Below are positions 1 to 64,000 of a DNA stretch of 64,000 bases, piece after piece. The DNA is taken from positions 124,001-188,000 of the forward strand of contig JAEOUA010000007.1 of the NCBI GenBank assembly GCA_016839555.1, given 5' to 3'. The position numbers and the translations under genes were made by a program. Each line of letters starts with the position of its first letter. Within the stretch, counting starts at the first letter, position 1. The notes beneath the pieces are model-generated. The model had not been told where the DNA came from. It did not search any database and was given only the letters and a program-made list of their open reading frames with translations. Source of the DNA: Promethearchaeota archaeon (GTDB lineage: Archaea; Asgardarchaeota; Lokiarchaeia; Sigyniarchaeales; SOKP01).

Positions 1-1
1 A

Positions 2-949
2 AAAAAGCAAATTATAAGTGAATTCGCTAAAAATAAAAAATTAACACTTGCTCAAAAAGAAAGATTACTTTTTTTAATCGCTATGACCCGAGTATCTTAT
101 GAAATTGGGGAGCACTTTTCTAAATATATTAAAAAAAACCGCGTGGATATTCAAGCTTTTTTACATAATTTAGATTCTGAAAGTAAAAATGAAGTAAAAA
201 TTATATTAAAAGATCTTGAATATATGAATACTTTTACAGTAATAGACACAATAAAAAGAATTTTTAACAGAGTGGATGAAATCATGGAGCATATAAACGA
301 TATAGAAGTCATTAAAAAAAAATATGTCTTATCAATGGATTTTTATCAAGAATCCGTTTTTAAATTTAAACATGGATTAAAATTTTTACCACATGATCGT
401 ATAAGATCTTTAGAGGATAAAGACTTTCTCGATTGTGGAGCTTTTGTTGGTGAGTCAGCTTTGATGTTTGAAAGGGATTATCACCCAAAGAAAATTTATT
501 CCTTTGAACCACTGCTAGATAATTATACTTTGCTCCTAGATACTATAAAAATAAATAATTTAAATAAAGTTATTCCTATTAATAAGGGTGTAGGGAAAAA
601 GAGTGGTACTGCGTATATCTGTGCTCAAGGCTCTGCTTCATATATATCTGATAAAAATGGGGATGTTAAAATAGAACTTATATCAATTGATGAATTTACA
701 ATTGAAAGGAATCTTTCTGTTGGATTAATAAAATTAGATGTTGAAGGCTATGAATTTGCCGCATTAGAAGGAGCAAAAAAGACAATAGAAAAATTTAAGC
801 CAGTATTATTAATTGGTATATATCATAATCCAGAGGAATTTTTTGGTACCATACGATATATTCAATCCATACTGTCAAGTTATAGGTTTAGAATTAAGCA
901 CTTGGTTGATCTTGTACCGCTAAATGAGACCTATCTCATCGCTTGGTAA
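2..949 (+). CDS. FkbM-family SAM-dependent methyltransferase (5' truncated by window edge)
   Basis: FkbM-like core 'DCGAFVGESALMFERDY..KIYSFEPL' and 'LIKLDVEGYEFAALEGAKKTI'. The frame stays open upstream of the called ATG at 83 to the window start (KKQIISEFAKNKKLTLAQKERLLFLIAM...). Confidence 0.85.
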   Translation, partial: KKQIISEFAKNKKLTLAQKERLLFLIAMTRVSYEIGEHFSKYIKKNRVDIQAFLHNLDSESKNEVKIILKDLEYMNTFTVIDTIKRIFNRVDEIMEHINDIEVIKKKYVLSMDFYQESVFKFKHGLKFLPHDRIRSLEDKDFLDCGAFVGESALMFERDYHPKKIYSFEPLLDNYTLLLDTIKINNLNKVIPINKGVGKKSGTAYICAQGSASYISDKNGDVKIELISIDEFTIERNLSVGLIKLDVEGYEFAALEGAKKTIEKFKPVLLIGIYHNPEEFFGTIRYIQSILSSYRFRIKHLVDLVPLNETYLIAW

Positions 950-986
950 AATTTATCGTATAAGCTTAATAATCACCAAAATTAAT

Positions 987-1913
987 TTATTGCTTTAATA
1001 TTACGCCTTTTTTATTCAAATTTTTCAATAAACCTTCTGTTTTTGATATTTCATCGATCATTAATGGATTTCCTTTTATCCAGAGTGCCTTTAATTTTGA
1101 TAAACTAAGTAAAGCTTCTGGAAGACTTGATAAGTGATTGTTATATAATCTTAACTCCTTAAGTGATGATAAATTTGCTATACTTTCTGGAATTTTCTTC
1201 AACTGGTTATTCCCAACCCATAATTTTTCAAGAGTTCTCAAGTTTCCAATCAATTTTGGAATTCTGGTTAGATTATTATCGTCTAAAACAAGTTTTTCAA
1301 GTGAAGAAAGGTTTCCAATCGATTCAGGAATACTGGTTAACTGATTTTCATGTAAATACAATATTTTGAGTGATGATAGGTTTCCAATGGTTTTTGGAAG
1401 AGTTTTCAGTTGATTACGCTCTAAACCAAGAGTTTTTAGTGAGGAAAGGGTTCCAATCGATTCTGGGAGATCGGTTAGTTTATTATTACTCAAACAGAAA
1501 TATTTAAGCGATTTAAGATTAGATATTGACTCTGGAAGCCTTTCTAAATAGTTATCACTTAAAAATAATGCTTGGAGTGATTCTAACTTTATTATGAATT
1601 CTGGAAAAGTCTTTAATTGATTTTCATTTAAATATAGTTTTTCAAGTGATGTAAGATTTTGGATTGATTTCGGGATAATTAATTCTCTGTGTTTATAAAT
1701 CCCAATTCCAGAAATTCGATTTTTTTTCACCGTAAATCCCATTTTAGTATACCATCTAAGTTTGTCAACTTTTCTAAATTCAGAATTTACAAGAGTTTCA
1801 AATTCTTGCAAGATATTAGCTTCGAATTGAGGTATTTTAGCGCTTCTAAAGGAAACAATTTGTTGCAATTCTGATTTCTTCTTTCTCTTTTTCAAATTTT
1901 TGAAATTATTCAT
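987..1913 (-). CDS. Leucine-rich-repeat protein
   Basis: About nine 23-aa repeats of the type 'LP.SIGNLSSLK.L.L..NQL'. Confidence 0.9.
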   Translation of the reverse strand: MNNFKNLKKRKKKSELQQIVSFRSAKIPQFEANILQEFETLVNSEFRKVDKLRWYTKMGFTVKKNRISGIGIYKHRELIIPKSIQNLTSLEKLYLNENQLKTFPEFIIKLESLQALFLSDNYLERLPESISNLKSLKYFCLSNNKLTDLPESIGTLSSLKTLGLERNQLKTLPKTIGNLSSLKILYLHENQLTSIPESIGNLSSLEKLVLDDNNLTRIPKLIGNLRTLEKLWVGNNQLKKIPESIANLSSLKELRLYNNHLSSLPEALLSLSKLKALWIKGNPLMIDEISKTEGLLKNLNKKGVILKQ

Positions 1914-2114
1914 ATCCCTTTCTCACTTGAAAGCTATATTCCATAATAAATTGAAAGCTTAATTGAATTGTCATTTCTATAATTGAACTGTTTCTTTGAA
2001 AATCAAGTATTTATAAATTTTTAAATTTTTATATTTGTTAAGTTTATTATATTAAATAAGAAAGCATTTTCAATGCCATCAATATCATTTCTAAAATAAG
2101 AAAAAAATTTACTA

Positions 2115-3380
2115 ATGCGAGAAATTAGGTATAATTTAGACTCCGCAATTGAACTTGCAGAAGAATTTACAACTCATAAAATTAATGAACATAACCTAAT
2201 TATTTTACCAAATAGACCAACTTGGATGGTTTTATCTGACAGAGAATTTACAATTTTCAATAAATTAATAAAAAGCAATACTCTTAGAAGCGTTTTAGAT
2301 ACATATTCCGAAAAAGAAGTTTATTCTGTTCTTTTAAAAATTGAGCAAGCGCATTTCTATAAAGATGATATATCAGCTGAAATAGATTTTCTTCCCCCTG
2401 AACTTGTGCTTAATTTAACTAATCAATGTAATTTAAGATGTGTTCATTGCTATTCTAATTCAGGGAAGAAGGAACAAGATGAACTGACAACTCAACAATG
2501 GCTAGATATTATAGACCAATATTCTACATTTGTATCTAATGGTTCGGTCACTTTAACTGGTGGAGAACCTACCCTTTTTCCAGATTTATTAACAATTTTA
2601 AAGAAATTAAAATCTAAAAATCATGAGACTGTTTTATTTTCAAATGGAACAACAAATGGAGGAAAATTTGGATGGGATAAATTATGTGAATATCTTGATT
2701 ATGTACAATTTAGTTTTGATGGATTTACCCCAGAAATTCATGATAGAATACGCGGTCCAGGTGCCTTCAATAAAGTTTTAGGAGCTTTGAAAATAGTTTA
2801 TAAATTAGATAAACCTCTTCGAATTGGAATAAGTCTAATGCCACAAAACATAGATTCAATTGTCTTAAATTTAAAAAAATTCTTAATAAAATATGATCCG
2901 GACAAAAAAATTGGGTTGATCCTTACACCAACTGTAACATTGGGAAGAAATAAAGGGGAGTATTCCATTACATTTAGAGAAGTATTTTCAAAGGTAAGAG
3001 ATGTATTAACTGAGATTTGGAATGTAGGATGGAAAATACCAAAGATTTTCAAAAAAAATGTTCGCAGAACACGATGTGGAATTGGAACCTCAATTTCAAT
3101 AACATCAACTGGAGGACTTAAACCTTGTGTCTTTTCTAAACCTACAGGACATATATTAGAAGATAAATTAATTGATTGGCATTATTGTATGCTAGAAAAG
3201 TATTCAAAAGTAAGTGTTGATAATTATGAGCAATGTAAAAACTGCGATTTAAAATATATTTGCTCTGGGGGATGTGTATTATTTTTTGAACATAGAAAGA
3301 GATGTTCTACAGATTTAGAAGAAAATAAGAAAATAAAAAAATATTTTTACGAGAGACTTATCCACGAAACCTTTATATAA
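2115..3380 (+). CDS. Radical SAM/SPASM peptide-modifying enzyme with N-terminal PqqD/RRE-like region
   Basis: CxxxCxxC motif 'CNLRCVHC', 'LTGGEPTLFPD', and C-terminal SPASM-type cysteines 'CGIGTSISITSTGGLKPCVF...CKNCDLKYICSGGC'. The N-terminal ~95 aa resemble PqqD-like folds. Confidence 0.85.
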   Translation: MREIRYNLDSAIELAEEFTTHKINEHNLIILPNRPTWMVLSDREFTIFNKLIKSNTLRSVLDTYSEKEVYSVLLKIEQAHFYKDDISAEIDFLPPELVLNLTNQCNLRCVHCYSNSGKKEQDELTTQQWLDIIDQYSTFVSNGSVTLTGGEPTLFPDLLTILKKLKSKNHETVLFSNGTTNGGKFGWDKLCEYLDYVQFSFDGFTPEIHDRIRGPGAFNKVLGALKIVYKLDKPLRIGISLMPQNIDSIVLNLKKFLIKYDPDKKIGLILTPTVTLGRNKGEYSITFREVFSKVRDVLTEIWNVGWKIPKIFKKNVRRTRCGIGTSISITSTGGLKPCVFSKPTGHILEDKLIDWHYCMLEKYSKVSVDNYEQCKNCDLKYICSGGCVLFFEHRKRCSTDLEENKKIKKYFYERLIHETFI

Positions 3381-3462
3381 GCCAAATCTTTTTTTAAAAC
3401 ATCAAAATAATTCTTCAATCTTTAATATTATTTAAATTTTTAGTATAAAAAGGGGTGATTTT

Positions 3463-3609
3463 ATGGTAAAATATAAAAAAACTGACACAGATTTTGTTAT
3501 TAAAGTTCCAGAAGATAATGAAATGAGTCAAAAAGAAGCCTTTAATGGAGTAAATATTGGTATGTGTTATATTAAAGTCCATAACCTATGTTCTGAAACC
3601 AAAGTATAG
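3463..3609 (+). CDS. Small 48-aa ORF, candidate RiPP precursor peptide
   Basis: ATG at 3463 preceded by 'aggggtgatttt' (SD-like), 82 nt after the radical SAM stop, same strand. Translation MVKYKKTDTDFVIKVPEDNEMSQKEAFNGVNIGMCYIKVHNLCSETKV. Confidence 0.5.
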   Translation: MVKYKKTDTDFVIKVPEDNEMSQKEAFNGVNIGMCYIKVHNLCSETKV

Positions 3610-3721
3610 AGTTTAATTCAACTACCAAAATAAATTTTAGAGAGTGTTATTGAATAATAATCTCAGAATTTTTTATTGATTAATTTTAATATTAATTAGA
3701 AATTTAAAATCTAAGCGTGAT

Positions 3722-5182
3722 TTATTTTTCAATTTTATGCATTATTTCTTTTATTTTTGCCTTTTCAGTAGTATCGGAGATTTTTTGAAGATGCTTCCTT
3801 AAAAATCTTCTAAATTTTCTTAATATTGAAGGATTATCTTCACTTAAATTAATTTTCTCATTAGGGTCACTCTTTAAGTCGAATATGTATTCTTTATTTG
3901 ATTGCTCATCAAAAATATATTTCCAATTATTTTTTCTTATTGAAATCAATTTAAATCCATCATTTTCATTTATTCTTATTTCACCATTTTTTTGATATCC
4001 TTCAGAGATGATAAAATCGTCTCTATTAATTGATTTTCCTTTAAGTAATGGTAAGAGGCTTTTACCTTGAAAAAATTTGGGAATTTCTAAATCAAAATAA
4101 TCTAATATCGTGGGAGCAATATCAATTAATTGTACTTGTTCCTCAACATATTTCACATTCTCTTTTTTACCCAACTCAATGATGATAAGAGGAATCTTTA
4201 GAATTTCATCGAAAATATTTCCAGTATGATGTAATAATTCATGCTCATAAAATGCTTCTCCATGATCTGAGGTAATTATAATCAAGCAGTTTTTTTTAAA
4301 AAGAGAATAAATTGTTTTAAAAATTTTTAATAAATATTTATCTACAAAATTTATTTCTCCATCATATAAATCAATCAAATTATTCAGGATTTCTTTATTT
4401 ATATGATATCTCCTAAAATTCATAAGAAATTTAGTATTTAATAACTCTTTTTCTCTTAAATTAATATTTTCTCTTCTAAATCTTAATAGGTTTCTTTTTG
4501 GTGGATTATAAGGATTATGTACATCCATGAAATGAGCACATAAAAACATATTTTTATTATATTTTTTTAAAAAATTAATAACTTTTCTTGAAATCAAAGG
4601 TGCATTATATTCAAGTGTTATGTATGGAATTAATATTTCAATTAATTTGTACATTCTAAATACTATCCAATTTCTTATTGTATCAAAACCTATTAAACAT
4701 TTTTTAATTTTTTCTAAAATTTTTTGATAATTTATAATTTTTTTTATATTTGAAAAAGCTGATATTTTAAGAGATTCATTTTTATTGAGTTTTTTTCGAG
4801 TTTGTGAAAATTTACTTAATTGTCCTTCAAAAAAAATATCAAAACCCCGATCATAATTGTAATGCTTTCCTAAAAAGGGGTTATCATGTATGAAATAAGT
4901 TAAAATATTATTTTTCTTTAAAATTTCTTGAAATGTCTTTTTTTGAGTAGGTAAAGGGGCATAACCTCCCCTTAAAAAAGGGAATATTGAAGAAAAAATG
5001 GCTGAAAATGAAGATGGTGAATCTATTCCGTTTGTATATGCATTTAAAAAAATTGTACCTTGGTTGATAAAAGATTCTAAATTTGGAGCCGTATTTCTAT
5101 AATATCCATAGCATTTTAAGCTGTCTCTTCTTAAAGCATCAATTGTAATAAGAATTACTCTTTTATTTGTTAATTTATTCAT
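3722..5182 (-). CDS. Sulfatase / alkaline-phosphatase-superfamily hydrolase
   Basis: 'ITIDALRRDSLKCYGYYRNTAPNLESF', 'CLIIITSDHGEAFYEH', 'IDIAPTILDYFDLEIPKFFQGKSLLPLL'. Confidence 0.85.
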   Translation of the reverse strand: MNKLTNKRVILITIDALRRDSLKCYGYYRNTAPNLESFINQGTIFLNAYTNGIDSPSSFSAIFSSIFPFLRGGYAPLPTQKKTFQEILKKNNILTYFIHDNPFLGKHYNYDRGFDIFFEGQLSKFSQTRKKLNKNESLKISAFSNIKKIINYQKILEKIKKCLIGFDTIRNWIVFRMYKLIEILIPYITLEYNAPLISRKVINFLKKYNKNMFLCAHFMDVHNPYNPPKRNLLRFRRENINLREKELLNTKFLMNFRRYHINKEILNNLIDLYDGEINFVDKYLLKIFKTIYSLFKKNCLIIITSDHGEAFYEHELLHHTGNIFDEILKIPLIIIELGKKENVKYVEEQVQLIDIAPTILDYFDLEIPKFFQGKSLLPLLKGKSINRDDFIISEGYQKNGEIRINENDGFKLISIRKNNWKYIFDEQSNKEYIFDLKSDPNEKINLSEDNPSILRKFRRFLRKHLQKISDTTEKAKIKEIMHKIEK

Positions 5183-5402
5183 TGATTTATCAATTTATTT
5201 CAAGGAATTAAATAAATACCTAATTCATCTAATAATTAAAGACTTGATATACGAAAATAATTTTAAGAAAACATTAATTTAAACTTTTTTAAGAATTTTT
5301 GTTTTTAGAAAAAGAGTTTCTACTTAAATTTTATAAAAAATTACAAAAAAATTTTAGAAATCAATAATTACTTAATTAAATAGGTAAAATACGAAAGCAA
5401 CA

Positions 5403-6536
5403 ATGGAATATAAGAATGAAAAACCCGCTATACTAATGCTAAAAGATGGCCGATATTTTAAGGGTATCGGGTTCGGTGCAACTAAAATTGTTACAGGAGA
5501 ATTAGTATTTACAACAATAACTGGCGCAGGATATAATGAAACGCTCACAGATCCCTCCTATCAAGGTCAAATTGTTATTATGACTCATCCTTTAGTGGGA
5601 AACTATGGTGTACCTTCATGGGAGAAAGATGAATATGGGTTAATAAAATATTTTGAATCTGAATCTATTAAAGTAAGTGGATTTGTTGTAAATGAATGTT
5701 GTAAGCATCCCCATCATTATAAAAGCGTAAAAAATTTGGATCAATTTCTCACAGAAGAAGATATTCCAGGAATTGAATGGATGGATACGCGTGCTATCAC
5801 GAAAATCTTACGAGAAGAAGGAGTGCAAGTCGGATTATTAGCTGTTTTTAATCCTGGAAAAAAACCTAATATTGAAGAATTAAGAGAAATGGTAAAAGAG
5901 GCAGAAGATCCAAATCTAAGAAAATTAGCTGGTGAAGTCTCTGTTAAAAAAATTAAAAAATATTCACCAGTCAACCCTCGAGGAAGAGTGGTAATTTTAG
6001 ATTTAGGTGTGAAATATAGTATTATACGAAATTTATTAAAAAGAAATATAGAAGTAATTCTCGTACCATATGACTATACTTATGAGCAAATAATGAAATA
6101 TAGTCCTAATGGAGTAATTATATCAAATGGTCCGGGAGATCCCAAATTATATTATAATGCCATAGAAGTAAGTACAAGGTTGATGGAGGATGATATACCA
6201 ACCTTCGGAATATGTTTAGGAAACCAAATAATAGGCTTAGCTGCGGGGGGAACTTCCTATAAATTAAAATACGGGCATCGGGGCGGGAACAAAACCGTTA
6301 TAAATCCAGAAACAAGACGTTGCTATATTACCTCTCAAAATCATGGATATTGCGTAAAAGATTTTGAAGCAGGGGGTTTTATAGAATTTTTAAAAAACAT
6401 AGATGATGACTCAAATGAGGGAATTATTCATGAACGAAAACCAATTTTTGCGGTTCAATTTCATCCTGAAGCCTCGCCAGGTCCTCTAGATTCTATATAT
6501 TTATTTGATAAATTTATTGAATTGATGGAGATCTGA
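5403..6536 (+). CDS. carA: Carbamoyl-phosphate synthase small (glutaminase) subunit, catalytically intact copy
   Basis: 'GICLGNQIIGLAAGG' with nucleophile Cys (codon 6213-6215) and 'FAVQFHPEASPGP' with catalytic His (6462-6464). Confidence 0.95.
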   Translation: MEYKNEKPAILMLKDGRYFKGIGFGATKIVTGELVFTTITGAGYNETLTDPSYQGQIVIMTHPLVGNYGVPSWEKDEYGLIKYFESESIKVSGFVVNECCKHPHHYKSVKNLDQFLTEEDIPGIEWMDTRAITKILREEGVQVGLLAVFNPGKKPNIEELREMVKEAEDPNLRKLAGEVSVKKIKKYSPVNPRGRVVILDLGVKYSIIRNLLKRNIEVILVPYDYTYEQIMKYSPNGVIISNGPGDPKLYYNAIEVSTRLMEDDIPTFGICLGNQIIGLAAGGTSYKLKYGHRGGNKTVINPETRRCYITSQNHGYCVKDFEAGGFIEFLKNIDDDSNEGIIHERKPIFAVQFHPEASPGPLDSIYLFDKFIELMEI

Positions 6537-6540
6537 TATC

Positions 6541-9500
6541 ATGCCTTTTGATAAATCCATTAAAAAAGCCTTAGTTTTAGGGAGTGGAGGTATTCGAATT
6601 GGCCAAGCAGGTGAATTTGACTACTCGGGTTCCCAAGTTTTAAAAGCCTTAAAAGAAGAGGGAATAGAAACTATCCTTATTAACCCAAATATTGCAACAA
6701 TTCAAACAGATCCTCAATTATCTGATAGAGTATATTTATTACCTATTAATGTTAAATATGTAGAAAAAGTTATCAAAAAGGAACGTCCTGACGGAATTCT
6801 TCTCTCATTTGGAGGACAAACAGCTCTTAATGTTGGAGTAGAACTCCAAGAATTAGGAATATTGGAAAAATATAATGTCCGTGTTTTAGGAACTCCTATT
6901 GAGGCAATCGAGGCGACAGAAGATAGGGATTTATTTGTAAAAGCAATGAATAAATCTAATGCCCCCGTGTGTAAAAGTAAGGCCGTCAATTCATATAATG
7001 AAGCAATTAAAACAGTGGAGGAATTTGGTTTTCCTTTAATGATAAGGGTAGCCTATACTTTAGGAGGAAGAGGTTCTGGTATTGTTTCTGATATCAAAGA
7101 ATTTGAAAAAATGGCAAGAAGAGGATTGGCACAATCCAGAATAAATCAAATACTTATTGAGGAGAGTGTATGGGGCTGGAAAGAAATTGAATATGAAGTT
7201 GTCCGTGATGCAGCAGATAATTGTTTTATAAATTGCAATATGGAGAATTTTGATCCTGTAGGTGTGCACACCGGGGAATCAATTGTCGTAGCCCCTTCTC
7301 AGACTCTTACTAATGAAGAATATCAAATGCTCCGTTCCGCGTCAATACGAATTATTAGAAATTTAGGGATTATTGGAGAATGTAATATTCAATATGCCCT
7401 TCATCCAAAAAGTAATGAATTTAGAGTAATTGAAGTAAATGCCCGTCTTTCAAGATCTTCCGCTTTAGCTTCAAAAGCGACGGGATATCCTTTAGCTTAT
7501 ATAGCTGCGAAATTAGCAATTGGATATCAACTTCCGGAATTGAAAAATAAAATTACAGGTAAAACGACCGCGTGTTTTGAACCCGCGTTAGATTATCTTG
7601 TCTTGAAAATTCCGCGCTGGGATATGACCAAATTTCAAAGAGTTGACCGTCATATCGGCAGTCAAATGAAGTCAGTCGGCGAAGTGATGGCTATTGGACG
7701 CACCTTCGAGGAAGTATTACAGAAGGCTGTCCGAATGCTCGATATTGGTATGAAAGGAATGGTTTCGAATGATTTAGAGCCAATTGAAGACCTTAATGAA
7801 TTAAAATATAACCTAAGAAATCCCACCGATTTACGAGTTTTTCGCTTGATTGAGGCTATTAAGAGAGGATTAGATCTCGATGAGATTTATAACCTTTCAA
7901 GAGTCGATAAATGGTTCCTCTATAAATTGCAAAATATTATTAATATTGAACGCCAGATTGAATCTTTAGATCTTTTAAAGTCTTCTGACTCTCAAAAAAA
8001 ATATATACTTAAAAGAGCAAAACGTTTTGGCTTTTCGGATGGACAAATCGCTAAAATTATGGGAATAGATACCATTCAAATACGTAATTTGCGCAGACGC
8101 TTCAACATTACTCCTTGCGTAAAACGAATTGATACCTTGGCAGCGGAATGGCCTGCTATCACTAATTATTTGTATCTTACTTATGCAGGTTTGGAGCATG
8201 ATATTGACTATGAACAAGAGGCTAGAAAGAATTTGCAAAAAATCATCGTGCTTGGAAGTGGTACATATCGAATTGGGGCGAGTGTTGAATTTGATTGGGG
8301 TTCTGTAAATTGCCTATGGGGTTTAAAAAAGCAAGATGTTGATCAAGCTATTATTATTAATTATAACCCAGAGACGGTTAGTACCGATTATGATATCAGC
8401 GATAAACTTTATTTCGAAGAGCTTTCGGGTGAGAGGGTATTAGATATATGTGAGTTAGAAAATCCCTATGGTATTATTGTTTCAGTAGGAGGGCAAATCG
8501 CAAATAACCTTGCCGCCAAATTCTCTAAGTATAGTGAGTTTTTTAGGAAAGTTGGTATTAATATCTTAGGGACTCACGGCTCTCGTATTGATATGGCGGA
8601 AGATCGTAGTAAATTTAGTAATTTGTTAGACCAATTGAATATCGGACAACCCCAATGGAAAACTTTGACCAATAAAGCGGAAGCGATAGATTTTTCTAAA
8701 GATGTGGGTTATCCCGTTCTCGTGCGCCCTTCCTATGTATTGAGCGGAGCTGCTATGAGAGTCTGTTATGATCAAAAGACATTGCAAGACACTTTAGATC
8801 TCGCCGCTTCCGTATCGAGTGAGTATCCCGTGGTAATTACCAAATTCTTTACTGATGCCCGTGAAGTAGAATGCGATGGAGTGTGCGATGGAGAAGAGGT
8901 GCTTATTGGAGCAATTGTGGAGCATATAGAAAATGCTGGAATTCATTCTGGAGATGCTACAATGGCAATCCCTCCTCAAACCATCTCAAATGAGGTGATT
9001 GAGATAATCAAAAAATACACAAAACAGATCGCTTTAGCACTTAAAATAAAAGGTCCTTTCAATGTTCAATATTTAGTAAAGAATGGGGGCGTCTATGTTA
9101 TCGAATGTAATCTCCGTTCAAGCCGCAGCATGCCTTATGTATCTAAAACCCGCGGCATTAACTTAATGCGAATCGCGGCAGAAATCTTCATGGGAAAGAA
9201 AATCCCCAAGCGATTATTAGATTTATCCTATGGGGATTATATCTCAGTAAAAGCTCCCATGTTTTCCTTCATGCGATTAGATAAAGCCGACCCAATTCTT
9301 GGCGTCGAGATGAATTCAACGGGGGAATGTGCGAGTTTTGGCGATACTTTTCCGGAAGCATTAGTAAAAGCAATTGAATCAACTGGTAGAAATATTCCGA
9401 TTTACGGGGGGAACGTCCTAATTTCAGTAGGCGGAGAGGAATTAAAGAAAAAAATTATCCCCTTAGCACAGAAATTAAGAAATATGGGCTTTACCATTTT

Positions 9501-9852
9501 TGCTACGGAGGATACTGCGTTAGCAATGAAAAAAAACGGGATATTCGCCGTCAAGCTGTATAAAATCTATGAATACGGAAAGGAGCCGAACATTGTGAGT
9601 TGCCTAGAAAATGCTGCTATAGACCTCGTTATAAATATCCCACTTCCAACAACCGTGGAAGAAAAATTCAGGCAAATTATGGAGGATGAGTATGTAATCA
9701 GGCGGAAGGCAGTTGATTTTAATATTCCTGTGATTACGAACTTTGAGTTGGGAGCCGCACTAGTAGACGCTATAGAAGAATTGCGCCATAAAGAAATCTC
9801 TATTAAATCTTTAAATGAATACCATAAAACCCTAAAAGAAGTTTATTGGTAG
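6541..9852 (+). CDS. carB: Carbamoyl-phosphate synthase large subunit
   Basis: Two ATP-grasp halves; 'KALVLGSGGIRIGQAGEFDYSGSQ', 'LSRSSALASKATGYPLAY', C-terminal MGS-like domain. Confidence 0.97.
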   Translation: MPFDKSIKKALVLGSGGIRIGQAGEFDYSGSQVLKALKEEGIETILINPNIATIQTDPQLSDRVYLLPINVKYVEKVIKKERPDGILLSFGGQTALNVGVELQELGILEKYNVRVLGTPIEAIEATEDRDLFVKAMNKSNAPVCKSKAVNSYNEAIKTVEEFGFPLMIRVAYTLGGRGSGIVSDIKEFEKMARRGLAQSRINQILIEESVWGWKEIEYEVVRDAADNCFINCNMENFDPVGVHTGESIVVAPSQTLTNEEYQMLRSASIRIIRNLGIIGECNIQYALHPKSNEFRVIEVNARLSRSSALASKATGYPLAYIAAKLAIGYQLPELKNKITGKTTACFEPALDYLVLKIPRWDMTKFQRVDRHIGSQMKSVGEVMAIGRTFEEVLQKAVRMLDIGMKGMVSNDLEPIEDLNELKYNLRNPTDLRVFRLIEAIKRGLDLDEIYNLSRVDKWFLYKLQNIINIERQIESLDLLKSSDSQKKYILKRAKRFGFSDGQIAKIMGIDTIQIRNLRRRFNITPCVKRIDTLAAEWPAITNYLYLTYAGLEHDIDYEQEARKNLQKIIVLGSGTYRIGASVEFDWGSVNCLWGLKKQDVDQAIIINYNPETVSTDYDISDKLYFEELSGERVLDICELENPYGIIVSVGGQIANNLAAKFSKYSEFFRKVGINILGTHGSRIDMAEDRSKFSNLLDQLNIGQPQWKTLTNKAEAIDFSKDVGYPVLVRPSYVLSGAAMRVCYDQKTLQDTLDLAASVSSEYPVVITKFFTDAREVECDGVCDGEEVLIGAIVEHIENAGIHSGDATMAIPPQTISNEVIEIIKKYTKQIALALKIKGPFNVQYLVKNGGVYVIECNLRSSRSMPYVSKTRGINLMRIAAEIFMGKKIPKRLLDLSYGDYISVKAPMFSFMRLDKADPILGVEMNSTGECASFGDTFPEALVKAIESTGRNIPIYGGNVLISVGGEELKKKIIPLAQKLRNMGFTIFATEDTALAMKKNGIFAVKLYKIYEYGKEPNIVSCLENAAIDLVINIPLPTTVEEKFRQIMEDEYVIRRKAVDFNIPVITNFELGAALVDAIEELRHKEISIKSLNEYHKTLKEVYW

Positions 9853-9928
9853 ATCTAATTTATACTCAAATTATTAGAAAATTTTGGACCACTATTCTTT
9901 TAAATATTTGTATTTAGTTTTTTAATAT

Positions 9929-10087
9929 ATGGCAATATCAACTAATAATAGGTATAGAAGTTGCGTTGACTGCGACCATTATAATGAGGAGAGGCAATAT
10001 TGTGAATACTTTAAGAGAAAGCTCTCTCCACACTGTTATTGTTTAGTAGACGGAAATATGGTTTATTTCCTTAAAAACAATAACTAA
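9929..10087 (+). CDS. Small 52-aa Cys-rich putative zinc-binding protein
   Basis: Manual translation MAISTNNRYRSCVDCDHYNEERQYCEYFKRKLSPHCYCLVDGNMVYFLKNNN; CxxC and C...CxC plus His, located between the two carAB pairs. Confidence 0.45.
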   Translation: MAISTNNRYRSCVDCDHYNEERQYCEYFKRKLSPHCYCLVDGNMVYFLKNNN

Positions 10088-10252
10088 TCGTTTTTTTTCT
10101 CTCTTATTCTCGATCTTTTTATTCTATTTAATTAAAACATTTTTTATTTTACTGATATTATTTTTGAGAAGATAATTATATTAATTAAATTAGTAAAATT
10201 AGATATACAAAATATATTAAATAGTAAACAAAGCCGTATAAATGTAAATACA

Positions 10253-11392
10253 ATGATTTATAAAACTGAAAAACCAGCTATTTTGATGTTAGATAGTGGG
10301 CTATATTTTAAGGGAATTGGTTTTGGCGCCGTTAAAAAAGTATCTGGTGAAATCATATTTAATACAATACCAGGTTCGGGTTATGTTGAATTATTAACTA
10401 ATCCCACAAATAAAGGAAAAATTATAGTATGTACATACCCCTCCATCGGTAACTACGGGGTTCCCGCAAAATTGAGAGATGAATATGGGATATTAAAACA
10501 GTTTGAATCAGACTCAATTCATATAAATGGACTCGTAATCAGCGAATATTGTGATACACCGAGTCATTATGAAAGTATCAAAACCTTAGAGGAATGGCTT
10601 ATAGAGGAGGATATTCCTGCTATACAATGGGTAGATACGAGAAGGTTAACCCAATATCTCGTTCAAAATAAAACCTCTATGGGGATTTTACAAGTTTTTG
10701 ATCAAAATAGCAAACCAAATATTCAAGCTTTACGAGAAGAAGCAAAAAAATTAAAGAATTTAAATAAAAGAAATTTAGTAGAAGTGGTTTCCACCAAAAA
10801 AGTGAAAACTTATTCTTGTGAAAATAGTAAGGCAACAGTTCTCATTATTGATTTAGGAGTGAAAAACGGTATTTTAAGGGTTCTTCTCAAAAAAAAGATG
10901 GATATCGTTATAGTTCCCCATAATTTTTACTATAATAATATAATGGAGTTAAGGCCTGATGGAATTTTGATTTCAAATGGACCAGGGAATCCGAAAATAT
11001 ATTCTGAAATCGTGAACTTAATCGAAAAACTTCTAAATACAGAAACTCCAATGATGGGAATAGGATTGGGTCATATTTTAATTGGATTAGCGGCAGGTGC
11101 AGAAGTCTATAAGATGAAAGCCCCTCATAGAGGGGGAAGAACAACTGTGAAAAACTCAACAAATCAATGTTATATAACTTACCAAAATCATGGCTATTGT
11201 TTAAAAAGTTTAAAAGAAAATGGTTTTTCAGAATACTTTCATGATAAGGATGATGGATCGAATGAAGGGCTGATTCATAAAAATAAATCAATTTTTTCAG
11301 TTTTATTTAATCCAGAAGGATCCCCTGGGCCATTAGATGTGAGGGATATCATATTTGATAAATTTATAGAATCAATCAAGGTGAAGAAATAA
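10253..11392 (+). CDS. CarA paralog with degenerate glutaminase active site
   Basis: Aligns along its length with CarA at 5403. 'GICLG' is 'GIGLG' (Gly codon gga 11063-11065) and 'FHPEASPGP' is 'FNPEGSPGP' (Asn codon aat 11309-11311). Confidence 0.92.
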   Translation: MIYKTEKPAILMLDSGLYFKGIGFGAVKKVSGEIIFNTIPGSGYVELLTNPTNKGKIIVCTYPSIGNYGVPAKLRDEYGILKQFESDSIHINGLVISEYCDTPSHYESIKTLEEWLIEEDIPAIQWVDTRRLTQYLVQNKTSMGILQVFDQNSKPNIQALREEAKKLKNLNKRNLVEVVSTKKVKTYSCENSKATVLIIDLGVKNGILRVLLKKKMDIVIVPHNFYYNNIMELRPDGILISNGPGNPKIYSEIVNLIEKLLNTETPMMGIGLGHILIGLAAGAEVYKMKAPHRGGRTTVKNSTNQCYITYQNHGYCLKSLKENGFSEYFHDKDDGSNEGLIHKNKSIFSVLFNPEGSPGPLDVRDIIFDKFIESIKVKK

Positions 11393-14300
11393 TGCCCTTG
11401 GATAAATCAATCAAGAAAGTTCTCGTTTTAGGCTCTGGGGCAGTCAGAATCGGACAAGCAGGAGAATTTGACTATTCTGGTTCTCAAGTACTTAAAGCAT
11501 TAAATGAGGAGGGTATTGAAACAATTCTCGTGAATCCTAATATTGCCACAATCCAAACAGATCCTCAAATGTCTGATAAAGTTTACTTGGTTCCAATAAA
11601 TGTTAAATATGTTGAGGAAATTATTGAAAAAGAACGACCGGATGGAATCTGTCTTTCTTTTGGTGGGCAAACAGGATTAAATGTGGGAGTAGAATTAAAA
11701 GAAGCGGGAATTTTAGATAAATATAATGTGAGAGTTTTTGGAACACCAATTAAAGCTATTGAAGCTACTGAAGATCGTGATTTATTTGTAAAAGCGATGA
11801 ATGAAGCTAATTGCCCCGTATGTAAAAGCAAAGCGGTAACAAGTTATAAGGAGGCAAAACAAGTAGTTGAAAAATTTGGATTTCCTCTTATGCTGAGAGT
11901 GGCTTATGTTCTTGGAGGGAGAGGCTCTGGAATAATCCACAATATGAAGGAATTTGAACGAAAAGCAAAAGTTGGCTTGGCTCAATCAAGAATTAATCAA
12001 ATTTTAATTGAGGAATCAGTATGGGGCTGGAAAGAAATAGAATTTGAAATTCTTAGGGATGCGGATGATAATTGCTTTATTAATTGCTCTATGGAAAACG
12101 TTGATCCCTGTGGAATTCACACTGGAGATTCAATTGTAGTCGCTCCCGCTCAAACTCTAACTGATGAAGAATTACAAATGCTTCGTTCAGCATCAATTAG
12201 AGCTACTAAAGCTGTCGGAGTCTGTGGAGAGTGTAATATTCAATGGGCTTTAGATCCTTTCTCTAAAAAATATAGAGCAATTGAGATAAATGCAAGATTA
12301 TCTCGATCTTCCGCATTAGCTTCTAAAGCCACTGGCTATCCATTAGCGTATATTGCTGCGAAAATTGCAGTGGGATATACTTTACCAGAGCTTATAAATC
12401 AAATAACCTTAAAAACCACCGCAAATTTTGAACCCGCCACAGATTATATGGTCTTAAAGTATCCTCGATGGGATTTAACAAAATTTGAAAAGGTTGATAG
12501 ACATATTGGTCCTCAAATGAAAGGCGTAGGGGAATGTATGAGTATTGGAAGGTGCTTTGAAGAGGTATGTCAGAAAGCATTACGCATGTTAGATATTAAT
12601 CTGAAAGGATTTGTTGCAAATGATCTTGAACCGATTGAAGATATAAATGAATTGAAATATGAATTAAGAAATCCCACAGATTTAAGATTCTTAAGAATTA
12701 GTGAAGCAATAAAACGAGGGATTTCTATTGAAGAAATTTATGAACGGTCCAGAATTGATAAATGGTTTCTTCATAAATTAGAAAATATCATTAAAATTGA
12801 GAAGGAATTAGAAAACCTAGACTTTTTACAATCTTCTGATGAAGATAAAGAATATTTATTAACAAGGGCAAAAAGATTTGGTTTTTCTGATGGACAAATT
12901 GGTAAAATCATGGGATTGACTACTCCCGTAATACGAAGATTGCGAAAACGATTAAGAATTGTTCCCTATGTAAAACAAATTGATACATTGGCAGGTCAAA
13001 TTGAACCTGAACGTCATTATTTATACCTTACTTATTGGGGGGATAAACATGATATTGATTTTGAGAAAGAAGAGCAAGAAAATCAAAAAAAAGTGATTGT
13101 CTTAGGTTCAGGAACGTATCGAATAGGCTCCTCTGTTGAATTTGATTGGGGTTGTGTTAATTGTTTGTGGGGTTTACAAGAGCTTGGTGTTGATAAAGCG
13201 ATAATTATTAATTATAATCCTGAGACGGTAAGTACAGATTATGATATTTCTGATCGTCTTTATTTTGAGGAACTTTCAGGGGAACGGGTGCTAGATATCT
13301 GCGAATTAGAAAAACCATATGGAATTGTGCTAAACGCAGGGGGTCAAATCGCCCAAAATCTTGCCGCAAAGTTTGCAAAATATTCAGAGTTTTATCGAAA
13401 AACCAATATAAGGATATTGGGAACGCATGGCTCTCGTATCGATATGGCAGAGGATCGCGTGAAATTCAGTGCCCTCCTTGATGATCTACATATTAATCAA
13501 CCCGAATGGGCAATGCTTACCACTACAGAGGAAGCTATTGAGTTTGCCGAAAAAGTAGGATATCCAGTATTAGTGAGACCTTCTTATGTATTAAGTGGTG
13601 CTGCAATGCGAGTATCTTATGATAAAAAAACCTTAAAAGATACACTTGACTTAGCTGCGGCAGTATCTCGAGAATATCCAGTAATTATAACAAAATTTTT
13701 TACAGATTCAAGAGAGGTGGAATGCGACGGGATTTGCGATGGGGAGAATGTATTGATTGGAGCTATAGTGGAGCACATTGAAAATGCCGGTGTTCATTCT
13801 GGGGACGCCACCATGACAATCCCTCCACAGACTATTTCTAAAAAAATAATAAAACAAATAGAAGAATATACACGAGAAATTGCTTTAGCTTTGAAAATAT
13901 TAGGGCCATTTAATATTCAATATTTAGTAAAGGATGGGGAAGTTTCTGTGATTGAATGTAATTTAAGATCCAGCCGTAGCATGCCGTATGTATCTAAAAC
14001 ACGCGGAATAAATTTAATGAAATTAGCAGCAGAAGTTATAATGGGAAATAAAATACCAAAAAAATTAATAGACCTTCCCTATGGTAATTTTGTGGGAGTA
14101 AAAGCTCCCATGTTTTCATTTATGCGATTGGATAATGCAGATCCCATTTTAGGAGTGGAGATGAACTCTACTGGTGAAGTGGGGGTACTCGGAGATGATT
14201 TCGCAGATGCTTTAATGAAGGCACTTGAAGCTGCCGAAAATAATATACCTATTAAAAATGGAAATGTATTAATTTCAGTGGGAGGAGAGGAGCTTAAGAA

Positions 14301-14703
14301 GAAAATAATCCCTTTAGCAAAAAAATTGAAAAATATGGGATTTACGATCTTTGCGACGGAGGATACTGCTCTGGCTCTTAAAAAGAATGGAATTGATACT
14401 GTAAGATTATATAAAGTACATGAAGTTGGAAAAGAGCCAAATATTATGAAATGTTTACGAAAAGGAGAAATAGATTTAGTAATTAACATCCCCTTACCAA
14501 CGACGGTCAAAGAGAAATTTAGGCAAATAATGGAGGATGAATATAAAATTAGACGCCATGCGGTCGATTTTAATATTCCTGTTATCATTAATTTACAACT
14601 TGCCAAATCATTAATTAACGCCATTGAAAAAATGCGTCAAAAACAATTCTCAATTAAGGCTTTAAATGATTACCATAAATCATTAGAAGAAGTGTATTGG
14701 TAA
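11392..14703 (+). CDS. carB: Carbamoyl-phosphate synthase large subunit, second copy
   Basis: Same length (1103 aa) and closely similar to the CarB at 6541; all ATP-grasp motifs retained. Confidence 0.96.
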   Translation: MPLDKSIKKVLVLGSGAVRIGQAGEFDYSGSQVLKALNEEGIETILVNPNIATIQTDPQMSDKVYLVPINVKYVEEIIEKERPDGICLSFGGQTGLNVGVELKEAGILDKYNVRVFGTPIKAIEATEDRDLFVKAMNEANCPVCKSKAVTSYKEAKQVVEKFGFPLMLRVAYVLGGRGSGIIHNMKEFERKAKVGLAQSRINQILIEESVWGWKEIEFEILRDADDNCFINCSMENVDPCGIHTGDSIVVAPAQTLTDEELQMLRSASIRATKAVGVCGECNIQWALDPFSKKYRAIEINARLSRSSALASKATGYPLAYIAAKIAVGYTLPELINQITLKTTANFEPATDYMVLKYPRWDLTKFEKVDRHIGPQMKGVGECMSIGRCFEEVCQKALRMLDINLKGFVANDLEPIEDINELKYELRNPTDLRFLRISEAIKRGISIEEIYERSRIDKWFLHKLENIIKIEKELENLDFLQSSDEDKEYLLTRAKRFGFSDGQIGKIMGLTTPVIRRLRKRLRIVPYVKQIDTLAGQIEPERHYLYLTYWGDKHDIDFEKEEQENQKKVIVLGSGTYRIGSSVEFDWGCVNCLWGLQELGVDKAIIINYNPETVSTDYDISDRLYFEELSGERVLDICELEKPYGIVLNAGGQIAQNLAAKFAKYSEFYRKTNIRILGTHGSRIDMAEDRVKFSALLDDLHINQPEWAMLTTTEEAIEFAEKVGYPVLVRPSYVLSGAAMRVSYDKKTLKDTLDLAAAVSREYPVIITKFFTDSREVECDGICDGENVLIGAIVEHIENAGVHSGDATMTIPPQTISKKIIKQIEEYTREIALALKILGPFNIQYLVKDGEVSVIECNLRSSRSMPYVSKTRGINLMKLAAEVIMGNKIPKKLIDLPYGNFVGVKAPMFSFMRLDNADPILGVEMNSTGEVGVLGDDFADALMKALEAAENNIPIKNGNVLISVGGEELKKKIIPLAKKLKNMGFTIFATEDTALALKKNGIDTVRLYKVHEVGKEPNIMKCLRKGEIDLVINIPLPTTVKEKFRQIMEDEYKIRRHAVDFNIPVIINLQLAKSLINAIEKMRQKQFSIKALNDYHKSLEEVYW

Positions 14704-14843
14704 AGATAATCATAGATAAAAAGACCTATTGTATAAAAAAATAATCTTTTTCTCTCGATATTTTACACAAAATTATCTAATACCATGTATTTCTTTTAAA
14801 ATTTCTTAAAAAAAATTTAAAAAGGGAAAAAGAAAATTAATTT

Positions 14844-15611
14844 TTAAAAAAGAAATATTTTAATCATTAGAAACAAACTCAAACAAATAATAAAGATACC
14901 AGCTAATGTTTTCATGGATTTTTCTTTTTTAATTTTTTTGGTAGCTAATGCTCCTATGAAAGATGCTGGAACAGCTCCAATTATTAAAAGTAGAGGTAAT
15001 AGGGGATCAAAAAATCCATGAAACAAGATATAGAAAATTAAACTCGTAATACAGATAGGTGCTTCACAAGCTAAAGCCGTTGCTATTGAACTCTTTGTAT
15101 CTCTGCCAGAAACTACTTGTCCTGCCGTCACAAGTGGACCAAACCCACCACCCGAAATTGCTTTATTAAAAGAACTTATTAATCCTATTGCTACTATTTT
15201 ATTCCAAGAAAAACTATATTCCTTTTTTCTAAGCATTAAAGCACCAATAAATAGAACAAGAAATGCAATATAAATTTCAATAATTAGTTTGTTCAGACTA
15301 AATGCTAAAATGACCGAAATAAAAGCTGCAAAGGATCCTAAAATTGAAATAAGTCCACACACTTTCCAATTCATCTCACTATTTTTAGTAAAACTAGTAT
15401 TTTCAAATAGATGATGCGCAAAAGCTCCAGAAAGACCGGTAAAGATCTCTGATAAAAGTATTGAAGGCACAATGTAAAATAGATCTAGACCCAAAATTAA
15501 AAAAAGTGGAGTTAAAATTGTTCCATACCCTCCTCCCAGCGAAGTATCAATAAATTCTAAACCAAAAGCTAAAATTATTATTAGTATTCCTAAAATTATA
15601 TTTATCTCCAT
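14844..15611 (-). CDS. TauE/SafE-family membrane transporter
   Basis: Polytopic protein with 'SLGGGYGTILTPLFLILG' and 'ISGGGFGPLVTAGQVVSG' repeat motifs. Confidence 0.85.
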   Translation of the reverse strand: MEINIILGILIIILAFGLEFIDTSLGGGYGTILTPLFLILGLDLFYIVPSILLSEIFTGLSGAFAHHLFENTSFTKNSEMNWKVCGLISILGSFAAFISVILAFSLNKLIIEIYIAFLVLFIGALMLRKKEYSFSWNKIVAIGLISSFNKAISGGGFGPLVTAGQVVSGRDTKSSIATALACEAPICITSLIFYILFHGFFDPLLPLLLIIGAVPASFIGALATKKIKKEKSMKTLAGIFIICLSLFLMIKIFLF

Positions 15612-15962
15612 TTTTCTCAGATGATTTTTTAAGTTTTATTTTATAGTAATTAAGTATCATTAAATCTAATTAAATATAACTATGCTACATTAATATTAAA
15701 AGTTTTCTTTAAATTGAATTCTGATAAAATTTTTTTTATTAATCAATTTTCCATATTGAATTCCTATAGAACAATCAAAAGCTTATTTTTCCCTCTCATT
15801 TATATAATAGATAATTTAATCATATGTTGATTGAAATTAACAACGTATTTTTTAAAATAACATCATTGAGAAGAAATAATTCACTGGATATTTAATATGG
15901 TAAAATATTAATGAAATATGCAAATATAAAATTTTTAAAAATAACTTGTAAAATTAATTAAG

Positions 15963-16763
15963 TTAATAAATGATATTGATAAGACTAAAAATCGAGAGAG
16001 TAATAGCATAGAGCGGGATTATTACTCTCCAAATTTTGTTAGGTATAACTCTTACTAGATATGGAGAGATTAACGCTCCAAAAAATGCTCCCGTAAAGAT
16101 CGAAGGAAGAAGGATAAGATCTATTGTTACACCAGACCAACTTATCAAGAAAAAACTGAATACGCCCATTATAGAAACAAGTCCTTCAGCAAAAGCCACA
16201 ATTGCTCTGGCACTTTTTTCATAAACCCCTGAAAAGATTTGTCCTAGGGTTATAATAGGACCATAACCCCCTCCACTTATTCCCTTATTAAAACCAGCAA
16301 TAGCAGAAAATAATAATAAAAGTCTTGGTTTAACTTTGGATTCTGACTCATTCCTATTCTCATATCCATTTTTTAACCTAACTATTCCTACTCCTCCCAT
16401 AATAAGTACAAGAACCGAAACATAAATCTCAATAATCAATTCTGGAAATTTAATCGCAAAATATGCAATTATAATAGAAATAATAATAGCTATACATCCT
16501 ATTAAAGCAAATAAAAATGCGTATTTAGTTGCATCACTAAAGGGTTTAAATGTAAAATTAATATTTTCAAATTCATGGTCAAAATAAGCAGTTATTAAAC
16601 CAGTTATTGTTTGAGAAATAAGTAATGAAGGAACTATTTGTAGTGAATTGTAACCAAATAAAAACAGTAATGGAGCTAATCCTGTTCCAAAACCCATCCC
16701 AGTTGCTGAGTCCATAGCCGCAAGAAAAAAGGAAATCAAAATTACAATAATAATTAAATCCAT
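15963..16763 (-). CDS. TauE/SafE-family membrane transporter, paralog
   Basis: 'ATGMGFGTGLAPLLFLFG' and 'GISGGGYGPIITLGQIFSG'. Confidence 0.85.
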   Translation of the reverse strand: MDLIIIVILISFFLAAMDSATGMGFGTGLAPLLFLFGYNSLQIVPSLLISQTITGLITAYFDHEFENINFTFKPFSDATKYAFLFALIGCIAIIISIIIAYFAIKFPELIIEIYVSVLVLIMGGVGIVRLKNGYENRNESESKVKPRLLLLFSAIAGFNKGISGGGYGPIITLGQIFSGVYEKSARAIVAFAEGLVSIMGVFSFFLISWSGVTIDLILLPSIFTGAFFGALISPYLVRVIPNKIWRVIIPLYAITLSIFSLINIIY

Positions 16764-16772
16764 ATAAAAGGC

Positions 16773-16928
16773 CTATATAAAGAAATAGAATAATACCATT
16801 ATAAGAAAATATACTAAAATAGCCAATAAAATTTTATGCCAAGTTCGCTTTTTGATCTTCATTCTTTCCTTTAAACTTTTTTGATCCAATGTTTTTGCTT
16901 CATTTCCAATATTAAGGGAATTTGACAT
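16773..16928 (-). CDS. Small 51-aa single-TM protein immediately upstream of the TauE-like gene
   Basis: Manual reverse-strand translation MSNSLNIGNEAKTLDQKSLKERMKIKKRTWHKILLAILVYFLIMVLFYFFI; one C-terminal hydrophobic helix, 9 nt from the downstream start. Confidence 0.5.
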   Translation of the reverse strand: MSNSLNIGNEAKTLDQKSLKERMKIKKRTWHKILLAILVYFLIMVLFYFFI

Positions 16929-17125
16929 AGATTTACTCTCTTTTCTTTAATTCATTTGATTGTATTTAGTTATTATATATAATTATATTTAATTAAAAAC
17001 TATTATCATTTTAAAACTCTTCGATTCTATGAGTAAAATAATAATAGAACTGACTTATTTGAAAATTTTGTTAAATTGAATTTATAAGAGTATTAAGAAG
17101 TAAAATATTAAATATTTAAAAATTT

Positions 17126-18781
17126 TTATTGTTTAAAATTTATTTTCTTTAAGACGGGATATCTTCTTCCGATTCCGAATGCACTAGAACTTACTTTAAT
17201 CGATTGAACTAATTGTCTTCTCTTAAATTCCGCTTTTAAATAAAGATTTTCTACTTTGTCAATTGTTTCAGAACTAATTCCATATTTTTTAAGTTCTGTA
17301 AAATTGGTCCCAATTCCATAATTTATTATATTCTGAAGAATTTTGTCTAAAATAGAATAAGGTGGTAAAGAATCGCTGTCTTTTTGATTTTCTCTCAGCT
17401 CTGCTGTTGGGGCTCTTGTTATAATTCCATTCGGTATTATTTCTTCATTTCGATTAATCCATTCACATATATCATATATTTGCACTTTTAAAAGATCTCC
17501 TGGAATATTTTTTCCTCCACATGTATCGCCATATAATGTACAATATCCAACAGCTATTTCTGACTTATTTCCAGTAGAAACCAGGAGCCAATTATATTTA
17601 TTTGAATAATACATCAATATATTAGCTCGGATTCTTGCCTGCAAATTCTCATCAGCAATATCAAATGAGATTTCTCCTAGCTTATTTTTAAGTGAATCTT
17701 CAAAACTATTGAAAACTTCATCAATAGGATGGATGATATATCGAGATCCAATATTCTCACATAATTTACGTGCTAGATCTATACTTTCTTGAGAAGTATA
17801 TCTTGTTGGCATCATGATATTGGTAACCTTATCTGGTCCAAGTGCTTTAGCACAAACATAAGATGTAAACGCGGAGTCAATACCACCGCTCAAACCTAAA
17901 ACAACTCCATCGAATATATTAATTTTATGAAAATAATCGTATAAATTAAGTGAAAGTGCTTCTATTACCTCTTCTCTCCAATCTTTAGATTTTTCTATCT
18001 CTTTAATATGCTCTTTTTTATCAATATGGAGAGTAATAGATGGAAAATCCTCTTCAAATGCTTTAGCTTTGTAAAAAAGTTGACCAAATTGATTAATAAT
18101 AAAACTTTGTCCGTCATAGACAATCTCATCTAATCCCCCAACCATATTGACATATATTATTGGAATTTGGAATCTTTTTGCTTTCTCGCAAATTATTTTT
18201 TTTCTTATCTCAAATTTATCAATATGATAAGGAGATGCATTGATAACTATTAATAATTCTGCCCCATTTTGAACCAAATTATCCGCAACTTTAATATCAT
18301 AATGTTCATCCCATATATCTTCGCAAATCAAGATTCCAACTTGGACACCTTTAATCTCAATCGGTTTAAATTGTTCATCAAAAGAGAAATATCTGCGTTC
18401 ATCAAATACATCGTAATTAGGTAATAATCGCTTATTTTCAATATATTTGATTTTTTTATTTTCAATTACAAGAGCAGAATTGTAGAATCTCTGAATTTTT
18501 TCCTTTAATTCTTCAGGTTCAGTAAATGTGCCGAGAATTATTGTAGATTCTGTATCTAATTCTGTAATCTCATCAATATATTCCTTATTCTTTTCGCAAA
18601 TCATAGGGTCAAGGATATGATCCATTAATGGATAACCCACTAGAGACATCTCAGGAAATATTATCATATCAGCTTTTTTGTTGGATTTAATGATCTGAAC
18701 AATTTTTTCTGCATTGTATTTTATATCTCCTACAATTGGATTAATCTGTCCGATTAAAACCGTTAATTGTCTGTTTTCCAT
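17126..18781 (-). CDS. nadE: Glutamine-dependent NAD+ synthetase
   Basis: N-terminal CN-hydrolase domain ('IIFPEMSLVGYP', 'VGILICEDIWDE') fused to a synthetase with PP-loop 'LGLSGGIDSA'. Confidence 0.94.
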   Translation of the reverse strand: MENRQLTVLIGQINPIVGDIKYNAEKIVQIIKSNKKADMIIFPEMSLVGYPLMDHILDPMICEKNKEYIDEITELDTESTIILGTFTEPEELKEKIQRFYNSALVIENKKIKYIENKRLLPNYDVFDERRYFSFDEQFKPIEIKGVQVGILICEDIWDEHYDIKVADNLVQNGAELLIVINASPYHIDKFEIRKKIICEKAKRFQIPIIYVNMVGGLDEIVYDGQSFIINQFGQLFYKAKAFEEDFPSITLHIDKKEHIKEIEKSKDWREEVIEALSLNLYDYFHKINIFDGVVLGLSGGIDSAFTSYVCAKALGPDKVTNIMMPTRYTSQESIDLARKLCENIGSRYIIHPIDEVFNSFEDSLKNKLGEISFDIADENLQARIRANILMYYSNKYNWLLVSTGNKSEIAVGYCTLYGDTCGGKNIPGDLLKVQIYDICEWINRNEEIIPNGIITRAPTAELRENQKDSDSLPPYSILDKILQNIINYGIGTNFTELKKYGISSETIDKVENLYLKAEFKRRQLVQSIKVSSSAFGIGRRYPVLKKINFKQ

Positions 18782-19040
18782 ATTTATATTAACACTTCCA
18801 CTTAATTAAAAAAATTCATTTATAGCTTATTTATTCTATTATAAAATTTTCATACAAGTTCATATTAATTCATAATTTATGAGGCCTTATTAATATTGCT
18901 TCATAATCCTTATCCGAATTCTATTAAAGAATAATTAAATTTCTCAATGACCTTTATATAATTAATTATATTCTTTTAATCAAACAATAAATATATAAAT
19001 TTTAAAATAAAAATATAATAAAATAATATTGTGTTAATAA

Positions 19041-20276
19041 ATGGCTGAAGCTGATATTGCTTTTGTTTTGATATGCACTGGTTTGGTCTTTATAATGACA
19101 CCTGGATTAGCCTTCTTTTATGGCGGATTATTAAGGAAAAAAAATATTATTAATATGATGGCAATGTGCTTTGTTTCCATTGCGATCGTTTCTATCTTAT
19201 GGTTTTTCTTAGGTTATAGTTTAGCATTTGGTCCTGATATTGGAGGTTTTATTGGCGGATTCGATTATATAGGATTAATCGGAGTAGATTTTCAATCGGA
19301 ATTCGATTTTTCATTAATATTAGGAGATATCTACAGATATTTCTTTCTTGCTCCAACAATTCCTGACATGTTATTTATGGTATTTCAGTTAATGTTTGCT
19401 ATTATTACTGTTGCAATAATTGCAAGTCCATTTTCAGAAAGAGTAAACTTTGGTGCTTTTTGCATTTTTATCTCTATTTGGTTAATCATCGTGTATTCTC
19501 CAATTGCTCACTGGGTGTGGGGAGAAGGAGGATGGTTAAATGTTATGGGCGCACTTGATTTTGCTGGAGGTACAGTTGTTCACATAAATGTGGGATTTGC
19601 CGCATTAGCAGTAGCAATGGTAATAGGACCACGTGCAGGATATCAAAAAGAATCACATGGACCATCCAATATACCTTATGTATTATTAGGAATGGGATTA
19701 TTATGGATCGGGTGGTTTGGTTTCAACGGAGGTAGTGCTTTAGCTGCAAATGGTGATGCTGTTTTAGCAGTATTTAACACGCATATCGCTGCAAGTTCTG
19801 GGGGCATAATTTGGATGTTGATTGAATATTCAAGAACAAAAAAATTCAGTACTTTGGGTCTCGCTTCAGGAGTGCTTGCGGGCTTAGTTGCCATAACACC
19901 AGCAGCTGGATTTGTACAACCATGGGCGGCACTTCTTATAGGAACTATTTCAGGAGTATTTTGCTTTTTCGCACTTTCCCTACGTTCACGCTCGAAAATT
20001 GATGAATCATTAGATGCTATCTCTATTCATGGAACAGGAGGTATCTGGGGTGCAATTGCTACAGGAATATTCGCAAGTATAGGTTCATCTGGATTACTTT
20101 TAGGAAATTTAGTACAATTCTTTATCCAAATACTCGGTGTTGTAGTAACCATAGGATTTTCATTTGGTATAACTTATGCTTTAGCATGGGTTCTTAATAA
20201 AACAATTGGATTTAGAGTACCTATTGAATTGGAATATGTAGGTCTTGATATGTCGCAGCATGGAGAAATAGCATGA
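19041..20276 (+). CDS. amt: Ammonium transporter
   Basis: Amt core 'MTPGLAFFYGGLLRKKN', 'DFAGGTVVHINVGFAALA', 'SIHGTGGIWGAIATGIF'. Confidence 0.96.
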   Translation: MAEADIAFVLICTGLVFIMTPGLAFFYGGLLRKKNIINMMAMCFVSIAIVSILWFFLGYSLAFGPDIGGFIGGFDYIGLIGVDFQSEFDFSLILGDIYRYFFLAPTIPDMLFMVFQLMFAIITVAIIASPFSERVNFGAFCIFISIWLIIVYSPIAHWVWGEGGWLNVMGALDFAGGTVVHINVGFAALAVAMVIGPRAGYQKESHGPSNIPYVLLGMGLLWIGWFGFNGGSALAANGDAVLAVFNTHIAASSGGIIWMLIEYSRTKKFSTLGLASGVLAGLVAITPAAGFVQPWAALLIGTISGVFCFFALSLRSRSKIDESLDAISIHGTGGIWGAIATGIFASIGSSGLLLGNLVQFFIQILGVVVTIGFSFGITYALAWVLNKTIGFRVPIELEYVGLDMSQHGEIA

Positions 20277-20281
20277 GGTGA

Positions 20282-20629
20282 ATGAGAATGAAAAAAATTG
20301 AATGTTTTATTAGGGCAGAAAAGCTTGAAATAGTGAAAAAAGCTTTATTCGAGAAAGGAATAAAAGGTATGAGTATTTATGAAGTACGTGGTCATGGTCA
20401 TCAAAGAGGCATGTTGTTAACAGGAAGAGCAGGACAATATTGTGTTGAATGGATCGGAAAACTAAAAATGGAAATTGCTATTAGTGATAAAGTGAATCTT
20501 GATGAAATTATTGATGTTATCATTGAAAATGCTAGAACGGGCAATCCAGGCGATGGAAAAATTTTCATTATTCCTATAGAAGATGCAATCAGAATTAGAA
20601 CCAACCAAAGAGGAGAAGAAATACTTTAA
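20282..20629 (+). CDS. glnK: P-II nitrogen regulatory protein
   Basis: 'MKKIECFIRAEKLEIVKKALFEKGIKGMSIYEVRGHGHQRG' and C-terminal 'TGNPGDGKIFIIPIEDAIRIRTNQRGEEIL'; directly downstream of amt. Confidence 0.94.
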   Translation: MRMKKIECFIRAEKLEIVKKALFEKGIKGMSIYEVRGHGHQRGMLLTGRAGQYCVEWIGKLKMEIAISDKVNLDEIIDVIIENARTGNPGDGKIFIIPIEDAIRIRTNQRGEEIL

Positions 20630-20770
20630 ATACAAAATCTTAATTTTTAACTATTTTTTTTAAAAATCTAAAAAATTACTTTTTTTAAAATGCTGATATT
20701 ATTTTTAAAAAGATAAATTTAAATTATTTTTCTTTTACTCTTTTTATAAAATTTATTATTGTGTAAGTGA

Positions 20771-21151
20771 ATTCATATCAAAAAAACAATTTTCATATTT
20801 GAAAATAATCCAAAAATTCTGAAATTAATTAAGGTAGTCCTGGGTAAGAATCCCGAATACGAGATTAAAACGGAAGAGAGAGGAGATCTTGTCCTCTAAA
20901 AGATAAAACAACAATATCCAATGGTCATAATCTTGGAAATTCAATTAACAGAATAGAGTGGGATTGAACTATGTCGAGAATTACGAATGCTTAATAATTG
21001 TTAAGACATCCTTATAATTGCTTTTATGGCCTTTGCAATGAAAGGGAATATGAAAAAAATATTAGCGATGGGATTCAACGGTTATATATCTAAACCATTA
21101 AACATAAATGTATTAAAAAATTGTGTCCATTCTTATATGAAAGAGATGTGA
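20771..21151 (+). pseudogene. Response-regulator receiver (REC) domain relic with three in-frame stops
   Basis: Single frame translates IHIKKTIFIFENNPKILKLIKVVLGKNPEYEIKTEERGDLVL*KIKQQYPMVIILEIQLTE*SGIELCRELRMLNNC*DILIIAFMAFAMKGNMKKILAMGFNGYISKPLNINVLKNCVHSYMKEM; stops at 20897, 20954, 21002; conserved 'GYISKPL'. Confidence 0.8.
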
Positions 21152-21157
21152 TAAAGT

Positions 21158-22945
21158 ATGAATATCTTTGCAATGTTTTCTTTAAGTGGTGCTATAATTA
21201 CATTTACTCTAGGTCTTTTTATTTATGCTAAAGACTCGAATAAATTATTGAATAGAATTTTTATGTTATTTTGCATTAGTGTTTCTATTCTTAGTTTTTC
21301 TGAATTTGGAATGAGACAAGCTGAAAGTTATGACACCGCAAAGTTTTGGTTTGTCCTAACTGGAATATTCCCTTTATGTGCGTTTTTATTTTTCTATTTT
21401 ACATTGATCTTCTATAAAAAGGATATTTTCAAAAATAAAAAATGGCTTTTTCCAATACTTCTCCCTCTTACTTCAATCATAATTTTTCTAAATTTTACTA
21501 TAACTATTTTTTATAGTAATCCCATAAAAACAAATTGGGGATTTGATTATTCTTTCACTCAAGATGTATTTTTATTTTATCTAACTATTTTAGACTTCTC
21601 TTTCTCAATTGGGCTAATAATTTTTTCAATACTTCTCTATGTCAAGATTTATATCAGTTCAGACGATAAAATAAAGAAAAATCAAGCAAAATTGATATCA
21701 TTTGGGGTAACTATAGCCATTTTAACATTTATTATAATTAGGTTAATAATTCCTATAATAATTCAAACAGATAATATTCCAGATTTGACAATGATGAGTT
21801 TTATTTTTACTTGTATACTTATAAGATATGCAATGTGGAGATATGAATTATTTTCTTTAGACTTAACAACTGCCTCTGAAAGAATTTTTTCTACCATTTC
21901 AGACTGCTTAATTTTAACCAATTCTCAAACCATAATTTTATCGGTCAATCAAGAAGTATTAAAATTACTTGATTATAGAGAAGATGAGATAAAGCAAAGA
22001 CCATTAGCTATTTTACTAGCTTCAGAGCGAGACCAGAAATTATATCAATACCAATACCAGTTGCTCACTGACAAGGAAAATGGAGGGTTCTTAACCGACA
22101 TCGAAGTGGATTTTAAAACTAAAACCAATAATAAAATTAAAGTATCTTTAACCGCCTCTAAAATAATTAATAAAAAAGGAGATTTGCGAGGAATAATACA
22201 TATCGGGAGGAATATTACAAAAACGAGAAAGATACAACAACAACTTGACGAAGCCATTCAAAAATCTCAGTTTAAAACGAAATTTATGGCATCAATGTCC
22301 CACGAGTTAAGAACTCCTTTAAATGCCATTATAGGGTTTGTCGATCTTCTCCTGGAGGATTATTGTGGATCTTTAAATAAATGCCAAAACGACTTTCTTT
22401 CCGATGTCAAACTATCTTCGAAAGATTTACTGGAATTAATCAACAGCCTTCTTGATCTTTCTAAAATCGAAGCGGGTGAATTAGAACTCGAAATTCATAG
22501 CATTAACATAGAAACATTACTGAATCATATTGAAACCATTCTCAAACCATTATGCAGAAAAAAAAACTTAAAATTTAACATTGAGAACTTAACTACTTCA
22601 GAATTCATTAATGCTGATTTAGTGCGGTTAAAGGAAATCTTGTTCAATTTATTAAATAACGCATTAAAATTTACTCAAAAAGGAAGTGTGACCTTGCGAA
22701 TTAAAGAATTATCCAAATGGTTTGAATTTAATGTGATCGATACAGGTATTGGTATTGATGAGAGCGAATATGGTAATATATTTGAAGAATTCAAGAAAAT
22801 CAACAATCCAGAAATTCGAGATTCGCAAGGCATGGGTTTAGGATTAGCCATAACGCAACATTTGGTTAGACTTCACGGAGGGCAAATTTCCTTTTTCAGC
22901 GAAGTTGGAAAGGGGAGCACTTTTGTTTTCACAATACCTAAATAA
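21158..22945 (+). CDS. Membrane sensor histidine kinase (7TM-like input, PAS, HisKA, HATPase_c)
   Basis: 'FMASMSHELRTPLNAIIGF', N/G boxes 'LFNLLNNALKFTQKG', 'DTGIGI', 'GMGLGLAI'. Confidence 0.92.
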   Translation: MNIFAMFSLSGAIITFTLGLFIYAKDSNKLLNRIFMLFCISVSILSFSEFGMRQAESYDTAKFWFVLTGIFPLCAFLFFYFTLIFYKKDIFKNKKWLFPILLPLTSIIIFLNFTITIFYSNPIKTNWGFDYSFTQDVFLFYLTILDFSFSIGLIIFSILLYVKIYISSDDKIKKNQAKLISFGVTIAILTFIIIRLIIPIIIQTDNIPDLTMMSFIFTCILIRYAMWRYELFSLDLTTASERIFSTISDCLILTNSQTIILSVNQEVLKLLDYREDEIKQRPLAILLASERDQKLYQYQYQLLTDKENGGFLTDIEVDFKTKTNNKIKVSLTASKIINKKGDLRGIIHIGRNITKTRKIQQQLDEAIQKSQFKTKFMASMSHELRTPLNAIIGFVDLLLEDYCGSLNKCQNDFLSDVKLSSKDLLELINSLLDLSKIEAGELELEIHSINIETLLNHIETILKPLCRKKNLKFNIENLTTSEFINADLVRLKEILFNLLNNALKFTQKGSVTLRIKELSKWFEFNVIDTGIGIDESEYGNIFEEFKKINNPEIRDSQGMGLGLAITQHLVRLHGGQISFFSEVGKGSTFVFTIPK

Positions 22946-23201
22946 AAATAACTAACAAAAATCAATATAACAACTCATTTTCCTTATATAATCAAAAATT
23001 TTCTATAATTAATAGAGATAATGAACTTGACGCAATTCGGGAAAATCATTAATAAAATAATAACTATTATTTTTTCATAGTAAAAAATTAATACGAGATA
23101 TAAAAAAATACGGATTTTTCCATAAGTTCATTAGTAAGTAATATAGATGTTTAATAAAAATTAAAAATAGTCATAATATTTAGAATAAAAAAAAGCAATT
23201 A

Positions 23202-23402
23202 TTATGAAATGTTATTTAAATAAATAGTTAATTTAGCAAAACTTTCTTTTATTTCTGCTTTAAAGCCCATCCCATTTAATACCTCGAGTAAAAATTCTTT
23301 TATAAACTTTTTTGATATATCTGAACCCAATAATAATGTATATCTTGTAGTAGATTCTTTCAGAATTTTAAAAAAATTACAAGTTTCTAATCGTTTCACC
23401 AC
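23202..23402 (-). CDS. Hypothetical small protein
   Basis: 66-aa ORF in an otherwise empty interval with plausible amphipathic composition; no recognised motif. Confidence 0.3.
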   Translation of the reverse strand: MVKRLETCNFFKILKESTTRYTLLLGSDISKKFIKEFLLEVLNGMGFKAEIKESFAKLTIYLNNIS

Positions 23403-23448
23403 AGCGTCAATACTTTTTTCAGTTTCACTAAATTATTTTAAACATATT

Positions 23449-23910
23449 ATGGAGTTAGAAAAATTAGATCTAGAAATTCTAAAAATCTTGAGTAAGGATG
23501 GGAGAAGATCTTTAAGGAGGTTAGCAGAAGAATTAGATAAATCTCCCACCACTATTAAAAAGCATTTGGATGATTTATAAAAAGAAGGTTTTATAAAGAA
23601 TTATGGGGTATCATTAAATTATGACAAATTGGGTTATAAGGAGATTGCATTAATAGAACTTACAATTGATAAAGGAATGATGATCGAGGTGGAGGAAATA
23701 ATCTCTCAAGATCCACATATTTTTGGTGTGTTTGATATAACAGGGGAATATGATGCTGCCATATTAGCTAGATTTAAGACAAAAGAAGATTTGAGCCAAT
23801 TAATAAAAAAAATTAATACTAATGAATTTGTTTTACAAACAAATACTCAAATTATCCTTAATGTGATAAAAGATGGATTGGATTTTTGTAAATTAATACA
23901 AAATGAATAG
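23449..23910 (+). pseudogene. Lrp/AsnC-family regulator interrupted by one in-frame TAA
   Basis: ATG 23449: MELEKLDLEILKILSKDGRRSLRRLAEELDKSPTTIKKHLDDL*KEGFIKNYGVSLNYDKLGYKEIALIELTI...; TAA at 23578-23580, frame continues to 23910. Full-length paralog at 38689. Confidence 0.8.
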
Positions 23911-24027
23911 GAAAAATGAGTTTTAATATTAAAAAATAGTGATTAAATAGATTTTTAATGATAGTTTAAAAAAAAATTGATGGTTATTCAAAAATTAAAC
24001 ATATTCTAAGAAAAATTCATGTGAGTT

Positions 24028-24825
24028 TTAGATGAGTTCTCCACAATAATTCCCTCCAAATGGTCTTTTTGATATGGGTTTGATTACTTTAAAGGGTTTT
24101 TGATCAATAATTTCCCTAGGTATATTAAAAATATTGCAGAATTCATCTAAGTATGGTCTTATTTGCCTTAAATCCTCTTTAGTTACACCAAATATTTTTG
24201 CTCCAATTCCCAATTTTTCTTTTAATTTTTCATTTGTCCGAAGTAAAATCCACCCTCTATGCATTCCAGTACCAAGTTCGCCCCCACAGATCGGTTGATT
24301 ACTTTCTATTACGCTTCCATCGGAGAGGGTTTTTAAACCTAACACAATAATTATCCCTCCAGCCATATATTCTCCTAGAAAATCTTTCGCAGTTCCTCCT
24401 ATGATTAAGATTGGATGTTTATGTTCGTATTCTTTGATATGGATACCTACTCGATAACCAACATCATTTTTAATAAAAATTTTTCCTCCCCTCGCAGATA
24501 ATCCAATTACATCTCCACAATCTCCGTGAATAATCAAATTTCCATCATTCATTGTATTTCCTGCTTGATCTTCACAATTTCCATTAACGATTATGGTTGG
24601 CCCATCCATAAAGATTCCTAGATCATTTCCAGGTAAACCGTTGATAATTATTTCTATATCTCCTTGTAAAGATGCTCCAATAAACCGTTGTCCACAAACA
24701 TTATTGAGGATAATTTTGTCTTTTCCCTTATCTAATGCTTTATGAATTTGTTCATTTAGATTTTTATAACCTAAAGGTTTTCCATTAGGTATTGCATCTA
24801 TTTCTATTACATTATTATTTGACAT
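24028..24825 (-). CDS. Glutamate synthase GXGXG-domain subunit (split archaeal type)
   Basis: Repeated G-rich beta-helix: 'GNDLGIFMDGPTIIVNGNCEDQAGNTMNDGNLIIHGDCGDVIGLSARGGKIFIK'. Confidence 0.9.
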   Translation of the reverse strand: MSNNNVIEIDAIPNGKPLGYKNLNEQIHKALDKGKDKIILNNVCGQRFIGASLQGDIEIIINGLPGNDLGIFMDGPTIIVNGNCEDQAGNTMNDGNLIIHGDCGDVIGLSARGGKIFIKNDVGYRVGIHIKEYEHKHPILIIGGTAKDFLGEYMAGGIIIVLGLKTLSDGSVIESNQPICGGELGTGMHRGWILLRTNEKLKEKLGIGAKIFGVTKEDLRQIRPYLDEFCNIFNIPREIIDQKPFKVIKPISKRPFGGNYCGELI

Positions 24826-24851
24826 AATTATTTCCTCTCCTTTTTTTCTTA

Positions 24852-26375
24852 TTATTCTCCAGCGTGTTTAACGCCTAATATATCTGCTATTCTTGGATTT
24901 GGCCCGATATATCTGAGTCTGTCTCTATTAGAGCGCAATGATTCTACGGAGTCTATGCCCATTGCCCCTAGAACTTCTTTCAATTCCTCATTCCAGCTAT
25001 GAAAAAGATTAATAATCCTGTTTCGAGCCATATCTATATCCAATCGTCTAACGAGATACTCTTGTTGAGTTGCAATACCCCATGAACAAAGTCCTCGAAA
25101 GCATTGTTGACAGACGCGACATCCCATAGCTATTAACACAGGCATACCTACCATACAAACATCAGCTCCTAATGCAATGGCTTTAATTAAGTCTGCTGAA
25201 TATCTGATTGAACCCCCTGCCACAAGTGTAATTTGATCTCGCAGATTTTCCTGACGTAAACGCTCATCCACAGCAGCGATTGCTAATTCTATAGGAATGC
25301 CCGCATGATCTCTTATAATTCGAGGGGCAGCACCGGTACCCCCTCTAAAACCATCGAGCGTAATAAAATCCGCACCGCCTCTGACTATTCCCACAGCAAT
25401 AGGGGCAGAATTATGAACAGCCGCTATTTTTACTCCTATAGGGACTTTATATCGTGTTGCCTCTTTTAATGCTGCTATTAATTGGGCTAAATCTTCTATT
25501 GAATAGATATCATGATGAGGATAAGGACTTAATGCATCAGAACCTTTAGGAATCATACGAGTTTGAGAAATTAAACTGTTAACTTTCTCACCTGGAAGAT
25601 GTCCCCCATGACCAGGTTTCGCTCCTTGTCCGATTTTAATTTCTATTCCAGCTGCATTTTTAAGATAATTGATATCTACGCCAAATCTCCCCGAAGCTAT
25701 TTCAGTAATAATATTAGGACCGTATTCATAAAAATCTTGATGTAGTCCACCTTCACCTGAACCCGCTAATATGTTTAACTCTTTAACTGCTTGATAAATC
25801 GCCATAACAGCATTATAACTTATTGAGCCAAGACTCATATGGCCAACCATTATAGGCATAGCAATCTCGAAATTAGGTGAAAAATCTGTTTTGAGTGAAA
25901 TTTCATCTGGGTCATCTAAATTATAGCAAAATTCTAGCTTTTCTGGTTTCCGTCCAAAAAAAATTTTTGTTTCAATAGTCTCTCTTAATGGATCAATGGC
26001 AGGATTAGTAACTTGGCAAGCATCGAGCAACAAATCGTCAAAAATAACTGGAATTGGACGATCATTTCCAGTAGCAGAAAGTAACACCCCACCATCTCCT
26101 GCTTGCCTCCAAATTATATTTCGAATTCTTCTCGTGTAATTACCATGAGGAGGTAAATAAGAATCATTTCTTACAATTCTTATGGCTTTATCAGGGCACA
26201 TTGCTACACATCGATTACACGCAACACATTTTGAATCATCTGAAACTATTCTTTCACCATTAAAAGAAAGTGCACCATAGCTGCAGTGCGTTGTGCAACG
26301 CTTGCATTTTTTACAAGATTCTTGGTCTATTTTAACTTTGAAGTAAGATGGTATTTTGTGAGCTAATGAAGACAT
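24852..26375 (-). CDS. gltB: Glutamate synthase FMN-binding catalytic subunit with N-terminal 2x[4Fe-4S] ferredoxin domain
   Basis: 'CKKCKRCTTHC..CVACNRCVAMCP' then 'GEGGLHQDFYEYGPNIITEIASGRFGV', 'IKIGQGAKPGHGGHLPGEKV', 'ITLDGFRGGTGAAP'. Confidence 0.94.
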   Translation of the reverse strand: MSSLAHKIPSYFKVKIDQESCKKCKRCTTHCSYGALSFNGERIVSDDSKCVACNRCVAMCPDKAIRIVRNDSYLPPHGNYTRRIRNIIWRQAGDGGVLLSATGNDRPIPVIFDDLLLDACQVTNPAIDPLRETIETKIFFGRKPEKLEFCYNLDDPDEISLKTDFSPNFEIAMPIMVGHMSLGSISYNAVMAIYQAVKELNILAGSGEGGLHQDFYEYGPNIITEIASGRFGVDINYLKNAAGIEIKIGQGAKPGHGGHLPGEKVNSLISQTRMIPKGSDALSPYPHHDIYSIEDLAQLIAALKEATRYKVPIGVKIAAVHNSAPIAVGIVRGGADFITLDGFRGGTGAAPRIIRDHAGIPIELAIAAVDERLRQENLRDQITLVAGGSIRYSADLIKAIALGADVCMVGMPVLIAMGCRVCQQCFRGLCSWGIATQQEYLVRRLDIDMARNRIINLFHSWNEELKEVLGAMGIDSVESLRSNRDRLRYIGPNPRIADILGVKHAGE

Positions 26376-27574
26376 TATGAATTACCTCCCATAATAGTTA
26401 ATTTAATTTTTTCAAATGGTTGTTTGAGTCCATCATTAATTAATCCCTCGCCCACTCTTGCAATAATAGCTGTCCCACTTTTAGGATGCCAAATCTCTTT
26501 AAAATTAAATCCGTTGCTGGAATCTAAGATAAGGCGTCTAAAGGAGGCTTCTTCACTGCTCAGAAATATAGTATTTTCATCATCTGATAATCCTGCCACG
26601 AGAGGGCGGAGTTTTTTTCTATCAGAAAGACCAATTAGAGTAGGAATTGGATCCGTCATCCCAACTACAATAGAGAAGGGACCATTTAACATAGTAGATC
26701 GATAAGTTGCTCTTAAATTTTTTAGAATATATTGATATTTTTTATCCATTTGGTTAATCTCTTTAAATAATGGAGGTGCTAATGCAATAGTCGTGATTGA
26801 AAGAGGTATTTTATGTTTTCTTACTAATAAATCGAAAAGATAAGCAATAACCTCAGTGTCAGTTTTTAAGGTACATTTATATCCAAATGATTCTAAGTAT
26901 CGCATATTAGTACCATAAGATGTAATTTCCCCATTATGAACTACACTTGTTCCTAAAAGATTGAATGGGTGTGCGCCACCCCACCATCCAGGTGTATTTG
27001 TCGGAAATCTACTATGTGCTAGCCACATATAAGCTTTATAATCTTTAATATTATAAAAGTCTGCAATTTCATAAGACCATCCATTTCCTTTAAAGACCCC
27101 CATATTTTTACCAGATGACATAATATAAGCCCCTTCGAAGTTGGAATTAATATCCATGACCAATTGGACGACTTCTTCATCAGGCGAAACACTTTTCATC
27201 TCTTTTGGTTCATAGAATACTCGCCAAGTGATAGGTGGAAAATCAATATGTCCGGGAACTTTCGTTGGGATGGCTTCAGAATGAATAATATAACCCATTT
27301 TTTCTAGATGGTTTATAACATGTTCCTTGCATTTTTCATGGTCAAATAAAAAATGAAGAGCATAATAATCTTTATATTTTGGATAAATTCCATAGCCTGC
27401 AAAACCAGCACCTAATCCGTTTTCTCTTTCACTTAAAATACAAAGCATATCAAATACTTTTTGTCCACTTTCTCTTTCACTGTTTAAATTTAAAAAGCCA
27501 GAAATTCCACATCCGTCAAAAACTCTTTCATTTCGAAAAAGCTCTGGTAAAGAAGTATAATTTTTCCAAATCAT
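26375..27574 (-). CDS. Glutamate synthase class-II glutamine amidotransferase subunit
   Basis: 'GCGISGFLNL' Ntn-Cys region, 'LAHSRFPTNTPGWWGGAHPFNLLGTSVVHNGEITSYGTN'. Confidence 0.9.
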   Translation of the reverse strand: MIWKNYTSLPELFRNERVFDGCGISGFLNLNSERESGQKVFDMLCILSERENGLGAGFAGYGIYPKYKDYYALHFLFDHEKCKEHVINHLEKMGYIIHSEAIPTKVPGHIDFPPITWRVFYEPKEMKSVSPDEEVVQLVMDINSNFEGAYIMSSGKNMGVFKGNGWSYEIADFYNIKDYKAYMWLAHSRFPTNTPGWWGGAHPFNLLGTSVVHNGEITSYGTNMRYLESFGYKCTLKTDTEVIAYLFDLLVRKHKIPLSITTIALAPPLFKEINQMDKKYQYILKNLRATYRSTMLNGPFSIVVGMTDPIPTLIGLSDRKKLRPLVAGLSDDENTIFLSSEEASFRRLILDSSNGFNFKEIWHPKSGTAIIARVGEGLINDGLKQPFEKIKLTIMGGNS

Positions 27575-27594
27575 TTTCTTGTTGTTTTCTCAAT

Positions 27595-28926
27595 TTATTT
27601 ATTATTTTTTACTTTATTAATTAAAACTTTCAAATCTTCAAGCTCTGGTTTAACCGTTTCTAAACCAACTCGTTGGCGAGCGACTTTCGAAAACATAGTA
27701 ACAATCCCTTCTTTTTCAAAAGTGGTTAGTTCATCTTTAAACCCATCAGCAATAAATCCTCTTTCTTTAGCTAAATTACGTAAAATGGTAAACAACTCAA
27801 CTAATCCAATCTTCATAGGACAAAGTTCATAACAAACATAACAATCAAGGCATAACCAAATCGATGGATCTTCAATTACTTTATCAATCTTTCCGTTTAG
27901 AATCTTTTTAACTATTTTTTGTGGATTGAATTCTTGCGGCAAATATTTTGCTACTGGACAGTCATTATTACACGCACCACAAGAATAGCAGGTTTTTAAA
28001 AATTCCAAGTTGAAATATTTCTCTATTTCTTTATTTTTTTGATGGATATCATCGATTTTTTCAAATATACCATTAACTTGAGTTCGATGATACTTCTTTA
28101 TCATATTTTTTATATCTAAGCCTAATGCTATACATAATAATTCCGAATAATAAAGCACGGGAATGTCAAAATCATAATCTAACTTTTTTAATTCTTTCTG
28201 GAGATGATCAAATTGAATAAAACATTGAGGACATCCTACAACAATTACATCAACATTTTCTTTTTTCATACTTTCTAGTTTAGTCAAGACCATTTCTAAC
28301 CCAGAATCAGGATTTCCGGCTCTTGCAAGACTGCCTCCGCAACAATCCATTTTATGAATATAGTCCACGCTTTTTGCTCCAAGATCTTCAATTAATTTAT
28401 CAAACATATGTGGTTCCATAGGATCATCCATTTGTATTTTATTGCTGGGTCGAAGGAAGTGGCATCCATAATGCACTGCAACCCGTAGTCCATTTAATTG
28501 ATATTTAATTTTTTCTTTTATAACATCACTACCCAATTTATGAAAAAATTCAATTAAATGATACACATCTGAAGCACCCTCAACGTGTAAATCAATATTT
28601 TTTAAATATTTATTCATCTTATTCCTGAAATGACTATCGACCTTTATTTCACTCCGGATTCCTTTTAAAGTCTCAAAACATCCATTACATGGAGTTAGTA
28701 TATCTTTTTTGTCTTTTTCAGCTATGCCAAGGTTCCTAGATGCGGTTATATTATAAATTAATTGATTTGAATTTTTAATTCCGTTTGGTTCCGGACAACA
28801 TGAAAATCTATTACTTTCTGTATATTGGATATTGAATGATTCTAAAGCTTTTTTAACGGATATCTCTATAAACGGTAAACGATATGAAATCATACATCCA
28901 GGAAATAAGATTATATTATCTCTAAT
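27595..28926 (-). CDS. HdrB-HdrC-like (heterodisulfide reductase/CCG domain) Fe-S protein; start likely upstream of called ATG
   Basis: CCG-type cysteines 'CCPEPNG..CNGC' and 'CCGGS..CPQC', then two [4Fe-4S] motifs 'CYSCGACNNDCPV', 'CLDCYVCYELCPM'. Called ATG is 28893; in-frame upstream '(ATT)RDNIILFPGCMI' supplies the conserved PGC. Confidence 0.8.
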   Translation of the reverse strand: MRDNIILFPGCMISYRLPFIEISVKKALESFNIQYTESNRFSCCPEPNGIKNSNQLIYNITASRNLGIAEKDKKDILTPCNGCFETLKGIRSEIKVDSHFRNKMNKYLKNIDLHVEGASDVYHLIEFFHKLGSDVIKEKIKYQLNGLRVAVHYGCHFLRPSNKIQMDDPMEPHMFDKLIEDLGAKSVDYIHKMDCCGGSLARAGNPDSGLEMVLTKLESMKKENVDVIVVGCPQCFIQFDHLQKELKKLDYDFDIPVLYYSELLCIALGLDIKNMIKKYHRTQVNGIFEKIDDIHQKNKEIEKYFNLEFLKTCYSCGACNNDCPVAKYLPQEFNPQKIVKKILNGKIDKVIEDPSIWLCLDCYVCYELCPMKIGLVELFTILRNLAKERGFIADGFKDELTTFEKEGIVTMFSKVARQRVGLETVKPELEDLKVLINKVKNNK

Positions 28927-29472
28927 TGTTTTGAATCCTCGCTTTGGAAAATATATATATTCTTTAACTATATTATATTTAACTTAAATAACTATATTAT
29001 CTCACATAATATAAAGTTTTCTATTAGATAAAAAAAAAATTTATTTTTACAAAATTATTCTCATATAACATGCGTATATGCAAAGTTATATTGGTTATAT
29101 TATGTATTTTGTAAAAAAATAAGAATATAGAATTAGAATATTTAATTTTTTTCTAATATATTGTTTCATTAATATTTTTTAATATTTTATTCATTTATTG
29201 TTGATCACTTTATTAAAATTCTATTTTTTGCTTTAATTTATTAATAGGTTCTAAATATTTAGATCTGAAAATGTAAAATAAAAATTTTAACTCTCATTCG
29301 AATAAATATTTAATTATTTTGCTATGTTTAAAGATTTTAATAATTTTGTAAATAATTTTATGTTTTCTTCATTATATAGAGTCCCAATTAATTTTAATAT
29401 TGATAAAATTAGCTTTATTTTACAGTATTTCTAAAGATCTTTCTTGTTTTCAATAAAAAAATTGTTGCTATT

Positions 29473-31320
29473 TCAACTGCTTTCTGGAATTAATATAATG
29501 AAATTACTCCCTTTCGAAGAGTCTCCTTTAACATTGTTTTCTACCCAAATATCTCCATTATAGATTTCTAAAATTTTTTTCACTAAGGATAGTCCCAATC
29601 CCATCCTCTTACCTCTATATTTTTTTCTATAATCCCTTTTAAAAATTTTAACTTTCATATCATTCGGTATCCCTCTCCCATTGTCGATAAATTCTATTTT
29701 GTAATAATTAATACTCTTTTTATGTTCTCTTGAAATCTTAATTATAATTTCGATATTTGGATTGACATTATGTTGTATAGCATTGTTTAAGATATTTTCA
29801 AACACCTCTCTTAAGAGATTATCAGCTTGAACAAAAATTTTACCAAAAGGATTTCTAATTTTTATAGAAATTTCTTTATCGGGAAAACTATTTAAAATTA
29901 GTTTTCGTATTTTTTTCAAAACTGCTAAAACCTCTGTTGGGTGAAGATCTTTTATTTTTTTGTCTAATTTTGATAATATTTGAATATTAGATATTAAATT
30001 TACCCCTCTTTTAACTTGTTCATCAATGATTTTCAACATTTTTTTAATATTCTTTCTATTTTCTTTATCTTTTAAATATATCATAGATAAATCATTAGAA
30101 TTCATTATTACTTGGAGAATATTGTTTATGTCATGAGCGAATAAATCCTTATATAATTCAGCTTGATTAAATGCTTCCCGATATTTTTTTTCAGATTTTT
30201 TTAGTTTCTGTTCTGCCTCCTTACGTAAAGTTATCTCACGACTAATTCCAATTGTTTTTATAAAAGTATTGTTTTCATCATGTATACCTCTACCATTATA
30301 TTCCAACCATTTGTATGATCCGTCTCTACATTTAAATCTCACTTCATTTTTCAAAAATTCTTTTTGTTTTACTTTTTCAAAATCATGAAGAACTTTATTT
30401 ATATCTTCAGGATGGACATATTTAAAAGCCACAGTTCCGATTAGCTCTTCGGGAGCGTACCCTAAAACTTTTTTATAAGCTTCATTACAATATAAAAACC
30501 TTCCTTCGTGATCATTTATAGAAATTAAATCATTTATGTTTTTAGAAATTAATTGATATAATTCTTTGGAAATTTCTGATTCCTGTAACATCTCTTTATA
30601 TTCGGTAAGCTCCCGAACGAAAACGGCAATTATTGGCTGGTTCTGTAACTTAATTTTGACTAAAGTAGTTTCAGCAGGAAATGTGCTTCCATCTTTTCGC
30701 TTGTGCATTCCGATTACTTTAGTATGCTCACCGAATGCTAATTTCTCCCAATATCTTTTTTTATGCTCCATAGGAATAACTTCAAGAGCTACATCTGCGG
30801 CATTCAATTGTAAAAACTCTTCTCTTGTGTACCCTGATCTTTTTAATGTTATATCATTTACCATTATAAAATTTCCTTTCAAATCAAGGGCTGCAATAGC
30901 AATACCAGATTTTTCTAACATGATTCTAAAAACTTCTTCAGATTCCTTTAATTCTTGTTCTGCCTTTTTCTTTTCTGTTATATCTTCGGTAATAACCATA
31001 ATTAAATCAGATAATATAGGCTGATAAGTAACATAGAGGATTTTTTCAAGACCCGTGGTTTTAAAAGTATAATTCATTTCTCGGAAGATTTTTACTTTCT
31101 CATTAATACAGTGATTTAAATCTCTTAAAATTTCGGGCTGATTTTTATGGAATATTGAAGCTTTAATACCTAAAATATCTCGGACTTTTCTGTTGGTTAT
31201 ATCTTCAGCAGCTTTATTATAATCTAAAAGAATTAACTCCTTTTCAATGTTTTTCCATATATAAACTGGATATGGAAATAATTTGACTATTGTTTCTAAT
31301 TTCTCTTTTGAAATGTTCAT
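29473..31320 (-). CDS. Multi-PAS sensor histidine kinase
   Basis: Three PAS/PAC units, HisKA-like 'DLFAHDINNILQVIMNSNDL', HATPase 'ENILNNAIQHN', 'DNGRGI', 'GMGLGLSLVKKI'. Confidence 0.9.
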   Translation of the reverse strand: MNISKEKLETIVKLFPYPVYIWKNIEKELILLDYNKAAEDITNRKVRDILGIKASIFHKNQPEILRDLNHCINEKVKIFREMNYTFKTTGLEKILYVTYQPILSDLIMVITEDITEKKKAEQELKESEEVFRIMLEKSGIAIAALDLKGNFIMVNDITLKRSGYTREEFLQLNAADVALEVIPMEHKKRYWEKLAFGEHTKVIGMHKRKDGSTFPAETTLVKIKLQNQPIIAVFVRELTEYKEMLQESEISKELYQLISKNINDLISINDHEGRFLYCNEAYKKVLGYAPEELIGTVAFKYVHPEDINKVLHDFEKVKQKEFLKNEVRFKCRDGSYKWLEYNGRGIHDENNTFIKTIGISREITLRKEAEQKLKKSEKKYREAFNQAELYKDLFAHDINNILQVIMNSNDLSMIYLKDKENRKNIKKMLKIIDEQVKRGVNLISNIQILSKLDKKIKDLHPTEVLAVLKKIRKLILNSFPDKEISIKIRNPFGKIFVQADNLLREVFENILNNAIQHNVNPNIEIIIKISREHKKSINYYKIEFIDNGRGIPNDMKVKIFKRDYRKKYRGKRMGLGLSLVKKILEIYNGDIWVENNVKGDSSKGSNFIILIPESS

Positions 31321-31601
31321 AACTTTTTGAGTATCCTTTAAAGCTGATAAAAACTTTCTCTTATTTCTTTAAGGAAAATAAATGATGATACTAATATTTT
31401 TTAGTATAAAATATCACTTCTTTTATTTAAATATTCATACTATTTTTTATTTAAATGCTATATAACCTTACATTAGGAGAAGTAATTATTAATAATTAGT
31501 TTTAAATTTTGGATTATATTGAAAAAGTTAAAGAAATTGCATAATTATAATATATCAATCTTGATTTCACAAATATATAAAAAATTAGGAGTATAGCAAA
31601 A

Positions 31602-32477
31602 TTAACTTGATGGTCTTTTGCTCCGAATTTCAGTTTTAGGAATATCTTTAAATTTTTGAATTGTTTTTTCTAATTTTACCTTTTGCTCTTCTAATAAATT
31701 TTTATCTTTTGCTAATTTATCTCTTTCTCGTTTGATTATATTTTTTTCATCTTCAATTCTACGATTTTCTTTTTCTAATTGTCTCTTTTCATCTGCCACA
31801 TTTGATTTTTCTCGTGAAATATCTTTAATAATTCTGTCTTTTTTATCCTCTAAATCCTTTATATCAATTGTTAATTGATCTCTCTCATCTTTTAGATTAT
31901 TTATTTTTCTTTGCCAATCTCTTGCTTCATTTTTTAATTTAGAATTATCTCCTCTTAATTTTTTGATTTTATCTTCTTCTTTCTTTCGAGTTTTTTCAAG
32001 ATCTTTTCTTGCATTTTTAAGGTCGTCTTTTAATTGTGCTAGTTTATCTTTTTCATCTTTTAAATCTTTGAATTCATCATCTAATTGTTCTTTCTTTTTT
32101 CTTAACATATCTTTAGTATTTTGAATTTTATCTTTTTCTTTTTCTAGATTCATTTTTTGATTTTCAATGTTATTCTGCATATCTTGTATATTATCTTTTA
32201 TATCATCCTGCTTTTTTAGCATGTTTTTCATATCTAATTCTATAGATTTTCTCTTATTTTCGAGATCTTCAATATTGGTGTTGTATTTCTGAATTTTTTC
32301 GATAGTGTTCTCCCACTCTTCACGTTCTTTTTTAAGCTTATTTCTTTCCTTTTTAAGTTTTTGAAGAAGTTTTTTACTGGGAAGAGCTCTCTCCTTCTCG
32401 ATTGGAGTTTTTTCTTTTATTTGATATTTATTTGGTGTTTTTTCTTGCATACTTTTCTTCACTATATTCTTATACAA
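31602..32477 (-). CDS. Long coiled-coil protein
   Basis: Almost entirely K/E/D/R heptad-like sequence (e.g. 'LKKERNKLKKEREEWENTIEKI', 'KRQLEKENRRIEDEKNIIKRERDKL'). Confidence 0.75.
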   Translation of the reverse strand: MYKNIVKKSMQEKTPNKYQIKEKTPIEKERALPSKKLLQKLKKERNKLKKEREEWENTIEKIQKYNTNIEDLENKRKSIELDMKNMLKKQDDIKDNIQDMQNNIENQKMNLEKEKDKIQNTKDMLRKKKEQLDDEFKDLKDEKDKLAQLKDDLKNARKDLEKTRKKEEDKIKKLRGDNSKLKNEARDWQRKINNLKDERDQLTIDIKDLEDKKDRIIKDISREKSNVADEKRQLEKENRRIEDEKNIIKRERDKLAKDKNLLEEQKVKLEKTIQKFKDIPKTEIRSKRPSS

Positions 32478-32598
32478 AATAATAGAATTTATTTCTTTAG
32501 CAAATTCATGTTTAAAAAAAAACTCATTTATATAGTTTAATTTGTATGTGTGTATTAATAAAAATAGTACTCAATTAAAAATAAGAGGTTTATATAAA

Positions 32599-32967
32599 AT
32601 GAGTTTTGATGAGGAATTTGATGAGGAATTTGACGAAGATCTTGGTGGTCCCTCGGAAAAGGCTCCAAGTAAGAAATTTAAATCGAAAACCCCAGAAATA
32701 AAAGGACCTTCCGGTGGAAAAAAGATTTCCCTCTATTTTACCTCTACAGTAGGTCCAGGAGAAAAGAAACAAAAACTTATGGTTGACAATGCTAATCTTG
32801 TTGATGCAATTAAGGAGACAGTGGGAAATATTTTCGGATTAGACCCTAATGACTTTCATTTATCTTCTGGTGGAGTTACTATGGAAGAATCAAGCCCCTT
32901 GAGCGATTACAATGTAGATGATGGAGATGAAGTATTACTCATTCCTAGCTCAACAGCAGGTAAATAA
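32599..32967 (+). CDS. Ubiquitin-like modifier
   Basis: Beta-grasp-like region 'GGKKISLYFTSTVGPGEKKQKLMVDNANLVDAIKETVGNIFGLDPNDFHLSSGGVTMEESSPLSDYNVDDGDEVLLIPSSTAGK' and operonic linkage to E1/E2/JAMM. ATG at 32599 preferred over the ORF-track start at 32542. Confidence 0.82.
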   Translation: MSFDEEFDEEFDEDLGGPSEKAPSKKFKSKTPEIKGPSGGKKISLYFTSTVGPGEKKQKLMVDNANLVDAIKETVGNIFGLDPNDFHLSSGGVTMEESSPLSDYNVDDGDEVLLIPSSTAGK

Positions 32968-33077
32968 ATAATTTATTGGTATTTGGTAATTATTTATTTT
33001 TCAATTATGGAATTTTTTTATTTTTTTAATTTTTTTAAATTATTAACCAAGCAATAATTATATAAAGATTTGATTTT

Positions 33078-34304
33078 ATGATAAAAGAATCTGATTTTTT
33101 TAGTGAAATGTTAACCTCAGAAGAACGAGAGCTATATGATAGACAATTCCGTTTAGAAGGGTGGTCTCAAAAGGTCGTTAAGAATTCTCGAGTGTTAATT
33201 ATAGGTATTGGGGGTTTAGGGTGTGAGATAGCTAAAAATCTTGCAATGCTTGGAGTTGGTCATTTAGACTTAGTTGATTTAGATGTTATTGAGTATTCTA
33301 ATTTAAATAGGCAATTATTATTTGCTGGAGCTAAATTGGGTCAGCCGAAAGCCATAGTTGCCGCTGAAAAATTAAAAGAAATAAATCCCAAAATAACTAT
33401 AAAAGCATATCACTCTTCTTTAGAAAGATTAGATCCAATTATTTATAAAAAAGCGGATGTCGTTATTGGCGGACTAGATTCGATGAACGCTCGACTTAAC
33501 CTAAATGCCCATTGTATACGATTTGGAAAACCACTTGTTGATGGAGGTGTAGCTGGATATCATGGACATATGTATACTGTATTTCCATATGTGAATGCAT
33601 GCTATGAATGTAATCCATTGCCTGTAGGTGAAATTGATGACATGGCAGCATGTACGGTGGTCGGCATACCTCGTAAACGTATACATTGTGTATTTAAAGG
33701 TGATATGGCATTTAAAGAAAAATTTGAGCGAGATCCCAATCCGAAGGATATTAATGATATAAAATTTATTCAAAAAGAAGCAAATATATTAGCTGAGAAG
33801 TATGATTTTCTCCCTAAATTCACCAAATCCGATATTTTACAGATTATAGATAGGCATGATCCGGGCATTATCACAATAAATGCCTTAATATCGGCGATGG
33901 AGTCCCATGAGGCTGTAAAAATAATACATTGGATAAACGGACATAAAGCTTTGGGGAGACCAGTGACATCATATGTAGTTTTTAATGCTATGACTATGAA
34001 ATTTTACCATATTGAAAAAAAAAGAAATCCCGAATGTCCTCAATGCGGAAATAATGTAAAAAGAGTAAAAATACAAATAAGAAAGACTTCTCCATGTGAA
34101 AATATTATAAAACTTTTACTAAATAATGGATTTGAATTAGATCCCGATTACGAGCCAATTTTAACCACAATGGATTTTAATAATATCAAAGTAGTGGATT
34201 TGGATAAAACACCGATTGAAAATGATCTTAGGAATTTTGACCTTATAACGGCTGTTGGCTTTAAGAATTTCGGCGAGATTTTTATTACATTAAATTTAGC
34301 ATGA
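33078..34304 (+). CDS. E1-like activating enzyme (UBA3/UBA2-like)
   Basis: 'VLIIGIGGLGCEIAKNLAMLGVGHLDLVDLDVIEYSNLNRQLLF', 'GGLDSMNARLNLN', catalytic-Cys-type 'MAACTVVGIPRKRIHC', C-terminal CxxC 'PECPQCG' and a C-terminal UFD-like segment. Confidence 0.92.
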   Translation: MIKESDFFSEMLTSEERELYDRQFRLEGWSQKVVKNSRVLIIGIGGLGCEIAKNLAMLGVGHLDLVDLDVIEYSNLNRQLLFAGAKLGQPKAIVAAEKLKEINPKITIKAYHSSLERLDPIIYKKADVVIGGLDSMNARLNLNAHCIRFGKPLVDGGVAGYHGHMYTVFPYVNACYECNPLPVGEIDDMAACTVVGIPRKRIHCVFKGDMAFKEKFERDPNPKDINDIKFIQKEANILAEKYDFLPKFTKSDILQIIDRHDPGIITINALISAMESHEAVKIIHWINGHKALGRPVTSYVVFNAMTMKFYHIEKKRNPECPQCGNNVKRVKIQIRKTSPCENIIKLLLNNGFELDPDYEPILTTMDFNNIKVVDLDKTPIENDLRNFDLITAVGFKNFGEIFITLNLA

Positions 34305-34403
34305 TTATTCTCTTATAATTTTATTCAAAAAAGTATTTAATAAAAATATATTAGATAGAATTATTACTTAATTTATAAAAATGATATAAAAAGAAGTGAA
34401 ATT

Positions 34404-34931
34404 ATGAGTTTAAGAAGCACGAGGATATCTCAAGATTTTGCGGCATTAAAAAAAATGATAAAAAACGGAACTATAGTCCAATTAAAACCTTGGGATAAAA
34501 AAAACAAGAGTATAGACCATCTTAAGGTTACCATTGAAGGACCAAAAGGAACTGCATATGAGGGGGGATTATTTAGGTTGGAAGTAAAATATCCTCCGCA
34601 ATATCCTAAAGTTCCTCCTTTTCTAAGATTATATACCCCTATTTGGCATCCAAATTTCTGGCCGAAACCCCATGAATATAAAGGGCAGAGAAATATTTGT
34701 TTAGCGTTGATTGATCCCTCATTAATTGGCAAAAAAGGGGGTTGGTCTCCTTCAAAAACTATTGTTACTGTGATCAATGCTATTATTGCGATGTTAAATA
34801 CTCGCGGAAAATATTTTAATCCCACAGATGTTTATAATAAAAAAGCTGCTTTAGAATCTATGAATAAGCGGGATTATTTTGAGAAAAAGGTTAAACATCT
34901 TGTAAAAAAATATGCGAATAAAAAGTGGTGA
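34404..34931 (+). CDS. E2-like ubiquitin-conjugating enzyme (UBC fold)
   Basis: 'FRLEVKYPPQYPKVPPFLRLYTPIWHPN' HPN motif, catalytic Cys in 'NICLALID', 'GGWSPSKTIVTVINAIIAML'. Confidence 0.94.
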   Translation: MSLRSTRISQDFAALKKMIKNGTIVQLKPWDKKNKSIDHLKVTIEGPKGTAYEGGLFRLEVKYPPQYPKVPPFLRLYTPIWHPNFWPKPHEYKGQRNICLALIDPSLIGKKGGWSPSKTIVTVINAIIAMLNTRGKYFNPTDVYNKKAALESMNKRDYFEKKVKHLVKKYANKKW

Positions 34932-34943
34932 GGAGAAAGGTAG

Positions 34944-35750
34944 ATGGATGAGAATCTAAAAAGAGATTCAATTAAAGAAACATTAAAAAAAAAAGTAAGA
35001 GAGCAATTAAAAGAAGAGCTCAAGAAAGAACTAAAACAAGAGCTTTTGGATGAAATTTATCAAGAATTAATGCAAGAAGAGATCGAATTCAAACAAGAAA
35101 TAACCTCAACCTTTAAAAATAAAATTGATAAAGGGAAATCTATTCAAAAAGCAGAAATGATAAAAGCACCCCAAAAAGTACAACAGATTCAAATTTCTAT
35201 AAAAGCAGTATTAAAAATGACAACCCATGCCTTAAAATATGCAAATAAAAATATACCACGAGAAAACTGGGTGGAGGTCATCGGATTGTTGGCAGGTAAA
35301 GAAAAAGATAACATTCTCCATATTAAGAATGCATATCCAATTGGGCATGGCAATGCAATTCATGTACAAATGGATGAGCGGAGAAATAAAAGAACTGGGC
35401 ATATTAAAGCATATGAAGAGAGTAGAAAAAGAAATTTATTTATTTGTGGATGGTATCATTCTCATCCCTCTTATGGGTGTTTTATGTCAGACGAAGATAT
35501 ATATACCCAAACCGAATATCAGAAACATTGGGAAAAAGCTGTAGCCATAGTGGTTGATCCTTATGAAATAGACGGGACTTCCTATGGATTCCAGGTATTT
35601 CGATGTGATTTAAAAACTCAAAAATGGTATTCCTTACCCTTTGAAATGGAAGAATCCTTAAATGTAAGCTTATTGCCCAAAATTTTAGATTTTGTAAATC
35701 CTATTGTTGATGGAGAAGCATTATTCTTAGAATATGATGAGGAATCATAA
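34944..35750 (+). CDS. JAMM/MPN+ metalloprotease (Rpn11/CSN5-like isopeptidase) with N-terminal coiled coil
   Basis: MPN+ signature 'GWYHSHPSYGCFMSDEDIYTQ' with upstream Glu in 'VEVIGLLAG'. Confidence 0.94.
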   Translation: MDENLKRDSIKETLKKKVREQLKEELKKELKQELLDEIYQELMQEEIEFKQEITSTFKNKIDKGKSIQKAEMIKAPQKVQQIQISIKAVLKMTTHALKYANKNIPRENWVEVIGLLAGKEKDNILHIKNAYPIGHGNAIHVQMDERRNKRTGHIKAYEESRKRNLFICGWYHSHPSYGCFMSDEDIYTQTEYQKHWEKAVAIVVDPYEIDGTSYGFQVFRCDLKTQKWYSLPFEMEESLNVSLLPKILDFVNPIVDGEALFLEYDEES

Positions 35751-35794
35751 GGAATAATTAAGGTCTATAATTTCACATAATAAAGGGTAATTAA

Positions 35795-36957
35795 GTGAGG
35801 TATCAGAGTATTGGTGATTTTCAATTAAAAAAAGTTATTTTATTCCTTTAATCATAAGTTTCATCATTGGATTTATTCATGGAGTATTAATAGAGCCATC
35901 TTTTAATCTCTTTATTTCCTGGATTTTAATTGGGTTTTGGGTTATCTTTTCTATGAAAAGTATAGCTAAAATTAGAAAATATCGGCAATTTAATTCCCCT
36001 CATAATACCTCATTTTTTATTTTAGGGATCAATACAATTGGATTATTTTATTACTATACTAGCTTTTATACAGAATTAATTAATTGGGAATTATTTCAAG
36101 AAATTCAGAATTTTACTTTTTTTAATGCGTGGATCCTTATTTTCTCGCTTCCTTATTTAGTGTATGGACTATATTCCCTCTTTAAATGCATAAAAAAATA
36201 TCATGTAATATACATATATAAAGTTAAATCCATCAATACTCGAAAATTTATAGTCTTTTATTCTGTTTTGATTTTCACAGCAAATATAATCTTTCTAATT
36301 ATTCTTTTATATGAAATTGAAATTCTTTTTTTTACTCCTTTAATTAATTCTCCCGGACTAATTTATATCTTCTATAATTTTTTTATTTTTGTTTTGATTA
36401 TTTATGCAATTGCTAAGAAAAGAACAACTATTTCAGATATTTCACCTGAATTAATAGCACAGCGAAGGGCTCAAGTAGAATCGGTTCAATCAGCACCCAT
36501 TAGATCAGCACGAAGGGCACCCTCTAGTAGAGCCTCATCCTCTAGTAGATCTCAAAGAACAATGTCTACCACAAGATCAAGAACTACTCCAAAAGTGTAT
36601 AGACCGAAAACACAAAAAGCGCGGTCAAAATTAAGTACTCAACAAAAGAAGCAAATTTTTGAAAAAATAAAAAGCATGAAACCAAAAACCACGATGCTTA
36701 CACTAGATGATTTTAAATGCATCTTTTGCTTTAATCTTCCAGAATATCCAAAAGACAAGGGAAGGGGAATAGTTCTTTGCCCAAAATGTAATTATCCTGC
36801 TCACGCTGATGAGTTTAAAGATTGGCTTAAAAATTCGAATTTATGCTCTCGATGCAGTGCAGAATTACCTGCTTCTTATAAAAGAAATCCAAAAACTGTT
36901 TCAGTGAAATTTTATAGTAAAGTCATCCAATATTATAAGAAAAAAGAAAAATTGTGA
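35795..36957 (+). CDS. Membrane RING-like Zn-finger protein, candidate E3 (called ORF 35953-36957; N-terminus appears to require a frameshift)
   Basis: TM helices followed by a Ser/Arg-rich linker and 'CIFCFNLPEYPKDKGRGIVLCPKCNYPAHADEFKDWLKNSNLCSRC'. Coding-like frame from GTG 35795 (VRYQSIGDFQLKK) joins SYFIPLIISFIIG... by a -1 shift at A7 (35827-35833). Confidence 0.65.
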
Positions 36958-37142
36958 AAGTAGCGCAATCCGTTTTCCACTGAATATTTTTTAAGAATTA
37001 AGAGTGCATTATATCTCTTAAAAATAATAAAAGCTGATTTCACAAAAACAAATAAACTTTTTCTATCGAAGAGATTCTTGTAGTATTTTAATATTTTAAT
37101 TGTTAAAAAAAAAAGAAAATTATTATTATAAAGATCACAAAA

Positions 37143-38498
37143 TTACAATCTGGTAATATATCGATTGCGTTCCCAATCAGAAACAATCACGCGATATGCA
37201 TCGTATTCTTCTAGCTTTGCATAATAATAATTTTTAAACATTTGCTCCCCAAAAATTTCCTTCATCATATCGGATTCTTTAAATTCTGTTAGTGCAACCC
37301 TGAGGCTACCTGGCAGAGAAATGATTCCAGATTTTTCAAGATCTTTGGTAGAAAAGTGATATACATTTCTATCAGTAGGGGGAGGGATTTCAATATCATC
37401 TGAAAGGAGACCATTCAATCCTGTTCCCAATAAAACCGCAAATTGTAAATAAGGATTTCCAGCTGGATCGGGGCAGCGAATTTCACAGCGTGCGGCGCTT
37501 GATTTATTATGAAAATCAGGAACACGAATAAGAGGCGAACGATTTCGAAATCCCCACGCAACATATACTGGAGCCTCATATCCTGGTACTAACCTTTTAT
37601 AGGAATTTGGCCAACTTGATAGTACCGCACACATCGCTCTTGCATACTTTAATTGTCCAGCAATCCATTTTTTCATCTCGTAGGAAATAGAGGCCTCATC
37701 ATTAGGATCATAGAATATATTTTTACCATCCTTCCAAATACTTTGATGTACATGCATGCCGGATCCATTAATTTTTGCAAATGGCTTTGGCATAAAAGTG
37801 GCTGTCATATCATGCAGAGCAGCGACTGTTTTGATTATTGATTTAATTGTAATGGTATTATCCGCGGTATCAACAGCTTTATCATAACGAAAATCTACTT
37901 CATGCTGTCCATAAGCAACTTCATGATGAAGTGCTTCAATTTCTATGCCCATTTTATCACAATATTGTGCTATCTTATATCTCATCATTTCATTTATGTC
38001 ATATGGATCATAATCAAAGTATCCACGGAGATCCGATGGTTTAAATTCTTTTTCTTGAGTTGTTTTATCTAAAATGAAAAATTCCATTTCAGGAGCACAA
38101 TAATAGGTAAGACCATGTTCCGCAGCTTTATCAACCATTTTTTGGAGTATAAATCTCGGATCACCTTCATAGCGGCATCCATCTGGTTTATAAATATCAC
38201 AAATGACTCTGGCGACTTTATCTTCCTTTCTCCAGGGAAGAATCTGGAAGGTTGTTGGATCTGGGATGGCAACTTTATCACTTTCTTCTATAGCTCCATA
38301 GCCTGTAATTGAGCTCCCATCAAAATTTTCTCCATCTTCAAGAAAATCCTCAATTCGTTTTGCGTTTATCTCGAAAGATTTGATTAATCCATGAATATCT
38401 GTGAATTGTAGGTATATAAATTTGATATCATATTCTTTAACAGTTTCTATCACTTGATTGCATACTTTTTTTCGATTGGGGTCAGTTTTTTTAATCAT
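37143..38498 (-). CDS. glnA: Glutamine synthetase type I
   Basis: 'EDGENFDGSSITGYGAIEESD', 'PKPFAKINGSGMHVHQSIWKDGKN', 'NSYKRLVPGYEAPVYVAWGFRNRSPLIRVP'. Confidence 0.97.
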   Translation of the reverse strand: MIKKTDPNRKKVCNQVIETVKEYDIKFIYLQFTDIHGLIKSFEINAKRIEDFLEDGENFDGSSITGYGAIEESDKVAIPDPTTFQILPWRKEDKVARVICDIYKPDGCRYEGDPRFILQKMVDKAAEHGLTYYCAPEMEFFILDKTTQEKEFKPSDLRGYFDYDPYDINEMMRYKIAQYCDKMGIEIEALHHEVAYGQHEVDFRYDKAVDTADNTITIKSIIKTVAALHDMTATFMPKPFAKINGSGMHVHQSIWKDGKNIFYDPNDEASISYEMKKWIAGQLKYARAMCAVLSSWPNSYKRLVPGYEAPVYVAWGFRNRSPLIRVPDFHNKSSAARCEIRCPDPAGNPYLQFAVLLGTGLNGLLSDDIEIPPPTDRNVYHFSTKDLEKSGIISLPGSLRVALTEFKESDMMKEIFGEQMFKNYYYAKLEEYDAYRVIVSDWERNRYITRL

Positions 38499-38688
38499 TT
38501 AATATAACCAATATATATTTTTATTTTAATATTATATCTTATATATAATGAAAATTAAGAAGATATTTAAAGATAACGAAAAAAGATCTAACCTATAAAC
38601 AAAATTCTGATCAAAAATCTATCATAATACTTAAAAAGTGAGGTAATCTTAATAAAATTTAAATAAGTATAAATATATATTTTATTGT

Positions 38689-39156
38689 ATGGTTGATAAT
38701 TTAGATGAATTAGATATAGAAATATTGAAAATTTTAAGCAAAGACTCCACAATATCTAATAGCAACATAGCGAATCAATTAGATAAACATCCCACCACCA
38801 TAGCTAACCATGTGACCGAGTTAAAAAAGAATGGGATTATAAAGGAGTTTTCAATTACCATAGATTATGAAAAACTGGGTTTTGATATAATTGCCATAAT
38901 TGAATTAACAATCTCTAAAGGGAAAATGTTAGAAGTTGAAAGAGACATTGCGAAAATATCTAATGTTTTCGCTGTGTATGATATAACAGGGCAGTATGAT
39001 GCGTTAGTCCTAACGAGATGTAAAAATCGAAAGGCATTAAGTGTGCTTGTAAAAAAAATTAATTCTTATAATAACGTAATTAGAACTAATACTCATATTA
39101 TCCTTAATGTGATTAAAGAAGGAACTAATTTTTTTGATTTAATAAATATGGAATAA
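38689..39156 (+). CDS. Lrp/AsnC-family transcriptional regulator
   Basis: N-terminal HTH 'LDELDIEILKILSKDSTISNSNIANQLDKHPTTIANHVTELKKNGIIKEF' plus C-terminal RAM domain. Confidence 0.93.
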   Translation: MVDNLDELDIEILKILSKDSTISNSNIANQLDKHPTTIANHVTELKKNGIIKEFSITIDYEKLGFDIIAIIELTISKGKMLEVERDIAKISNVFAVYDITGQYDALVLTRCKNRKALSVLVKKINSYNNVIRTNTHIILNVIKEGTNFFDLINME

Positions 39157-39308
39157 AAGTGCTTTATTTATTATTTATCAAAAATCTAAATTGAAAAATG
39201 ATTATATCACCCAAAAGATATAATTACCGAAATATTTAAATCTCTATTTATCTAAGTTATATTGAAAAAGAGAAATTTAATTAAAAATTTCATACGAGAA
39301 GAAATAAG

Positions 39309-40667
39309 ATGAATGAACATAAAGATGTTAAAAAAGAAACAGGAGTAAAGGATAAATTTCTATTCGGAATGCCAAGATTGGGCTCTTCTATTGTATTAGG
39401 AATCGAAGGGTGGGCTTTACTTACACTTTATACTTCCGGTTATGCCTTAGATCCATTTCGCACGGGGTTTGCTATCGCTATGGGATATCTTACTATTGCA
39501 GTCTCTCAGTTTCTACTTGGATGGCTAAGTGATGCCAAATATACAAAGTTGGGTCGAAGAAAACCTTATATCTTAATTTTTGCTCCGCTTTTAGGGCTTT
39601 CGATTATTTTTCTTTTATTACCTCAATTGGTACTACCAGATTTAGAAAATAAAAATGCACTTTTCTTTTGGTTGTTAATATGGGATATTATTTTCAGAGC
39701 CAGTTATGCGGTTACAACTCCTTATCAAGCTTGGATGGCAGAAGTCTTTCCGGTAAACGAGAGACCAAAAGTTTCACAAATTCAAAATACTTTTAACTAT
39801 ATTGGTAATGGAATAATGGCATTATTTTCGCTTTTAATTCTAACGAGTTTTATAGATGATTTAAGAATAAATGTAAATGCCCCGGTTCCGGTGATTTTTT
39901 TCATACCCCTTGTTATTTTCGGAGTTCTGACCATTGTATTGTTCTATTTGGTAGCTATTTTCCTTCCCAATGAGCCTAAATATGAAATAAAATCTAATAT
40001 GATAGACAATCTTAAAACCATTATAAAAAATAGAAATTTTATGCTGATTATTTTGATGGTGGGTATTGCTGGATTAGGATGGACAATGGGTACTACTACA
40101 ATGTTAAAATATACTGAAGATGCCCTGGCTCTTGGAGGATTTGATTACGTGATAGTGGCTCTTTGCTTATTGATATCGATATTTGTTTTTCTTTATATTT
40201 GGAGGCGGAATATTAATAAACATGGTAAAAAAAAGATGCTCTTATTTGTATTTCTCATAGCTGCAGCATTCTTTCCAATAACATTAATAGGCTTAATTCC
40301 AATGCCCTCCTACCTTATATTTGGAATAATATTTATAGTGGGAATCGGAGCTATATTAGCTGGCTGGTTCTTATTTCCCTATATTGTCTATGCAGATCTC
40401 GCCGAAGATGATCAAAAGAAGACTGGAGAGTTAAAAGCGGGAATTTATGCGGGATTTCCCTCTATCATTCTTAATATCTTTCAAGCTGCTAGTACTTTGC
40501 TTATTGGAGCAATTCTATCAATACCCATATATTATAGTCCTACCGCTTTTGTAGATCCTTATTCCATTGGTTTAGTATTATGGGGTCCACTAGCTTCGAT
40601 AGTCTTAATTATAGCATATTTCTACACAAAAAAATACATTACTTTAGATTTTGAATGGGAAAAATAA
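39309..40667 (+). CDS. MFS / GPH-type sugar:cation symporter
   Basis: ~12 TM; 'GWLSDAKYTKLGRRKPYILIFAPLLG', 'YQAWMAEVFPVNERPKVS', 'YADLAEDDQKKTGELKAGIYAG'. Confidence 0.87.
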   Translation: MNEHKDVKKETGVKDKFLFGMPRLGSSIVLGIEGWALLTLYTSGYALDPFRTGFAIAMGYLTIAVSQFLLGWLSDAKYTKLGRRKPYILIFAPLLGLSIIFLLLPQLVLPDLENKNALFFWLLIWDIIFRASYAVTTPYQAWMAEVFPVNERPKVSQIQNTFNYIGNGIMALFSLLILTSFIDDLRINVNAPVPVIFFIPLVIFGVLTIVLFYLVAIFLPNEPKYEIKSNMIDNLKTIIKNRNFMLIILMVGIAGLGWTMGTTTMLKYTEDALALGGFDYVIVALCLLISIFVFLYIWRRNINKHGKKKMLLFVFLIAAAFFPITLIGLIPMPSYLIFGIIFIVGIGAILAGWFLFPYIVYADLAEDDQKKTGELKAGIYAGFPSIILNIFQAASTLLIGAILSIPIYYSPTAFVDPYSIGLVLWGPLASIVLIIAYFYTKKYITLDFEWEK

Positions 40668-40808
40668 TTTAAAATTTAATTATATTTTTTTTTTTGAATT
40701 TTTTTTATTTATAATTTTATATCAATATAAATAATGAAGACTTGGTTCAAATTTATTTTATTATTATTTTATTAAAAAGCAAGTTATAAGGAACAAATAG
40801 AAAAGTGC

Positions 40809-41585
40809 CTAATAGAACTTGGATTGATCTGAATCGAATAAACGTTGCAAGTAGCCAAAAACTAAGTCGAGCGATTTTTCCTCTAATGTAGAACAAGGAA
40901 TCAATTCTGCAGTGGAACCCATTTGCAAAAAAACATCAGAAATAAGCATCGATAATTCTCTTATTAATCCTTGTTCTCTCTCATTGGTAGAATCTTCTAA
41001 TGCCATAAAATCTTGGCTCCAATTAACAATCATTTCAATTTGATTTTCATCTAAAAGATCTGCTTTTGATAAGATGTTTATCTGTGAAATATTTTTGAAT
41101 CTGAATTGAACTGACGCAGCTAATAATAGAGTTGATATAAAACCGTTCGGACGAAGTACAAAATTAGCATCAAATAAAAATGAGACCGCTTTCTGGATGG
41201 GTTGAATTCCTAATGAATTTGCGATTAAAGGACCCGTTTCTCGAAAAGAGAAAAGTTCTAACTGACCTGTGGTGTCAACTAATACCCAATCAGGATTATA
41301 TTGGTCAATTTCATATTTTAAATCATCTATATATTGAATCATCAAATCTGAAGCCAATATGGTGGCTCCGTTAGGTCCAAGACCATACTTTTCCATAACA
41401 TCATCTAATACAATATAATCTCTTATATCTATATCGGGTATATAAGGCATATCTTTAACTCCAGGGTCCAGATTAATAATAATTGCCGAAGCTTCGGGAT
41501 TTCTATTTAAAATATACTCTTTTAAAGCCCCTGTCAGAGTTGTTTTACCTGAGCCAGCTGTGCCTATAATATAATTAAGTAAAAT
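40809..41585 (-). CDS. GPN-loop GTPase (GPN/XAB1 family); true N-terminus upstream of called ATG 41450
   Basis: Upstream in-frame sequence supplies Walker A: (ATT)LLNYIIGTAGSGKTTLTGALKEYILNRNPEASAIIINLDPGVKDMPYIPDIDIRDYI. 'GPNG' motif in 'KYGLGPNGATILASDL'. Confidence 0.82.
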   Translation of the reverse strand: MLLNYIIGTAGSGKTTLTGALKEYILNRNPEASAIIINLDPGVKDMPYIPDIDIRDYIVLDDVMEKYGLGPNGATILASDLMIQYIDDLKYEIDQYNPDWVLVDTTGQLELFSFRETGPLIANSLGIQPIQKAVSFLFDANFVLRPNGFISTLLLAASVQFRFKNISQINILSKADLLDENQIEMIVNWSQDFMALEDSTNEREQGLIRELSMLISDVFLQMGSTAELIPCSTLEEKSLDLVFGYLQRLFDSDQSKFY

Positions 41586-41679
41586 TTCTATAACCTCTTT
41601 ATATTCTCATTTTAATTTAAATCTTGAATAAATAACTTAATAAATTAAAGAAATCCTTCAAACATAATATTTGTTTTAT

Positions 41680-42069
41680 TTAAGTAAATCTTTTTAATTT
41701 TGATAAATAATACACTGGTTTATTAAATTTCTTTTGAAAATATTCGATTTCTTCTTTAGATTGCTCTCCTATATAATTACCTTTATCCAGCACTAAAACC
41801 GCATCTTGAGAATGTAATTTTTTCATAGCAATTTTTTGAAGCTTATTCCATTCATTTTGAGAAAACTGCTTTTTATGTAAAAGACCATCTACAGAACAAA
41901 TTGATACTATTTTATTATAACTAATTTGGAGAATAGTTTCTATTTCATAAAAATATTCTTTCGCATTTGTAATTGATCCTACAAGAAAAATTCTCTCTTC
42001 TTTTATTTTAGAAAAATCATATCTCTCAAATTTCTTCAGAAAATTCTCATTTAGTCTTAATCTACTCAT
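41680..42069 (-). CDS. Hypothetical protein (nucleoside-deoxyribosyltransferase-like features weak)
   Basis: 129-aa ORF; 'RIFLVGSITNAKEYF' and 'AVLVLDKGNYIGEQSKEEIEYF' are only vaguely reminiscent of that family. Confidence 0.55.
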   Translation of the reverse strand: MSRLRLNENFLKKFERYDFSKIKEERIFLVGSITNAKEYFYEIETILQISYNKIVSICSVDGLLHKKQFSQNEWNKLQKIAMKKLHSQDAVLVLDKGNYIGEQSKEEIEYFQKKFNKPVYYLSKLKRFT

Positions 42070-42235
42070 AATTTCTTATAATACCATACTCTTTTAAATA
42101 TTTCATGAATTTTATTAAAGAAGGTGAGAAAAATTTCTTATTCACCTAATAAATTATAATAGATTAAAATTAATATAAGTGAAAAATAGATGATTAAAAA
42201 AAAAAACTAATAATATAATAAGAGAAAAAAAAATT

Positions 42236-45200
42236 TTAATTAAAAAATTCAGAAATATTTTCTCCGCATTTAGGACAATATTTTTTTGGTGATTCTAAAG
42301 CCTTACCACAGAAAGGACAATGAAATATAATTTTTTCTTCCTTCAATCCGCCTCTATCAATATATTTTTCAGAGTCTTCTGGATATCTACTCGCGAAATC
42401 TTCATCTACATATTCGGGTATAATTCTCTTCCTTCTAATAGCATAAATCACTACTAATATCCCAAAAATACCAGCAATTATTAGCAAGGCTACGATAATT
42501 GGTACCCAATTTGATTGTTCCTCACTTGGAATAAGTTGATTAAATAAATCATAGTTAAACGTAATTGTTGTTGCTATAATAAAGGGAGTCGTCATAGAGG
42601 TTCCCTCTTCATCTAATACATCAATATAGAGTATTCCTATATAATTATCAGGGAAGTAACCGGTAGATGTAGAAATTCTTTTAACTCCTTGTATTGATTC
42701 AAATAACATCGAATATGGAATACTAAAAGAGCCAGTATATTTTCCTAACTTAGAATTATATGAAAGACTATGCTCTTCAAATGAGGCAGGAGGAATTAAA
42801 ATTATTGTGCTATACCCCCCTTCTGGTTCTGAGATTGCTGCTATGAAAAGATTCACTGAAACCTCTACATTTGAATTATTATCATCATCTATAGTTTGAA
42901 TTTGAAAATTAATAATGTCTCCTTGATAGGCTTGTTGAACATAAATATAACCACCTGATGATGTATCGGAGAATTTTGTATATCCAGAAAAACCTATTCG
43001 AAAAAGTGAATTATCTAAATCAATATCTGGGGGTTCATTATTGATTTCAAAAGTTGCTCGTGGAGAATTTGGATTAGAATAATTATCATTAAAGGGGATT
43101 ACATAAAAAATTCCATAACCAGATGGCTCATTAGGTAAATTTATAGCTTTATTATAAATATTAATTAACGGTAAATTAGATAATAAATGAGTTTGATTAA
43201 TTGTTTTTTCAGAATTATGGAAACGATGTGAGTATAAAGAGAGATAAGCATTAAAATCTAAATATCCCGAGCTATTCATTTGAGCCTCTATAATAATGCT
43301 ATTTCCTTTATTAACACTTTCTTTACTAGTTTTAAGATTTAATATATTTGGAATAGCACTAGATTCATAATATAGAATTTTAGTGTTCTTAGTATATGTT
43401 TTGGAACCAAGTGTTAAATTAACTGAAATTTCATAGGGTTTAGTGGAAGGTGAGGGAATTATATAAGAATAATTGAATGCTATTCCGTCAATCGAAGAAG
43501 AAAGATTGATTGATTTATTGAATGAACTATTACTTATTCTTGCAGTTAAATTATTACTATCCAGAATAGAATTACTAATAAATGAATTAGATGTGGTGTT
43601 TTTTACATAGACAGAAATATTTAAACTCCCATTATTAACTCTCTCACCATTCAACTTGATATTTATTGAAATCTCATCTTTCCCAAAGAAGTAATCCATC
43701 AAATTGTTTAATAATAGCTCATGATTTTGTTTATAATCATTTTCCTCACTTGTATAATCATAATATAACCAGTTTAAATCTCCAAAGGCAACAAATTTAC
43801 CTTTATTGGAAGAAGTACCATTATATGCCACAGCTACGGATTTATTTTCCACTTCCGCGATACTTTCAGCAGCACCAGATACATTGAAAGTATTTCCATA
43901 TAACCATAAGGAGTGATTAACATCTTTAAATATAGAATGATTTTTCGGAATAGTATTTAATGCATATAATATTGTTCCAATCCCGATCCATTCTTCTGAG
44001 ATAATATTTTCTTCATTAATCATAGTATTTATTCCAAGTTCTGAAAAAAGAGTGTTTATATTATCCGAACATACATGTTGATATTGAGTACCCAAATAAA
44101 GAATGTCTCCACTATTATTGTAATATTCTACAAGATTTTCGATTTCCATCGGGCTATATGGTAGGATTGGGTTTTGTAAGACAATCAGGTCATACTGAGA
44201 TAACAATTCCTCAGTCAAAATATAGTTATCTGAGCTCTTATTATATCCAATTTGCCAATATTCCATTGAATAATCCATTGATATATTCAAATCTGCTAAA
44301 TCTGACATTGCCTCGTAAAATCCAATCTGAGGGAAGGATAATTCCGGGTTTAACCAGTCGTTAAGACCGTGATACGAATCAAATAAGATTTTTTGTTCCG
44401 GTAATCGAATATCTAAAGAAATATTAATATAATTAGCTATTACCCCATCTATTGTTATGCCAATAGAAAAATTCTGCACCCCTACGGTCGCATTATCTTT
44501 TATTTTAATAGCTAGTGTAGTAAAATTTATTCCTGCTCTTTGAAAAATAAAATAGTCATTTTCTAAATTAATCTCAATTCCAGAAAGATCAGTTGGTACC
44601 TCTATCCTTATGGTATTGTTCTTTCCAGAAATCACCGATAGGTTATATGTTTGAGAATCTCCTGGGAAATTAAGTAGATCGTAAGGTTTAAACGGCAAAA
44701 TATCAGGAAAAATCTTCGTAATATTGTTAATATCAGAGTGGGTTGAATTAATAATGTTTAAATATTCTAAGGATGCGGATACATTTATAAGCCCCGCGCC
44801 TGATTTAGGTAAATATGTTTCCTCAGATTTCGGAAGATGATATGCTCCTTCATAAAGCGCTATTCTCGCAGTTTCTGCGCTAATATTTGGATACGCATCT
44901 TTCAATATAGCAATTGCACCAGATACCATCGGACACGACATACTTGTTCCACTTAAGGGAATATAATTAGCAGAACCTTTGAAATCAAAAAAATCTCCAA
45001 GAAATTTCACTTCTTTTTCAAGCACAGAATTTGGAGCAGATGTGGAAATAATATTAAATCCAGGAGCAACTACATCGGGGTATCCAATGTAAGTTAAGGA
45101 TGGCCCCCAACTACTAAAATATGCAAGGCTATTATTAATATCTGTCGCACCAACACTAATAACATCAGGATGAGAGGCTGGCGTAGAACCAGTAAAATAT

Positions 45201-46231
45201 GTTGGTCCCGAATTACCCGCTGAGGCTACAAAAATAGTTCCATAGTTATCACTTGCATTGGAAATAGCATCCCATATTTCTTGATTAGTATCAAATTGAT
45301 CTCCTCCAAAGCTCATGGAAATTATATCAGCTCCAGCACCACCATCATTTATAGGTTTGGATACCCATTCTATTGCAGCTATTATATCTCCATCTAAAAT
45401 GCCTCCTGATGAATTCGAGATTTGAGCGTCAATTAATGAAACGCCAGGAGCAACACCGCAATACGTTCCTCCAGAAGATAGTCCACTACTACCAATTATT
45501 CCCGCAACATGGGTGCCATGTCCAAATAAATCTCCACTGCCTCCACCATAGGTTGCCAAATCACTTCTATTAATAATATTTAAATCAGGATGAGAATATA
45601 TTCCAGTATCAAGTACAGCAACCGATACTCCTGTACCATTATATGTAAGATTATCGGCACCAATAGCTTTAATCCACCAATTGGGATATGAATCAACATT
45701 AAGATTACTAACTCCAAGTTCCTGATCTCTAATAACTGGTGTATCATATTCCATCGATTTATATATACTTATGATGCTTGGTTCTTGTGAAATTAATGCT
45801 TCTTTCTCAATCAATTCTAAAGGATCGACCTTTAAAAAAGTCCCGGAAATAATATCATAATTATAAATTATTTCATAATCATTAAGTAAGGAATCAATTA
45901 TAGTAAGTCTCTCCTTTTTAGCGAGAGTCTCAATAAAATTTATAATTATAGTAATTTTCTCTCTTTTATTAGCACTCTGAGGTTTTAATTCATTTAAATA
46001 ATTTTCAAGATCGGAATTATATATGGGAGGATTAGAACTAATTGGACTATCGAGAGTAGGCTGTTCTTTAGTAACTAGACTATTGCTAATTAATTTAGAA
46101 TCTGAATCATTTAAATCGTTAATATTTTTATTATTTGAATTTTTTAAATTGATTAAAACTACAGGCAGAAAGATCTGGCTTACCAAGAGCAATAAAAATA
46201 TTATTGATGCTCGCTTTTTAAAATGTTTCAT
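42236..46231 (-). CDS. Secreted/membrane-anchored subtilisin-like serine protease (S8) with C-terminal TM and zinc ribbon
   Basis: Signal-like N-terminus; catalytic 'VAVLDTGIYSHP', 'GHGTHVAGIIG', 'LSGTSMSCPMVSGA'; C-terminal TM 'WVPIIVALLIIAGIFGILVVIYAI' and 'CPFCGKALESPKKYCPKCGENI'. Confidence 0.93.
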   Translation of the reverse strand: MKHFKKRASIIFLLLLVSQIFLPVVLINLKNSNNKNINDLNDSDSKLISNSLVTKEQPTLDSPISSNPPIYNSDLENYLNELKPQSANKREKITIIINFIETLAKKERLTIIDSLLNDYEIIYNYDIISGTFLKVDPLELIEKEALISQEPSIISIYKSMEYDTPVIRDQELGVSNLNVDSYPNWWIKAIGADNLTYNGTGVSVAVLDTGIYSHPDLNIINRSDLATYGGGSGDLFGHGTHVAGIIGSSGLSSGGTYCGVAPGVSLIDAQISNSSGGILDGDIIAAIEWVSKPINDGGAGADIISMSFGGDQFDTNQEIWDAISNASDNYGTIFVASAGNSGPTYFTGSTPASHPDVISVGATDINNSLAYFSSWGPSLTYIGYPDVVAPGFNIISTSAPNSVLEKEVKFLGDFFDFKGSANYIPLSGTSMSCPMVSGAIAILKDAYPNISAETARIALYEGAYHLPKSEETYLPKSGAGLINVSASLEYLNIINSTHSDINNITKIFPDILPFKPYDLLNFPGDSQTYNLSVISGKNNTIRIEVPTDLSGIEINLENDYFIFQRAGINFTTLAIKIKDNATVGVQNFSIGITIDGVIANYINISLDIRLPEQKILFDSYHGLNDWLNPELSFPQIGFYEAMSDLADLNISMDYSMEYWQIGYNKSSDNYILTEELLSQYDLIVLQNPILPYSPMEIENLVEYYNNSGDILYLGTQYQHVCSDNINTLFSELGINTMINEENIISEEWIGIGTILYALNTIPKNHSIFKDVNHSLWLYGNTFNVSGAAESIAEVENKSVAVAYNGTSSNKGKFVAFGDLNWLYYDYTSEENDYKQNHELLLNNLMDYFFGKDEISINIKLNGERVNNGSLNISVYVKNTTSNSFISNSILDSNNLTARISNSSFNKSINLSSSIDGIAFNYSYIIPSPSTKPYEISVNLTLGSKTYTKNTKILYYESSAIPNILNLKTSKESVNKGNSIIIEAQMNSSGYLDFNAYLSLYSHRFHNSEKTINQTHLLSNLPLINIYNKAINLPNEPSGYGIFYVIPFNDNYSNPNSPRATFEINNEPPDIDLDNSLFRIGFSGYTKFSDTSSGGYIYVQQAYQGDIINFQIQTIDDDNNSNVEVSVNLFIAAISEPEGGYSTIILIPPASFEEHSLSYNSKLGKYTGSFSIPYSMLFESIQGVKRISTSTGYFPDNYIGILYIDVLDEEGTSMTTPFIIATTITFNYDLFNQLIPSEEQSNWVPIIVALLIIAGIFGILVVIYAIRRKRIIPEYVDEDFASRYPEDSEKYIDRGGLKEEKIIFHCPFCGKALESPKKYCPKCGENISEFFN

Positions 46232-46425
46232 ATTCTTTTATAAAAGAAGATTAAAAATTTATTTATTTAGGTATTAAATTATAAGCAACAATTTAAAGTT
46301 ATTCTAGAAAGTCAATCCATACCCGCGTCTAATCCATAATTTTTTTAAAAATTATTTACTATCTGTCTTAGCAATAAACTGTTTTTAATAAGTTCTTATC
46401 ACTTCAATCAATTTTGTTCCTTTAA

Positions 46426-46540
46426 GGGGTCGTGGATTAGCTCGGAAGATCACTCGCTTGGCATATGAGTAGCTGGGCAGGATAATGTCTTAGCTCTCAG
46501 CCAAGGCGAGAGGCCGGGGGTTCGAATCCCCCCGACTCCA
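46426..46540 (+). tRNA. tRNA-Ala(GGC) with ~41-nt intron in the anticodon loop
   Basis: Acceptor GGGGTCG/CGACTCC with G3:U70, D-stem GATT/GATC, anticodon stem CTCGC/GCGAG, T-arm GGGGG-TTCGAAT-CCCCC, discriminator A; intron ~46464-46504. Confidence 0.88.
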
Positions 46541-46645
46541 TAATTTTTAGTTCTCATCCAACGTACAGATTAGTAAACAATTATTCTCCAAAAATAGAAA
46601 ATAATAATCTAATTTACTTTAAGCACATTTATACTTAAGATTTTA

Positions 46646-48766
46646 TTATGAAATTTCTATCTTGTCTGTGAGAATATTTTCAGCGCCTGCTATAGGTTGT
46701 CCTCCTCCAATTGAAATTTCGACTATACCTGGTTCAAGAAGTAAATCACCTTGCTCATTTACATTTTTAAATTGTGAAGAATCTAAGATAAATGAGACTT
46801 GTTTTTTATGATCTTTTTCAATATGAATGCGTTTAAATGCTTTTAATTCATGAATTGGAACTCTGTAAGGTAAATCTTTTCTACCTAAATAGACTTGAAC
46901 GACTTCATCTCCTGAATAAGGCCCTTTATTTAAAACATCCATTTTTATTTCTATATTTTTATTTTCTTCAATTCTATTAGGTTTTATTTTTAGATTTTTA
47001 TAGTGAAATTTAGAATAACTTAGTCCATATCCGAAGGGAAAAAGAACATCACCTTTAAAATAACGATATGTTCTATTTTCCATTGAATAATCTCTATAAT
47101 CAGGAAGTTGGTCAATTGATTTATAAAATGTTAGCGGCAATCTTCCTGCTGGATTATAATCTCCAAATAATACATCTGCTATCGCATTACCCCCCTCACA
47201 TCCAGAATACCATGCTTCAAGAATAGCTGAGGCATTTTGACTAGTTGCTACTGCGCTTCCGCTGGTGAGAATAAGTATTAGAGGTTTTTTAATTTGCTCT
47301 AGTTCTTTTAATAATTTCTCTTGCATTTTAGGAAGTCTTAAATGCGTTCTATCTCCAGTTGTTTCACCAATAACATGTCCTTCTTCTCCTTCCAAGTTTC
47401 CCGTTAGACCAAGAACTGCAATAATAACATCAGATGAGTGGGAAAATTGTATAGCGTGGTTCCAATCTTCTGCCGGTTCTATTAGTGCACAACCTTTAGC
47501 ATAATGAATTTTAAAAGAACCATTGTTTTTATTGTGCGATCCCTCTAAAATTGTTGTAATTTCTGGTGGATTAGTATAATAATGGGGATAATACATTGCT
47601 TCCGGGTTATTAGCATTTGGACCTATTAATGCAATGGAGTCAATTGTTTTTATATCAAGTGGTAATGTATTGTGTTCATTTTTTAATAAAACAATTGTTT
47701 CTTGAGCGCATTGGCGAGCAAGTTCCCGATGCTTTTTAGAATTTATTATATCATACGGGATTTTAGTATAAGGAACTAGTTCGGGAGGATCAAACATACC
47801 TAATTTAATCCGTGCTCTCAGAGCTCGCTTTAATGCTATGTTTATAACTTTTTCAGTTAATTTTCCATCTTTAATGGCTTTTAATACTGATTTTTTTAAT
47901 CGATTCAATTTTGCAGTAGTCATTATATCCATAGGATTAAGTATGTCGCAGCCTGCTTTTAATGCCATAGCAGAAGCTTCTGAATAGTCTTCAGCTACTT
48001 TATGATATTTATGAATATCCCGAATTGCTCCTCCATCGGAAATTACATAACCTTTAAACCCAAATTTATCTCGTAAGATTTCTTGTAATAAATAATGACT
48101 TGCAGAACACGGAACTCCGTATAACCGATGATAAGCACTCATTATTCCTTTTGCATTCGCTTCTTGGATACATGCTTTAAATGCGGGTAAATAGGTTTCA
48201 TATAAATCTTTTTTACTTATATGGATATCCATTCTATGACGATCTTTTTCCGGACCACTATGCACCGCAAAATGTTTTGGCTCGGCCGATGTTTTTAAAT
48301 ATTTTGGGTGAGAACCCTGTAGTCCTTTACAAAATGCTACACCCATTCTAGAGGTTAAGTATGGATCTTCTCCAAAAGTTTCTTGGCAACGCCCCCATCT
48401 CGGGTCTCGAACGATATTAATATTAGGCGCTGAAAACGTAATACCCGTCCAGCGAATTCTCTCATTCCTTCTACAATATTCATGATGTCTGGCTCTTGCT
48501 TCATCTCCAATTACACTTGCGACAGATTCAATAAGTTTTTCATTAAAAGTTGCCGCCATCGCGATTGCTTGAGGGAAAATAGTGGAAATATCGACAAACG
48601 CTACCCCTTGAAGGGCTTCATTACGCCAATCGTATCGAGGAATATTAAGACTCTTTATTTCAGTCGATATATTGAAAATTTGACTAATTTTTTCCTCTAT
48701 AGTCATTCTAGAGATAAGATCCTCTACTCTTTCATCAATGGGAAGGAGATGATTCAAGTATTTCAT
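46646..48766 (-). CDS. Glycoside hydrolase family 3 (beta-glucosidase/xylosidase-like)
   Basis: 'FSAPNINIVRDPRWGRCQETFGEDPYLTSRMG', 'KGYVISDGGAIRDI', C-terminal fibronectin-III-like domain. Confidence 0.93.
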   Translation of the reverse strand: MKYLNHLLPIDERVEDLISRMTIEEKISQIFNISTEIKSLNIPRYDWRNEALQGVAFVDISTIFPQAIAMAATFNEKLIESVASVIGDEARARHHEYCRRNERIRWTGITFSAPNINIVRDPRWGRCQETFGEDPYLTSRMGVAFCKGLQGSHPKYLKTSAEPKHFAVHSGPEKDRHRMDIHISKKDLYETYLPAFKACIQEANAKGIMSAYHRLYGVPCSASHYLLQEILRDKFGFKGYVISDGGAIRDIHKYHKVAEDYSEASAMALKAGCDILNPMDIMTTAKLNRLKKSVLKAIKDGKLTEKVINIALKRALRARIKLGMFDPPELVPYTKIPYDIINSKKHRELARQCAQETIVLLKNEHNTLPLDIKTIDSIALIGPNANNPEAMYYPHYYTNPPEITTILEGSHNKNNGSFKIHYAKGCALIEPAEDWNHAIQFSHSSDVIIAVLGLTGNLEGEEGHVIGETTGDRTHLRLPKMQEKLLKELEQIKKPLILILTSGSAVATSQNASAILEAWYSGCEGGNAIADVLFGDYNPAGRLPLTFYKSIDQLPDYRDYSMENRTYRYFKGDVLFPFGYGLSYSKFHYKNLKIKPNRIEENKNIEIKMDVLNKGPYSGDEVVQVYLGRKDLPYRVPIHELKAFKRIHIEKDHKKQVSFILDSSQFKNVNEQGDLLLEPGIVEISIGGGQPIAGAENILTDKIEIS

Positions 48767-48908
48767 ATGGGCTTTATCCTTATTTTCTATATTGTATCAC
48801 CAATCTTAATCTTCTTGTATTTAACTAAATTAATAAAATAAAAATTATACTCTATAATAAGTTCTAGATAAAAATTTTATTATTTTCACAAAATAATTCA
48901 TAGATATA

Positions 48909-49835
48909 ATGGATGCAAATTATGTTTTTCTTCTTTCTTTAAGCATTATTATTATCGGATATATTGTTAAAAAGGTTGGAATCTTAAAGGAGGAGCATGG
49001 GAGAATAATTGCTAAGTTAATTTTAAATGTAACCCTTCCCGCTTTAATTTTGGAAGTATTTAGTAATATCGAAATCCAACCAACCTTGCTATTGCTGCCT
49101 CTGATTGCTTTAGGTCATAGTGCAATAGTCTTAGCATTTAGTTTCTTAATTTTTAAAAACGCTCCCTTGAAAAAAAAAGGGTTATTTTTAATGACTACTA
49201 TTGGTTTTAATATTGGGTTATTTGCGTATCCAATGATTCAAGCAATATGGGGAGCAAATGGAATGGAATACGTCATAATGTTTGATTTAGGAAATTCATT
49301 TGTTGTCTTTATTTTTGCCTATACTACCGGTTTTATTTATTCTCCTGACATTAAACCAGAAAAAGATAAATTAGAAATTAAAAATATCTTAAAAAGAATT
49401 ATCAAATCAGTCCCTCTCATTGTATTATTTATAGCCATTATAATTAATTTATTAGGAATTATTTTACCAGTGTTTATCACAGATTTATTAAATATTTTAT
49501 CGCGAGCCAATATGGCTCTCACCTTATTGATATTGGGAATATTTATAAATTTTAATTTCGAAAAGGAAAGCTGGAAAAATATTATAAAGGTTCTACTAAT
49601 AAGATATGGTTTTGGGTTTATTTCAGGAATTTTAATATGTTTCTTCTTACCTTTTGAAAATATTTATAATGCCGTAATTTTTGTTGCGCTAACATTACCT
49701 ATTGGAATGAGTGCAATACCTTTTTCCGTTGAATTCGGATATGATGAACGTATTGCTTCTACGCTAGTGAATCTAACAAATATTATTAGCTTTTTTCTTA
49801 TGTGGTTGGTTGTTTCTTTACTAGGAATCAGCTGA
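48909..49835 (+). CDS. AEC (auxin efflux carrier) family permease
   Basis: ~10 TM; 'LILNVTLPALILEVFS', 'TTIGFNIGLFAYPMIQAIWG'. Confidence 0.82.
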   Translation: MDANYVFLLSLSIIIIGYIVKKVGILKEEHGRIIAKLILNVTLPALILEVFSNIEIQPTLLLLPLIALGHSAIVLAFSFLIFKNAPLKKKGLFLMTTIGFNIGLFAYPMIQAIWGANGMEYVIMFDLGNSFVVFIFAYTTGFIYSPDIKPEKDKLEIKNILKRIIKSVPLIVLFIAIIINLLGIILPVFITDLLNILSRANMALTLLILGIFINFNFEKESWKNIIKVLLIRYGFGFISGILICFFLPFENIYNAVIFVALTLPIGMSAIPFSVEFGYDERIASTLVNLTNIISFFLMWLVVSLLGIS

Positions 49836-49921
49836 ATAAAAGAATTATAGTGAATCTAAAATTATATATAAGAAAGGTATGCGGTTAATCTTCTATGATA
49901 ATTAAGAAAAAAAGAATTCTA

Positions 49922-50389
49922 TTATTCAGTGAAAATATTATATGTATTAATTAGCTTTGTCTTAATTGATTTAGCCAATGGACATCTATTTTCTGTAATT
50001 TCTAAAATTCTCCTTGCCTTCTTTTCTCTCATAGAGGATGGTATCGTAAGCGTGATATCTTGCTCTATTTTTTCCATCATTTTTACTCCAGTACTGGTAC
50101 CTACATAACCCTTAGATTCTATTTCTAATTCTGTATAATTAAAATTGGAATTAGAACAAACGACTGTGAAAGTGGTAAAAAAGCATCCAGATATCGCAGC
50201 AAGAAAATAGTGTTCCGGAGTATATAGTTTTTCTCTATTTTGTCCTTCCGGCCCCTCATAGGCGACTGGGAGTTGAAAAGTTAATTCTGGTAAAGAAGAA
50301 TTTTTGGGATTATTAATTTTATGGATTCTTTTTCTTGGATTTTCAGTCAAAGGGCCACTTCTCAATAATAAGTTAAATTCATCAGCCAT
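49922..50389 (-). CDS. OsmC/Ohr-family protein
   Basis: 'TPEHYFLAAISGCFFTTF' and C-terminal 'ENRCPLAKSI'. Confidence 0.87.
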   Translation of the reverse strand: MADEFNLLLRSGPLTENPRKRIHKINNPKNSSLPELTFQLPVAYEGPEGQNREKLYTPEHYFLAAISGCFFTTFTVVCSNSNFNYTELEIESKGYVGTSTGVKMMEKIEQDITLTIPSSMREKKARRILEITENRCPLAKSIKTKLINTYNIFTE

Positions 50390-50524
50390 TTTAATACCTC
50401 TGGAATTGGATAAATTTTATTTATTTGTTTTTTTGATTTTCTTTAAATTTTATTTAATTTTAAGTAATTTTATCTTATATTTGTTTAAAATATTTTAGTA
50501 AATAGCAAAAAAGAGTCTAAAATA

Positions 50525-51232
50525 CTATAATTTTATCAAAACATTTCCATCCTCTTGTCCGATATACGCTTTTGTAGTCATCCCTAAGAATAATCCTGTG
50601 TCAACTATGCCTGGTATATTCAGCAATTTCTGATTAAGTTCTGATGGGTTTTTAATAATTCCAAAATCCACATCAATGATAAAATTGCCGTTATCCGTAA
50701 CAAGAGGGCCCGCTTTGGCTTTTGCCATCCTTAATAGTGGTTTTCCGTCCATTTTTTCTAATTTTTTCATAATAGGGACATAAGCTTTTGGAATGACTTC
50801 TATTGGAACCCCTTTCTTCCATTTTTCACCTAAGAAAGTCGAATCTTTTCTAAAATCAGCAATTATAATCAATTTTTTAGAATTATAGGCAATTATTTTC
50901 TCCTGGACTAAACACCCTCCGCCACCTTTAATAAGATTTAAGTTTTTATCAATTTCATCGGCACCATCAATATCTAAATCAATATTCGGATATTGATCTA
51001 AAGTTCCTAAAGTTAATCCATGATCGATAATTAGTTTATACGCTTGAAATGAGCTGGGTATACATATCAATCCTAAATCATTTTTTTTATTCATTTCTGC
51101 TACTTTCTCGATAGCATATACTATAGTGGACCCACTTCCCAATCCTAGTATCATGCCTTTTTTCACGTTCTCTTCTACAGCTTTTTCTGCAGCATTTTTC
51201 TTAGCATTTTCAATTCCTTTATTTTGAGACAT
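50525..51232 (-). CDS. rpiA: Ribose-5-phosphate isomerase A
   Basis: 'GMILGLGSGSTIVYAIEKV', 'DLDIDGADEIDKNLNLIKGGGGCLVQEKI'. Confidence 0.95.
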   Translation of the reverse strand: MSQNKGIENAKKNAAEKAVEENVKKGMILGLGSGSTIVYAIEKVAEMNKKNDLGLICIPSSFQAYKLIIDHGLTLGTLDQYPNIDLDIDGADEIDKNLNLIKGGGGCLVQEKIIAYNSKKLIIIADFRKDSTFLGEKWKKGVPIEVIPKAYVPIMKKLEKMDGKPLLRMAKAKAGPLVTDNGNFIIDVDFGIIKNPSELNQKLLNIPGIVDTGLFLGMTTKAYIGQEDGNVLIKL

Positions 51233-51254
51233 CTTAATTTCACTTTTAGACTTT

Positions 51255-51674
51255 TTAATCTAATAATTTTAATATTCTAATTGCTAAATAGGCAGCATTT
51301 TCACCTCTATCAATTCCCACCGTTGCAACCGGAACACCAGGCGGCATCTGAGCAGTCGATAGCAACGCATCAAGCCCTCCTAATTTTGCAGAAACGGGTA
51401 CACCAATAACGGGTTTATCTGTTTTAGAAGCAATCACACCTGGTAGTGCTGCTGAAAGTCCTGCGACAGCAATAAATATAAGTGCTTCACTTTCTTTTAT
51501 ATATTCATCAAGTTTTTCTGGATCTCTATGCACAGAGATTATTTGGAATTCATGGGGAATCTTATTTTCTTTTAATACATCTAGCGTCTTAGTATAAACA
51601 TGTTCATCAGATTTGCTCCCAGCAATAATTGCTACTCTAATTTTTTGACTAATTTTTTTACTATTCTTACTCAT
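51255..51674 (-). CDS. purE: 5-(carboxyamino)imidazole ribonucleotide mutase / AIR carboxylase
   Basis: '[13 protein letters not shown]', '[10 protein letters not shown]', '[27 protein letters not shown]'. Confidence 0.93.
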
Positions 51675-51902
51675 ACTATGTGTTAATTATTTTTTAATTA
51701 TTTATTTTTTTAAATTAAAGAATGATCTTGAACATTTAATGTAAATTTTTATGTTTTTAATATAAATAATTATGATCTTCCTCAATAGTATGCCTTTTAA
51801 GATTCATAAAGATTTTCAAAAACTTTAATTAATTTTTTAAATTTCATAAATTATTAAACTAATCATATTAGTTAAATAAAAGCAAGAGTTGAAAAAATTA
51901 AA

Positions 51903-53222
51903 ATGCCAGAAACAAAAGAAGTTTGGATGATAGATTATGCGAGAACTCCATTCTCTCGTTCTAGACCGAAAACTCCGGAACGAGATGTATTTGGTGAGAT
52001 TCGCGGTGATGAGCTTTTAGCTACCTTATTGATGAAGTTTTTTGATCAGAAATTAGCTGATAAAGGCATCCTGAAATCAGATATTGACGAGGCGACTGTT
52101 GGAACTGCTATGGGAGTATATGAAAATTGGACCTACGGGGGTAGGCTCCCATTATTTTTGGCTAAGTTTCCCGCAGACACACCTGGATTATTTGTAGACC
52201 GTCAATGCGGCTCGGCCGGAAGCGGTATGCATGTTGGCATCATGGAAATAATGCTCGGTTATAGCAAATGCACCTTAGCCACAGGGGTAGAACATATGAC
52301 AAGAGTTTCAATGCAAAATGATTGGGTGAGACCAAACTTAAAAATGATTAATAAGAATAGTGAATGGTATAGACCCGAGTATGATTTATTAACTACAATC
52401 AACATGATTCAAACTGCTCAAAAGCTTTATGAACAAGAGACTCCGTATTTTACCAAAGAAGATTTAGATAAATTTGGTGTGCGCAGTCATAATTTAACGG
52501 TCAAATCTCAAGAAGAAAACTGGTTCACAAGTGGTGTATGGGGTGGGGAAATTATACCAATTGAAGCTCACGCTGAAGGAAATGTTGAAGAGAAAATGAT
52601 TGTCGATAAAGATATGGCAGCTCGTAAATCCAAATTGGAGGTTGTAAGCCAATTAACTAGATTATCGAAACCATTTTATTTAAAGCAGAATATATATGGA
52701 GAAGATATTGGGGGACGAAGTGGATATGCGGAACGAGAAGGTACAAAAGATGGTGTTATAACACCTGGAAACTCATCCCCTCTAAATGCAGGTGCTACAG
52801 CAGCGGTATTAATGGAGGCTGAAGAAGCTAAAAAGAGAGGGCTTGAACCTTTGGCTAAAATTGTGTCAATTGGTTGGGCAGCTGTGGATCCTTCTGTAAT
52901 GGGTCGTGGACCGGTTCCAGCAACAGAAATGGCACTCAAACATGCGGGTATGAAAGCAGAAGATATTGATTATTGGGAGATTAATGAGGCGTTCTGTATT
53001 GTTACTTTGAACTGTATGAGAGCTTTTAATATTCCAGAAGAAAAAGTTAATGTAATGGGCGGAAGTACCGCAATTGGTCATCCATTAGGGTCAACAATGG
53101 TTCGTTTACCCGGTACCCTCGCGAGAATTTTACGAGATAAAGGCGCAAAATATGGTTTGGCAAATGCCTGTTGTGGTGGCGGTCAAGGAGTAGCTGTACT
53201 TATTGAGAATCCTGACGCATAA
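51903..53222 (+). CDS. Thiolase / acetyl-CoA C-acyltransferase
   Basis: 'DRQCGSAGSGMHVGIMEIMLG', 'EINEAFCIVTLN', 'NVMGGSTAIGHPLGSTMVRL', 'ANACCGGGQGVAVLIE'. Confidence 0.93.
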   Translation: MPETKEVWMIDYARTPFSRSRPKTPERDVFGEIRGDELLATLLMKFFDQKLADKGILKSDIDEATVGTAMGVYENWTYGGRLPLFLAKFPADTPGLFVDRQCGSAGSGMHVGIMEIMLGYSKCTLATGVEHMTRVSMQNDWVRPNLKMINKNSEWYRPEYDLLTTINMIQTAQKLYEQETPYFTKEDLDKFGVRSHNLTVKSQEENWFTSGVWGGEIIPIEAHAEGNVEEKMIVDKDMAARKSKLEVVSQLTRLSKPFYLKQNIYGEDIGGRSGYAEREGTKDGVITPGNSSPLNAGATAAVLMEAEEAKKRGLEPLAKIVSIGWAAVDPSVMGRGPVPATEMALKHAGMKAEDIDYWEINEAFCIVTLNCMRAFNIPEEKVNVMGGSTAIGHPLGSTMVRLPGTLARILRDKGAKYGLANACCGGGQGVAVLIENPDA

Positions 53223-53358
53223 AATCTTTACTTTTTTATTTTTCTCTTAATTTATTTTATATTTGTATTCTTTTTTAGAATCAAGAAGTTATTTGAATTT
53301 AGTTTAAATTTTTCTATTTTTCACACAAGGTAAAAATATTATTGATCTCATTAAAAAA

Positions 53359-54102
53359 CTAGAAAATATCATTGAGATTTAAATTTTTAAGGAATTGTGG
53401 TAATGTTTTTTTATTTAGAACAAGATACTCACCATCTATCTCAAATTCATAATTTTCAGCCCAATCAACTATAAATTTCATAAGCTCATTTCTTTCAATA
53501 CTTAAAATATCCTGAATATCAGTGATATTAATCTTTTTTGAGACTCTAAACAAAGATTTAAGTTGTTCGAGGATAATATTTTCTGAGGTTTGACCTTCTA
53601 TTCTTGAGGTATCATCAAGCTTCTTTTCTACGATTTTTTTTGCGTCTTTAGCATATAAAAAATTTGCGTCAATCTCTAATGCCCTTTTATACGCTTTAAG
53701 TGCCTTTTCCAGCAATCCCTTATCTTCATAAACCAAGCCAATATTATAATAACAAAATTTATACTCTGGGTTCAATTTCAGTACCTCTTTAAATTTTATT
53801 AAGGCTTCATCGTGTTTCCCCAATGAAAATAAAGCAATTCCCAAATTATATATCGCACGATAATTTTCAGGCTCAAGATCGATAATTTCTTGATAACATT
53901 TACAAGTTTTTGGGTAATCTATCACCCAATCATCCATTAACCATCCTGCATAATCAAATAATAATTTTATTAATACTGCTTTAATCTTTTGAGAGTTTTT
54001 ATTTTTATCCAACAGATTTTTAATAAGGTTAATGCTTTTTTCATACTCTCCTTTATCTTTTAAAGCTAATGCTTCTTCAATTGTCTCATCCGCGCTTGCC
54101 AT
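53359..54102 (-). CDS. TPR-repeat protein
   Basis: 'YRAIYNLGIALFSLGKHDEALIKFKEVLKLNPEYKFCYYNIGLVYEDKGLLEKALKAYKRALEID'. Confidence 0.85.
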   Translation of the reverse strand: MASADETIEEALALKDKGEYEKSINLIKNLLDKNKNSQKIKAVLIKLLFDYAGWLMDDWVIDYPKTCKCYQEIIDLEPENYRAIYNLGIALFSLGKHDEALIKFKEVLKLNPEYKFCYYNIGLVYEDKGLLEKALKAYKRALEIDANFLYAKDAKKIVEKKLDDTSRIEGQTSENIILEQLKSLFRVSKKINITDIQDILSIERNELMKFIVDWAENYEFEIDGEYLVLNKKTLPQFLKNLNLNDIF

Positions 54103-54237
54103 ATGAATATCACTTGTTTTGCTAATTACTAATGATAGAAATCCTTAAGAGTAAAAGAATTTAATGATTCTCAAGAATTTGATATTGGCATTTCTCCTGA
54201 AGACCTTTACTGGTCTCAATATGCCCAAGTAATCGCC

Positions 54238-54759
54238 TTGGAAATGAATTCCGACCCCAATGGTAATAGTGTGCCGGGAGGCGCCTATGCCGTAGATGCC
54301 TCTAATGACTTATACAAATTAACGGTATATGTTGATGAAGTATATTACGATGATGAGCATGAGGGCTGGTTGATGGGCGATGGGGAAATGTACCTTAAAT
54401 TATGGATTGGCGAAGCCTATTTTCCAAGCTACGCAGCTGGTGGCGATTCAAATGATAATCATTTAGATAAAATTGATGATGCAAATGATGATTATGAAAG
54501 TTGTGGAAAAAAGGAGGCGTTAGATTGGAATAATTACCATTATGCCTTAGTCTCATATGATTCCTATATGAAGGTTCGTGTTCAGGCTTCTGAATACGAT
54601 TCAACACTTGGAGATGATGATTATCCCGTATTCCAGTGGTGGTTTAATCCATCTCAATGGCACGGATATATAAATAATGGATGGTATTGGTCTGGAAATC
54701 GCTATGATATGGGAGATTGTCGTTATACAATCTGGTTCCGAATAGACTCGGTCTATTAG
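54238..54759 (+). CDS. Hypothetical acidic Tyr/Trp-rich protein, possibly 5'-truncated
   Basis: ORF from TTG 54238; the same frame is open and coding-like upstream to ~54138 (KSLRVKEFNDSQEFDIGISPEDLYWSQYAQVIALEMNSDP) without ATG/GTG. Confidence 0.55.
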   Translation: MEMNSDPNGNSVPGGAYAVDASNDLYKLTVYVDEVYYDDEHEGWLMGDGEMYLKLWIGEAYFPSYAAGGDSNDNHLDKIDDANDDYESCGKKEALDWNNYHYALVSYDSYMKVRVQASEYDSTLGDDDYPVFQWWFNPSQWHGYINNGWYWSGNRYDMGDCRYTIWFRIDSVY

Positions 54760-54835
54760 GTTTCGCAATAAAATAAAAAATCTTATCATTTTTTTTTTTT
54801 AATAAATTACTTTTTCTTTTAAGATTTTTTTTATG

Positions 54836-54856
54836 ATTTTATCAAAGTGGAATATG
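54836..54856. repeat. 21-bp direct repeat copy 1 (attttatcaaagtggaatatg)
   Basis: Identical 21-mer at 57866-57886. Confidence 0.8.
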
Positions 54857-54955
54857 TTTAAGACTTTTGAGAAGTACTATTTGAGAAACTTGAAGACAAT
54901 TTGTTTCTTAAACCAATAAAAAAGAAATTACTAAAAAAAAATTGAAGATTGAATA

Positions 54956-57322
54956 TTATTCGTTGAGTATATTTTTTAAAGCTTCTATATTTTTTTTAAA
55001 TATTTGAGCGTTTCGAGAGTTTTCTAATCCCAATTCTATGAGAGTATCTAATGCCTGTTCAAAGGATCTTAAAGATGCCTCATAGTTCCCTTGCGCATAA
55101 TATATACTTCCGATGTTGTTAAGGCGGGTGGCTTTCCCCAAAAGGTCTCCCAGCTGCTCGGCAATCTTGAGCGCCTCTTCATACCGTTCTAACGCTTCGG
55201 GATAGTTTCCTTGCGCCTGATATATACCACCGATGTTGTTAAGGCGGGTGGCTTTCCCCGAAAGGTCTCCCAGCTGATCGGCAATCTTGAGCGCCTCCTC
55301 ATAGTATATCAACGCCTCGGAATAGTTTCCTTGCACCTGATATATACTCCCGATGTTGTTAAGGCGGGTAGCTTTCTTCGATAGGTCGCCCAGCTGATCG
55401 GCAATCTTGAGCGCCTCCTCATACCAATTAATTGCTTCGGAATAGTTCCCTTGCGCATAATATATCTTTCCGATGTTGTTAAGGCGGGTGGCTTTTCCCG
55501 AAAGATCCCCCAGCTGCTCATCAATCTTGAGCGCCTCCTCATACCGTTCTAACGCCTCGGGATAGTTCCCTTGCGCATAATATACACTCCCGATGTTGTT
55601 ATGGCGGGTGGCTTTTCCCGAAAGATCCCCCAGCTGATAGTCAATCTTGAGCGCCTCCTCATACCGTTCTAACGCCTCGGGATAGTTACCCTGCGCCCTA
55701 TATATCTCTCCGATGTTGTTAAGGTCTGTAGCTTTCCCCGAAAGGTCCCCCAACTGCTCATCAATCTTGAGCGCCTCCTCATACCGTTCTAACGCCTCGG
55801 GATAGTTCCCTTGCGCATAATATACACTCCCGATATTGATAAGGTCTGTAGCTTTCCCCGAAAGGTCGCCCAACTGCTCATCAATCTTGAGCGCCTCCTC
55901 ATATCGATTTATTGCTTCAGGATAGTTCCCTTGTGAATAATATATCTTTCCGATGTTGTTAAGGACACGGGCTTTCTTAGAAAGGTCGCCAAACTGCTCG
56001 ATAATCTTCAGCGCCTCCTCATACCTATTTATTGCTTCAGGATAATTCCCCTGTGCATAATATATACTCCCGATGTTGTTAAAATGGGTAGCTTTTTCTG
56101 AAAGGTCGCTCAGCTGCTTATCAATCTTGAGCGCCTCCTCATAGTATTTCAGTGCCTCGGTATAGTTCCCTTGCGATCCATAAATTGTCCCCATTGAGCT
56201 CAGCGCAAAAGCTTTCCAGGAGAGATCTTCTTGTTCTTCTGCGAGCTTAAGAATTGTCGTTAGACACCGCATTGAATCGGGATGCTTATTAAAATTATCA
56301 TAGATTTTATAGGGGATTGAAAATTTCTGGAAACTATCCGCAGCTTTGATATTATCTTTAAGAAAAGTGGTGGATTTCAACGAAAAATTTTTCGCATTAA
56401 GTGATGGTTTCGTTTCCAATAAATCATTCACCAAGCGTAATGTATTGGTTTCCACCCGGTAGATATATCTTGTGTTTCGCATTCTGTAGATGCCACTGAG
56501 GATTTGATTCACTTTATCTGATTGATCTAAATGTAATATTGTTTTACCATCGATTTCATAAATTTGTTCTCTTCCACCGTCATCTAATTTGTAATCGATC
56601 CACACAATAGTTTCCACATCCTTAAGCACTTGTAAAGTGGGCACTATATCGAAGTCATCACTTCCCGAATAGCCCATCACGACCAATGTCCGCCCTCTTG
56701 AGATATTATTAAATAGTGGGCGCTTAAAGGGCTCTAACTGGAATACGCTTTCTCCTTCTTTTCCTAAGCCAAACGCCTGTATGGTTGCCACTAAAGAATC
56801 CTTGGTACTTTCTTGAGTGATTATATTTTTAGGAGAGCCGTGAATCTTATAGACTACCTTTTTGCCTTCTTGAAATAATGCTTCGGGATTGTTATATGTT
56901 TCGAAATCGTTTCTAGTAATTACAGGAACAATCTCATTTTTGGGAACGCCCGATTGCTCTAAGGCATGTTCGATAAGAAAGTCGAAGTTGGTGGTCATCA
57001 CAAAATGTCCTTTCTGAAGCATCTCCGCCAGAAAATAGTGTTGGAGATTCGGGGTATCGCACATACCATAGTAATCGATAATTTTAAGCTCGGGATCTAA
57101 TCGGTCTCGAATAATTTCGACTAACTGCTCGAATCTCAATTCTTTTAAGTCTAATAGCTTCTCAATTTCGCTTTCGGCACAAGTAACGTTAATAATAGCC
57201 TCTATCATGGCTCGCCCTGTCGGAAGGCACGAGGGCGTATCCACTGAGCAACCCGCTCCCACTAAAAAGCTCAGCTTTTTGCCATTAATAAGCTCTTTAA
57301 AGCTCTGATTTTTACGGGTCAT
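54956..57322 (-). CDS. SIR2-like (SIR2_2-type) N-terminal domain fused to a TPR array; candidate defence NADase
   Basis: 'LSFLVGAGCSVDTPSCLPTGRAM', 'FVMTTNFDFLIEHAL', 'VYKIHGSPKN', 'LVVMGYSGSDDFD'; then ~10-11 TPR units of 40 aa. Confidence 0.85.
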   Translation of the reverse strand: MTRKNQSFKELINGKKLSFLVGAGCSVDTPSCLPTGRAMIEAIINVTCAESEIEKLLDLKELRFEQLVEIIRDRLDPELKIIDYYGMCDTPNLQHYFLAEMLQKGHFVMTTNFDFLIEHALEQSGVPKNEIVPVITRNDFETYNNPEALFQEGKKVVYKIHGSPKNIITQESTKDSLVATIQAFGLGKEGESVFQLEPFKRPLFNNISRGRTLVVMGYSGSDDFDIVPTLQVLKDVETIVWIDYKLDDGGREQIYEIDGKTILHLDQSDKVNQILSGIYRMRNTRYIYRVETNTLRLVNDLLETKPSLNAKNFSLKSTTFLKDNIKAADSFQKFSIPYKIYDNFNKHPDSMRCLTTILKLAEEQEDLSWKAFALSSMGTIYGSQGNYTEALKYYEEALKIDKQLSDLSEKATHFNNIGSIYYAQGNYPEAINRYEEALKIIEQFGDLSKKARVLNNIGKIYYSQGNYPEAINRYEEALKIDEQLGDLSGKATDLINIGSVYYAQGNYPEALERYEEALKIDEQLGDLSGKATDLNNIGEIYRAQGNYPEALERYEEALKIDYQLGDLSGKATRHNNIGSVYYAQGNYPEALERYEEALKIDEQLGDLSGKATRLNNIGKIYYAQGNYSEAINWYEEALKIADQLGDLSKKATRLNNIGSIYQVQGNYSEALIYYEEALKIADQLGDLSGKATRLNNIGGIYQAQGNYPEALERYEEALKIAEQLGDLLGKATRLNNIGSIYYAQGNYEASLRSFEQALDTLIELGLENSRNAQIFKKNIEALKNILNE
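55075..56220 (-). repeat. ~120-bp tandem repeat array encoding 40-aa TPR units
   Basis: Consecutive 120-nt blocks share long near-identical stretches ('atagttcccttgcgcataatatac..cccgatgttgttaaggcgggtggcttt.cccgaaaggtc.cccagctg'). Confidence 0.9.
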
Positions 57323-57453
57323 TAATTTTCCTACTAATTATATTGAATTTGGAATATGAATAATTATGAAGATAAACATAAATTTATATTTAAATTTTAG
57401 ATATATCCCAAAAAAAAAGAGAATATTCCTTTTTAATTTTCCTTAAGACCAGA

Positions 57454-57822
57454 TCAAGGCTCGGGAAAGAAATTATAATCGTTGGTAGAAATATCTTCCA
57501 AAAACAGTAATATCTGTTTGGGATGTTTCTCTTCTAACAATATAAAGATTAATCGTTTAAATACATGCTCTATGGCAAACTTTTCTGCCTCTAGCTTTAT
57601 CTGATCTATAACACTAAAAATATTCTTATTTACAACCTCTCATTAATTAGGATCATCTACCATTCGTGAACTATCATAAGTTGAAATATAGATTGTAATA
57701 GCATGTCCGATCATTACTAACGACCCAATTCGGACATCGAGCGCTAATTGTGCTTAGAGAGGCACGAAAACGGAAGGTCCAATCTCCGGAGCTTTGAATT
57801 TGAGGGATATCAGATCCGAGGT
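57454..57822 (-). pseudogene. Decayed ORF with three in-frame stops, unknown family
   Basis: Reverse frame: SDLISLKFKAPEIGPSVFVPL*AQLALDVRIGSLVMIGHAITIYISTYDSSRMVDDPN**EVVNKNIFSVIDQIKLEAEKFAIEHVFKRLIFILLEEKHPKQILLFLEDISTNDYNFFPEP*. Confidence 0.6.
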
Positions 57823-57865
57823 ATAAATAGATAAAAACTTTTTCTATCAAAGCTTTTTTTTCCCA

Positions 57866-57886
57866 ATTTTATCAAAGTGGAATATG
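57866..57886. repeat. 21-bp direct repeat copy 2 (attttatcaaagtggaatatg)
   Basis: Identical to 54836-54856. Confidence 0.8.
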
Positions 57887-58024
57887 CTAAAGATTTATTA
57901 TAAAAGCAAACTATAAATAAAAGAAAGTGCTAATAATAATTTATAATAGTAGAAATTACTCAAATGGAAGTGAGAAAAGATAACAGTATCAGATGAATCA
58001 AAATTTAGTGATAATGTAAAAAAG

Positions 58025-59071
58025 TTGATGCAAGAGTATCAAAAGATTCAGATGAAAGCAGTAGGTGAATTTCTCAAGCGAAAAGAAAATCAGAAAATCA
58101 ATTTTTTAGACCTTTGGAATAAATTGATGGATGCCAATGCTCTTTGGGTCGACACTAAGGGAAAAGATTTAACTTACGAGGATTTATCTAATTTAACTAC
58201 TCATGAAGAGCGGATGTTTCTTGCTAAATTTATTCGAGATATATTCGATTATACTTCTGAACTCCAGGAAAAAGAAGATCCGCTGCCAGAAAGCATAAAA
58301 ATCGAGCAAATTGAGGCCAATGAAGTACCTGCTGAATGGCAGATTGTTCCAAACGCGAATGAAGAAAGAGTTTTACTATATTTTCATGGGGGAGGTATGG
58401 TTTTAGGTTCTCCAAGAAATTCTCGATATCTCACGGTGGAAATTGCGAAAGCTACGAAAATGAAAGTATTAAGTGTAGATTATCGTTTAGCTCCAGAACA
58501 TCCCCATCCTGCGGGACAAGAAGATTGTATGAAAGTGTACGAATGGCTCCTTTCGGAAGGTTACAAACCAAAAAACATCATTTTAGGAGGATTATCCGCG
58601 GGGGGTTATTATACAATTATAACGCTTTTAAGATTGAGAGATGAAGGGAAACCATTACCATTGGGAGGTGTATGTCTTTCTCCTGCCACGGATTTAAGAG
58701 AAGAGGGTCAAGATGATTTGTTTTACCAAAATGCAAGGACCGATCCAATTTTGGCAGATTCTGGGTTGTTATTATGGTGTACCATCGCATATTTAGGAGG
58801 AAAAGACCCAAATGATCCCTATATAACTCCCCTCCTGGCTGATTTAAAGGACTTACCTCCCTTATTAATTCAAGCTAGCACTTCTGAAATACTTTATAGC
58901 AACGCTAAAAAATTTTACGAGAAAGCAAAAGAAGCCGGTGTAAACGTAAAATTTGAAACATGGGATAATGTTCCTCACGGATTTCATTCTTTTGGATTAA
59001 ATATCTTACCAGAAGCACAAGACGCTATCAAACACATTAAAATGTTTGTTGATGGGTTATTTCATCAATAA
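58025..59071 (+). CDS. Alpha/beta hydrolase (HSL-like esterase/lipase)
   Basis: Oxyanion 'YFHGGGMVLGSP', nucleophile 'GGLSAGGYYT', catalytic His 'VPHGFHSF'. Confidence 0.9.
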   Translation: MMQEYQKIQMKAVGEFLKRKENQKINFLDLWNKLMDANALWVDTKGKDLTYEDLSNLTTHEERMFLAKFIRDIFDYTSELQEKEDPLPESIKIEQIEANEVPAEWQIVPNANEERVLLYFHGGGMVLGSPRNSRYLTVEIAKATKMKVLSVDYRLAPEHPHPAGQEDCMKVYEWLLSEGYKPKNIILGGLSAGGYYTIITLLRLRDEGKPLPLGGVCLSPATDLREEGQDDLFYQNARTDPILADSGLLLWCTIAYLGGKDPNDPYITPLLADLKDLPPLLIQASTSEILYSNAKKFYEKAKEAGVNVKFETWDNVPHGFHSFGLNILPEAQDAIKHIKMFVDGLFHQ

Positions 59072-59388
59072 AATTATATTCATATTAAGAACTGAAAAGT
59101 GAGTCTCTAAGAAATTTTTACATATCAATCTATCTTTTACCTTTTTTTTATTCTGTCTCTTTCTTTGATATTGCTATTCCAAAACCAGATTAAATATCAT
59201 AATCAATGCAATTTAGATATAAAAAAGTAGATCCATCTCCTTGTAAGTATCTTGAGTGCAAAAATATTACTCCTAAAAACTGATCCCAAATTGAGATTTT
59301 CATTTCATAAAATAATTATTTCAAAAATATTTAAATACAAGATTAGCATATTTTTTTATACTGAAGAAAAAAAAGAAGGTGATAAAGA

Positions 59389-59601
59389 ATGGTCGGGATG
59401 GTTTATAAATCAATAGAATTAGTTGGCACAAGCGATAAAAATTGGGCTGAAGCAGTAAAAAACGCTTATAAAGAGGCTAAAAAAACTCTCCGGGGTATTA
59501 GAAACATTAGTATTATTCAGTCAGATGTTAAAGTGAAAGAGGATACCGACACTCTTATATATCGAGTAAGGTGTCAAGTGAATTTTGAGCTTGAGAAATA
59601 A
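59389..59601 (+). CDS. Dodecin-family flavin-binding protein
   Basis: 'MVYKSIELVGTSDKNWAEAVKNAYKEAKKTLRGIRNISIIQSDVKV...YRVRCQVNFELE'. Confidence 0.92.
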   Translation: MVGMVYKSIELVGTSDKNWAEAVKNAYKEAKKTLRGIRNISIIQSDVKVKEDTDTLIYRVRCQVNFELEK

Positions 59602-59819
59602 TTTTTTACTGTACTAAAATTTTAAATTTTAATTTTTTTTTTATTTTTTTTATTTATTCTTTTATATATTTCTTTTCTATATTTTTTTCTTTTTATTTGA
59701 AGAGGTATATTTTAGTATATTTAATTAAGATTTAATAACAACGCTTTTTTAATTTCCTACATAAATTAGTGTATTAAGCAATTAGACTTAATGGAAAAAT
59801 AAGAAGTACCCACAATAAA

Positions 59820-60311
59820 ATGGAAAAAGTATATTTTAAAAAAGTCAGAAAAAATGTGGAGCTTCCTCAACCTTCAAAGCGAGGAGATGCGGGAGCGGAT
59901 GCGAGGATCATGGGATTTAAAAAAATCCAGAGAGAAGGGAAGGATAAAAAATTAATTGATATCGATTCAGATAGTTATGTTTTAAAACCCTTAGAACGAG
60001 TGGGATGCGCCTTAGGGTTTGCAACAGCAATTCCGCAAGGATATTATTTTAAGGTGGTGCCTCGAAGCGGACTTGCGCTTTGGGATGGGCTTACGATTTT
60101 AAACACGCCGGGAACTATAGATTCTGGATATCGAAATGAATGGATGGCAATTGTAGCTAATCTCTCAAATAAGGAAGTAACCTTACACAAGGGTGATAGG
60201 ATTTGTCAGATAATATTTGGCAAACTCCACGATTATCAAGGTATTGAAGTAGATGAATTACCCTCATCCGAGAGAGGTTTGGGTGGTTTTGGGTCTACTG
60301 GAAAAAAATAG
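59820..60311 (+). CDS. dut: dUTP diphosphatase-like protein
   Basis: 'RGDAGADARI', 'VPRSGLALWDGLTILNTPGTIDSGYRNEW', 'LHKGDRICQIIFGKL', 'SERGLGGFGSTG'. Confidence 0.92.
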   Translation: MEKVYFKKVRKNVELPQPSKRGDAGADARIMGFKKIQREGKDKKLIDIDSDSYVLKPLERVGCALGFATAIPQGYYFKVVPRSGLALWDGLTILNTPGTIDSGYRNEWMAIVANLSNKEVTLHKGDRICQIIFGKLHDYQGIEVDELPSSERGLGGFGSTGKK

Positions 60312-60435
60312 ATTTTTTGTAAACTTTTCCTCTTTAAGTAAGAATCTTAACATTCAAATGTTTAGAAAGATATATCTAATTGACTTTGTCAATAACATAA
60401 TAAACTAATTATATAAAGTCATTAGGTTATAAAAA

Positions 60436-61962
60436 GTGAATAAAAAGAATAAAGAACCGATGCCTAAGGATCATTTTCTTTATAAGATTTTAAATCCCGA
60501 TTCGATAGCTGTTTTTGGAGCAAATAATAATCTTCTCACTACAATGGGTTCAATGCAATTACGGAATATCATTACTGGAGGATTTAAAGGGGAAATATAT
60601 CCAATACACCCTAAATTAACCCAAGTGCAAGGATATAAAGCATATCAAAATATTCTTGATGTTCCAGAAACTCCTGACTTAGCATTCCTGATTCTTCCAC
60701 CAAGAGTGATCCCGGAAGTCTTAAAAGAATGTGGAGAAAAAGGCATAAAACGATTAATTATTACTTCTGGAGGATTTAGAGAAATTGGGGAAGATGGAAA
60801 GCAATTATCTCAAGAAGTTAATCAAATAGCTGAAACCTATGATATGAGGTTTGTTGGACCCAACTGTTTAGGAATTTATAATGGGTGGTATGATCCAGAA
60901 GTGAAAGATTCATATTTTAATACAATGTGGATATATGAGACTCCAGAGAGAGGAAATATCTCTATTGTGTCTCAATCTGGTACTATTGCGTGTCATGTCT
61001 TCTGGCATTGCCAAGATTGGGGTGTGAAGATTGGTAAATCATTATCAATCGGTAATGAACTAAATATTGATATTTTAGACTATTTAGAATATTTCAGACA
61101 AGATCCGCAAACTCAAGTCATAGGAATTTATCTAGAAGAGATAAAACGGGGTAGGAAATTTGTAGAGTTAGCTAAAGAAATAACCCCAGAGAAACCAATA
61201 GTAGCTATCTATGCAGGTGGTACAGAAGCTGCCGAGCGTTCGATCAAGAGCCATACCGGTGCGATAGGAGGCAATCAAAAAATTTATGATGCTGTATTTA
61301 AAGAAACTGGAATTATTTCAACCACTTCAATGACTGACTTTTTATACTATCTACGTACCTTATCTTTCGCGCAAAATGATAAAATCTATCTAAATGGGGA
61401 TAAAGTGGGGATTATTACTGATTCTGGGGGAAGTGGAAGTATGATGACAAAAACAGCAGAACAATTAGGATTAAAAGTCCCTCGCTTTAGTAAAGAGTTG
61501 CAATCAGAAATTCAAAAAAAAATTCCATATACAGCAAGCGCTCTGAATCCAATCGATGTAACTTTTGATACTGATTTTATAAACTTACTCAAGAGCTTCC
61601 CCAAAATATTAATGGAATCAGGAGAGGTGGATGCGATAATTGTATATGGAGTTTTTGATTTTGACGATGTGCTAAAAACTATGGAAGAATCAGGAATGAA
61701 AATTAATGATGAAATGAAGCAAATAAGTGATATGATTCAGCGAGCCGTTTTTAAACCGATCAAACGTTTAATGAAAAAATATTCTTTACCAGTCTTTTAT
61801 GTAGGTCCGATGCCATACAGATTTGAATGGTATCGGAAATTCATTTCCCATGATATTCCTATATTTTCACTCTGGGATGCTCCCTCAAAATGTTTGAAAA
61901 TACTTTATGATTATTCTCAACACCGCAACAAATTTAAAACATTCAAAAATAATTCTGTATGA
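60436..61962 (+). CDS. ADP-forming acyl-/acetyl-CoA synthetase, alpha-type (CoA-binding and ligase) subunit
   Basis: GTG start; 'PDSIAVFGANNNLLTTMGSMQLRNIITGGFKGEIYPIHPK', 'RFVGPNCLGIYNG', 'SIVSQSGTIACHVF', 'KSHTGAIGGNQKIYDAVFKETGII'. Confidence 0.9.
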   Translation: MNKKNKEPMPKDHFLYKILNPDSIAVFGANNNLLTTMGSMQLRNIITGGFKGEIYPIHPKLTQVQGYKAYQNILDVPETPDLAFLILPPRVIPEVLKECGEKGIKRLIITSGGFREIGEDGKQLSQEVNQIAETYDMRFVGPNCLGIYNGWYDPEVKDSYFNTMWIYETPERGNISIVSQSGTIACHVFWHCQDWGVKIGKSLSIGNELNIDILDYLEYFRQDPQTQVIGIYLEEIKRGRKFVELAKEITPEKPIVAIYAGGTEAAERSIKSHTGAIGGNQKIYDAVFKETGIISTTSMTDFLYYLRTLSFAQNDKIYLNGDKVGIITDSGGSGSMMTKTAEQLGLKVPRFSKELQSEIQKKIPYTASALNPIDVTFDTDFINLLKSFPKILMESGEVDAIIVYGVFDFDDVLKTMEESGMKINDEMKQISDMIQRAVFKPIKRLMKKYSLPVFYVGPMPYRFEWYRKFISHDIPIFSLWDAPSKCLKILYDYSQHRNKFKTFKNNSV

Positions 61963-62161
61963 AATTCTTACCTTTTTAAATCCTCAAAAGTTGAAATCGC
62001 TGTTTTTCTTTTTATTTATTTTAGACTAAACAATTATAACTATTCGTGCAGCAATTTCATGATTTAGTAGAAGTAATATCTTTTTGAATGATATATAAAT
62101 TTATTATTAGATTTATTTTATTTATTGAGAGAAAGAGAATTATAAATTTTTTTATATATAT

Positions 62162-63175
62162 ATGATAAATAATTTATTCTTGAGATTTTATAATCCTCCA
62201 GCAGCTCTTTTGGCTTCAGGCTCAAAAGAAGGAGTAGAATTAGGTGGCTCTAAGCTCATCCTTAGTATAGATGGGGATCATAATTTCTACAACGAGGGCT
62301 TGATTTATACAGAAATGAGTTGGGCAGAATTTTATAAAGATATCATCGGGCTGGAGGATCAAATAGATACATTCACCACTCAAGAGTTTGAATCAATAAG
62401 AGAAGATCCTAAAGCACTAGTTGAAACAATCGTGTCAAGCATTAAAAAAATTATGACTCAAGAAAAATTATTTTATGGACTCGGAGATTTTGAAGTAGAT
62501 GCCTTCATGAATCAAAACACAGTAATTCCTGGACTAAAATTAGAGAGTACATTGATAAATAAATTGATGGAAGCCCATAAAGAATTTAGGGATACTACAA
62601 AGTTTCCTAAATTAATGAAAGAAGAAGCAAATACAAAATTTATAAATATTACAATTCAAGGCACAAATAAAGAAAGGCTAAGGATTAAAGGGAAAAATCT
62701 CGAGGATATCGCTGATAAATTAAGATTTGCTAAAGGATTTGCTACAGGATTGATAGTATCTTCCAATAAATCTGCAAACTTTTTTATTATGAATGATAGA
62801 ATAGTATTTAAAGAAAATCAGGAACCGGAATTCTATATTGATAAAGATTGTATTATAATTATTGAATCTGGTATTGAGAGGAAGAGGCTTTTTCCAATTA
62901 GTTGGTTTAGATTTGATATTGGAATTCGATCTTTAAAAACTCTTGATTTGTGGGATGAAATTAAGGATGATCCTAATCTAATACAAGTTTTAAACGAATA
63001 TAATTCTTATATTGAAAAACTAATTATAAAAAAATATATAACTCTTAGCACTTCAGAGGATATTGACACAGATTTCGAGAAGGAATTTTTTAAATTAAAT
63101 CCAGCTCAGCGAAGAAAAGCATTAAAAGACATGCTAGATGCCATAAGGGAATTAACTAAAAAACTAGAGGAGTAG
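62162..63175 (+). CDS. Hypothetical protein
   Basis: 337-aa ORF, typical composition, no recognised domain. Confidence 0.7.
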   Translation: MINNLFLRFYNPPAALLASGSKEGVELGGSKLILSIDGDHNFYNEGLIYTEMSWAEFYKDIIGLEDQIDTFTTQEFESIREDPKALVETIVSSIKKIMTQEKLFYGLGDFEVDAFMNQNTVIPGLKLESTLINKLMEAHKEFRDTTKFPKLMKEEANTKFINITIQGTNKERLRIKGKNLEDIADKLRFAKGFATGLIVSSNKSANFFIMNDRIVFKENQEPEFYIDKDCIIIIESGIERKRLFPISWFRFDIGIRSLKTLDLWDEIKDDPNLIQVLNEYNSYIEKLIIKKYITLSTSEDIDTDFEKEFFKLNPAQRRKALKDMLDAIRELTKKLEE

Positions 63176-63177
63176 AA

Positions 63178-63483
63178 TTACTCTTTTAAAATCCGGGGTG
63201 CTTTAATATAACCGTCTTTTGTATGTTGGGCGTTTTTTAATGCCTCTTCTTGACTTAAGCCTTCCCACGGTTTATCTTCCCTAAACACATTCTTTAGTTC
63301 TTCAATAGGATGCCGTGTAGGTTCCACATTTTCTGTATCTAGATTGTTTAATTTTTTAAAATAAGAGAGAATACTATTTAGCTGTTTAGAAAATGTCTCT
63401 TTTTCTTCTGGTGTTAATTCTAATAATGCTAAATCCGCAATTTGCTCTATGATATCCTTTGAGATTTCTTTATCATTCGTCAT
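63178..63483 (-). CDS. gatC: Asp/Glu-tRNA amidotransferase subunit C
   Basis: 'IEQIADLALLELTPEEKETFSKQLNSILSYFKKLNNLDTENVEPTRHPIEELKNVFREDKP'. Confidence 0.9.
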   Translation of the reverse strand: MTNDKEISKDIIEQIADLALLELTPEEKETFSKQLNSILSYFKKLNNLDTENVEPTRHPIEELKNVFREDKPWEGLSQEEALKNAQHTKDGYIKAPRILKE

Positions 63484-63606
63484 TATTTAAAGAAATAAAC
63501 CGTTTTACTTTATTTTTTATAATACTAAAGATATTATTATTTTTTTCTTTTTGTTATATAATCAATTTAACAATTCTCAAATAAAATCATAATTTTTTAA
63601 AAAACG

Positions 63607-63960
63607 ATGAGTAGTAAAAATAGGTTATGGCGCGAGATTCCCGGATATGTTTTCGTTGCGTTAGCTCGTAGAGGCATGGAAAAGATCCCATTAGATCAAT
63701 GTTTTTTGCCTGGTTGCGACAATAATGATATTAATGAATTAGAACCTTTCGATATCGAAGAACATGATGATGACGAGAAAAATATTAAAATCATTAAAAT
63801 TAAATGCCATAAGTGCCAAGGTATCTTTCAATTCAAACTCGAAACTTTAAAAAAAGTAGCTAAAAAAGTTGGTGATAGCGAAGAAAAACCATTATCTATG
63901 GGAATTGCTTATGCCTTAGATGAAAAAGGTAAAAATCTCGGACATATTGGCTATTTTTAA
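63607..63960 (+). CDS. Hypothetical protein with possible zinc-binding Cys pairs
   Basis: 117-aa ORF; 'CFLPGC' and 'CHKC' pairs. Confidence 0.6.
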   Translation: MSSKNRLWREIPGYVFVALARRGMEKIPLDQCFLPGCDNNDINELEPFDIEEHDDDEKNIKIIKIKCHKCQGIFQFKLETLKKVAKKVGDSEEKPLSMGIAYALDEKGKNLGHIGYF

Positions 63961-64000
63961 TGGTATAGAATGTATTAAAACATAAATTTTTTTCTTGATT

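Follow-up and report, generated by a model that had tools for sequence, protein, structure and literature searches.

A conserved lokiarchaeal carAB pair lacking the glutaminase residues: a probable ammonia-dependent carbamoyl phosphate synthetase

Results

Organization of the carAB locus

The analyzed DNA (hereafter, the window) is a 64,000-nucleotide stretch of contig JAEOUA010000007.1 from a Promethearchaeota archaeon. As shown in Table 1, it contains two pairs of genes for the small and large subunits of carbamoyl phosphate synthetase (CPS), arranged in tandem in the order carA1, carB1, carA2, carB2. The genome of the window contains exactly these two carA genes. In alignments, the products of carA1 and carA2 are 51% identical and those of carB1 and carB2 are 76% identical; the latter value agrees with the close similarity of the two large subunits noted in a preliminary description of the locus. 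TauE/SafE-like transporters are encoded near carA2-carB2, and split glutamate synthase genes and a glutamine synthetase gene are located farther off in the window.

Table 1. Features of the carAB locus and its surroundings (positions in the window).
Feature	Position	Strand	Description
carA1	5403..6536	+	intact glutaminase subunit; Cys, His and Gln kept
carB1	6541..9852	+	CPS large subunit, partner of carA1
carA2	10253..11392	+	CPS small-subunit paralogue, dead class-I glutamine amidotransferase site
gga (Gly271), catalytic-cysteine position	11063..11065	+	codon 271 of carA2
APHRGG-RTT, residues 290-298 of carA2	11120..11146	+	loss of one residue next to the glycine of the tunnel (Gly293 in E. 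coli), from alignment
aat (Asn353), catalytic-histidine position	11309..11311	+	codon 353 of carA2
carB2	11392..14703	+	full-length large subunit of CPS with conserved catalytic residues in its two ATP-grasp halves
NadE	17126-18781	-	nitrogen context
Amt ammonium transporter	19041-20276	+	nitrogen context
PII/GlnK	20282-20629	+	nitrogen context

Glutaminase site of CarA2

By its domains, length and fold, CarA2 is a CPS small subunit. It is full length and contains CPSase_sm_chain (PF00988, 120 bits) and class-I GATase (PF00117, 121 bits) domains, and its alignment-based AlphaFold model (pLDDT 77, pTM 0.79, with low confidence around residues 290-312) is predicted to share the fold of E. coli CarA (1jdb/1a9x; TM 0.85). 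It also scores 353 bits against the NCBIfam model TIGR01368, "glutamine-hydrolyzing carbamoyl-phosphate synthase small subunit" (cut-off 307), so automatic annotation would mislabel it.

The active-site motifs of the two small subunits differ. CarA1 carries GICLGNQ and FHPE and its amidotransferase residues are intact, as previously described, whereas CarA2 carries GIGLGHI and FNPE. Gly271 of CarA2 aligns with Cys269 of E. coli CarA, and Asn353 with His353; the Cys-to-Gly and His-to-Asn replacements named in the preliminary description are correct to the base (Table 1). Both E. coli residues are essential to glutamine hydrolysis (PMC6245113). Further changes, beyond those described earlier, were identified: the glutamine-binding residue Gln273 (E. 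coli numbering) is replaced by Ile in the CarA2 of the window, Ser47 is also gone, and the residue directly after the Gly293 position is deleted. The glutamine-pocket residues Gly241, Gly243, Asn311 and His312 are still present in the alignment. The residue changes support the view that CarA2 would no longer perform glutaminase chemistry.

Distribution and origin of CarA2

A search of relatives plus 232 genomes of the phylum revealed CarA2 in 11 lokiarchaeal genomes representing seven genera (G000, G001, G008, G010, G014, G016, G018, G021, G029, G030 and G140; the G021 sequence is a fragment). The named genomes holding close relatives of CarA2 are all assigned to Candidatus Lokiarchaeota/Lokiarchaeia, in keeping with the archaeal host assumed earlier. 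All 11 sequences carry both Cys to Gly and His to Asn, and thus lack the catalytic pair of CPS II (EC 6.3.5.5). The glutamine-binding residues of CPS II are missing as well: Gln273 is replaced in 11/11 (by F, I, M, N or V), and Ser47 by T or V in every CarA2 covering the position (ten compared, one being a fragment without that region). In a residue-by-residue comparison of ten CarA2 sequences, the residue directly after the Gly293 position is absent. The CarA1-type sequences aligned together with CarA2 retain the cysteine (45/45) and, wherever the position is covered, the histidine; additional CarA1 sequences have the same residues. Neither an assembly-specific change nor an orthologue with the ancestral Cys or His, each of which would have spoken against the initial observation, was encountered. 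Sequencing or assembly error was rejected, since 11 genomes that were assembled independently show identical changes.

Phylogenetic analysis placed CarA2 in one clade (support 100/100) nested inside the CarA proteins of the lokiarchaeal family, and CarB2 likewise forms one clade. The monophyly of each subunit indicates one loss, following a carAB duplication within this family. Human CPS1 branches outside lokiarchaeal CarA, on a long branch whose exact place is unsure; this topology bears out the proposal that CarA2 arose independently of the vertebrate enzyme.

In every genome fetched, carB2 follows carA2. G000, G001, G008 and G030 have the two pairs in tandem (as does G029, in truncated form); in G010, G014 and G016 the pairs are located on different contigs. 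CarA1B1, or a contig-end remnant of it, accompanies CarA2B2 in nine of the 11 carriers. In G018 (99% complete) and G140 (97%), CarA2B2 is the only CPS detected; CarA1 and CarB1 were sought in both and not found. Both genomes contain OTC/ATCase-family genes and both encode carbamate kinase, for which reason they were rejected as proof of CarA2B2 activity. Some other genomes of the family contain transcarbamylases without detectable CarA or CarB. Given the kinase and these CPS-less relatives, carbamoyl phosphate could come from elsewhere. An association between the possession of both pairs and the lack of carbamate kinase was also considered, and discarded since it looks confounded by genus.

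Conservation of CarB2 and evolutionary rates

CarB2 has the architecture of a CPS large subunit, with two ATP-grasp halves and the oligomerisation and MGS domains, and scores 1415 bits against the corresponding model (cut-off 1027). In both ATP-grasp halves, the catalytic positions compared with E. coli are conserved, as the preliminary description had it, except where CarB1 also departs; among these exceptions is E. coli D753, occupied by S or T in CarB2 and by T in CarB1, which itself looks active.

The fixed differences that separate CarB2 from CarB1 are unevenly distributed, with 20 of 22 in the N-terminal half (20 vs 2, Fisher p 0.0003): 15 lie in ATP-grasp A, five in the oligomerisation domain and two in residues 553-680, whereas ATP-grasp B and the allosteric domain are free of them. 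G014 was excluded from this count, since the C-terminal half of its CarB2 groups with the CarB1 of its own genus, probably as a result of gene conversion; a count of zero C-terminal differences obtained with G014 included was partly an effect of this genome and was replaced by the above values. The divergence is therefore concentrated in the half where bicarbonate is phosphorylated and ammonia reacts. In the E. coli enzyme, this first half of CarB is also where the small subunit docks (PMC6245113).

Rate ratios were obtained from the eight genomes carrying both pairs. The CarA2/CarA1 distance ratio is 1.83 (2.17 for the N-terminal domain and 1.69 for the GATase domain), and the CarB2/CarB1 ratio is 0.98. 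The comparison of dN/dS proposed earlier was carried out with the closest pair, G018-G140, and yielded 0.096/0.841 (about 0.11) for CarA2 and 0.055/1.361 for CarB2. CarA2 is therefore under purifying selection, although looser than that on CarA1, and the constraint on CarB2 equals that on CarB1. Recent pseudogene decay of carA2 was rejected on the basis of the intact frames and the low dN/dS.

Discussion

Comparison with known synthetases

A known ammonia-specific CPS that carries a pseudo-glutaminase is vertebrate CPS1, the urea-cycle enzyme tied to terrestrial life. The open-access literature searched yielded no description of an archaeal CarA, Asgard or other, that lacks the cysteine. By sequence, CPS1 is the closest solved structure for both CarA2 and CarB2, and the resemblance goes further than the loss of the nucleophile to which the preliminary description drew attention: both enzymes keep a dead glutaminase-like domain together with an intact synthetase, a trait of CPS I (EC 6.3.4.16), and the same three glutamine-site positions are changed (Cys to Ser294, Gln273 to Leu and Ser47 to Ala in human CPS1). 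The Cys-to-Ser change leaves CPS1 unable to use glutamine (PMC4655335). At the tunnel position Gly293, human CPS1 has Gln318, which blocks the tunnel (PMC4655335), whereas CarA2 has the adjoining one-residue deletion; in E. coli, variants whose tunnel is blocked or perforated are still active with ammonia (PMC4655335). A separate ammonia path has been proposed for CPS1 along the interface between its moieties, starting between Glu82 and His142 (PMC4655335), and the Glu and His at these entrance positions are kept in CarA2, as in CarA1. However, CPS1 is a single fused polypeptide of vertebrate CPS I/III ancestry that keeps the histidine, has Ser in place of Cys and needs N-acetylglutamate, whereas CarA2B2 is encoded by separate genes, has Gly at the Cys position and has also exchanged His for Asn.

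CarA2B2 shares gene order, two-subunit composition, domain architecture and fold with bacterial and archaeal CarAB (CPS II), but not their glutaminase residues. The laboratory variant H353N of E. coli (1a9x_B) contains the change that is fixed naturally in CarA2, and C269S (1c30) has Ser at the position occupied in CarA2 by Gly; unlike these mutants, CarA2 combines both changes with the loss of Gln273 and Ser47 and the tunnel-side deletion. Alcolapia CPS III and frog CPS I use ammonia after loss of glutamine-site residues (PMC7657897), but these are fused vertebrate enzymes in which the catalytic triad is kept and only binding residues are lost. Archaeal formation of carbamoyl phosphate without standard glutamine-dependent CarAB is represented by the carbamate-kinase-like CPS of Pyrococcus and the small CPS of Methanobrevibacter smithii (PMC6022934); these proteins, with an amino-acid kinase fold and a 41-kDa homodimeric ATP-grasp structure, respectively, are unlike CarA2B2.

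Probable function of CarA2B2

Judging from its sequence, the carA2-carB2 pair probably encodes a heterodimeric, ammonia-dependent CPS with a pseudo-glutaminase scaffold, of single origin and convergent with vertebrate CPS1. This reading is based on the retention of CarA2 beside CarB2, the apparently intact CarB2 and the genomes without another CPS. After a single carAB duplication in the lokiarchaeal family, the glutaminase site would have been lost once, with CarA2 retained in complex with CarB2, presumably as a structural and conformational partner of its bicarbonate domain. Free ammonia, rather than glutamine hydrolysed by the pair, would be the nitrogen donor; it may enter near the subunit interface and attack carboxyphosphate within ATP-grasp A, after which the carbamate would receive its phosphate in ATP-grasp B in the usual way. 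In the cell, such an enzyme might supply carbamoyl phosphate when ammonia is plentiful and so spare glutamine. On the other side, CarA1B1 could supply all carbamoyl phosphate in most carriers. For E. coli CPS, ammonia serves as a substrate only when its concentration is very high (PMC6245113).

The preliminary description had left open an ammonia-dependent or a regulatory enzyme; the sequence favours the former, with a regulatory or altered-substrate role as a lesser possibility. CarA2 and CarB2 might join CarA1 and CarB1 in a mixed oligomer, in which CarA1 would provide ammonia and CarA2 would modulate activity, perhaps with its dead pocket as a sensor of glutamine or some other metabolite. 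The tandem arrangement makes co-expression plausible, and the identity of the two large subunits and the partly conserved pocket point in the same direction. Such an oligomer is nevertheless unlikely, given that the pairs are on separate contigs in three genomes, that G018 and G140 lack CarA1 and CarB1, and that the glutamine-contacting Gln273 and Ser47 are lost. There is a similarly small chance that the chemistry itself is altered, CarB2 activating bicarbonate while another amine is used, or carboxyphosphate or carbamate is delivered elsewhere, and CarA2 serves for docking. The clustering of fixed differences in ATP-grasp A, the site of bicarbonate phosphorylation and ammonia attack, is consistent with this idea; the conserved metal, ATP and bicarbonate residues of that domain, the conserved carbamate-phosphorylating half, the high score of CarB2 on the large-subunit model and the lack of a conserved alternative-substrate gene beside the pair argue against it. 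Slightly less credence is given to a neofunctionalised CarA2B2 in which a non-ammonia nucleophile, or carbamate or carboxyphosphate fed elsewhere, is combined with a CarA2 pocket acting as a metabolite sensor. The faster evolution of CarA2 than of CarA1 would also fit a decaying duplicate or an artefact, but this is highly improbable in view of the intact frames, the dN/dS and the recurrence of the same changes in all 11 genomes.

If CarA2B2 is indeed ammonia dependent, the transition to an ammonia-using CPS needs neither a urea cycle nor a fused enzyme, and the presence of CarA1B1 beside CarA2B2 in one genome offers a natural comparison of a synthetase after the loss of glutamine delivery. 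CarA2 would also draw attention to a family to which standard annotation would assign glutamine hydrolysis, and the pair bears on the nitrogen economy of Asgard archaea.

The location of the pair next to Amt and GlnK genes, pointed out previously, is real at this locus and is partly echoed in G001, of the same genus, whose flank contains an Amt-like gene as well as a homologue of NadE with 70% identity, but the flanks differ in other genomes. No constant partner gene except carB2 was found among the flanks compared. As support for ammonia use, the nitrogen-related neighbourhood is suggestive only. In G030, a glutamine synthetase homologue adjoins the tandem pairs.

Probable mixed ancestry of a carB2 gene and distribution of carAB pairs

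The carB2 gene of lokiarchaeal genome G014 (locus L061) has two halves with different affinities: the N-terminal half of its product clusters with CarB2, and the C-terminal half with CarB1 of the same genus (G006, G014). This sequence pattern probably reflects gene conversion that left the divergent half untouched.

Carbamate kinase (TIGR00746) was absent from eight of the nine genomes of family f1 that carry both carAB pairs, but present in most of those with CarA1 only; this association is probably confounded by genus. Neither CarA nor CarB was detected in several lokiarchaeal genomes (G007, G011, G015, G042, G049 and others), which are 92–99% complete and encode transcarbamylases.

Small ORFs and a GATase-like protein

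The carB1-carA2 gap in the window is unusually long (400 bp) and contains a small ORF, which includes a cysteine-bearing stretch (CVDCDHYNEERQYC...HCYC). Judging by cysteine spacing, its product may resemble small zinc-binding proteins. Immediately 3′ of carB2 in G008, G021, G029 and G030 lies a conserved protein of 87–108 aa, for which no Pfam match was found in either of the two copies searched.

Location of the identified features
Feature	Position	Strand	Context
52-aa ORF	window 9929-10087	+	between carB1 and carA2
Conserved 87-108 aa protein	L040:9099-9359		3′ of carB2
Conserved 87-108 aa protein	L057:3932-4192		3′ of carB2
Conserved 87-108 aa protein	L060:3466-3750		3′ of carB2
Conserved 87-108 aa protein	L042:16406-16729		3′ of carB2
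Class-II GATase-like protein	window 26378-27574	-	adjoins glutamate synthase

In the class-II GATase-like protein, the CGISGF motif is not N-terminal but located approximately 21 residues past the start, and a propeptide or an alternative start codon would therefore be required.
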